Below are positions 1-52,298 of a DNA stretch of 52,298 nucleotides, one piece after another (the stretch's first letter is position 1; each line of letters begins with the position of its first letter). The position numbers and the translations under genes were made by a program. The notes under the pieces were generated by a model that searched no databases, had not been told where the DNA came from, and saw only the letters and a list, made by a program, of their open reading frames with translations. The stretch covers positions 1 through 52,298 of the forward strand of contig JANBPT010000231.1 in NCBI GenBank assembly GCA_027575765.1, in the 5' to 3' direction. The DNA is from Tieghemiomyces parasiticus. Taxonomy: Eukaryota > Kickxellomycota > Dimargaritomycetes > Dimargaritales > Dimargaritaceae.

Positions 1-3000
1 TCGAGAACAAGGAGTCCGCTCTTTGTCATCGGGTGCAAGCGCAAGTCGGGCGGCCGCAGTGAATGAGAAGAATGGAGGCCGAGAAGGGGTGAAAGAGTTC
101 TGCCTTGGTCTAAAAAAGCTGTTCGTTGTCCAGCTAGGTTTGGTCGCCTTCCACGATACGTGGGGGGGGGGGCGGCAGAAAAGTCCCTTCTCGCCATCAT
201 CGTTGGTGGTTTACTTATTGAGGCACCTATATGCTACTACGCCGTTCTATATGCGCCTTGTACTTGTAGCTATTTCTCTCTGCCTAGGTGAACCACAAGG
301 AAGGGGGGAGGGGTGGCGCGCAGGGCTCCAAGGCCCCTTCTTCCCCTCACGTATGCGCAGTGTTGTGGTAGGAGGGTAGATGGGCCCAAGTGGGCACACT
401 GGCCCCTTCCTACTACTCTTGAGGGCCATGCGTTTAGTGGCCAGCTGAGTCTATGCCGCTAGGGGCAGTGGCCGAAAGGTGCACAAGAAAGAGGGCAGTG
501 ATAGCACGTATGTACCACTTAACAGGCCAGTTGAACCCTTTCCGAGCAGAAACCACCACGACTGGAGGTCGTACAGCCAGGCTATGGGCTAGGGTGGTGA
601 ATCATCTCCGTCCACCTGCGGCCAAGGCAGAAAGCCGCGCTTAAAGATGGGTTAACCGCGCGTCCTCCCGTGTACCACCACTAACGGACGCCGGGAGGGG
701 GGGGGCTCAAAAATAGACCGATGAAGATCGTGCCCAAAGTATTCGTTTTCCTTTTTTTACAGGGCGGAGGAGGGGCGTCCCTAGAGCTCTACAATCGACC
801 ATCGCCAGTTGATCCGAGGGTAGAGATATCGGCGTCTCGAGCATACACAAGTGCCAAACCTGACGGCGGTTCTCTTGGGTGCATATATGGACCTCCTTAC
901 AAGTCGGCTGCCCCGTCATGTTGACCGGGATGTACCGGCAGCCGCATTGGGTCCAATGAGAAACTCTGGGCGGTGACACCGGGCGTCCTGTCCTTGGGCC
1001 CGCCTTCTCTCTCCCTTCCGGTCCCAGTAAACAAACCGGCCAAGGCCTCCTCCCAGGTGTTTGGGCCCACAGCGTCATGGTGCGATTTCGTTGTCGGGTG
1101 AGCTTTGAGAATCGGAGGCGGTCCGGGCCCTCCACACTCACTTGCCGTCGGGCCTAAGAACTAGGGGTTCGTGTGCCGTCTTTCTCCCACTCTTTCTTTC
1201 TCTCTTTCACTTGCACCACCCGCCCTCTCAATAGACCCCGACGTCGCATGGCAGGGCTTAATAAAGTGGGTAGGGCGGGGGCGGCACCAACGTAGAAGGG
1301 CCTAAAGTCAATAGACAGTGAAGACAGAGGGAGAGGGGCGTGTGGTGGCTGCTAATCCCAGAGGCTGGAAAGGGGCCGAGGCCCCGTCCCAGTCATCCTC
1401 CCATGGTCCTTTTTTTGGTGACATGTATTTTCCCATGCCACTCTGTCGACGTGATGTCTCAGCACGGCCTTATTCCTCTCGTCCCATAGGTGGGATGGAA
1501 TTTATGGGGGGGGGGGCTGTTTCGTCGTCATGCCCGCCGCTACTCCTCCTTCCCGCCGTCCCCTTTTTCCATCCTGTTCCGTTGTCCTCTCCACCTTCCC
1601 GCCCTATCTTGCGCCGCTGACCCGTATCAACATGCCGTGGGCAGGGAATACCCGTTGCTCTGCCGAAACCTCCCCCCACTCCCACAGGTCTCCCGCCTCT
1701 GCTGCCCTCTCCCCCCACACAACCTCCCGCTTCCCCTGTCCTCCTCACTTCCCTCCCCAATACTTTGTTCGCCCACGCGGAACCCGGCGCTCGCTTTTCA
1801 TATAAAACGGTTTCTGTCCGCCCCCGCCGCTGTGCTCCTCCCCCCTGCCTGTCTTCGTTACCCTGTATCTGGTGTTGGCTCCGTGAGACCTCCCCAATCC
1901 CGTTCACTTTTATTTCATCACCTCATATTTCATCCCAGCCTCGGCCACAGTTACCATTTCTCTCGTCACGCTACCCTACCTCACCACACCGCACCGTATT
2001 TAATTTGTTCGCCCTCCTTCCCATTATTCGTGACGCACCAAGACCTACTTGCCTCAATTCACTCCCTCTCTCTCTAAGCCAGCACTTCTGCTGATTGGTA
2101 AAGACCCCCCGCCGACCTGCCTCTGCAACTGGTCTTGACCTCCCTGGTCGCCATCTGACGCCTCGGCCATCCCGGCGACATCTATCGTATCCTATTGCAG
2201 GCCGCTAGTGTTCTACCGCTGTCTGTGAATTCCCCCCACAACTGTCGGTCACGTGTTTGTCGTTGTTCGTCTTGCTCTCCACTATCGACTTCAGCCCCCC
2301 CCCACCACTACCCGAGTTCCCTGTAGCCGCTCATAGCCGACGGCCTGTCCCAGCCTTTGAGGGTATAACCTCTAGTACAGCCTCCCGCTACTAGTCGTGG
2401 CTATACAACACATCTGTCCCATTTTTGGGTGCCCATACTCTCGTCAACGCTTTCAACTCTCTACTGTTCCGTCCGTGCCAGGGGTCCACTGGTCCCTTCC
2501 ATTCTTGCATCACTCTGATATCCAGTTCCCAGCCCGCTAGCCCTGCATCATTAGTGGACTTCCCCGCCATCGCCGTTCTCCTGTTATCTCCTCCACCCTG
2601 CCCTGCGCACCTCCTGAAGTTGACTTTCTGAATAGGTAAGTGTTTACATCCCCCGTCTTCCCGGCCCTGGCCTTAAGTACAAACCCGTGTTTCCCCCTTC
2701 CGGCTGGGCAGTATCACCAAGCGTGCGCGCCCCTCTTCCTTCCTTCCACCTGGGTTGTGTTTTTACCATTGGATACGCTACCCCTCCCCTCAGTGCTAGT
2801 GTGTGGTATACCCGGTCCCACCTCCTGAATTTGCCGGCCACTGCATTTTGTGGAGGCATTGTAGCGCTCACCTGCGATCCCCTCCACCCGCCGTCTTCAA
2901 CGCGCTGTGCATTTTAGTGCCCGATTATTCTTCTCCACACGAGACCGCAGCCCTAACGCATCATCCTCATCATTACCCCCCTTCCCTCTACCCCGAATCC

Positions 3001-3670
3001 ACACCAACTTCCCCGCACCTCCTACATATAAATAGTGCCCCCGCGCCCGCCAATTGTCAACCCGCACACCAGACTTATCTGCGTGCTTGCCCGCCAATCC
3101 CACTACCCCACCCCACCACCTCGCGCCTTCCCCTGTAATATTCATCTCTGTAACCCCTTCCACACCCCCGCCTAGCAACCACCACCTATCGACTGCCTAA
3201 TTATGTTATAATTATTCATCCGGCCCCTTGCTTCCCTCCACTCCTGGATCCTCCGCCCACCGTCAACACCTGTTCACTTGGTCGTCGTGCCTTGTCCATC
3301 CCCGTCACCAACACGCCGCCACCGCTTCCTCCCGCGCCACACCGTCCAGAATGAACTTGTAGTACCGACCCACCGCTTCCCAACCCTCTCCCTTCATCCG
3401 CCCTATGTAAAACAATCTCTTTAGTCACCTGTATCTCGTATCACACCGCCATATCTTTCCCGGTTGCCCTTATTATCCACATCAGCTGCGGCTCGTTTTT
3501 ACAACCCCCTCGTCCTTAAACCGAGTCGCCCTATTCCTTCACCCCCCTTTACTTTTGTCTGATCCCACTACGCCAGCCGTAACGTGCGTCACCGTTTTGT
3601 ACTAGTGTATTCTACCCTTAATTCCCATCTCTTCTCTGTCCTGGATATTCCGGTTTCCACTCTCTGCACC
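1..3670. other. intergenic region and long pyrimidine-rich leader of the kinase gene
   Basis: No protein family is recognisable in any frame. The first 1.5 kb is mixed in composition and carries G homopolymers (G11 at 162-172 and at 1506-1516). From about 1.54 kb to the kinase start the plus strand is strongly C/T-rich, giving long open frames made of Pro, Ser, Leu and His that I regard as compositional artefacts. TATA-like elements lie at 1801-1807 and 3027-3034. A good donor (GTAAGT) at about 2636 could belong to a 5'-UTR intron of the kinase gene, but I cannot pair it confidently with an acceptor. Confidence 0.5.
3027..3034 (+). promoter_or_regulatory. TATA-box-like element upstream of the kinase gene
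   Basis: TATAAATA in a C-rich surround, about 640 bp upstream of the chosen kinase ATG. It would imply a long 5' UTR or a leader intron. This is a motif match only. Confidence 0.35.
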
Positions 3671-5266
3671 ATGAGTACCTCTTCCTACCTTTCTTCTGGC
3701 AGCGAGGTCGACACCCCGCTACCCTTTGCCCTGGGCAGCGTCCTAACTGACCCTGCCGGCCGTTCGAGCTATACACTCCGTGCCGTCATCGGTAGCGGCT
3801 CCTACGCTGTGGTGTACCTTGCTCAGAACCGCCGCACTGGTGCCCAGCAGGCCATCAAGTGCCTGTCTAAACTCTCGCTCACTCCCGAGCAGATCGAGCT
3901 GCAGCACCATGAGGTTGACCTGCACACTAAGGTCGGCCGCCACCCCAACGTGGTTGCCCTGGACCACTCGTTCGAGACGGCCGATTGGGTCTTTTTGGTC
4001 ATGGAGTACGTCAAGGGCCAGGACCTGTACGAATGGATCACCGAGGACGTGTCGGGCATGGTCCACCCTGCCGAGGATACGCGCGCCAACCAGACCAAGC
4101 GCTTCACCATCTACCGCTCCATCTTCACTCAGATCCTGGACGCCGTTGCCCATGCCCACGCCCGCGGAGTGTACCACCGCGACATCAAGCCCGAGAACGT
4201 GATCCTCACCCGCCAGCACCGCGTCAAGCTGACCGACTTTGGCCTGGCCACCCAGGAGGACCGCTCAGACGAGTTTGAATGCGGCAGCCGCCCCTACATG
4301 AGCCGGGAGAACCGCAGCACCCAGCGCACCTACTACTCCAGCGCCAAGTCGGACGTGTGGGCCCTGGGCATCATCTTCCTCAACGTGTTTTACGGTGTCA
4401 CTCCGTGGTCTGAACCTGACGCCGCCGCCTCGCCGTCCTTTGCTGCCTACCTCCGCGATGGCCCAGCCTTCCTGAAGGAGCGGGTCGGCTGCCCGCCCAG
4501 CATTGCTGCTTACCTGCATCGCCGCGTGTTTTGCCACGAGATGGTGCGCTGCACCGTCGCCGAGCTGCGCGAGTGGTGCCGGACCCTGCCCAATGTGTAC
4601 CACGCCGCCGTCACCGAAACCGCGGTGGCGGAGCCATCGACCAATCTCTACCGCCCCTCTTTCGACCTGAGTGACAGCGATGACCTGTTTGACGCTGGCG
4701 AATCCTCCGACATTTACGTGGGCTCTGGCTGGGCCTCCCCTTCGGCCACACCCGCCAAGGCCCAGGCCATCCCCATCCAGTCTGCCAGCCGCCTCGCCCC
4801 GCCTGCCCCGCAGGTCCTGGTCCCCTCCCTCGCCGCCCCTTTCGCCGCCGCGGCCTTCTCGTGGGCCGACGACGACGAGGAGGACGAAGACGATAGCGAC
4901 GTGCTGTCCTTCTCTCTGGGGTCTGCTACCTCCACCCTGGTCGCCACGTCTACCGTGCCAACCCCCGCCGCGCCGCGGTCGGCCGCCTTCCCGAGCAGCT
5001 GGGCCGACGACTTTGAAGACGACGACGCGCCGTTCGCCATGGACGACTTGGATTTCTTGGGCTCCACCACTGCCACCACCACCCCGCAGGCACCGGTCAA
5101 GGCTTCGGCTGGCTCGACCGCCTCGTCCGCTTCCACCGCGAACAAGATGGCTGCCTCGCCGTCCTTCCTGGCGGCCAAGTTGGGTGCCTTGTCCTTCCGC
5201 AGTGGCCCCGCTACCCCCGCTCCCTGCACTCCCACCTCGGGCATCTTTTTCATGGATGGATTTTAG
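3671..5266 (+). CDS. Ran1/Pat1-like serine/threonine protein kinase
   Basis: Intronless, 531 aa. The open frame extends upstream to 3584, but that codon is GTG; the ATG at 3671 has A at -3 and starts just before the kinase domain, so I use it. Kinase domain about residues 36-308: glycine loop GSGSYAVVYL at 41-50, ATP-binding Lys63 (AIK), likely alpha-C Glu81, catalytic loop HRDIKPEN at 169-176, DFG at 189-191, then CGSRPYMSRE at 204-213 and the DVWALG helix at 228-233. The CGS...YMS activation segment resembles fungal Ran1/Pat1/Sks1 kinases, which in yeasts control meiosis and nutrient responses. The usual APE/SPE motif reads SRE, keeping only the Glu. The C-terminal 220 residues are Ala/Pro/Ser-rich and disordered, with two acidic patches, ending in FFMDGF. 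An active kinase is likely; the specific pathway is inferred. Confidence 0.9.
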   Translation: MSTSSYLSSGSEVDTPLPFALGSVLTDPAGRSSYTLRAVIGSGSYAVVYLAQNRRTGAQQAIKCLSKLSLTPEQIELQHHEVDLHTKVGRHPNVVALDHSFETADWVFLVMEYVKGQDLYEWITEDVSGMVHPAEDTRANQTKRFTIYRSIFTQILDAVAHAHARGVYHRDIKPENVILTRQHRVKLTDFGLATQEDRSDEFECGSRPYMSRENRSTQRTYYSSAKSDVWALGIIFLNVFYGVTPWSEPDAAASPSFAAYLRDGPAFLKERVGCPPSIAAYLHRRVFCHEMVRCTVAELREWCRTLPNVYHAAVTETAVAEPSTNLYRPSFDLSDSDDLFDAGESSDIYVGSGWASPSATPAKAQAIPIQSASRLAPPAPQVLVPSLAAPFAAAAFSWADDDEEDEDDSDVLSFSLGSATSTLVATSTVPTPAAPRSAAFPSSWADDFEDDDAPFAMDDLDFLGSTTATTTPQAPVKASAGSTASSASTANKMAASPSFLAAKLGALSFRSGPATPAPCTPTSGIFFMDGF

Positions 5267-7521
5267 ATGGGCTTTGGTCAGTTGAGGTGTCGTAGGCGCG
5301 CGTCCCCTTCCGCCACGATCCACACTGATCAGCCGAGCTTGTGATTAAACCTCATAACCTCGCAGTCTGAACTGCCAACGTATATGTCTCCCATGATTGC
5401 CTTTTTATCTTTTTCCCTACCCCCCTTTACCACGAATATTCCCCCCCCCACCCCGTTATCACGACCTCCTTACATATGTAGAGGGGGCGGAACGCCAGGC
5501 CTTCATTCCTCGGCGTTGGCGACCCCCTCACCCTTTACGACATTGATCTACCCTCTATCCGCCTTCGTCGACGCGCACGTCGCGCCGAAGTTGCCTATCC
5601 TCATTTCACACACGACGACAAGTTTGAGCGCTCCATCTGGTTGCAGTTGCCATTTTACTCTCCCACCGTTGCATCTGCCTGCTAGATGATCATTCAGATT
5701 TACGCCTCCTATTCCCCACATCTCCCTTGACGATTGTACCCTTTCCTGCTATCATCACCCTCGTATGCCCACTACCCGTCCACACTTACCTTGTGAGTAC
5801 CCATGGCCTCGCGAACTCCTCTTCAATTGACGAGTGCGCCGACTCACTTCCATCAACACTTTGCTTTCAGCATTCTCTTTTGCTTTAGGGCAATTGCGCT
5901 CTTCCATATCACGCAACTATGCGCCTTCGTATCGACGCAGATACACTCGAGACCTCGGTACGCCTTGCTCCGCGGAACCGCCTTTCTGAACTGCGTTCCA
6001 ACTCCCTCCTCCCCGTTAACCGGTGCCATTTACAAAGCCGTTGGCCCCTCTCCCATGGGTCAGACGAGCTTTTGATCCGCACCCTGTGGACCCCCCCTCC
6101 CCTACTTGTCGATCACCGTTTCTTGACTTCTGTGATGGTTATTTTTCAGTTCAGCCAACGTCACGGACGCCTGTCACCTCGCCCGACTTGCACTGACCGC
6201 CTATTTCCACGGCGTGTGTTGTGCATAACGAGGTGGTGTCGTTATTTTTGGTGCCGAATTGAAGAGCTCTCTGAAGGTGAGATGCAATAAATCGCCTAGT
6301 CTTGGTCCACAACCTACCCGCTTTTCATTTAGCGGCGACTAATAAGAGAATTTCTGCGATACTGAACGTAACTTGGGTAATACGGGGTCGTTGTAATCCC
6401 TATGTATAGGTAGATTGCACCATAAAGTCGTGAGCCCTCAATTCGTATTGTGTTTATTGAAACCCTCCCTCGCCATTCTGCAAGGCTAGGCGCTCTTTCT
6501 GTTCCGATATTATAGCAGATTCTTGAGTTACTTGACTGATCCTTGATGAGCACTGATTGCCTGGCGTTCATAGTAACCTTCAGGGTGATGACCTTTTTAC
6601 CATACTGCCATCAGTTGACAGCCATGAACAGCCTGACGTCGCAGGGAACTTGGCTAGGGCGGGAGAAAGTTTGATTGGCGTCGGACATGTAGACATGAGT
6701 GGCTGTAGCACAATGTGGTGGCGTATTAGCTTGGTTTGGCCATGGGGTGTGGCGGGCTAAACTCCATTATGCTTATGTCCAAGCTCAGAGCCTAGGGCTC
6801 AGTCCCCATATTCTACTTCGTGGTCGGCAGAGATCTTGACACACAGGGGACTTGACGGTCAGGTGTAACTGGTCGATGAGGTCGTAGGGGAAATGTGGTT
6901 GACATGGGCTAGCTGTTTATCAGTCTGTTGAAGGGGGGGGAGTATTCATCCAGCAGTTTCAGGATCATGTCCCTGTAACGTTCACTAGTGCTGTTGTGTG
7001 AAGGACGGCCAAACCTAGACTAATCTTCCAAGGAATCGGAGGAGATTCCTGCGAAAGCAGGCTAGCCACCGGTTGACGGTGGAGTGGACTTCAGGGCAGC
7101 CGAGCTCAGTGCGGGCAGCCAGTTCCAATAAAACGGCATTTGACCTTGTGACCCTCATCATAAAAAACAAATCAATGACAACCTCCCCCCCACCCCCCGC
7201 ACACACACACACCACAGTCGGTAAACTGGGAGTGGTGTGGGGGGTGGAGTCTTACAAAGTCGACATGATGGAGGGGTAAGCCGTTTGAAGTTAGGGAATG
7301 AACCGATTCTACAACGGTTTTATACCGTTCAGTTCCTCGTCTTAGACACGCGCTAGGTTTCGTCTACAGCACCAATGTCTGAGACCTCTAGCTTTACCCA
7401 TCTCAACACATTTTGGACCCATCTATCCATACAGGAGGTTGCCCACCTTTCCTAGTGACTGCGATTGCAATGGACCGGCTGGCCGAGAGACAGAAAGACA
7501 GAAGGCGTTCTGAAATAGGAA

Positions 7522-7537
7522 CCCCCCCGGGGGGGGG
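7522..7537. repeat. C7G9 self-complementary homopolymer pair
   Basis: Seven C followed directly by nine G, so the central 14 bases are a perfect palindrome. It lies in non-coding sequence. It could fold on itself or be an assembly-sensitive spot. Confidence 0.6.
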
Positions 7538-8352
7538 CGAGTGAGGCTGTGAGGTAGTAGGCCCACGAGGAACAATAATTTGTTTATTTTTTTTTGTCCA
7601 CTTGAAGCAACATGGAAATTTGACCCAATTTGTCTCTCTTACGCGCAGGGAAATGACTTGAGCAGGATGGCATTTGGTGTAATTGAAGGCACTTGCCCTG
7701 GGTCACTCTGTATTAGAGAGTAGCGTCGTCTTGGGGGAACGGGATTCGAAGTAGCTTAGTCCGCACCATCCCCACCAGGCTATGGACCTTCCACTGGTCG
7801 AAGAACCGCCAGCAGTATTCCATGGAGGGCGTGGGGGGGGGGGCTAAAACTCATCTCCCAGCCGAAGGGCTTCGGAGATGGCTTAGGAAAGCTCTGGTAT
7901 AGCCTGCTGATCGGCTGGAGCGCCACACTTTACCAGCAGCACTGGTGAGTGCGTGAGGGGCGGGGTGGGAATCACATGTCAAGGGGAGGTCGGTGGGCAG
8001 CCAACTGCCCAGCACGCTCCACTTGTCACCAGACTTTCAGATGCTGAACCTCCCCTCCCCCTCCCTCCCTACCTGGACCCCTCTCCCCTCCTTCCATACG
8101 GTGTTGGTTAGAGGTGGCGGCCGCCTTCATAGGCCAGCCCGCATCCCTAGCACTGCTGTTGATTGCTCCGTGGACTTGTGTTGTGGGATGGCTGGGAGAG
8201 AGAGGTGAGAGGGATCGGTGTGGGAATTACACCTGCCGTCGTGTCTACCCTCCGACGATTTATCTCATGTCGCCCGGCCTTTACTGCCCACTGTCATGTG
8301 CGGATAACTTGCAGGGTTTACTGCCTCCCTCCCTCACGAATGATTACCTCCC

Positions 8353-8391
8353 TATATAACCCCCCCTGGCCTCGGGGGGGGGGCCCCCGAG
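8353..8391 (+). promoter_or_regulatory. TATA-like element followed by a GC hairpin in the thiolase promoter
   Basis: TATATAA at 8353-8359 lies about 260 bp upstream of the thiolase ATG. Just downstream, CTCGGGGG (8371-8378) and CCCCCGAG (8384-8391) form a perfect 8-bp inverted repeat around five G. The TATA assignment is a motif match; the inverted repeat is directly visible but its function is unknown. Confidence 0.35.
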
Positions 8392-8620
8392 TCGTCTCGA
8401 GCTAACAACCTTCTTCCTATTCTACCTTGACCGATTCCGTTCAGCCTGTCCTGCAGCTCAGCTTCTCGTTTGTGCTTCCCGTCTCGTTCGTCTCTAGATA
8501 CCTTCTACCTAATCACGCTGCTTCACTTCCTCCATTCTCTACTAGTTGCAACGCCTCCGTTTCAGAACTACACGCTTTTTCCGCCGTCCATCGCCCAGTC
8601 GTCTCCATTCTCCCCCCGCC

Positions 8621-9871
8621 ATGGCCACCTTCAACCGCATCAAGCAGGTCAGCGACCACCTCATCCCAGTCGCCAAGCCCGCCCCGCTCACCCGTGTGGG
8701 GGTCAAGGATGACGACGATATTGTGATTGTCTCGGCCGTCCGGACGGCCATCACCCGGGCCCGCCGTGGCCAGTTCAAGGACACGCCCCCGGAGGACCTC
8801 CTTGCCGAGGTGCTCAAGGCCATCCTGGCGCGCACGGGGGTTGACCCTAACCTAGTGGACGACGTGTGTGTGGGCACCGCCTTGGCCCCCTTAGGTGGGG
8901 CCATGACCGCCCGCCAGGCCTGCCTGTACGCCGGTCTCCCTGAGCGTTCGTCAGCCTACACTCTGAACCGCCAGTGCTCGTCCGGCCTGCAGGCCGTGGT
9001 AAGCATCGCCGACAGCATCCGCTCGGGCCGCATCACCATCGGTATCGGGGCCGGGATGGAGTCCATGAGCAAGCACTACAACATGAACTTTGAGCCGTCC
9101 GAGAAGCTGGCCAGCCACCCGGCCGCCGCCGACTGCCTACTGCCCATGGGTATGACCTCCGAAAACGTGGCCGAGCAGTTTGGTATCACCCGCGAACAGC
9201 AGGACCGCCTCGCTGCCGAGTCCCATGCCCGCGCCGCCCGCGCCCAGCGCGAGGGCCTGTTTAAGGACGAGATTATCCCCGTGACCACCACCGTGCTCGA
9301 CAAGGAAGGGAACCCGCACACGGTTGAAGTGACTGCCGACGAGGGTATCCGGGAGGGAACGACCGTGGAGAGCCTGGGTCGCCTGAAGCCGTCCTTCAGC
9401 AAGACCGGTACCACGCACGCTGGTAACGCCTCGCAGGTGTCGGATGGCGCGGCGGCGGTGCTGCTCATGAAGCGCAAGACGGCCCACCTTCTGAAGCTGC
9501 CCGTGCAGGGCAAGCTGGTGAGCTCGGCGGTGGTGGGCGTCCCGCCACGCATCATGGGTATCGGTCCGGCCTATGCCATCCCCAAGGCCTGCGAGCTGGC
9601 CGGCATCAGTGTGAAGGACGTGGACGTGTTTGAGCTCAATGAGGCTTTCGCGTCCCAGGCCACCTTCTGCATCCAGAAGCTCGGACTCGACCCGGCCAAG
9701 GTCAACCCCAAGGGGGGTGCCATCGCGCTCGGTCACCCGCTCGGCTGTACCGGGTCTCGTCTTATTGCCACCATCCTCCCGGAACTTAAACGCCAGGGTA
9801 AGACCATCGGTGCCGTCACCATGTGCATCGGTACCGGTATGGGCATGTGCGCCATCATCGAGCGCGAGTAG
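8621..9871 (+). CDS. 3-ketoacyl-CoA thiolase, peroxisomal (acetyl-CoA C-acyltransferase)
   Basis: Intronless, 416 aa. The ATG at 8621 sits in a strong start context (CGCCATGG); the frame upstream opens with TTG and is not used. The enzyme performs the last step of beta-oxidation, cleaving 3-ketoacyl-CoA with CoA to acetyl-CoA and a shortened acyl-CoA. Residues 6-14 read RIKQVSDHL, matching the PTS2 pattern R-[LIV]-x5-[HQ]-[LA], so Pex7-dependent peroxisomal import is expected; there is no PTS1 at the C-terminus. The nucleophile is Cys119 (NRQCSSG). NEAFASQ precedes His372 in GHPLGCTG, and the second catalytic cysteine is Cys402 in MCIGTGMG. Length and motifs fit the Pot1/Fox3/ACAA1 type rather than cytosolic acetyl-CoA acetyltransferase (Erg10). 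High GC at third positions matches the other genes. Confidence 0.95.
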   Translation: MATFNRIKQVSDHLIPVAKPAPLTRVGVKDDDDIVIVSAVRTAITRARRGQFKDTPPEDLLAEVLKAILARTGVDPNLVDDVCVGTALAPLGGAMTARQACLYAGLPERSSAYTLNRQCSSGLQAVVSIADSIRSGRITIGIGAGMESMSKHYNMNFEPSEKLASHPAAADCLLPMGMTSENVAEQFGITREQQDRLAAESHARAARAQREGLFKDEIIPVTTTVLDKEGNPHTVEVTADEGIREGTTVESLGRLKPSFSKTGTTHAGNASQVSDGAAAVLLMKRKTAHLLKLPVQGKLVSSAVVGVPPRIMGIGPAYAIPKACELAGISVKDVDVFELNEAFASQATFCIQKLGLDPAKVNPKGGAIALGHPLGCTGSRLIATILPELKRQGKTIGAVTMCIGTGMGMCAIIERE

Positions 9872-10999
9872 AGGGAGGAGGAGGAATAGTAGTCGCGAAG
9901 CCCCGACCACGGTGTCGGGGCCATCCCCTTAATTATCCGTTCCCCACCTCCCCTTGCGCATCCACCCGCGTCCAACCTTGATCTTTTTCCGTTTCTCAGC
10001 TCTAGCGGGGCAAGCTCCATTGTATTTCTCTGGTCTCGTAAATTTCAGTAAAATCTCTCGTTTCATTTACCCCCCAGTGTTGGATGTGATAACGCTTCTG
10101 TTGTTCGGCGGCTGCTACGGCCCCACAACTTTCATCGCGACGGTAACTTGTGATCGCTGCCGATGAAGTTGTAAGCCGACAGCATGGTCTACTTACCCCC
10201 CCCCACCAACGCCCACCTCCTAGCGCTGGAATATATGCCATCAATCGATCCTGCCAAGGTTAACTAATTATTGTTAATAATTTATTTATCAATCATTACG
10301 GCCGGCTGGAGAGCTGATATTCCAGGATACTTGTGGCAATATGCGTGCCGGCCCTGACAATAGCTCCTGCGTCAGTAAATAGGGAGGCACTGATTAGCCA
10401 TTTCTGATCGCATTGGGCTGGTGACCGGGTTAGCCGCCAGGGCCGGTGGTGGCCCTTAAGCCAAAGCTGCACCATTCCCCTCCTTAGGTGTCGTCTGCCG
10501 ATACAATCCATGCAACGCCGCGCTTCGAGCTGCCCCACTGCCCCGAGGGTCCAGCGCGTATGGTCCGTCATCCACACGCATCGATGATTCGTTGCAATAG
10601 AGATGGAACCCCCACCCCCCGCAGAGCCCGTTACGTAGCGGTTACGAGGAGGGTAGCCGGCTATTTGATGACGCCTGTACCGTCGTCACAGCGGAGGGAG
10701 AGAGGAAGGTTTCCCACACATATGCCGGTCACGGCCGTGCTAGCTTTGGCCTGGGGAGGGGGTTTCACTCTCTTATGCTCAAGTCCATTCTATCTCTGCC
10801 CAACTCCAACCAAGCCCCGCGATACATAACTACGCAAGTCTATTCTATGCCCCTCCGCACCGGTCTCAGTATTCTTGCCTGTACATTTGTCCAAAACAGC
10901 TCTGACCTTCGATATTCTCCGCTACCCTATTACCCTCTTTATCACCCCCACCCGAAACGGTGCCATTCCTCTACCCCCCCTCTCCCTCACCGGCACGTA
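9872..10999. other. intergenic region between thiolase and SSADH
   Basis: No recognised gene. An AT-rich patch at 10260-10300 and a C/T-rich stretch at 10800-10999 precede the SSADH start, as expected for the 3' end of one gene and the promoter of the next. Confidence 0.5.
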
Positions 11000-13900
11000 A
11001 TGGCCTACCTACTGAACTCGATACGGGCACCCAGCCGCACCATGGCCACCGCTAGCATTGCCAAACGAGTAAGTATACCAATGTCAGTGAGCGGAATGCG
11101 GAATGCTGGTCATAGAAGGGCCTGGGTGGCGGTGGCGGTGGTGGACGGAAAGCTCTTGACTACGACGTCCCTGTAGTCCGTGCCGCTTCCCCCGCTTACT
11201 ACCATCCCGCTACGGGTTCCCTAACCCGCTGCCTCTCCATCCTATCGGCCTATTTCCCCCTACCATCGCCCTCTCTCCTATACTCTCCCGCCTAAACGTA
11301 GCTCAAGGACCCTTCCTTGTTCCGCCAGCAGGCCTTCGTCAACAACGAATGGGTCTCCGCCGCCACATCCAAGACTTTCGAGGTCAATGGTAAGTGGCTA
11401 AGCTAGCTGGTTGCGACGGAAACTCAATAGCAACTATATATATATATATATGGTGGTGAGCCCCAGGGGAGGAAGTGGTGTGCGTGGACAGTGTGCTCAC
11501 TGCTATCTAATGGCGCCATGTGGCTCTTGCAACCATTACCTGGCTCCAAATCATTGGCAACAATTTCATTGCAATGCTTTCTGTACTGGCCTCTGATTAC
11601 TTATATCTATAGACCCTGGAAACCAGGAAGTGATCGGTTGTGTTCCGGAATGTAACGTAAACGACGTCTCTAAGGCCATCTCTGCTGCGGATCATGCCTT
11701 CCAATCTTGGAGAAACAGTCCGGTCGAGGTAAGTTGATATATGCCCTGAAAGTCCGGATATTTATTTATAAATATCCTCTACCCTAGTGCGAGGGAGGGA
11801 GGATAGAGACTTGAAAGTACACGTGTCATAATCAAAGACTAACGCTCTTCGAGGTCGACCTGATCACTACACTACTATCTGCAGACCCGCTACCAAGTGC
11901 TGAACAAGTGGAAGAGCCTTATGCATGAGCACGCCGAAGACTTGGCCAAAATCATGACCATTGAGAATGGAAAAGTAAGCCAGGATATAACCGGATTATC
12001 CGTTAGCGGGGATGAAGCCCCCTGCCAGTCGGCTAGGGAATGGTTGCGAAAGGTCCTTCTAATCGCGAACTCTCACTACTCCGACGTTACCTCTCTTTTC
12101 TCCGCCCGAGTGTGTAGCCGCTCAAAGAAGTAAGTGCCCTAGATTTCTTGGGCTTTTATGGCCAAGTAAATTTTGCCAATCTATTGTCCCTAAGAGACTC
12201 TTGTTGATATGGCTTAAAACCCCGAACTATCGGCATGCTGCCCCCCCCAAAAAAAAAGAAATAATCAAAGTGGTCTCACCATACTCGGCATTTCGGATCT
12301 TACCTCCCCACCTTTTATACCCTAGGCTACCGGCGAAGTACTCTACGCCGCCTCCTTCCTGGAATGGTTTTCGGAGGAGGCCAAACGTATCGATGGCGAT
12401 ATTATCCCCGGGGGTATGCCCTCCCACCGCCATCTGGTTATCAAGCAGCCCGTCGGTGTTGTGGCTATAATGACGCCCTGGAACTTCCCAACCGCCATGA
12501 TCACCCGCAAAGTAAGTAGGTGTTCGCTGCATAGGAAACCCCGATCCCGGAGGTTCGCGTTCAACTCGGCCTTCGTTACGGTTTGCTTCCGCTGGCCTCT
12601 AACCTGCTTACATCGGTGTCTTCTCACCTCTCTATCCCTCGGCTGACTAGGTCGGAGCCGCTATTGCAGCTGGTAAGGTAGACACCGCTTATCCTCGTGA
12701 CTCTTAGGGTACACTATTCGCGCCAATTTTCCATGCCAGAATGGTGACACATAGCCCTAATCATCCGACCCAATCCTGCGACTGCTTCCTTTGCCATTTT
12801 ATGCCCAGGCTGTACTACTGTGGTCAAGCCCGGTAAGTTGTACATTGCAGTTCATACGGAGGATTCATCGTCAACTTTGCCGTCCCGACCCGGAACGACC
12901 TCGTTCTTGCCGTGACTAGTAGGGTAATAGTGACGTCCTAACCTAATTATGTGTGCAACGCCTTGCTATGTCTACGTTTCTGTAGCGGCCGAAACTCCTT
13001 ACTCGGCGCTGGCCCTGGCTGAGCTGGCTAAACGTGCCGGCGTACCCCCGGGCGTCCTCAACGTCGTTACTTCCCACGAAAACTTACGTGATGTGAGCAG
13101 CCATTTAACCACGGATCCTATCGTCAAGAAAGTGTCCTTCACTGGTTCGGTAGGTTATAGTTGGCCATGTCTGACGGGTCATCCAAAGGATACGCACCTT
13201 CACGAGGCGTACCTCATGGCCGGTCACTCAGCCCCTCAATCTATCCTTAATAGACACCTTAATTACCAACACCTCCCTTTCCCTTGGCGTTCCTGGTGTC
13301 CGGTTTAGACCCGCGTTGGTAAGCAAATCATGGAGCAAGCCTCTAGCACTTTGAAGCGCCTTTCCCTCGAACTGGGTGGTAACGCGCCGCTCATTGTGTT
13401 TGAGGACGCCGATTTGGATGCGGCAGTCAAAGTAGCGGTAGCGTGCAAGTTCCGTAACAACGGGCAGACTTGCGTCTGTGCCAACCGCCTGTACGTACAC
13501 GACGCCATCTACGATGAATTTGCGCAAAAGTTCACTCAAGCGGTCAAGCACATGCGAGTCGGTTACGGACTAGGGGAGAACATTGAACTGGGCCCGCTGA
13601 TCCACCAGGGTGCGATGGACAAGGTTTCCAGTTTTCTGCGGGACGCCGTCGACAAGGGCGCTAAGGTGCAGACGGGCGGCGCGGCCTACGGGTCCAGCGG
13701 GACGGCCGTGGACGGCACTACTAACGCTGCGCAATTCTTCCAGCCCACGGTGCTTACCGAGGTCACCGCCGACATGCTCGTGAGCAGCGAAGAGATTTTC
13801 GGACCCGTGGCGCCGCTCATTCGCTTCAAGGCGGAGGAAGAGGTTCTGGCCTGGGCTAATGGCGCCGACGTGGGCCTGGCCTCCTACTTTTTTACCCGCG

Positions 13901-14088
13901 ACCTCAGCCGCGCCTGGCGGGTAGCCGAGAAACTAGAGACCGGGATGATCGGGGTCAATACTAGTGTCGTGGGTAGCGCCTCGACGCCCTTCGGCGGTAT
14001 CAAGCAGTCCGGGATCGGTCGTGAAGGCAGCAAGTATGGAATTAGCGAATACCTCAACATCAAGTACATTAACATGGATATTTCGTAA
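11000..14088 (+). CDS. succinate-semialdehyde dehydrogenase, mitochondrial (ten exons)
   Basis: Exons I infer: 11000-11068, 11329-11389, 11613-11728, 11885-11974, 12118-12129, 12326-12511, 12651-12672, 12809-12832, 12986-13149, 13309-14088. They sum to 1524 nt (507 aa) with all phases closing and GT-AG borders throughout, mostly GTAAGT donors. The enzyme oxidises succinate semialdehyde to succinate in the GABA shunt. Exon 1 encodes an Arg/Ser-rich, acid-free leader typical of mitochondrial targeting; Met15 is an alternative start. Family landmarks: ENGK-PLKE-ATGEV at 109-121, PWNFP at 167-171 with catalytic Asn169, the FTGS motif at the end of exon 9, ELGGNAP with Glu269, GQTCVCANR with nucleophile Cys303 and Cys305 (the CxC pair of SSADH), and SEEIFGP. 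Family is confident; the NAD/NADP preference is not read here. Confidence 0.92.
11435..11451. repeat. (TA)n microsatellite in SSADH intron 2
   Basis: A run of about eight TA units inside the intron 11390-11612. Similar short AT repeats recur at 14642, 24272, 25119, 31726 and 47577. Confidence 0.8.
12118..12129 (+). other. 12-nt microexon of SSADH encoding Pro-Leu-Lys-Glu
   Basis: CCGCTCAAAGAA is bounded by GTGTAG upstream and GTAAGT downstream. Without it, exon 4 (ending ENGK) would join directly to [10 protein letters not shown], leaving out the conserved PLxE/A segment that SSADH proteins carry between the two. With it the frame is kept and the missing residues appear. Flanking introns are 143 nt (11975-12117) and 196 nt (12130-12325). 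Confidence 0.85.
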
Positions 14089-16371
14089 GAATCCCCCCCT
14101 CCCTTGCTTTCCTCCTATCCCCACCCCACCCTTCCCCCTTCCCTTGATCGTCGCAAGGCCCCTTAACTTTGATTTTCTTCCATCACTGCCGTTGTGGTGA
14201 GTGGGGGGGGGAAGAGAACCGTGAGGTGATTAGAGCATGTCACATAAAATATACCAGGATAACGATCACTTGATTAAGGTGTTCTTTTTCCAGTTTATAT
14301 AATTAGCAGATAATGTGAACATAATGCTTAAGACATAGTCCTCGGAGTTGCTATACGAAACCGTGCAATGAGAGGGCGGATAGATCTCGCTTCAGTTTGC
14401 AAGGTAAAGAAGGGTAAACTTAAAACCATGACAAACAGGGAGAGGGTAAGTTTTTGGTAAAGGTCGTGAGGGCGCGGAGATGAGCTGGTGGTTGAAGTCA
14501 CACTAACTAGGCGGCGTAGTCAGCGGTGACGGTCCGTAATTTGAGGTGACTCGGTGGCTGCCACAAGATGTTTATTGGTTACCACGGTCGCTTTCCTGTC
14601 GTAAGTATCTACCCACCAACCACTTCCTTACAGTTATGCACATATATATATAAATGTTTTTTAATACTCGAAAAAAGAGCATACCAAATATACTACTATT
14701 GAGGAGAAATCGCAGTTGGTTCATCCTATAAAAGTTATGAGCTGCATTTTTTTTGAATGCCCCAGGATCAGGTACGTGGGACATACGACCGATGAAAGTA
14801 ATAATAGTAATGTAGTGCCAACGCACTGGGTTCCGACGTTGGGTAGCAACAGACGCTGGTAAATTCATGATAGAGACCTTGTTTATCACGTTTATTAATC
14901 AAAATCCTTCTTCATCAAAAGCTCCAACAACGATTGAAGCCGTCCTAAGGATGTCTGCTTTGGTGCGATCATTGTCCACACCTTTATCACCTGAGAGGCT
15001 TATTTAGATTAATTCACGTAGATTTTTCCTCTTTATGTTTTATCTCCTTCTTGAGTCGCTATATATATTAAGGCAAAGGACCCATCGAATAAATAAACAT
15101 CTTAGGAAAAAAAAGGAAGTTCTTGTACCATCTTTTACACCATAAACACCATTCTCAGCGATCTAACAATGACCGAACGCACCACCGCGTTTCCCCTGGC
15201 TACGCCCCGCAAAAACGAGGCCCGTTCAACATCTCGACTTCCCGCACAGGAAAGTGCTGTCACTGGAGGCACCTAAGAGCCTGGCGCGGATTCGTCGGAC
15301 GGAGCCGACCCTACAGTAATATTCAAAATGGAATTAGGGAGGGATAATTAAATACAGCACCATAGTAGACGGTGGGTGTTCTCCGATCGCGGGTAACCGA
15401 TCATGCCTCAGTTGGACGCATGTATACACGGGCCTGATATCATGGGTGAGACGAGTGTGGCGTATTTTGTCAAGCTGAAAAGGGATGTCAACTGCACAGG
15501 AAAGGGTAGGTTAACCTCTAGGCAAACCGTCAACTCCGAGGTCTTATAAAGGAGAAGGTAGATCGAAAAAAAAACATTAACACTTCCTTGCCTGGTCCTC
15601 CAGGTATCTTCTAGTCGAAAGGCATTACCGTATACTCACATCGCTTTCTCCTCCGCCTCCCCCCTCGTTTTACCTAGAGTCCTCCCTCATGACTTCCTCT
15701 ACTCGTACATATATCTATCAACACATCACCTAATACTCAGCCCCCGTACCAAAAAAACAACACTTAACAGCACATCCTGTGATATGGTTTCTAAGGCTAG
15801 CCATATATCAGACACCTTGAAGGGTACCCGTGAACATGCTTCAGTTTAAATTTGCACCCTATTCCTACTATGGTGGCCATCACTAATCCGCACCTTTTTC
15901 GCCTACAAACCTTGGTGGTATCAATATTCGCGGTGAACGGCCTTGGCATCTGCTGTATGGCACTATAGGGCCCAGCGCATATGTGAGAACGCCGACAACG
16001 TGGCTCTGTTGTTCGCTTGTCGTGGAGTACGGAAAGGTGAAGACTTTAATTTAGATAAATAGGAAATGGTAAAGGAGTTGACGGGGGGGGAGGGGTAGAT
16101 GCCTAAAGTTGATCAAATGGTTAGCAGGCCTCGCAACCTCACTATGCCTGCGTTGAGTTGGTTACTTAAATTTGGAGGCCCTTCTTTGAGGTAAGTGGTT
16201 AGTGTTGATGATTGACCGGGGGTAGTCAGACTGAAAGCGCCGTCTGGTCGTTTCTAGTGCCAATGCCGACCATTTTATGACATTCGACTGAAAAATCCAA
16301 CCGCGGTAAGTCATTACTACTTTTACCCACATCCCTCCCCCCTTCTCCCCTGCCTTAACAATCTAAAGGGT
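14089..16371. other. intergenic region downstream of SSADH
   Basis: AT-rich with no recognised gene. A 35-codon ATG frame at 15169 resembles nothing. At about 16256-16306 a short stretch bounded by TTTCTAG and GTAAGT can be read, with one break, as something like TFD-KNPTA. This faintly recalls the N-terminal SSADH exon and may belong to the relic just downstream, but the match is too short to rely on. Confidence 0.4.
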
Positions 16372-16717
16372 GTTTCGGTCCATTACGAAGTTATCTATGC
16401 CACCGTCGACATGCTAGTCACCCACGAGGGGATTTTTCAGTTCGGTGACCCCGCTCATCCGCTTCAGGTCAGCGTAGGAGGCCCGGGTAAGGGCCAGAAG
16501 TGCTGGTGCGAGGCTTGCGTCGTATTGTTTCACCCGCGATCCCACAGCCATGCCCGGCATATGGCCGAAAAGCTGGAGACCGGGATGGTCGACATCAACG
16601 TGAGTGTTGTCATGAGCGGTTAGGCGACGCCCTTTGGCGGTTTCAAGGGGGTTGGGTTCGGCCCGGGACGGAGGAAGATACGTGACCAGCGAGTACATTA
16701 ACATGAATTTGGCTTAA
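16372..16717 (+). pseudogene. broken partial copy of the SSADH 3' end
   Basis: This 346-nt segment parallels the last 348 nt of the functional gene (13741-14088). Matching landmarks in order: VDMLVTHEGIF against [27 protein letters not shown] against [23 protein letters not shown] against TPFGGIK; and a final TACATTAACATG followed by a TAA. It is broken by an in-frame TAG at 16621-16623, by frame shifts in the middle (the [16 protein letters not shown] region is scrambled) and near the end, and by the lack of the catalytic Cys exon portion. It lies in the same orientation 2.3 kb from the parent, so a decayed tandem duplication is the simplest reading. Confidence 0.85.
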
Positions 16718-17066
16718 GCTAGTCGTCGAAGCCTGGTCCGGCCCGATGATATTTTAACCCGTACGGCCCGGTACTGGTCGCACGCGACCCCATCCGGATG
16801 CCATACTATTTATCAATGAAGCTAATAGCCACCACAAGTTATTAAATACCGGGTCATTTCAGGTCTGTAATGTTTGACCGTTTAGATGGTTTACAAGCAC
16901 GGGGTATATTGTACAATTAACGTATTGCTAACCTAATAATGAAAGGAAGAAAGCGCGGGAAAGGCTGTACTTGGGGAGGGGGAAGGGTTACCAAGCGCAG
17001 CGAATGTTCCCATTCATCCCTTCGACGGGTCGAAGGCAGCAGAAAAAAAAGAAGGGGGGGACTGAC
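16718..17066. other. short spacer between SSADH relic and Sde2
   Basis: About 350 bp of AT-rich sequence holding the 3' flank of the minus-strand Sde2 gene. No gene seen. Confidence 0.5.
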
Positions 17067-17915
17067 CTATGACGCCTCCGTCGTGTCCGAGTCGCTGCCG
17101 TCACTGAGGTCAGAGATATTGTCCCAGAGGGCCAGGTCAACGAGGGTCGTGGCCGTCTTGGAGGCCTGCAAGTCCGCAGGTGGAGATGAGGTAGAGGAGG
17201 AACCTGGGCTACTCGCTCCGCTTGAACTGGCGTGACGAGACTCGGATGGCCGTCCTCCATTACTACAGCTGCTTGCCGCTACAGTTTGGGCGGTGGTCTG
17301 GGCGCGTACGGCTTTGTGGACAGCTTGCTTAGCCTTGGCCGCCATCTTTTCAGTGTCCTTGAAAAACTGGCCGTCTTCGAACCGGTGCTCACGCTCGACG
17401 GGTTCCTGGAGACCGCGCTGGATTCGCTTATGCAGCTTCTCCTTTCGCTTGCGAGCAAGTTCGTCGGCCTGGTCCATCTTCTTAATGGCGGCGTCAACTG
17501 CCTTAGCGCTGCGTAGGCGGTGACCATCGAGGTTACGGCAGGCGTCCTGGTCGGTGGCTTTTTTGGAAGCCATCATGGCGCCGCGGGCCCGTAGCATACT
17601 CCCGAACCCGCCCTTCCCGCCCCGCACGGCGAGCTGCAACTGACACGACCAGGGAGCAGCGACGTGACCGTGGGTGGCGAGGAAAGGGTAGTCGTCGGCA
17701 AGCCTGAGACCGCCGTCGGTAGTTAGTCGCTGCTGTGCGATGGGGATACCATAGCGTTCAGTGAGGAAGGCTTTCAAGGTCGCAATGGTGACGGGAGTGC
17801 CGGGCCCAATAGGTAACGCGGCCGCATCCAGACAAACCGTGCGGTGAGTGCGGTCCGGATACCCTTGATTCCCGTCCACCAGAGGGAGACGGACCAAGAT
17901 TTCGGGATAGGACAT
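17067..17915 (-). CDS. sde2: Sde2-type splicing factor with processed ubiquitin-like domain
   Basis: Intronless, 282 aa. The start is the ATG at 17913-17915 (MSYPEILVRL); the frame extends further upstream only to a TTG codon. Residues 1-100 form the divergent ubiquitin-like fold, ending in VRGG followed by KGGFGSMLRARG at 101-112. This GG/KGG junction is the hallmark of Sde2. In fission yeast (established knowledge) ubiquitin proteases cut after GG, and the freed Lys-starting C-terminal part joins the spliceosome to promote excision of particular introns. The second signature, TDQDACRNLDGHRLR at 121-135, is also clear. A charged, probably helical segment (about 137-190) follows, then a Ser-rich tail ending in DLALWDNISDLSDGSDSD. 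Length is close to the fission yeast protein, with no C-terminal SAP domain. It is transcribed away from the Ras gene. Confidence 0.93.
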   Translation of the reverse strand: MSYPEILVRLPLVDGNQGYPDRTHRTVCLDAAALPIGPGTPVTIATLKAFLTERYGIPIAQQRLTTDGGLRLADDYPFLATHGHVAAPWSCQLQLAVRGGKGGFGSMLRARGAMMASKKATDQDACRNLDGHRLRSAKAVDAAIKKMDQADELARKRKEKLHKRIQRGLQEPVEREHRFEDGQFFKDTEKMAAKAKQAVHKAVRAQTTAQTVAASSCSNGGRPSESRHASSSGASSPGSSSTSSPPADLQASKTATTLVDLALWDNISDLSDGSDSDTTEAS

Positions 17916-20900
17916 TGCGGGCGAGAGAGGAATGACGAACGTGACCAAATATAGTGCAGATGGCTGGGCGGTGCCAAACGACGAAGGATAATCGATATTA
18001 CGAACGGGACTAACGTAATGAATGAACAGGTAAAGAGGAATCGAGCCAAATGCAATATAGATACAAAAGACAAGAGCTTGAAGCGTTCTAATGGAAGGGC
18101 CGGTGGTATTGGCAAGAGGCGCAGAGACCTGTGCTTGCGCTGACCTCCAGGCTTATTGGTCGCTGAAAATGTGTGATCTTTTTTTTTAAAAAAAAGCAAG
18201 TTACATAATGCTGTGTGTCACTTCCCCAGTGACGCCTGGGCCAGGGCACCTTGGAGGGGGGAGGGATGCATGTTGGCTCCAGTGTGGCTTTAAGTTATGA
18301 GTGTACCGTGGAGACGACGGTAGGCCAGTAACCAAGGAAGGTCTGTCCATGGTCATGGCACCAGAACACTTCAAGCTCGCCGGCCTACGCTACGTTAAGG
18401 AACTGTTCCATCCAGCATAGCGGCCCTGTTCAGGCTTGGTAAGACGGCGCCGCTCACTAGCGTCAGCCAGCCCAAACATGGTAAATATTGGGGTCGCTGG
18501 CGTTTGAGTAAAATTTCCAAAAAAGTCTTAATCGACCGCCGACAGAGCCCAGCTGGCTTCCTCATTAGGGCTACGAACTTGGCCGGAACGGGCAGGGGAA
18601 TTGACCGACGTACTTGTGCTCAAGGGGCCGGCTCCGCTACACCAACTTCTCACCCTCACAAAACGCATATACAACGAGAAACCCGAGAGACGAGCGTTCG
18701 CACCCTGCATCGCATACATGACTTAATCAAACGGCAAGGCCGTGTGTATGCCGTACCTGCCTTATAAATAGGCGATCACCGTGGTGCGGCCACCAGGCGA
18801 TCCATCACAAGTCGCCTCCCCCTCTTCTCTCCTTGGTTGCCGTGTCGATTAACCCTGGCTCCGACGGGTTGTTTGGACATTGCACACGAGGCTCTCTACG
18901 AGCCCAAGATGATGGACCCCTTCTCACTTCAACCAGCTAACCACTAACTTGCCTACACCTCTGTCGAAAAATGAAGCGCCCAGCGACGGATTGCCCTGCC
19001 TTCCGCCCCACTCACCGTCCTGCGCCGTCCGGGTCCCCTGGCCCCGGGCTCTCTCTATCAGTACTCAGGAAAAAAGGCCCTCACTCCCTCTACGGATGCC
19101 CGTTGACCACTCACAACGACACATTGGACACTGCGACCACTGCAGCACCCCGTCCATGTTATTCCCTCGTTATATGTTTTATACTTGATAGTGCCCAGGC
19201 TCCACCAGCGCCCTAGGTTCGGCGTACAGCGGAAGGCCATGCTCAATACCAAGTTGGACGGCGGATTATGAATCGCTGACGTGGGAAGCGTGCGGATCCA
19301 CTGTGTCCAGCTGCTCTCCCCGCAACCCGTTTCCCTAAATGTCATTTAACCTGTCCTCGGATGGGCCGTGCTTTACCTATCCATTTCGACCGTGGGGCCA
19401 TGGAAGTACTCCGGGGGAATGACTGCCGGACACTGCCACTCTGGCACCCCCCGGACCGGTCTTGTATGCACGGTGCCAATCCGCTGTGGGGCCCGCTGGC
19501 CACACCCCGTGTGAGCGAGTTGACGGGATCCCCTGGCATGGGCAGCCGCACCGTTCTATGTAGCCCAGCCGCCACGCCAAAGTGGCCGTCTCTTGGTTTT
19601 GCCTGCCCCTCCCTCGGTTAATCGCCAACCCTCCCGTACCTGTTGCAGCCGCTCGACAGAAACCGTGGCAGCGGTAGAAGCTACGCCTATCTGCCTCATC
19701 CAAACCCATCTACGACGGCTGCTACGCTTAGAGCAGGCCTGCTGTGGCTTATTTGCATTCCAGCAGAGTCTCTTGGCGGCCGTGGTAGACCAGCATTGGG
19801 CCAAACCTTCCGCCGCCACAGTCGTTCTTGCCGCTGATGTTACGGACCGTATCCTCGTTCGCACCCGCAGTCCCTTTTCAATCTGACACTAGTTTGACAA
19901 CCGACTCTGCCTGGGGTCCAGTTCCGGCCGTTCTCTCGCCGTATTCACACACACACACATACACACACACATATTTAGTGGCCCTGCCCTCGGATTCGTA
20001 ATCTTGGCTGCAGGTTGCGCTTATCCCTCTCTCCCCTTTCTCTTTTTTTCTAGACCCGGGCCCTTATCGGACGTCCACTTTACCCTAGGAACTGCCACAC
20101 CGCCAGTCTTTGACTACCTCAAGTTTGAGGTACTGTTGGCGAACCACCGCTTGCCTACCCGTTGGTACTCGCCGCCGTCCCCTTTGTTCGCCTCTCATCT
20201 GCACGCTAGAGCCCAGACTGTCCTGAAACCACTCTTATTCTTTTTGTTCCTCCGACTGTGTAGTTCAACCATTCCGACTTAGAATCAGGCATCGCAACTT
20301 GTTCGCTGTCTGGTCTCGTAGCTTTGGCCCTTTATTTTTTTCGCTTACTCCCCGCATCCCCTCATCCGCCCATCTCCTTGCTACGAGCCTTTTACCGGGT
20401 TCTCTGCTTCTATCTAATCTCTGTTTCCCCCGCCGTTGACAGCTACGCACCTAACCTTTGTGTATGACCTACAGTACCCGCTTACCGTCGCCCATCCAGT
20501 GCTCCCTTCAAAAAACGTAAGTCCTAGTCTTTGCACTCCTACCTGCTTCCTATTTCTGTCTATTTTTCCCCCATCGAAATGCCCGAGTTTGAGGGCTCCA
20601 AATTGAGACGGATGAGAAGTCGCCCCCCCTCTAGTGGCCAAGTCCAGAGGCGTGGATACCGTCCGGCCAGGCCCTAGACTTCCGCGAGAAAAGCGCTAGA
20701 CTGACCAGCAGCCATACCTTGGCTATTTTTGTGTCGTCGCTTCGTGTTGCGAGGTTCGCGGCTTCACTATCCACGCGGGTGAAGTGTACCGTTAGTTTAA
20801 TAGTGACCTCTCGTCCTCCGCGGAAGGTGCGGGCTGGAACTAGCCTAGCGGCCACCTAGTCTAGGGTCCTACCCGGTAAGCGAGGCCAAGGCGCCAAAGC

Positions 20901-22170
20901 CCTTTTTCCCGTGGAGCAGGTCTTTGGCTTGTTGGCCCAGTAACGCCAGTGCTTCCCTGCCTCCGGAGACTGAGAGCGAGAACACCACAGTGTCTGATGC
21001 CCGGGTTAGGTTGACTGCCTAGGCAATAAACATCGTGGCGGAGAGATGCGCAGGATTGTTTATCACGCATCCCTGGAGGGCGGGAGACCCTTGCTGCTGT
21101 ATTGCCGCCCCTCCACACTCCTTACCCCCTTGGCATTCCGCCCGTTCTACTTTGGCACCTCCTTGCCGGCCAGCCGGCCGTGACATTTTTCCCCTAAGCA
21201 AGCTATTGCGAAGAAGGGTCTGCTATCGGATGCACATGGCTTTATATACTTTTTACAAGCTGTTGTCTTACTAGCCCCGGTCTATTGATCAGCCCTTCCT
21301 ACCTAATTGGATGTCCAAAGCTCCCTTCTCTCAAGCCTTTTTCTTTTTTTTCCGTTGTTGTGTCGTCTATCAAGTCCCACCCCGTCGGCTTGGTAACTTG
21401 AGCGCTGCGGCCCTCCGCCATCTTCGGTTCGGTCCGCAGTTCATTCTTCCCCGCCTCTCTTACACGTCACTGCACACACTGGTTGAGCGTTCAGGCATGT
21501 ATACTGTTGTGTCTACCTCACACCATACTAGTCTCCGTTCCTCCTCTATAATGGGTCAGTCGCTCTGATAGATTGAGTTGACGTGGAGGCTAAAACCTCC
21601 CTCCCATCGCTCTCTAATCGGGCGCGTGTTTACCGCACCGCATCCTGTGGCTTGCCGGGCCGACCGCGCTCCGCAGTGCCAACCGTCGCGTTCCCTGTAC
21701 CTCACCCCGTTTTTTTACGCCCAGCAGTGCAACGTCCCACCACAAATTGTATTGCTGGCGAGTAAGAAGGGAGAGGGAAAGGGGTGGGAGACAAAACCCT
21801 CCAGCTCGCGTTTCTGTTTTCCTCCGCCCCGCCACCACCGTTCAATTTTTCACCACGGCTCACCTACCCACTCCACCCGTCGTCTATCAATGTCGCGCCG
21901 TTGAGGTGCCGGCTGGCTGTCCACCATATTTTTCTGACCCGAAACCCCATCTAACCCTTCGCCGTCATCTCTACTCCAACATCGTTCACCCCTCCCCGTT
22001 ATCCTTCCCGACCATCCGCTCCCATTGGCTAGAAATCCCACACGTCGTGTAGCATTCAGCCACTGTTTACCTATTTTCTCGACTCATACGCAGCCCATTT
22101 CCCAGCCTGGCATCCACTCGTAGCTCCCTTTGAACCCTCAATTTGCTTCGTACGCAACCCCTCAGCCAGA
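17916..22170. other. divergent region between Sde2 and Ras, with unresolved exon-like segments
   Basis: The first few hundred bases hold the Sde2 promoter side; 21.3-22.17 kb is the C/T-rich leader of Ras. Between them, several plus-strand pieces look exon-like but are unidentified: 19331-19621 (open frame with G/C-rich third positions), about 19636-19886, 20054-20129 (after a T-rich tract and TAG; reads LSDVHFTLGTATPPVFDYL), 20475-20516 (after CTAAC and a CAG acceptor, before GTAAGT; reads YPLTVAHPVLPSKN) and 20637-20855. The pieces at 20054 and 20475 join in frame. They may be exons of a real multi-exon gene or relics. No family is recognised with confidence. Confidence 0.3.
19946..19971. 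repeat. (CA)n microsatellite
   Basis: About twelve CA units interrupted once by CATA, in the region between Sde2 and Ras. Confidence 0.85.
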
Positions 22171-23605
22171 ATGAGATTGTACAAATTGGTCGTCCTCGGC
22201 GATGGTGGTGTTGGCAAGGTAGGTCAGACGCTCGGTAGTGCGACGTGGCGCCTAATGCTAGCGCTAAGCCCCATATCTCTACGTTGACCATTTGACTTGT
22301 CTAAGGTCTCAAGTTCCGAGGCGTCGGTTCACTGGCAGAAGACTCCCGTACTGAGGCCTGTTATCATGTCCACAATCCAACTCACCAACGACACCCGTTG
22401 CTCGATTACACCCTCATCTTTAAATTCATCTTTTTTCTTTTGTAGACCGCCCTAACGATCCAGGTAAGTGATGTGGCGAGAGGCTCCTTCCTCCGTCCTT
22501 TAGTCTACCAGAAGCATGGCCTGTTGGACTGACATCTCCCCCCCCCCCCCAGGGCCCTCACCAGTACGACTAAGCAGTCGGGGCGTCGGCCCCCAAGACA
22601 CCGGGTAGGTCGGCTTGTTGCACAGTAGTCTATTTTTCCAACCATGCCTTGCGCGACATCCCCACATCCCTCCCCCTTCACAATTCTACCTATGAACTCG
22701 ACAATAGCTCTGTCTGAACCACTTCGTCGGTAAGTCCCCCTTTCCATCTAGTTAGGCCCCGCATCCTTTGACTACCTAATGCCTGCCTAAAAGGGAGGTG
22801 GCGCACCTAGAGCATGTCTCCGTCAGTTTTCTAACGAACAACTTTCCTGCCAATCCCTACCTCTCTCCTCCCTCCCGCCTCGACCAACCATCCCACATTT
22901 TAGAGGTACGTTACCATCTGGAAATTAGCCTCTTCCACCCGCTGGCCGGCCCCATTAATGAACGGGGCTTGCAAGGATGCAGCGTTTTTTGCTGCTCCTC
23001 GGGCAAATCCTTACCGCTTTTCTCCCTTCCTTGTATCCTAGCAGTCACTAACCCCTCACCATGCGGTCACGTCACACTGGTTCTTTACCATTATCTCCTA
23101 CCAGACCTACGACCCGACCATCGAAGACTCCTACCGCAAGCAGGTTGTGATTGATGAGCAGCCGTGCGTACTCGAGGTACTCGATACCGCCGGCCAGGAG
23201 GAGTACACGGCCCTACGCGACCAGTGGATACGGGATGGTGAGGGTTTCCTCCTTGTCTACTCCATCGCCGCCCGTTCCACATTTGAACGTGTGCAGCGCT
23301 TCCGCGATCAGATCACCCGCGTCAAGGATACCGACAACGTGCCCCTCATGCTTGTAGGCAACAAGTGCGACAAGGTGCACGAGCGGGAGGTGTCGCGCGA
23401 GGAGGGCTTGGCCATGGCCAAGCGGCTGAGCTGCGAGTTTGTCGAGTCGTCCGCGAAGACGTGCGTCAATGTGGAGAAGGCCTTTTACACTGTGGTCCGC
23501 ATTATCCGCGCCAGCCGCGACCCGCAGGGCGGTAACCACCGTAGTAACACGACCAAGAAGGACAAGAAAAAGAAGGCCAAGCGTGGCGGTTGTCAGATCC
23601 TTTAA
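22171..23605 (+). CDS. Ras-family GTPase (RasB/Ras2-like), five exons including a 2-nt exon
   Basis: Exons inferred: 22171-22218, 22446-22463, 22708-22729, 22904-22905, 23105-23605; 591 nt, 196 aa. Introns are 227, 244, 174 and 199 nt, all GT-AG. The protein has the P-loop GDGGVGK at 10-16, split from TALTIQ by intron 1; effector loop YDPTIEDSY at 32-40; DTAGQ with Gln61; NKCD for guanine recognition; and SSAK. The C-terminus is polybasic ([10 protein letters not shown]) and ends CQIL, a CaaX box whose final Leu suggests geranylgeranylation and membrane anchoring. The start [25 protein letters not shown] is typical of filamentous-fungal Ras2/RasB rather than Ras1 or Rsr1. Such GTPases act in polarised growth and cAMP or MAPK signalling (family knowledge). 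Gly12 and Gln61 are intact, so normal GTP cycling is expected. Confidence 0.92.
22904..22905 (+). other. putative 2-nt microexon (AG) of the Ras gene
   Basis: Exon 3 ends at 22729 in phase 1 (GTC-G) and the last exon begins at 23105 in phase 0 (ACC TAC GAC), so exactly two bases (mod 3) are missing. ATTTTAG-AG-GTACGT at 22898-22911 supplies AG between a canonical acceptor and donor, completing GAG for the invariant Glu30. A CTAAC branch-like site lies near 22833 for the upstream intron and another near 23047 for the downstream one. I saw no other AG-AG-GT or AG-AA-GT arrangement in 22732-23104. Confidence 0.7.
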
Positions 23606-26600
23606 TGTATTAGTTACGTCCATCGTATTTCGTCGTTTCCTGGCACTTTTACAACCCTCACGTCCCGCCGCTTTTTACCACGTCCTTTCTGGGTTGGTTA
23701 TTCCGCAACTCTTGCTGCACTGTCCTTTTCTTTAACCGTTCCACTCATCTTGTTTCGCTTCTTTTTCTCTATCATTCTCCAACCTCTACTTCGCCATTTT
23801 ATATCCTTGATGACTTGCTCTTGCCTCGCTGGGGTTCCCGTTATACGGTCGTCTGTTAGTCAATAATGAAATATCCTGTCAACTAATTGAAGCTATGTGG
23901 CTTGGTGGCGTGTGCAAGAAATATGCATGGAGGGGATGGTTCAATGGTGGGGCCTCCAACGCCTTTAATCTGCCAATGGCCCCAAACGCCACCTATCGTT
24001 GGTATAGTATGATTACGAATAATCCGGCCCTAAGCAGCTCACCTCGTCCCAAATTTTAGGGAATTCATATTAGGGGCGTGATACGGAATCCACCACCGTC
24101 ACAATCAAAACGTCACATAAAGGTGTACGCCTCGGGGGCGCTTTCAACGCCAATGGTGGCACGGATAATTAGCCGAAATACTCTACACCAAAACGACACC
24201 TATTTTTCCAAAGGGGCACCTAGGCCATCTCGCAGGTAGGCGAGCACAAAACTGTCAACTCAGTTTCTATTATATATATACCTCGAATGGCGACCGGATA
24301 ATAGTAAAAACTATATCCAAACTTTTATTTATATATTTTACACCAACTACCTGGCTCCCACGCCAGCACCTATACACCTTTTGCGAAACCAGTACTACGG
24401 TGGCAGTGAATGAAATATTGTTGCGACCGAAACGCAGCCAGTATATGGGCAAGATTAGAGCGTCGCAGTGGGTTAAATGCAGCGTGGAGAAAGTCAGGGG
24501 CGCTCTCTTGCCAAACAAGGGCAGGCGTACCCATGCGATGAGGTAGATATACTGGGGGGGAGAGGTTCGCCCATCCTGTTGTGTTGAATATGGTGATTTA
24601 ATGAGGATATAAGGTACTGAACATTAAATATGATAAATATAGGAAAACAATAAGATGGGTCTCAACCCGGAGGAAAACAAATACGGTAACAGGTCCGTAT
24701 GGGGAGAGTAGTGATGAGCGAAAAAGTAATCGAGGGCAAGTGCCCTTCCTATGCTCGTGCAGGAGGATGCCGGCCCTCTGCTCATTACTTGGCCCTTGGT
24801 GGGCGGGTCGGTCCCACGGGTGCGGAAGTGGTGGGGACCTGTCCACTACCACCTCATTATAAGCTGAGCGGCGGGACTTCGAAATCGGGATCCTGAGGCT
24901 TCAGTACGCCTTTGGGAGGGCCTTTTTTGGCAACGGATCGAGCGGGGCTGGGGTTGCAGCCGTACATGCTGGTAATGAGGAGAGGAGAGGAGGGGGGGGG
25001 CAAAAGTAGTCTTACGCGAATGACTTATGTGAGTGTGGGTGGGTGGATGACCAAGCTAACAAGTTCTCGAATCAAATGGTAAAAGATTGAGATCTCGTAG
25101 CGTGCGACACCTCAGTGGGTATATATATATACATATTGACATATACTTATATGTATATACATGCTCTTGGAGGGTAACCGCAACACCCCGGTGCCCTTCG
25201 ATCACCGTTAGTAGGACTGGCCAGTTAAGCATCATGCATGGAAGTTGGCCACGGTTATCGTCCGTCCAGGCGGGGAGTTAATAATTGCTTCTGTCCATGA
25301 GCATGGCATTTCAAACATGTCAGTGTTGCCAAATCGAATTTCCAGAGCTACATCGTACGCTCTTAATGGGGATTGAGCCACCGAAGGCAGTATCCGAGCT
25401 GCGCATAGAGCTACCCATTGAATATATCAGGTCAGCGGTACCACTCCATCATCCTGAATGGCACCATTTTACACTATATTTTTCTTAGGGCGGGTGTCGT
25501 TATCATTCACGACGGCCTGTACACAGAAGGGTCTCCCTTTCCGAACTCCTGGCAGAGTAGCCAAGCCGCCGGACAATCTATCACTTCAGCTTATTAGTCA
25601 ATCTTGATATCTTCAGCGTGACGGTCAACTCTGCATTGGCCGAACTGCCACAGATGGCACATAGGTAGTCTACATAATTCTAAGATAAAATGCGTAGCGG
25701 TTCTTACTAGCTAAAAACGATGGGTAACGGGCTTACCACGAGAAAACCGGTTACTATGTTGTGGAAAAACTTTGCGTGATTCCACGGAAGAAGGTGAAGA
25801 AAGTACTCGGTCGAGGGAGGGTCGATGGGCGAGAAGGTCTAGGATATAATTTATTTTTATTGCGCGCCTAATGAATCAACAGTTTGGACTATTTCGTCGC
25901 AGCTTATATATATAAATGTGAGGGTGATGCGGTACCGTCTAATGTAACCGATGGGGATTGGTACTAGCTTTACCGCCATGGTGTGGGGAGGGGTCAGGAT
26001 TGAGCCTGGATCAAAAGGGGGAAGGTTGCAACCAACTGAGTAGCGAACATCACTGTCATCCAGACTGCGGTGGCCAAAACTTTTGCCGAGATAGTTCCAC
26101 TAGGAAGGGGCGATTGGAGGGCTGTGTTTGGTGGAAGGTTTCGGCCGTAGCCCGTGGAGGCGGCTCGGCGGGTCCCTTGGCTACCGTATGAGCGGGGCCT
26201 GGGGTGGTTGCCGAAGACCGCCCAAACTATACTAGGTGCCACGAGCGTATGCCTCATAGGAGTTACCCAGTGCAGAGCTTGTAGTCGACTCTGTAGCAGG
26301 CTGATTAATTTGATTCAACATCGGTTCTACGCGCTCTATTTTACATTCCGCTAGTTTCCTTCACGCAGATATCGTTACCAGCCAATGTGCACTCGTCTGC
26401 ATGATCTGCACCTTACGAAACCGCAACCCAGAGTCACGCCAATAGCCGTTTCGTCCACAGTTATACCGTTCCGTTCTATGCACTCTGTTCATCCAACGAC
26501 CCTTCCTATCCCCTGGCGTAGGTAGGTCTTGGTATTCCTTTTCCTTTTCGTCTACGCCCCAATCATTTCCGCGACGGCCGCTAGCGACGAGTGATTAATC

Positions 26601-28796
26601 CAGGTTGGTTAACAGCTCTGGCCCACCGTAAGTAGAGTAAGGTTGCCGAGAAATTAGATTCTTAAGGCAATATCTATTACGGTGGTACCTAGATGACATG
26701 AAGGGTTGGACCGTACCGTTTTCTAAAATGGTAGAATTCGATCTCAGAGCTATTTACGGCATCGACATGCACTGCATTGACAAAGCCTTAATACTGGAAT
26801 AGTCCGCGATGAAAAAGGGAATAGTGTGGCTCAACCCCTTCTTTATCAATTAAAGAACGGAGACTGTGAGTATCGTGGTATCAAGGAGTCACAATACCTA
26901 TGCTAGGCATCAAAGTAATCATCTGACAGCACTTCCTTTTTATTCTTTGATATTGTAGCGACCAGTGTAAATGGCCAAAGGATAGGACTTATTAAAAATG
27001 ACCCCGTATCAGATAGCCCCTACCCTCCTCTCCCGACGTTTGAACTTCCGAGCACCCCTATTACTTATTGCCTTACTTCTCCACGAATGTTTACTTTATT
27101 GCCAACTTGCACCTCCCAGCCTCCTTCCCTATTGTCAACTTTTCTCCCTCCCCCCGCAGACTGTCTCTACGTTTCTCCCCACGACTGGTACTGGTTCCTT
27201 GAATCCCACCCAATCGTATACCATCCAGGCCACTATCACCCAGAACTAGGTCCATCCGTGAACCTGAACGGCAGGTATAAGTGCCTTAGCGAATAATAAC
27301 TGGGTCCAGACCGGTACCAATACATACATGTCACTCCTCTCTATACAATCTTTATTGTTGTGCTAATTACCTCCCCCCCCCTCGACTCTGGGGATTTCCC
27401 CTACCACAATATCTATTATGACCCTTAGATCGAAGTACATTGGCCTTTGGCGAAGTATCGTCCAATCGCTTGTAGTTTAGCTGCAATTCCATGGTGCTTG
27501 GGAGACTCCTTATAGGACTCCAAAGGCAGCCAGGGCCTTGTGTATTGAAATCCCTACTTGGAAATATTCAAATTCGAGAGGCCTATAGCCATCGTGCATC
27601 CTTATAAATTCATCTGTGGTCATTTGCAAAACGCGGGCAGGAGGGAGGGGTAGGTTAGAAGCCATGCTATTGTGCATTACACTACTCAGGATGTTAGGTC
27701 ACCGCTCTCTCCCTTGCTATTAATAAGGGCACTGCATCTGCTAGGAGGACATTAACTAATTTGTTGCTTTCCTTAACATAACCATAGCCATGCAGTCACT
27801 CAACGCCCACTACACTATACAATCCTAGGCGCCCTCCTCTCCTCAAGCCCTGAGCGCATAGTCACCATTGAATATATTTTTTATCCCTCCCTTGTCCCTA
27901 CGTTCTTTGCCACTACTTTCACTACGGCTAGCGCTACCTTCCGAAGCGATGAAGTCATTAGGACTCTAGTAGTGAAAGCGGGGGGTTGAAAGAATCCTCT
28001 CAATGGCGTCTGTTGTCACCCAACCGACAAATAGTTCCCTGACTAACTACCATGGGGGGGGGAACGGACACCCCTTACGCCCACAGTCTGCTTGGCAATC
28101 AGGCTACCCTCTCAAAATTCAAAAAGACAGCCGTACCATCGGTGTTGGGCGGTTATTACACCGAAAGGGAAAATTTGTTGGGATATTGTAGTGCACGTGT
28201 AGATGACTCCGTAGGGTGAGGGAGGTGCGCACGGCTTATAAAGCCCGACGGCTTTTACAAGAAGGCCCCTGTTGGTCGTCAGACTATCTGAGCAAGTGTC
28301 GTGAAGTCACCATCAGTTATTGTGAGTTATAAGGGCGAGGTCGCCTCTGGGTAGAGTGATATGAAAAGGAGTGGACTCCGCAAAATAAAGGGATTGGGGT
28401 GGTGCAGCAAAGGGCGTGGCTGCATGGTAGTAGTGTTGTAAATAGTCTTGAAAAGTATCTGGTATGTCAAAGTCAGCCAGGCGGTGTGTCAAATTTCGGG
28501 CACGACATTAGGCCTTAGGAGTAAAGAAGCTGGTGTAGTAGACACTTGTGTGTAAAAAAATCCGTAGTCCAAGTTAGAATACAACTTCACGTTCGCGTAG
28601 GGCATTTATAATGGCGGAATGGGGTACTTTCTTGCCACGTATTTTTCATTAAGGATAAACAATAACTGTCCAACTTCCTACATCACAAACAGGGGGGGGG
28701 GAGATGTAATGTTATCATCAACCACCAGGGCCAATTTAGTTATCCTACACGGTTCAAATACTGGCTTTAGAGTCCACGGGGGGGGCCGAGTCAAGT
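23606..28796. other. 5.2-kb intergenic region with no recognised gene
   Basis: Mostly AT-rich and stop-dense on both strands, with short AT microsatellites (24272, 25119) and G runs (24547, 24986, 28052, 28691). One ATG frame at 26998-27249 (+, 83 aa) has a hydrophobic leader (APLLLIALLL) and a Thr-rich tail; it may be a small secreted or membrane protein or chance. Exon-like snippets with good borders occur around 26590-26631 (CAG acceptor, GTAAGT donor), but I cannot assemble a gene. Confidence 0.4.
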
Positions 28797-30962
28797 TTAC
28801 GCCTTGGTATAGAAACAGCCGATCGAGTCTAGCCACCCGGCCCCGGACCCGTAGATCCCGGCCCACTGGTATCCGGTTGGTACCTTGAGGACGTGGACGG
28901 TGCCGCCGCGGGAAGAGCCGCACCAGCCGGTGGTTCGACCATGGGTGGTAATGAACTCCAAGGAGTCGATCCAAGCGCCGCTGTTGACGTTGATTTGGGA
29001 TAGGCCCTCGCCAGGCGCCAGGGGGAACTCGACGGGGTTGGGCCCGACCTTTCCGCACTGGACCCAGGACCCGTCGGCCAGGTAGGCGACAAACCCGTCT
29101 ACGTAAAGTCCGTGGTAGATGCGGAGGTGGGTGAGTGGTGGGAGAGCGCGACCGCCGTGAGCCAGCGGAGCGAAGCCACCGGGACCCCGCATAAACTCGG
29201 CGCCGTTGCCGTGGCCGGAGGAAAAGTAGGCCTGGAAGGGAACGGTGCCGTTCATGGTGCCATTGCCCAGCTGGTTGCTCTTGTACACGTGGAGGTGCTC
29301 GTAGTGCGGGATGGTCACCCGGTGTTCCCCCAAAAACCTTTCAAAGTCGGGAATCTGGGACGAATTTTGAGCAACAGATACCACGTCCAGCGTCACCCGG
29401 TCGCCAGCCTGCCACGGCGCCTTGTTAAAGATCATTTGACGCGTCAGGGTGAGCTGTGTGGGGGTCACTACGGGCTGGGCGGTGGCGGAGCCAGGGCGCG
29501 GCGGTAGAGCCGGGGTGGCCGCGTGGTGGTCCCCGTCCACGTACTCGAGGTGGCCCTTGAGCCGGTCATTGATCCAAATCTCCACCATGGAGATCCCTAC
29601 GGGGTTCTTGACCAGGATGCCTTCCTCCACGGCATAGAGCGTAGAGTCAGTGACGGCATTACGTGCGGGCAGGGCCAGGGCGTCGGTGGGCAGGCGCAAA
29701 CACGGGTGGTAGCGTAGCCGGATCATGTCGACTCGGGTCCAGTGCGAGCCAGCCTCGTCTTCGGGGGTGATGGGCTGGAACCGAGGCTCCTTCACCATGA
29801 AAGTGCGGTTGTAGTTGTTGAACCCGCGGCTCATGATGCCGTCCTGGGTGTGGCCTAGGGTCAGAAGGTGACCCACCTCGTGTAGAAAGGCGCCCATGCC
29901 CACGTTAGCGGCCTTCCATCCTTCACCACACTCGTTGGCGTCGTTGGCCGTGAAACGCTCGTCCACCGGGGTAGTGTCGAGGAACTTGGGCACAATTTCC
30001 TCCAGGCAGCTTGGCCAAGCGTAGGTGAGGTGGGATCCAAACACGCATTGCCGGCGCGACCCGCCGCCGCCACCCAGGGCGGCGTGAGCCAAGATGACGC
30101 GGAGGTGCGAGTCCCAGTGGGAGTCCAAGGTCATCCCGGCTACATAGCAATCCCGGTCGAAGGGCGCGCCGTAGTCCTCAAGGGCATGGCTAAACAGGGT
30201 GAACATGCTGTCCTTGGAGGTCTCCCCAGTCTGAGGTTGGTATTGCTGGGCGTGGAGCGGATCGCGCATCTCGGCTGTGGTGAGGCGAGACCGTACGATG
30301 TAGACCTGGGCGGTATTACGCTGTACGTCCTCCTGATCGGTTAGCGTCTCAGGAAGCCAGGCCTCGTCCAGGCGGAACGTGCGTCGGCCAAACCCGTTTC
30401 GGTACATTTGCTCGGCATTGAAGGCCTGCCACATGTAGGCCGCACAGCGTAGGCGCTTGATGGCAGCCGAGAGGTCGTTCTTCCCGGGGCCTTGCTTATC
30501 CGGGGGTGCATCGAAAGTCAGTGGGGAGTCCTTCGCCACCATGATTGCCAGGCGCAAGGGCGGGTTCTGCAGGCGTGGGAGGTAGTGCAGGGTCAGGAGG
30601 GTCTCAGCACCGTTACACTGGAAGCGGACGAGGTTCTGCCCGGGCTCCAAAGGTACCAGACACTTGAAGTGGGTGTCCACGACCGGCCAGCGCTGCATAG
30701 GAAAGTTCTGCGGGTACACGGTAATCTGCCCCTCAAAATGAGTGTGGGGTGGTCCGGCCCGGCCATAAATGAGCAGGACGCGCTGATAGACTGTCTCGCC
30801 CTCTTGGATACTCACGATGAGCGGACTTGGCACCTTGAGGTCCGGGCCAGGGGCACTGCGGTCGCCGAGGCTCATACCGGCAAACGATGCCGTCGCGTCC
30901 GGCATGTGGGTAGCGTCGTCCACCGAGTAGGTGGGCTCAGTGCCGGGCATATAGTGCTGCAT
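28797..30962 (-). CDS. putative zinc metalloprotease (YIL108W/Metallopep family) with jacalin-like C-terminal domain
   Basis: Intronless, 721 aa, start ATG at 30960-30962. The zinc-binding motif is HEVGHLLTLGH at 361-371, an HExxHxxxxxH arrangement with Glu362 catalytic, followed by GIMSRG at 375-380 as a likely Met-turn. The surrounding sequence (long N-terminal region with a GQNLVRFQCNGAETLLTLHYLP beta segment, ANECGEGWKAANVGMGAFLHEVGH) matches the fungal putative metallopeptidase family typified by yeast YIL108W. The C-terminal part, about 600-721, repeats IDSLEFITTHG and LDSIGCFY and reads as a jacalin-like lectin fold. I see no signal peptide or membrane segment, so it is probably cytosolic. 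Substrate unknown. A 185-codon ATG frame upstream on the same strand (31144-31701) is doubtful and not included. Confidence 0.88.
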   Translation of the reverse strand: MQHYMPGTEPTYSVDDATHMPDATASFAGMSLGDRSAPGPDLKVPSPLIVSIQEGETVYQRVLLIYGRAGPPHTHFEGQITVYPQNFPMQRWPVVDTHFKCLVPLEPGQNLVRFQCNGAETLLTLHYLPRLQNPPLRLAIMVAKDSPLTFDAPPDKQGPGKNDLSAAIKRLRCAAYMWQAFNAEQMYRNGFGRRTFRLDEAWLPETLTDQEDVQRNTAQVYIVRSRLTTAEMRDPLHAQQYQPQTGETSKDSMFTLFSHALEDYGAPFDRDCYVAGMTLDSHWDSHLRVILAHAALGGGGGSRRQCVFGSHLTYAWPSCLEEIVPKFLDTTPVDERFTANDANECGEGWKAANVGMGAFLHEVGHLLTLGHTQDGIMSRGFNNYNRTFMVKEPRFQPITPEDEAGSHWTRVDMIRLRYHPCLRLPTDALALPARNAVTDSTLYAVEEGILVKNPVGISMVEIWINDRLKGHLEYVDGDHHAATPALPPRPGSATAQPVVTPTQLTLTRQMIFNKAPWQAGDRVTLDVVSVAQNSSQIPDFERFLGEHRVTIPHYEHLHVYKSNQLGNGTMNGTVPFQAYFSSGHGNGAEFMRGPGGFAPLAHGGRALPPLTHLRIYHGLYVDGFVAYLADGSWVQCGKVGPNPVEFPLAPGEGLSQINVNSGAWIDSLEFITTHGRTTGWCGSSRGGTVHVLKVPTGYQWAGIYGSGAGWLDSIGCFYTKA

Positions 30963-32061
30963 ACTGGACAGGGGTGGGGTGCGAGTAGGCAGGGGAAAGT
31001 AGGGAACAAATAGCCTAGGCTGCGAAGAGGAGGTAAGGCGGGGGCGACGGGGCAGCCGGGGTGGATGCGGGAGACGAAGGCAAATAGGAGCTGCCTAATG
31101 AGAAAAACGAGGGTTCTGGAACAGCTATGTGCCAAGCAATGAGCTAGGCCGAGCGGTCGGTGGAGGAATGCCAAGAGTTAGGTGCGGTCACGGAATGACG
31201 TGTTTCAGAAGGGGTGAGCGTGTGGGTCTGGCCCAGCAGGCCTGATGGCCCCGCTAAACGGGTTTTAAGGCACCTGGGGGATGGAAGCGGCCCGCTCTTC
31301 GGTGTAAGCGTCACTATTGCCAACGATAAAGATGCCAAGACCAGGTTGGTATCATTTTGGGACTGCAGTGACCTTTGTGCCACCTTAATTACAGAGGGGC
31401 AGGGTAAGGACTGTGAAGGGGGAACTGATGGCGGCTGTGACGCTTGACAGGTGAGCTGGTACCCCCCTCCTCTTGCTGCTCCAGCTTGTGAGCTCGAGTG
31501 AACAACGGCGCACCTTCTGACCTTCCAAGTTGCCAATTTTACCAGGTTTGCGCGGTCCAGCCACCAACCCGTCGCCCACGAACCATGCCAAGCCTTCTCC
31601 ACAGCGCCCCTCCTTTCAGACTGTAGATCCGGACTATTTAGTGTGCAATTGACGAAGGTAGGGCTGACCGGATGGTCATGATGGTCCGTAGGAGCTTCCA
31701 TCAAGAACAGCTCCGGTAAACCTCTAATATATATATATCAATGCTAGGTAAAACTTATTGTTATTTTTCAAGAATGATACTTACAAGCCCGCACGACTTG
31801 TAGCAACCCTGAGCCCCATTACTCTACCCAGTGCCCTGACCAACCTCCGTGCCCGTCACGGTTGGAGCAGATATCTTATCATTTCCGCCCGCAACCGTAG
31901 TGGTCGGTAGCCGGCCTGACGCTCTGCTCTCCTTTCTTTCCCTAGTCTAAACCGTGGCGCGTAGAGTTGCGCACCCTTGCCGACGACGTGCCCAGGGTCG
32001 CCCGCTCGGCTGTCCACTCGCCTGCGTCGGGATTCGTCTGTCCGATCGGAGTCGGACGCCA
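30963..32061. other. spacer between metalloprotease start and Lsm12 end
   Basis: It contains the promoter side of the minus-strand metalloprotease and the 3' flank of Lsm12. A minus-strand ATG frame at 31144-31701 (185 aa) has no recognisable domain and Ser/Thr/Pro-rich composition like other leaders here. A short AT repeat is at 31726-31738. Confidence 0.4.
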
Positions 32062-33629
32062 CTACTGCCGTGATGACTGGGAAATACGCTGACGCTCGCC
32101 TTGTAACTGTAAGATGGCGAAAAATAGTTGATTCCGATGTCGTAAGGAAGCGGGGCATAGTGGGGCAGTAGTACATGGGCGAAATATTAGAATCGGATGA
32201 ATTGAACTTGACCCCCAAGAGGAGCTGGATTTCTCGTAAAGAAGTCTGCCACTTGTCGCCCCTTCGATGGGAGGGGGGAGAGCGAGAGGCACAGGAAAAC
32301 CCTGGTAGAGGGTGTACACTATTGCTCCTGCACCTACCAGGCCTACTTACCACTTTCTTGACCCGTTCTAACAGCGACGCAGCCGAAGGGTTTGCGACGC
32401 AGTTCTCAGGCTGGTAGGGTGGGTTGATGAGAACTTCGTCCAATACGACGATGCTGTCCTTGGCCCAGCGGCAGGGGAGACTGGGGTGATAGGGGAGGTG
32501 ACAGGCATATCCAAGCGGTTAATCAGCATGTACCCAGCGGTCGATCATCTAGTCGAGATGGCCATGAAGGATTGGGCAAATCCGATCCGAGTAGGTTGCT
32601 AGGACGGCTTATAACGCCCCCCGAGGGATCATTCTAACCGACTTACGTCTTGCTCAGGGCGTCAAATACACACTGGGCTTCCCGGGTGACTCCCACACCG
32701 ATCTTGAGCACGCTGGCCTCAGCCTCTCGCAGGTTCTGGTCGTAACGCTGCCGGACTTTCTCGAGATTGACTGAGCGTGGGGTGGCACTTTCCAGGAGTT
32801 CCCGAGAGGTAGGACAGGGCGGAGCCCGTACAGCGAGAGACTTGATATGCTTGACTTTGATCAAGTCGATGCGCTTGCCTTGCGAGTTCTTGATTTGGCT
32901 GCGCTGGCTATTGGGCGCCGGGTATGCCATGCCGATAGCGGCTGTGGAAGTGGCACCACTGGCTGGGCGAGGCGAGGTCCCTGCCTCGGATGACAACCTA
33001 CTGCGTTCTTCCGGGCCCAGTTCGGAAATCAGCACTAGGCACTGTAAACGGGGGTCATAGACGTAGACGATGCCGCGGTGAGCCTGCTCGTCGGTGGTAG
33101 TTACGACCACCTCGTGGCCCACCATCTGTTGATAGGGCGAAACGGGCTTAGGGGAGGTGGCCACGGAGGGCTTCGCACTAGAAGTTGGAGCACCAGGTAC
33201 CGCCGCCTCCGCCGGGATGGTAGACTGGGTCGGTGCCTTGGTCGTGCCCGGGGCCGCTATCGCCGAGTACGATATGACAGGGGTGCTAGCCTTAGTCGCT
33301 GGGCGGGATGCCGGACCGGAGGGTACGGCGCTAGTGGACACCGAAGGGGTTGTGGTCACCCGGGCCCCCGTCGAGGACGGGACCTGAGGGGCAGTAGCAA
33401 CAGCGACGGGGGCAGTACCAGGCGGCTTGCCAGCGGTCGAGGTCAGAGTGGATTTGAAGGACGGCTTGTGAGGTGCAGGAGCGTCTTTCGGGGCTGGAAC
33501 CACGGCAGGAGTGACCGGGGACGCCCCGGGGGCCGCCGATCGCAACGGGCGAGCCTGCGCTGCTGCGATGGCGGGCAGCTTAGCAGCAGGTGCCTTGAGG
33601 CTCTGAGTAGCGGCCGCACGGTAGTCCAT
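32062..33629 (-). CDS. lsm12: Lsm12 homologue: LSm domain plus anticodon-binding-like (AD) domain, three exons
   Basis: Minus-strand exons 33629-32647, 32480-32351 and 32106-32062 (introns 166 and 244 nt, both GTAAGT...CAG); 1158 nt, 385 aa. A single-exon reading would stop right after SKT and lose the last third of the AD domain; splicing restores SKTLPCRWAKDSIVVLDEV and INPPYQPENC, then ERVKKVLQGERQRI at the end. Residues 1-165 are an Ala/Pro/Thr/Ser-rich disordered extension. The LSm-like fold spans about 166-265 (VGHEVVVTTTDEQAHRGIVYVYDPRLQCLVL; KRIDLIKVKHIKSL). The AD domain runs from about 287 (VNLEKVRQRYDQNLREAEASVLKIGVGVT) to about 380. Lsm12 binds RNA and the Pbp1/ataxin-2 complex in yeast, linked to translation and stress granules (family knowledge). 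The long N-terminal extension is unusual, since yeast Lsm12 starts close to its LSm domain. Confidence 0.92.
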
Positions 33630-35275
33630 CGCTACGCAAAGAAGCCGAGAGGTAAAACGCTTAAAGGGCAGACAAAGGTACGAGACCGGCGAGACAGGAA
33701 GAGGTAGTTGGGAGGAGAGAGATGGCGCCGTGGGTCAACAGTTCTAGCGCGATGCGGCAGGACACACGCGGGGAGGCCACGGCGGACGAAGGAACCAATC
33801 GGAACCAGGGATGGTAACGTTGGAGTGGACACGGTGAGGAGACACAAGAAAGGGCGGTCGGTCCAGGTGACGGTGTCAAAGCCGCAGATGGGGTAGGGCA
33901 GAAGGCGATGGGATGACCAGTATTCGCGATGAGACGGAGGTGGAAGAGACCCCGGTCTGGAAATCCGCAATTGGACCAAGAGAAGTGTCCAGCGCGGGGC
34001 CAGTGTGAGGCTGCGGGGATGGGCTACAGGGGAAGGTGGACGGCGGGCGCAGGGCAGAGAGCAGCAGCAATGCCAGGCTGGCTGGGACGCATACACGTGG
34101 GGCTGACAACTGCACAATGCCACCTTGGTTTCCTAGCGTGAGTCGGGGCCCAAAGCCCTCCACTTCCGCACCAGAGAAAAAAACGCATCGTTTAGAAGCC
34201 AGCCCCGGGCCAGTCAGTTGGGTCACAGTAGACCTTAGTCGCGCCACCACACCCCACTGATAAACGGAGGAAGACGCGTGCGACTTTGGTCTATGGCAAC
34301 GCCACAAATACAAGCCTCAAGTCGCACCATGTCCATCTCTTTACTATAAAGGCTTTAAGCTTCCAGACTATGACCCCACCAACGTCTCCGGGTATTGAAG
34401 GGCAAACCTGTACACACAGCCCGATTTTACTAGCACTTATGCTCATGCCGGGGCCGTCACCAACACCGTTCTCCTTGGGCTCGAGCCACGCCCGTAACCA
34501 CCCCTCCCAATACAACTACCGCCTGAAATTGTTATCAACTCGCCACTGTATGCTGACAAGGAGGGCTACGCTGTCCTATTAGGCTACTCTGAATACCTAT
34601 CGCACATGGTAAGGTGCAAATCCACCTGACGTTGCGGTCGGTTAGCTTTTGTAACGTTATCAGTTCTGAGTCTGGCCCGGACAATCGGTAGGTTTGCATA
34701 ACGACAGGGCTAAACGCCCTAATGAAGTACCAGACGCCCACGACGACACAGTACCCTTGGTCCGCTGACAACCAGCCTCATGTACAGGGTACCTCAATGA
34801 CAATCCCTTGTCTGAAATGTCCAACCTGGCTGGTGGAGGCCGATGCGGTTAGGGTTCAGACGCGGAGTCTAACCCCGCCCCAGGGACCTGACCATGCGGT
34901 AACAGTGGACAAAGCGCATTGGGGGGGGGGGCTCGCTTCGCCGCCGCAGCCAGGCCAGGGTATCAGGTAGCGGTACTGCCTAAGCACAGGCTGTAGGCCT
35001 TAGGAGCTCCGCCGCAGTCCAGCCTAACGGGACCTAGAGACTCCGACCTTGCCCGTAACAGCAAAACATGGGATCCGTAAACTAAACAGAGAATAGCGGT
35101 TGTGCGGTGCGTCTAGTTGGCCCCATTACATACCTTTCCCAGCTTCTGCACTCACATTTACCTTCACCCATCCTTCTAGTCAACCGCTCCTCGCTCTGGG
35201 AAGGTCATTAGCATTTACCCTCCCCCCTTCCAATCTCCTCTATTTTTCTTTTCCACAGTCGTGCGCCGATCCACC
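33630..35275. other. divergent promoter region of Lsm12 (-) and Rfc1 (+)
   Basis: 33630-34150 is purine-rich on the plus strand (pyrimidine-rich on the Lsm12 sense strand). 35100-35270 is C/T-rich on the plus strand leading into Rfc1. Composition thus flips according to the gene served. A G11 run lies at 34921-34931. No gene recognised. Confidence 0.5.
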
Positions 35276-38250
35276 ATGGCGGGCCCCCGCAAGACGGTCC
35301 CAGCCGCCAGCAAGCGGAAGCGCCTAGGTAGCGACGCCAGTGATGACAATGCGGCAGATAAGAAGCGTAAACCCGCCGCATCGAAGGGGGCGGCCACCAA
35401 GTCTGGCCTGAGCGAGGCCAAAGCCAAAATCATTGGTCGGTTTGGCCACCTGGTAGATAAGGTACCAGAGAAGAAGAGCATCGGGTAAGAAAGTCGGTGG
35501 TAGGGTCCGTGACGAAGGAAGTATGTCGGCAGGTGCGCCAGTGCCTTGAACCGCAATGCACCAGTATCGAATCGAGAGACCCGAATTCTTCCTGCGCGAT
35601 ATCTATCACTAATCTGGGCAACCCGTCTCCTTATTTGCTAAATATCCAAATCACCTCCTTATGCCCATCCGCAGGGAATGGATGCGACGCGCTCCGACCG
35701 GCCCCTCCGCTCCGGGGAGCAAACAGATCCCTGAGGGCACCGAAAACTGCCTGGAGGGGCTCACCTTCGTCGTTACCGGCGAGCCGCCGTCACTAAGCCG
35801 CCCTGAGGTTGAAGACCTCATTCGCCGCTGTGGAGGGTAAGAACTGATCCGCCAATTTTGACTAAAGGTGCATACCCTCGGGCGACTTGGTCGCCAAACA
35901 GGGCCAAATATACCGCCATCGGCGCACTCTAGCGTTGACCAGCCCATCTAACAGCCCCCGTATCGCTCTATCCTCCGCCGCCCTTCCCGACGCCGTCCTC
36001 CACTACAAGACGAATCACCTCTGCCGTCAGTTCTAAGACCACCTTCCTAGTAATGGGTGAGGAGGCTGGGGCCACTAAGCCCGCCAAGGCCAAAAGTATG
36101 GGCGTCAAGGTCCTGGACGATGATGGCCTGTTTGGCCTCATTTCAGCCCTGTCTTCCGAAACTGGACCGGCCCCACCGGGAGCCGAGACGAAATCGAAAG
36201 CAATGGAGATTGACGAAACCCCGTCCCCCGCGGACCTGCCCCCTACCGCGGTGAAATCCGATTCCGTGAGAACTAGTCCACCTGCCCCGGCCGCTCGGCC
36301 CAGCGGGGGCAATGGCACCGAGCTGTGGACCGATAAGTACCGGCCCAAGTCGCTCAAGGAACTGTGCGGCAATAAGGGCAAGGTGGAGACCATCGTCGAG
36401 TACCTGCGGAAGTTCAAGGCTGGGGCGACGTCCAAGCTCCGGGGGGAACAGGCCGCGTACAAAGCGGTACTGGTGTCAGGTCCCCCGGGGATCGGTAAGA
36501 CCACGGCCGTCCACCTTGCCTGCGCCCAGGAGGGCTTCACTGTGATCGAGATGAACGCCAGCGACACCCGCAGTAAGAAGGCCCTGAACAGCCTGGTGGG
36601 TGACTTGACAGGCAACTACACGGTGGACGACTTCTTCTCTGGCCCTCGTAATAAGGTCATGACGGCCAATACGGCGTTGGTGATGGATGAAGTAGACGGC
36701 ATGTCCGGGGGTGACCGCGGCGGCACGGCGCAGCTTATCCAGCTCATCAAGAAGGCCAAAATCCCCGTATTGTGTATCTGTAACGACCGGCGCGCCACCA
36801 ACGTCAAGTCCCTCCTCAACCACTGCTTGGACATCCCATTCCACCGGCCCGACGTGGGTAGCATCCGCTCGCGCATGATGAGCATCGCCTTCAAGGAGAA
36901 GCTCAAGCTGAACCCCAATGCTGTGGACCAGCTCGTGCAGTCCACGCACAACGACCTACGACAGATCCTCAACTTGTTATCCACCTACCGCCTGTCTCAG
37001 GATGCCATGAGTTACGATCAGGGTAAGGCATATGCCCGGGCCGCCCAAAAGCAGGTGGCGCGCAGCCCCTTCGACATCACCGCAGAGTACTTGACTTCGC
37101 AGGGTTACAACCACACCAGTTTCGCCGAGCACATCAACGCCTATTTTTATGACTACTCGCTGATCCCGCTGTTCATCCAGGAGAACTACCCCCGGTGCCA
37201 GTCCGAATGGGCCCACCGCAAGGCTGCCGAGCACGGTCTCACGCAGCTCATGTCTCTCGAGGCGCTGAGCCACGCGGCCGATGCCATCAGCGAAGGCGAC
37301 CTTGTGGAACGCAAGATTGGGTCAGGCCAGCAGTGGAGCCTCATGCCCGTGCACGCCGCCTTCTCATGTGTACGCCCGGCTTACTACATGCACGGCAGCA
37401 TGGCCGGGAGTATGACGCAGTTCCCCGGTTGGTTGGGCAAGAACTCCACAGCCACCAAGGCCAACCGCCTTCTCCGCGAGTTCCAGACCCGGATGCGGCT
37501 ACGCATCACCGGCGACCGTACTGAGGTCCGCCTCAACTACCTGCCCGCCCTCATCCAGGCCCTGTCCCGGCCCCTCATCGAGGAAGGGGCCGGCGGGATC
37601 GAGGCGGTCATCAAGGTGCTGGATGAGTACCATCTCAGCAAGGACGACTGGGGCGAAATAATGACCATGCAGGTCGGGGGCAAGACCTCCGGCAGCGCGT
37701 TTCAGAACCCCATGGATCGAATTCCGTCCAACGTCAAGTCGGCCTTTACGCGCAAGTAAGTTTTGAATGTTAGGTGGGCAAGGGTTATGGCCACCGTAGT
37801 TAGTTTTATTGATAGGACTAGGTTAGAACCTCTCGTCCCCCACCCCCCTCACGGGCTTGTACACACTGGTGAAGGCCAGCACGTGGTTTATCATTAACCC
37901 CGCCCCCTCCCCTTTACTTCACTCAACCCCTTCCCTTTTCATCTATGTGATCCAGGTATAACGCCATGAGCCACCCGACCACAATTCCCGTCGTTTCCGG
38001 TGGACGGGCTACCGTCGCCCCTCCCGCAGCCATTCCTGACCTGGAAGGGGCGGAGACTCCCGAGGACGAAACGGCCGACAGCGACTCAGAGCAGGGCAGT
38101 GCGGACGACCCAACCGCGGACGCCCTCATCAAGGTGAAGGGTGCCTCAAAGGCCAAGAAGCCGGCCGCCGGTCGTGGTAAACCCGCCGGGGCCGCCGCGT
38201 CATCTGCATCCGGGCGGGGCCGCGGCCGCGGTCGGCGTGGTAAGGCTTAA
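35276..38250 (+). CDS. RFC1: replication factor C subunit 1 (clamp-loader large subunit), four exons
   Basis: Exons 35276-35484, 35675-35836, 36010-37755, 37956-38250; introns 190, 173 and 200 nt, GTAAGA or GTAAGT donors; 2412 nt, 803 aa. Rfc1 forms the pentameric ATPase that loads PCNA onto primer-template junctions in the nucleus. Exon 1 is Lys/Ala-rich (KRKR, KKRK nuclear signals). The BRCT domain, about 94-175 (LEGLTFVVTGEPPSLSRPEVEDLIRRCGG, then RITSAVSSKTTFLVMG), is completed only by joining exons 2 and 3. Then DKYRPKSL at 232-239, Walker A GPPGIGKT at 281-288 and Walker B VMDEVD at 348-353, followed by the RFC1 C-terminal domain. The last intron splits FTRK-YN; reading through it would truncate the protein there. 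The tail has an acidic patch and ends in a GRGRGRGRRGK arginine-glycine cluster. Confidence 0.95.
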
Positions 38251-38457
38251 TTATGTACTCTCACGGTCTAGGTCAGACCAGTCCTGTCCATACTAGTACT
38301 GGTCTATGGATACATTGAACCTTAATGATACGAAATTCGGACGTTATCGTTTTCTCCCCTTATGTTACGTTAATATTGTAACGGGGTGTGCGGTCCAGAA
38401 GCAAGTCAACTGGTGAGAAGGTCAAGGGGGAAAGTGATGGCTACCGCACACTTTACG

Positions 38458-38463
38458 AATAAA
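38458..38463 (+). terminator. candidate polyadenylation signal of Rfc1
   Basis: AATAAA about 210 nt downstream of the Rfc1 stop codon. Motif match only. Confidence 0.3.
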
Positions 38464-41400
38464 CACTTATGATCCGCAGGCGCACATACATAAAGCAGGC
38501 GAATGGCCTATAAGAAATCGTCGGGTGTGGTTGAGGAGCCTGGTTCCGGTTACTTTCTCATGGTGCAGAGGGCCCCGGATCCCAGTCGAGCTTGACTCCC
38601 AAGTCGAAAGATCACTATCTTACCAATTATGAAAATGCGGTCGTTTGTGATGGCACTCCGGTCGAGGGGGGAGGGGAGGACTCCATCAGGAAGGCAGTAA
38701 GCGAAGGAAAGCTGTGGCCTTAGAGGGGGAGGCCTCTCGATGGCCCCACCGGCTATAATATCGACGTCGGATAGGGGTGTGGCCACCGTATCCAGCTGTG
38801 GCACCAATATTTAGTTGGTGCGTCGACGCCCCCTATTACCGTGGTTACAAGCTCGCTATCGTCGGGTTTTATGTACGAGATTGGATACCCATTCAGCCAT
38901 GAGATAAGACCCTAGCTATACGACGACCAAGTCGCCTTCAGAACCCCGTCCAAGTATTGAGTAGTGCTGAGGCCCTTCTCTCGTACTCGGGGTCAAAATC
39001 GTGCAGATTGGGGGCCCACTACATCGCATCACGTCTCCTTATTACCACCCTCGTCTAACCCAGTCAATATTTAGATCGCACTGTAAGCCTGCGAGTAAGG
39101 AAGGTGAGGTAGAGGAGGGAGGGCATGTATTTACCACAGACCAACCAGGGCGATGGTGATCTCTTACCCTTGAACTAGCCAAGGTCATGTGGCCAGTAGC
39201 CGTCCAAATTCCCTTCCACCGGTCCGAGCAAAGTAAATCGAAGGCCAAACCATCGACCGAGTGATCCATCTCCCTGGCTTAATTTGGCTAGAATGATAAA
39301 AAACACATTCCACTTTGGCTTATTTGTTCGGCGATCGGTTTATAATTTATTTTTTTGGAATATGAAACACGCCGCACGGTATTTTATTTTTCCAACCATT
39401 GGTGCGTCTCTAAAAGAGAACCAAAAAAAATCAGGTAGTTTGGGACGAATGGAACCGTCACAAGACTTTTTTAGGGGCTTTGAAGGCTGAACTGGGTAAC
39501 CAGGGCCACAACTAACGACTAGGCAGGGGGGAAGGGAAAAAAAGGCTGGGTGTAAAATTCTGACCCATTGTGAGGCGGAACTCTTCCATAGCTAATTGGT
39601 GCCTATAATGAGACGGTTGTTAGTGCGACTGAAGCGCCCGACCACAAGGGGGGTCGACACATAGATGCAGTAGAGGTAGCCACTGCCCCGCTCCCCAGCC
39701 ACAGGTAGTCCACCTCAAGCCAATCTATTTCCCCAGAAGCCCGCATAGTTCTCTGGGAGCCATTTAGTATCTATGCCTACAAAAAAAACATTATACAGAG
39801 TAGTAAAGTCTTTCGGTACGATATGGGAATTGTGGCCTGCCAAGTTGCTGGTAGTTATGACTGGAAGTTGGCCTAGATGATCAATAAGAAATGGTGACTA
39901 CGGAACTAATAAAAATTGGGTAGAGTCGTCACCCGGCACCAGGATGTCGATCGTCTGACTTTATGTCATATAGATAATTTCTTGTCAAAGTAAAGAAACT
40001 GGGGCTTGTGGCGCCCGGGAAACGATTCTCTTCGCACCCTATTGGTGTACAAAATTACGATCTGGTCGCACAGGGCTACACGTACGAACCACCCCTGGAC
40101 CTGATCGTTGTATTTTCCGAATATTTGGTCTTTTGTATCTTCATCGTTGATTTGGTTTAGAGTCGTATAACCGACTGGGCAATGTATTCACTTTGTGAGG
40201 GGAATGGAAGCCTCGGCCCCTAGTAGAGCTACGTAGGATGAGCGGAAGCATAAGATCCTAACTCTAGGATAGCAACTACCGTGTAACTGAATGTGCCCAG
40301 CCTTTACTCATCAATTTGGGGGGGGGCTAGCACAGGCCAATCGACCAGTACTAGATCAAACCACTGTGTTAGCGGTACGAGGTAATGCAACGAGCCGCGA
40401 ACCCCAATCCCAACCACCCACCTGTCAACCTGATCATGTCTTGTATTTTTTTCCCTTGGACTTCCACTGCCGAACCAATGGTATGGAGCCGCACTACCCA
40501 GAAACTGTACTCCGCACCCACACACGTGGATATTCAGTCGTCCATATGATGTAGGGCTGCATCGTCAGCCCGGGTTTTCCCTTCGAATCACAGCCTGGCC
40601 ACCCTTCAACCGCCCCAACCAATTCTGGCACACCATCCATTCGGATAACCATTATTCCCCGTTACGATGACCACGAACCACCTACCCCAATGAAGCTGAG
40701 GAAATCAGTAGGAAATGACACCCAGACCCTTGCCGGATACTACTCTGTTGATACTGAACCCAGGTGGTTCAATTCGGCAACGATGCCCACGTTTTCGCCT
40801 CCCCTTGGTCATTTTAGACCATTGTGCCACTTTCCAGTCACCCCAATCGGTATCGTGGGCTTTGTGCGGCTTCGGAGCCACAGTGCAGATACACGCAGGT
40901 TGCATTTACACCTGTCGACATTTCGCACACACATACACACACAAATACTTACACCACTCCCTGCTCTACGATACAGACTTCCGCTGGATATCATAAGAGA
41001 GATGTTAAAGTGTAGCGTGCCACAGGGTCCAGCCGGCGCAAAGGATCTGCAGGCGGGCGAGAGGCGGATAAGAGGTGGGGGAGGGCGGCCTGGGAGCGCA
41101 GTCGATTGGTACGGGCGAATGGTTGATCAGGGAATCGGTCGGGATTCATCCAATGGCCGGAGATGTCACCACGGTCCCAGGTGGTAGCGATGTAGTCGGC
41201 CGGGCACAGGCTAGGGGGTTCCTGAGCTCCGCCACATCTCCCGCCTCTCCCCCCCCCCGGTCTTTGGGGCTGTCTTCTCTCTCTCCCTGCCGACCGGTCG
41301 CGCATGTGCTTGTGAATTGTAGACTAACCACTTCTCATCAACAGGTCAGCTAGGGGGGCCGTTCAGCAGGCCATCTCACGACTGGGCTGGCTACCCTTAC

Positions 41401-42273
41401 CTGGCAGTGTCGGTACCTTTTCTAATTCGTCTTCATCATGGTCGTCACTGGCGCCTTTCTTTCGAACCCTGACAGCCCACCACTCGTCGATCGAGCCGTA
41501 TGGATGGGTGACCGTGGGGACAGTGCCAGAGTCGACCAGCAAATCCTGCGGCGCCGTTCAAGTTGATTAGCGGCGAATCCGCCAACCCATCCATCTAGCC
41601 CTCCCCCCCTGCCGCCGTGATGGGACGGCTGGGCAAGTAAGAGTGGGCGGTATCTAGACCTTGCTGCACGCAGTTAAGACGGGCGACAGTGTATTATTGT
41701 GAAGGAGCGAAGGGCTATATTTCTGGTCCAGCAGATAGAAACCCCTCACGATTGGCTTGCGTTACACGGAAGACGGACCCAGTGGTCGGCCTTGATCCCA
41801 TCTCAAGCCTGGGACCTAGTCCTACCTCTCCGCACGTCTCTCTCTCTCTCTCTTCCTTTCCAGTCAATCAGCCACACCCATCGGCCAGCCGATGGGCTGG
41901 ACTTGCCGTACACTACGTACACAGGTGGACGTATGGGAGCGAGAAGGGGACAGGGGTAACTCGGTAGACACCGCCCGTAGCTATTTAAACCGCGCCAATT
42001 CGCCATCCCCGACAGGGAGGGGAGCTTAGAATTATTTCTACAACATTTACACTATTAACACAGCTACTTCTCTGCGAGTCCCTGCGGCGAGCTGTAGATT
42101 GTGACGCATTCGCCTACCATTCATCCTGCCCCAGGTATCCACGATCCGAGTGATTTGCCCAGCTGATTCTCTGCTACAGATACCATACTAGCACAAGCGG
42201 CTATTCTGGATTGAACAATTATATATATTTTTTTCGTAATCAAACTTTCAATCCATACCTTCCTTCCACTTGT

Positions 42274-42280
42274 TATATAA
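42274..42280 (+). promoter_or_regulatory. TATA-like element of the RGS gene
   Basis: TATATAA in an AT-rich pocket 200 bp before the ATG, followed by C/T-rich leader sequence. Motif match only. Confidence 0.4.
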
Positions 42281-42479
42281 TATTAAGCTTCTATCTCAGC
42301 TTGGCTTCCCCCCGTGCCTTTTCTCTGGTCGACTAATCGCTTTACACGTCCGCATTTTCTTGGCTGTCGAACTCTCCAGCCCGACCCGGGCATACCTCAC
42401 CAATTCGTCTCCTCTATACCGTCCTTTATAGCCCCCCTATTTCGCCGATACCACCCAGGTATTCCCCACTCAACCAACT

Positions 42480-44345
42480 ATGGGACCCAATTTGGAAGCG
42501 TTCGCGGCCAACCCGGACTTTGACGGGTTCGGCGTCCAGCGACTCATTGATCTGTACGAGGTTAAGGCAAAAATCCTGATACCAATCATTGCAATCCTGA
42601 CGTTTCTGTATCTCGGCTCGACGGTGCTCTTCGTCCTTCAAAGTCGGCGGTCCCGCGAGCTCCAGCGCCGGTCCGTGACGCTGACCATGGCCGGCTCGGC
42701 GACAGGATTCATCGTTTTTATCATCTTTCTACTCCGCTCCATTATCGACCTGCCGTGCACCACCCTCATGTGGCCCACCTACCTAGGCCTCCTCCCATGC
42801 AACCTGGTGGTCCTTTTAAAGGCCGTCCGCCTGTGGGTCATGAGCGTGTCCAACCGTGCCAAGGTCATCCGTCTCCAGAACCCCGAACAGCCCGAAACTT
42901 TCTGGGAACGCCACCGCAACATCTTTAAGTACGAGAAACTTGACCAGCGGCTCCTTCTATTCGTCGGTATTCTCAATATCCCCATGACCATTTTCATGAT
43001 CGTCGTGCTGGCCCGGTCCCCAGTGTATGGCATAGGCAACCACGACATCTTTTGTGATATTTCGTGGGAGATTGTGCCCATCACCGCCGCCCTGGCCCTC
43101 CTTATGTTTGTCATTTTTCCTGTTACCCTGTACAAGATCCGCAACATCCAGGACGCGTATCTAATCCGCCATGATATCATCGTGGCCATGGTGTCCAATA
43201 TCTTATTGATCTCGGCGTTCTACGTCATGGAGGCTGCTGTCCCGGCCACCATTGAGGTATACTTCAACAGTAACCTGTTCCTGGCCATGGATGCCATCAT
43301 CTTGCAAGTATCTGCGGTGGTTGTACCGCTCATCCAGTTCCGTCGTCGCCGTAACGAGTTTGAAGGCGACACTGTCGAAAGTAATCACGCAGGTCTTTCG
43401 GCCCATCAGACGTTTGTGCACATCGTCGAGGACCCCGAGTGGCTAAAGCGGCTGTGTAAGTTCTGCGAACTTAACTTTTGCTCGGAACTTACCCTGTTCC
43501 TCATTGAGTACCAGAAGCTCAAGCAGCACATCTGGACGTCCGAGTCGGTCGAGTTCCATATCAAGGAGAACCTCCTCAAGACCAGTCTGGACTTTGGTGA
43601 CCACCTCGACCCGGTCTCCACGTTCCCGCCGGAATATACCCAGCATGCTGTCGTGATCTCCGAGAACGGTGCCACGTCGGTCGCCGTGCCTTGGAAGTCC
43701 CAGTCCACCAAGTATCTCACGGAGGCCAAACCGGAGGAGGAGTGTGGCAACGACTTTGACCGCCCGGTCTCCTCGACCACATCGGGCTTCTTCTCCTCCT
43801 CCCCTATCTCCGCGGAGAGCGTGATGGTCGGACCGCCCCGTCTGATGGATCGTCTCCTCAAGAAGTCCGGATGGGGAAGCGCCCGCACCTCGGCCGACGA
43901 TTCCTTACGCCAGACCGTCAACGCCGCCGCGGCCGCCATTGCGGCTGGTTCCATCACCACCCCGCCCATCTTCCCCACCACCACCACGGCCAGTGGCGGC
44001 GACGGTACGATCTATCGTACCGACCCCTCGATGGCCACCCCGCGCGACTTCAGCATCACCAACTCGATTCTCACCGAGCTCAACCAGCACCGTGACCGGC
44101 CCGTCCAGAGCACCCTCCGCCACCATTACTACCTGTTTTACCAACGCTTCATCGCCTTCGACGCCATGTGGGAGGTTAACCTCAGCGGACGCACTCGTCG
44201 CGCCATCAACGACCTCATGGAGCGCAACGCCCCCACCCTGGCCATGTTCGACACTGCTAAGGACGAGGTCTGTCAGCTCATTATTCAGGATATCCTACCC
44301 AAGTTCCTAACGGCCCACTTCCACAAGGTGTGCGATTTTCAATAA
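42480..44345 (+). CDS. seven-transmembrane protein with C-terminal RGS domain (7TM-RGS), RGS split by an insert
   Basis: Intronless, 621 aa; ATG at 42480 with A at -3. Seven hydrophobic segments at roughly 31-53, 69-91, 96-118, 158-178, 194-219, 232-254 and 264-286 are followed by a basic RRRR border. The RGS domain begins at about 310 (FVHIVEDPEWLKRLCKFCELNFCSELTLFLIEYQKLK) but breaks off near 350. Its second half, YYLFYQRFIAFDAMWEVNLSGRTRRAI plus the final helices, sits at 550-616, so an insert of about 195 residues, largely Ser/Thr/Pro/Ala-rich, interrupts the helical bundle. RGS domains speed GTP hydrolysis on G-alpha subunits; a 7TM-RGS fusion (as in plant RGS1 and several fungal proteins) suggests a membrane sensor that turns G-protein signalling down. 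The ligand is unknown. Both halves are intact and in frame, so it is likely functional. Confidence 0.9.
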   Translation: MGPNLEAFAANPDFDGFGVQRLIDLYEVKAKILIPIIAILTFLYLGSTVLFVLQSRRSRELQRRSVTLTMAGSATGFIVFIIFLLRSIIDLPCTTLMWPTYLGLLPCNLVVLLKAVRLWVMSVSNRAKVIRLQNPEQPETFWERHRNIFKYEKLDQRLLLFVGILNIPMTIFMIVVLARSPVYGIGNHDIFCDISWEIVPITAALALLMFVIFPVTLYKIRNIQDAYLIRHDIIVAMVSNILLISAFYVMEAAVPATIEVYFNSNLFLAMDAIILQVSAVVVPLIQFRRRRNEFEGDTVESNHAGLSAHQTFVHIVEDPEWLKRLCKFCELNFCSELTLFLIEYQKLKQHIWTSESVEFHIKENLLKTSLDFGDHLDPVSTFPPEYTQHAVVISENGATSVAVPWKSQSTKYLTEAKPEEECGNDFDRPVSSTTSGFFSSSPISAESVMVGPPRLMDRLLKKSGWGSARTSADDSLRQTVNAAAAAIAAGSITTPPIFPTTTTASGGDGTIYRTDPSMATPRDFSITNSILTELNQHRDRPVQSTLRHHYYLFYQRFIAFDAMWEVNLSGRTRRAINDLMERNAPTLAMFDTAKDEVCQLIIQDILPKFLTAHFHKVCDFQ

Positions 44346-45555
44346 TTGTGTGGCGTGTCGCGTTCTTTCGCACACATATCCATACCCATTCTCGCTCTCT
44401 TTCTCTCTCTCTCTCTTGCTCTCTTTCTTGCGCATATACTCCCTCACGGTACTCATTTAGCATATAATCTGGGGCTTGATTGTTGCATTCCTCGACCTGC
44501 ACCTTTTCCCCCCCTCCCACCGGTATATAATACTCTTGCACGGTAATTTCACTTACCCTTTTCCTCGCCCTTCCACTCCCTTTTTTTGTTTCTTACAAGT
44601 GTTCTACGCGGTTGTCTGTATGAACGGACGCCGCTTCTCCACACAGATCCACCTTCCAAACTTAGTGTCTGCCACTGAGTTGTACTATAATGTTTTTGTA
44701 TATAAATTGTACAGTCAGTCGGAATAATCCCGTCATCTCAAGCGCTTCAAGTCCAGCAGCAAGGAGCTCTCGTTGCAAGTCCAGGCTGCATCCTGCCTCG
44801 GCTTCTCGCTCGTGAAAAGAAAAACATACAATTGAAGCCGACCCGTCCTGTTCTATAAAAGGAGGACATCGAATATTGAGATTAGCTGGCACATTATCTT
44901 TATCAATTAATTAGTAGTAAGTGACATTTCAAGTATTGTTTGCGGTGTGATACGACCGAACGATAAATGGGAGGAAAGAAAATTAAACTTGCGGCGTGAA
45001 GCGTCATGATGTGAAGGGGAAGGAGCTCAAAAGGAGAAGATGCGGAAGCTATTGTACACAAGGTGTAAAAAAACACAAAAAAGTTGTGAGAAGGGAAAAA
45101 AATAGATAAAAATTGAAGTGTGGACGGGGCGTAACAGACAACGGCCCAACAGGCCAACCGAAATTATAAGCCATAGAAGAAACCGTAAAATGAAGTGGTA
45201 GGTATGCGGTAGCGCTGAAAAAGGGGGTGGGGTGCATATGCGCAGCAATGAGAATGAGGCGGTGGTGGTAAAATAAAAAATAATACGCAGAATACGCTCT
45301 CCCCCGCACGAAAAGCGGTGGCTAGTATGCTTAGAGAAGAAAGGGGGGGGCGAGAGGTTAAGGGGAGTCGCCAAGGATCCGAAACCCTCGGCGTAACGAT
45401 GGCACCAAAAGGAAATGAGGAGGAGGAGGAGGAAGAAGGGGGGGGGGGGTTTATCCTCCGCCCTCCTCTCTCCCTGCTTCCCCGCCCCTACTTTTAGCGG
45501 TGCTACAGTGAAGACAACTGGGGCCATACGTCATTGATACCACTCCTTGGCGAGT
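44346..45555. other. convergent 3' flanks of the RGS and MFS genes
   Basis: The stretch starts with a (CT)n-rich tract and then becomes AT-rich; the far part is purine-rich on the plus strand, with a G12 run at 45438-45449 next to an AGG repeat. It holds the 3' UTRs of two converging genes. No gene recognised. Confidence 0.5.
44391..44430. repeat. (CT)n tract
   Basis: An imperfect CT repeat about 45 nt downstream of the RGS stop codon, probably in its 3' UTR. Confidence 0.8.
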
Positions 45556-47364
45556 CTAGACGGCCACCACGGCAGGCGTTACCTTCTGGAGCGGGACGTG
45601 CTTGATGAACAGACTGACGATACAGGCGACACCGGCCACGGGAGCGAGCACAATGAAGATCTGGCGGATGGCACCGACGTAGGCGGTCTGGACCTCGTGC
45701 AGGGTATCGGCCGGGATATTGGTGGTAAGCAACAGGGATGGGTTGGTGGTCACGTCGTGAACGTTGATCCCAGGCACCTGGGCCAACAGGAAGGAAAGGT
45801 TGTTATTCAGGATGGCCGACATGGCGGCGATTCCGATGCCAGAGCCAATGGTCTGGCAGAAACTGAAGCACGACGTGGCGATGGCCACCTCGCTCTCCGG
45901 GACGCCAGCTTGGGCCACTAGCATCAGCGTCTGGATGCAGAGACCGCACCCGGCACCCAGAACGATCAAGAACCCAATCTCCTTGCCAAGATTTTCGTCG
46001 GCCGAGATGAGGGTGAGTAGGGCCAGGCCGACGGTAGACACGGCGAACCCCAGCGTAATCATAGGGCGGTAGCTACCGGTCTTACCCGTGATGATACCGC
46101 TGACGAGGGCCGCGAACACCATACTGAGCAGCATGGGGAGTAGCTTGATGCCAGACATGGTGGCGGTGTTGCCGCGCACGATGGTGTAAAAGACGGGCAG
46201 GTAGAAGACAGAGCCGAGCATGATCATACCGATCAGCATGACACTGAAGCAGGCCAGGCTGAAATTGCGGTAGGCGAACAGGTGCAGCGGGATGATGGGC
46301 TCCACGGCGAAGCGGTGCTCGACCACGAAGAACATCACAAAGAAGGCCACGGATAGGCAGTAGAAGCTGATGATCACGGGACTGCTCCACGCGTAAGTAT
46401 TGCCGCCCCAAACGGTGGCTAGCAGTAAGAACACGATACCGGCCAGCAGGGAGGCCACACCCAGAAAGTCGACACGGGCAATCTTGGAGCGCAGGTTGCC
46501 AGCCCGGTGGGGGATGCGGAGAAAGGCCACGATGATGATGAAGGTGACGCCACCCACAGGCAGGTTGAAGTAAAAAGTCCAGCGCCACGACACGTTGTCA
46601 GTGAAGAGACCGCCAAAGATGGGGCCCAGCACGCTGGCGATGGCAAACACGCCTCCAAAGATGCCCAGGAAGAGGGCCCGCTTGTGGATGGGGATGATGT
46701 CGGCGACCACGATCATGGGCAGGGAGATGAGGCCCGCGCCGCCAATCCCGGCGATGGCACGGCCCACGATAAGGACGGTCATACTGGGGGCAGCGCCGGC
46801 GATGGCGCACCCAATCATGAAAGTGACAAGCGACACGGTGATGACCTGGACACGGCCAAAGATATCGGAGAACCGACCCATCAGCGGCTGGAGCGGAGCG
46901 AAGGTGAGTAGGTAGGCCAGGGCAATCCAGCTGACCTGCGAGAAGTCGTTGAGTCCAATACCGATGGCCGACAAGGCGGTGGCCACGATGGTGATGTCAA
47001 TATAGGCCAGGAAGAGGGATAAGCACAGCCCGACCATGATGATAACGAGCTGGGTGCCATGGATCTCGACGGAGGGGCTCTCGCTTGGGGTCACATCTCC
47101 ACCGTCGGTAGGATCAACGTCATCAGTACCCAGGACGGCAGGTTCGCCTTCTTTCTCGCCTTCTAAGGTTGTTTCTGTATTGGCCAGGTCGGAAGAGCTG
47201 CGTCGACGGGTATCTTGCGAATGGGAGCGGACGGGGACAATCTTATACTCGCCCTGCTTGGGAGAGCCTTCGCTGTCAGTATCTATGGGGGTCCCGGCAA
47301 GATTGTCGCGCGAGCTGTAGCTCGGCACGGCTGTTGAATAGCTATTAACAGTATCCGCGTTCAT
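45556..47364 (-). CDS. DHA2-type (14-TM) major facilitator multidrug transporter
   Basis: Intronless, 602 aa. The open frame runs further upstream to a TTG, but the ATG at 47362-47364 (MNADTVNSYS) gives the usual hydrophilic cytosolic N-tail of about 100 residues. Membrane part from about 105: IDITIVATALSAI at 122-134 (DHA-family TM1 motif), motif A GRFSDIFGR at 163-171, GRAIAGIGGAGL at 201-212, and the antiporter motif C region SVLGPIFGGLFT at 244-255 followed by VSWRWTFYFNLPVGG, typical of fungal DHA2 pumps. There is room for 14 helices, and the chain ends KVTPAVVAV. These are proton-driven exporters of drugs or secondary metabolites at the plasma membrane or vacuole (family knowledge). The substrate cannot be read, and no biosynthetic cluster genes lie nearby. 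Confidence 0.92.
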   Translation of the reverse strand: MNADTVNSYSTAVPSYSSRDNLAGTPIDTDSEGSPKQGEYKIVPVRSHSQDTRRRSSSDLANTETTLEGEKEGEPAVLGTDDVDPTDGGDVTPSESPSVEIHGTQLVIIMVGLCLSLFLAYIDITIVATALSAIGIGLNDFSQVSWIALAYLLTFAPLQPLMGRFSDIFGRVQVITVSLVTFMIGCAIAGAAPSMTVLIVGRAIAGIGGAGLISLPMIVVADIIPIHKRALFLGIFGGVFAIASVLGPIFGGLFTDNVSWRWTFYFNLPVGGVTFIIIVAFLRIPHRAGNLRSKIARVDFLGVASLLAGIVFLLLATVWGGNTYAWSSPVIISFYCLSVAFFVMFFVVEHRFAVEPIIPLHLFAYRNFSLACFSVMLIGMIMLGSVFYLPVFYTIVRGNTATMSGIKLLPMLLSMVFAALVSGIITGKTGSYRPMITLGFAVSTVGLALLTLISADENLGKEIGFLIVLGAGCGLCIQTLMLVAQAGVPESEVAIATSCFSFCQTIGSGIGIAAMSAILNNNLSFLLAQVPGINVHDVTTNPSLLLTTNIPADTLHEVQTAYVGAIRQIFIVLAPVAGVACIVSLFIKHVPLQKVTPAVVAV

Positions 47365-47576
47365 GGCAAGGTTGGTGAAATGGAGGGGGGCGATATTTAA
47401 AAGGTCGCAGGAGAGGGGTTGTAAAGATGGGCCGGCAAACTGGAAATTAGGGGGAACCTTTGAGCGGGGCCCAGTGGGTATCCTGTCGCTGAAGGGACGG
47501 CGCGGTGCGTACAAACAAGCGAAGGTCGTCAAAGTGGGGGGGGGAGGCAGTAACGGATAAGGAAGAAGGCGGGCCA

Positions 47577-47597
47577 ATATATATATCTATATATATA
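47577..47597. repeat. AT-repeat upstream of the MFS gene
   Basis: An imperfect alternating AT tract about 215 bp upstream of the MFS ATG; it could double as a TATA region on the minus strand. Confidence 0.6.
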
Positions 47598-50500
47598 GCA
47601 ACACACAGAAGTGAAAAAGGAGAGGCGAGAAATAACAGGGGTGTGGAAGGAGGAGAACAGGGAGGATACACGTGTAGGTGATAAATGAAGGGGTCAACTC
47701 GAGTGGGTTAACGGGACCGAGGATGGGAGTAGAGGAGGGTGAGGATATAGAGAGTTTGGGCGGTCGTTCGTGTCGCGAAGGGGGGGACGGTCACAAACAA
47801 CGCGGTGGGTCGCAGCGAAGTGGATATGACAGAGGGAGCGGAGTGCCGGCGCCGGCTATGAAGTGGGCGTCGGCGATGGCGCAAAACCGTAAACTGGGGC
47901 GTAAATGGGCAGCGGCTGCGGGATTGGGTGATACGCCGGTGGAAGGCCAATAGAAGCAAGAGGGTTTGGGCGCAGCGGGTGGTTAGTGGATGCGCGGAGT
48001 GGCACCGGTTGGACCGGCGTTAACGACGGGGAAATGAGAGGCGCGTAAGGCGGCGGAAACCAGGTCGAGGGCCAACAGGGATAGACAGATAATAAGAGTA
48101 AGCGAGGAGAGAGGGAGACAGAGCTTGATGGAGTGGCAAATATACCTAACCCGACCCTGGAGGCAGAAAGTTTCCGAGGCTCTATAGAGAAGGTCTGGAT
48201 TAAAAAAGCACGGTGGCGGTGACAGGGGAAACTCCCAGTGGCCTTGATGCGGAGGGTATTGCACGCTCAGGGCATTTAGGCTGCTACTGACGTACACACG
48301 CTACGGTAGTAACGTTGGGCAAATAGTAGCGGGAAGGTCCAGAGAGGGTACGAAGGGTAAGACAAAATAAATGCGTCGCTAGGGCGGACAAGCGGGTGGC
48401 AATCAAGATATAATACGCGGGAGGCAGCGGTAAAAGTAGCAAGCTGAGGGGATGGAAAACTAGGGCCCCATCGCTCGGCTGCGTGCAGTCAAGCGACGTA
48501 GAAAAAAAATCTTAAGTGGGGAGTGTGGGTAAGAGAGGAGGCGGGGCAACCCTGTAGGCTCTTGCTGCGGAGTGGGCGGGTGAGGGGTCGTTGAGCCTTG
48601 GAGTGTGTGTGTGGGTATATAGAGACACCGGATTGGCGGGTTTTGACCTACCTTGTCGAGGGCGTATGGTGGTGAGACACAGGTGGCGATGGTGCGGCTT
48701 TCCGCCTTGCTGGGCAGAAATGGACGCGGCAAGAGCGGCCCGCCAGGCCCGAAGGAAACGGAGGGGGGAGGGTAGATGACGCAGCGAGCGGCGTTAGTGG
48801 AGAGCAGATATGTTAGTGATGCACCGGGCGGAGTATTCGGATTAAAGTTGTAGGCTTGGCGGGGGCTAGATTGCGCGATAGCAAAGAGTGGATGAACGGC
48901 CTGAAACTGAGCAGAGAAAAAAAGCCACTGGACGGGGACGAAGAGCGAATATTCCGAAATAATGGCGTGTAACACCTTGCCCCGACCCGCATTCGTGATG
49001 ACCAAGGTGATAGGGATGCCGTGCCAAGCTGCTTACGCGGCGGGCCGAACGTCCGGAGAAAAGACGAGGGAGGGCAGCGCTGGTGGACTGGACACGGCAT
49101 GGTTCACCTCACTACCGCGCGGACGCCACTATTAAAGAGAGGAGAGCGGGGGGGGGCTGACAAATGAGAGCAGTGAAGGCCTGGGCGGCAATCATTTCTT
49201 CTCTCCGCACCACGGCCCAACACTCAAGCACCTGCTGCTAAAAAAATAGCATGAGTGTGGACTGCGATCCGCGGTTGAAAAATAGTAGAGGGGGACAGCT
49301 GATACGTGTGCGGCATACAAGGCAGGGGCTGACCCATACGTATGCTGACAGCCCTGACTAGGGGGCGGGGTAGGTGAGGAGGACGGCTCTGCGGCTGCAC
49401 GTACTGCCTAGCAACGAAGAATCTTCCCTCACGGCTGGTGGGCTGGAAAACAGCTCGTGGAAGTAGGGGCTACCCCGGCATACAGTAACCCAAACGAGCG
49501 TGCGCTGCCCACCCGCGCGTGGACAGTGCGACAACGCGTGAATAAACGACCAGCCCCAGCACGTTTGGAAGCACCCTGGCCAGTGGGATGGCGGGTGGAC
49601 GCTTGCGGTCTATGCAGCGACCACCGCAGGATGGTCACATGTGCACTTACATAGGAAGGTGAGGATCTGGGAAGTACAGCCGCGTCACCAAGCGTGGGAG
49701 GGGATGGAGTCGACGGGTATATGCGCTACGGGCGATGCGACCAAGCCGGAGGTCGTTGTGTGCGGCCAGCGGCTGTGGAGGAGGGCAAACAGGGCAATTT
49801 GAGGCCTGGATAAGATGAATGAGTAGACGAGGGCGCAGCCAGCCAGCTACTGGTGATATCGGAGGGTTCTAGGGGCAATTTTGTCAGCCAGGTAGCAGCA
49901 GGTGGCGAACCGAGATGCTTTGGGCTGCCAGGGGTAGCGAGAGTAGGCGGTGTGGATAATAATAGGGTTTACAAAAACACCAGCGGGGAAGCCTAGGAGG
50001 GGCGCTGCAGGTGACGGGGGAGGCGCCACTGGTTTTATACGTGCGACAGCAGCATACAACGTGTCTACCTCCCTGGCTTTAGGGGACACAGCACTACCTA
50101 GTTCCTGAGGCGACGCCACTCCCAAACATGGCCCCATCCTATCCACCACCTGACTCTCTACGCGTGCCCCAGCCTCCATTACTGGTAAATGTAGGAGAGC
50201 GGAACAACTGCAGACGATCATCCAGTCCCTACGTTCCAGCGCTGGAACCGCTGCGAATGGGTACGGGGGCGACATAGATTTTCAGTACGCTGCTTCTGCC
50301 TTCCGCCTATCCGGAGCATGCCAGGGCCTTATATTGTCGCAGTGACCGATAGGTCTTGGCACCCAAAGGATGCACGCGCGCGCTTGTTGTGGTGGGGTGT
50401 GCTACTGGACACCTGCCCAGGTGTAGGCGAAAGAGAGCAATGTCAAAAAGGATTCATGGAAAGGTTGCCTGTTCATTGGCTAGCCAAGGGGGGAGCCTAA

Positions 50501-51338
50501 GCGGTGTCAGGGGTCCGGTTGAGATGGGTGTCTCGCCCACTCCGCTCCAGATTCGCTATTTCCCGCCTGTCTGGCTGCTACCTTTAAAGTACAGTGGTGT
50601 GCTCTCCCCAGCCAGTCGATCCGTCACACTACTCTCCCACCACCCACCCACCATTGGTGGCCCGGACCACTACCGCTGCCAATGGAGCGGGCTGGTTACA
50701 GGCCACGCCGCCCCCAGTATTTTGTTTTCCAGCTCCGCCAATATTAGCAATCGAATGCGAGGCGCAAGCGACCTCGACATCTGGGGAGAAAGGGTGATAC
50801 ATTTAGGCCAACGGGCGGGACTACAACGAGTGGCGCATTGTAATGTCACGTTATAATTCTTGATCCCGGTACTGCGCTTGGTGTCCGGCCGTGGCGTCCC
50901 GCCTCGAAATCCTGGGTATGCCAAGACAAACGAGCCTGCGGTTACTAAAAAATTGATATAAAGCGCGTATAGGGTCACCCTCGAGTGTTTAGGTAAATAC
51001 TATGATCCGTCTACCCTTTGCCCACTTACGCCATGTAATGTGCCCGCAGCTGGTAACAGCTGGATGGTTATGCTCATCCCGCTCGCTGGCGTTGAATCAA
51101 CAAGTCCAGGTATACAGATTGGGCGACATCTGACTGCGACCTTTGAGGGTGCTAAGCAGGTAGCCCGAGTCCCACATACTGAAGGTCCGACCTTACTTCT
51201 AAGAACCTCAGCCGATATTTCCTCGAATAGGGGACGTGGCCTTTTTTCAGTATCGGCTGATTATTCCCCAGCGGCCGCCTTTCTCGCCCACTGCCTCATA
51301 ATGGGTGAGGTAGGCTCCGATCTCCTCTCCCGGCTCCA

Positions 51339-51593
51339 GTGCGGCCATGCCCTAATTCGGTAAGAACGTTCCCAAGTTATATTCGCCGGCTCATTCACCC
51401 CCACTATGACCCAGCAGAAATATTCCCCATGCTGGATACTACTACGAGTCTTCACTCGATTGATATGCACGTCCTCCTGGGACAACATTTACAGGCAACT
51501 CCCACTTATACGAGTCGACTAATTAACCGCCGCTTACTTTCTGATCCGGCCACTCATAAAGAAATATTGCATGAAATATCTGGCGCAATGTGA
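51339..51593 (+). other. coding-like fragment, possibly a non-LTR retrotransposon (LINE) relic
   Basis: This 84-codon open stretch opens with GTG, not ATG, and ends in TGA. Its last third, TYTSRLINRRLLSDPATHKEIL, resembles the linker after the endonuclease domain of LINE ORF2 proteins, where a pattern like W-R-L-N-x-S-L-L-x-D-P-x-F-x-x-x-I is common. No endonuclease catalytic motifs or reverse transcriptase motifs were found on either side, so at best it is a short relic. The resemblance is from memory and weak. Confidence 0.25.
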
Positions 51594-52222
51594 GCCCAGC
51601 CCCTTCGTCGCGCGGTTTATTTAGCTCAATAGCTCTGATACGCCCGTACCTGGTCAGAGGCTTGTCTGACCACAGACGCTTCCTTGCGTAAGGCTCACCA
51701 TTATCATCGATAGTAAGTTTGAAATTAAATTCAGTTAATCGTTACTGGTTCTGACATTGCTCACAGCTTCGAGCTTGTCAGTGCGCGTGTGCTAACAGAA
51801 GTGGCTCTGGACTCCACCCGGTACCGAGACTGTGGTCCATTATAATCACCACAATACACTGCCAGGCAGGATAATCCTGATTCTACCTGCGGTAATTTCA
51901 GCCAATGAAACACTGCGCCAAAGATTTACTCCCTCAAAAATAATAGATAGAAGCCTCTAAATATAACAACGCCTATGTTGATTTGAGCAGCTTAGTAGAC
52001 AGTAAATAGTCACACTTATGATCACCAACAGGCCGGGTAAATAGAAGCTAACACCCCATTTTCATCAGCCAAAAAACATCTGAACGCTGACTAAAGTAAA
52101 AAGCGACCTGCGAAGAACCAATCGCCAAAGATCTTGTTAAGGAGTCATTATCTCTCAAACGATGGTGAAGATTTAACCAGATATAACGAAGGAAGGGGCC
52201 GAAGTAAAAAATAGTGTCGATG

Positions 52223-52295
52223 TGGAGGACCAGGGTATCGATCCCCGTGCCTCTCGTATGCTAAACGAGCGCTCTCCCATTTGAGCTAGACCCCC
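52223..52295 (-). tRNA. tRNA-Ala (anticodon AGC)
   Basis: 73 nt, no intron. Anticodon stem CTCGT/ACGAG with loop TTAGCAT gives AGC (plus-strand 52260-52262). D-arm GCTC/GAGC and T-arm CGGGG-ATCGATA-CCCTG are intact. The acceptor stem GGGGGTC/GTCCTCC contains the G3-U70 wobble pair, the classic alanine identity element, with discriminator A73. Pair 6-67 is a U-U mismatch. CCA is not encoded, as usual in eukaryotes. The B box (GATCGATACC, RNA sense) deviates from the usual GGTTCGANNCC, having A rather than T at T-loop position 54 and again near its end, so Pol III expression may be reduced. Confidence 0.85.
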
Positions 52296-52298
52296 ATC

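Follow-up and report, generated by a model that had tools for sequence, protein, structure and literature searches.

The RAS2 gene in the window (the whole stretch of DNA analysed, 52,298 nt of Tieghemiomyces parasiticus) appears to contain an exon of only two nucleotides, AG, at positions 22904–22905 of the + strand; judging by the sequence, we put the probability that this exon is real at about 0.9. It supplies the second and third bases of codon 30 (GAG, Glu30), and is the supported reading in that no other reading we found combines canonical splice sites with the kept Ras spacing. We propose that two canonical introns lie 2 nt apart, the first interrupting codon 30 behind its first base and the second following the complete codon, and that AG would be a constitutive exon between them. 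The preliminary description of this DNA dealt with this one gene; judging by protein models in public databases, this junction has probably been missed in other fungi as well.

The gene spans positions 22171–23605 of the + strand and is divided into five exons of 48, 18, 22, 2 and 501 nt, so that three microexons (18 + 22 + 2 nt) follow one another. Spliced alignment and translation placed exon 1 at 22171–22218 (residues 1–16; no difference between haplotypes), exon 2 at 22446–22463 (residues 17–22, TALTIQ; one synonymous difference between haplotypes) and exon 3 at 22708–22729 (residues 23–29 and the first base of codon 30). These are separated by intron 1 (22219–22445, 227 nt, GTAGGT...GTAG) and intron 2 (22464–22707, 244 nt, GTAAGT...ATAG). 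The AG exon, placed by reading frame and spliced alignment in both haplotypes, is flanked by intron 3 (22730–22903, 174 nt, GTAAGT...TTTTAG) and intron 4 (22906–23104, 199 nt, GTACGT...CCAG). Exon 5 (23105–23605, 501 nt including the stop codon) encodes all residues from Thr31 onward, including switch II and the C-terminal CQIL. The preliminary description had noted that exon 3 ends at 22729 in phase 1 (GTC-G|GTAAGT) and that exon 5 begins at 23105 in phase 0 (CCAG|ACC TAC GAC), and sequence and translation bear this out. The interval between the two exons contains CATTTTAG|AG|GTACGT, and the proposal in the same description of a two-base AG exon with canonical borders holds for both haplotypes.

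With AG included, the RAS2 coding sequence is 591 nt long and encodes 196 amino acids, ending in TAA with no internal stop. Glu30, Tyr32, Asp33, Thr35, Glu37 and Gln61 then fall at standard Ras positions, as the preliminary description had noted, and the solved Ras with the best sequence match (5wdr) shows no gap in its alignment to query residues 2–165. The protein, a RAS2-type Ras GTPase, has a Ras domain (Pfam Ras match at window positions 23102–23509), a P-loop and both switch motifs in Ras numbering, and its C-terminal CQIL is a predicted CAAX box, which we take to be lipidated. A protein search scored the 7986 candidates sharing most words with the query, and the best 120 of 7821 are considered below. 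The top-scoring match, Dispira simplex RAS2 (P0001; known here as a protein), is 95% identical over the whole query and has the same 11-residue stretch around Glu30. The gene is intact and is predicted to be a working RAS2-type small GTPase gene.

A second copy of RAS2 (C944:17819–19612) lies on the counterpart of the window's contig (C512) and is about 95% identical. Most Ras-family matches in the assembly likewise form pairs that sit on separate contigs and score almost the same, so that the fungus seems to be diploid or heterokaryotic, with both haplotypes assembled. In the two haplotypes the AG exon and its borders are alike (TTTTAG|AG|GTACGT here, TTCTAG|AG|GTACGT on C944) save for one base of the upstream border. 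The two copies differ at 13 coding positions, all of them third bases and all 13 synonymous, with no coding indels; introns 1–4 measure 227, 244, 174 and 199 nt in the window and 227, 241, 172 and 197 nt on C944.

Residues 1–170 of the Dispira protein were aligned to the gene with a self-written spliced aligner that follows GT-AG rules only. The aligner picked the structure with the AG exon in six of six settings, with and without splice-site bonuses, and gave the same structure for the C944 haplotype, for which one setting was tried. If exon 3 is spliced directly to exon 5, a stop follows after 45 amino acids in both haplotypes, and inclusion of the 2-nt exon is therefore needed for Ras2. The site is not a zero-length recursive splice site: if no base is kept, the product goes out of frame beyond residue 29 and ends at 45 amino acids, so two bases must be retained. 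A search for single introns (donors 22709 to 22904, acceptors 22920 to 23124) found eight in-frame joins, three of them GT-AG (donor GTCGGT) and five AT-AC (donor ATCTAG). One of the GT-AG joins drops Val29 and Glu30 (VE) and two gain residues; one of the AT-AC joins preserves length but turns ETYDPT into GKSPFP, and the other four gain residues. No GT-AG single join within these donor and acceptor ranges keeps both frame and spacing.

Among the best 120 of 7821 protein matches, 73 carry the 11-residue stretch with Glu30. Glu30 is not universal among these relatives (P0057 has Lys), and its invariance in an alignment of 21 proteins is not evidence, those matches having been picked as intact. 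Indels of any kind in residues 1–165 occur in 59 of the 120; they touch residues 26–33 in 32 models and lie elsewhere in 30, with 3 models having both, and by our own count 19 of the 30 elsewhere-indels fall at residues 105–110, a naturally variable loop. Ten of the 120 have lost exactly VE (P0017, P0026, P0027, P0031, P0044, P0065, P0066, P0081, P0089 and P0112). The remaining 22 of the 32 comprise nine models without LCLNHFVE, six with Gly and an insert after Val29, and seven others. Read-through of the exon 3 donor in the window gives FVGKSP.... Five of the six Gly-insert models (P0024, P0029, P0041, P0078 and P0083) could be encoded by a phase-1 donor G|GTRNGT, whereas P0039 is incompatible with a GTRNGT donor; the chance that the second and third residues of the tripeptide are donor-compatible is 0.13–0.14.

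Close pairs of models show such differences directly. In Rhizophagus irregularis, P0017 and P0004 agree at all 205 aligned residues, and VE is all that separates them. Phycomyces blakesleeanus P0031 matches P. nitens P0021 at 181 of 190 positions, the gaps being VE and one C-terminal residue, and Linnemannia P0078 matches P0036 at 184 of 186, the difference being the read-through insert. Additional broken models, among them P0122 and P0129 without VE, came from later searches with broken queries, which are biased toward broken models and were left out of the counts. Among the best 120 of 7821, models broken in the region of codon 30 make up 32 of the 89 that are NCBI-sourced (which include a few non-fungal filings, a fish and a fern), 0 of 24 from environmental contigs shorter than 3000 nt and 0 of 7 others (Fisher p = 1.8e-4 for 32/89 vs 0/24). 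We assume that the short environmental contigs are mostly transcript-derived. Two scans of viral contigs and two of prokaryote contigs yielded no DNA from a relative at this locus.

Faced with a 2-nt exon that it cannot model, a gene caller would omit VE, run on through the donor or leave out the microexon cluster, and both of the errors that a missed 2-nt exon would force, VE loss and read-through of a phase-1 donor, are found in public models. These models suggest that gene callers have missed the same junction in other fungi, and the RAS2 entries P0024, P0029, P0041, P0078 and P0083, together with the ten VE-less models, have a garbled switch I and may need correction. We consider it rather probable that the 2-nt exon at Glu30 goes back to early fungi and has persisted across several phyla, held by the invariance of switch I. 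Both intron positions would then be old in fungal RAS2, and a 2-nt exon would be left wherever both persist.

It is possible, if somewhat doubtful, that the exon is real but recent or local, and that the broken models elsewhere stem from GC donors after codon 30, from a plain 24-nt exon and from poor gene calling. A plain 24-nt exon would fit the loss of LCLNHFVE (24 nt) in 9 of the best 120 of 7821 matches, and a GC donor after GAG could make a GC-blind caller drop VE. Two Mucorales proteins, P0085 and P0121, look by eye, as protein models, like products of a gene with a single intron after codon 30; they appear to have the second intron only, so that losses would occur. Against a local origin, both forced errors are present, including donor read-through with re-entry at Thr31 in five of the six Gly-insert models.

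The exon itself would be unnecessary if a single long intron (22730–23102) used a non-AG 3' splice site, leaving the AG of CC|AGACC to supply the two missing bases, an arrangement that we think quite unlikely. The CCAGACC sequence would indeed yield the same protein (GTC-GAG-ACC) and an mRNA identical to that made with the 2-nt exon, from which it could be directly distinguished only through intermediates or lariats. The intron would, however, end in CC despite a good AG two bases on, and the near-consensus TTTTAG|AG|GTACGT in the middle of the interval would become a coincidence. When the inner 354 nt of the interval were shuffled 20,000 times with dinucleotides preserved, 10 of the shuffles contained the strong motif YAG|AR|GTRNGT; because the motif patterns were composed after the site was seen, this and the other motif figures are not clean p-values. 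The bare motif is not rare: the looser AG|AR|GT arose in 880 of the 20,000 shuffles and any AG|NN|GT in 8219, and two of the latter are present in the actual interval. Across both strands of the window there is a single instance of the strong motif. It is hardly enriched assembly-wide (629 occurrences on both strands vs 581 for the reversed control), and by our own arithmetic the assembly rate gives an expectation of about 0.0025 per 375 nt on one strand. The reading frame and the second haplotype weigh more than the motif statistics.

The sole GT-AG join that adds no residue is HF|TYDPT, from donor GTCGGT at 22726, where the GT of the Val codon serves as donor, to acceptor 23105. That this is the true junction, giving a Ras without Val29 and Glu30, is very improbable, although it is the only frame-keeping GT-AG single join without added residues and the same form occurs in 10 of the best 120 of 7821 public models. 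It would shorten switch I, and its donor runs into a complete GTAAGT that starts four bases further on. The R. irregularis protein is recorded both with and without VE around otherwise identical aligned residues (205/205), and VE is missing from none of the 24 short environmental contigs among the best 120 of 7821. Just as improbable is a 2-nt exon CA at 23042–23043 (TCCTAG|CA|GTCACT, Ala30), to which the aligner fell back in both haplotypes when the AG exon was masked, at a score only 11 lower (819 vs 830). Its donor, GTCACT, is weak, the next intron would be just 61 nt long, and Ala would stand where 73 of the best 120 of 7821 relatives have Glu. A transcript reading GTCGAGACC would conflict with both the HF|TYDPT junction and the CA exon.

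A 2-nt assembly or sequencing error, which the preliminary description had named as a possible refutation, or a pseudogene could be imagined in a draft assembly of 1363 contigs but has very little to recommend it, since the slip would need to have occurred in both copies of the same structure, and these differ at 13 synonymous coding positions with no coding indel and in the length of both introns flanking the exon.

Two bases leave no space for U1 and U2AF to bind together, and the two introns should therefore leave sequentially, in two steps. One intron would be removed first and the second then excised from a composite site, as in recursive splicing. Removal of intron 3 first would create the composite donor GAG|GTACGT, and removal of intron 4 first would leave TTTTAG|AGACC; either order preserves the second donor, the surrounding bases being GAG|GTACGT before and after removal of intron 3. 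Mago nashi, which belongs to the exon junction complex, is encoded in the genome. RNA folding joining the splice sites gave nothing past chance (z = -0.55), and no Rfam match was found within the RAS2 gene at E up to 0.1. A CTAAC stands 52–70 nt before the acceptor in introns 3 and 4 of both haplotypes; a CTRAY motif within 100 nt occurs in intron 1 of one haplotype only and in intron 2 of neither, and we dropped this branch motif as support for the two introns because the pattern in introns 1 and 2 makes it not diagnostic.

The AG exon joins a known class of ultra-short exons and does not define a new one. Published reports describe a 1-nt exon in Arabidopsis APC11 (PMC4674806), 1-nt exons in plant APC11 and VPS55 (PMC8831610) and a 1-nt exon in Fusarium CYP621A, presented as the first known from a fungal gene, with Arabidopsis, Drosophila and human exons of 2–5 bp cited alongside (PMC12940212). 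The view in the preliminary description that exons this short are almost unknown was thus too strong. The full-text matches listed, which cover few subscription journals, include none that describes a 2-nt exon in Ras.

The Fusarium case is close in kind: both are fungal, with a phase mismatch in an invariant motif, canonical AG/GT borders and mostly wrong database models, but CYP621A has a 1-nt exon in a P450 of one genus, seen in transcript reads, whereas RAS2 has 2 nt in two haplotypes and possibly in many fungi (PMC12940212). The plant exons are ultra-short, long conserved in essential genes and pervasively missed in annotation, as the RAS2 exon would be if it is old; they differ in kingdom, in their length of 1 nt and in their proof by RNA-seq and RT-PCR, the RAS2 exon being known here from sequence (PMC4674806, PMC8831610). 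Work on recursive splicing in human cells showed that a part-spliced reporter can use a 5' splice site located 6 nt beyond a junction, a use that the exon junction complex represses (PMC6224609). The likeness lies in a 5' splice site near a fresh junction being used second, with a 6-nt microexon included from the part-spliced reporter, and the difference in the system of human cells and reporters, whereas RAS2 here would keep two bases. A preprint on Ras gene structure describes its fungal Ras genes as intronless except in Aspergillus (PMC9882654), and the multi-intron RAS2 gene described here is unlike those.

If the exon is both old and widespread, few exons of such size would match it in age or in distribution, and RAS2 models would be silently corrupted in many reference genomes. 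Were it old, the RAS2 entries of R. irregularis and P. blakesleeanus would lack or garble switch I, and natural variants among fungi with both introns, one or none would inform the origin of the exon and the order of intron removal. A 2-nt exon in the Ras effector loop would offer a clean test of the spliceosome against an exon too small for the usual pair of factors.

A Ras paralog (L003, C176:3434–6806, contig minus strand) was considered as a second case and rejected: by eye it reads HFVDEYDPTIE unbroken at codon 30, and its intron lies in phase 1 at codon 38. An open frame with an SDE2 domain (window 17070–18152, - strand, E = 4.6e-22), by its Pfam name a splicing regulator, lies about 4 kb from RAS2; its proximity to a gene with a tiny exon is probably a coincidence. 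Further along the window are a 765-aa open frame (28800–31094, - strand) in which a putative metallopeptidase domain (PF12044) precedes a jacalin-like lectin domain (PF01419), and a 637-aa open frame (42432–44342, + strand) with a C-terminal RGS domain (PF00615), possibly a G-protein regulator. Rfam places a tRNA gene at 52223–52295 (- strand; 47 bits vs a cut-off of 29).
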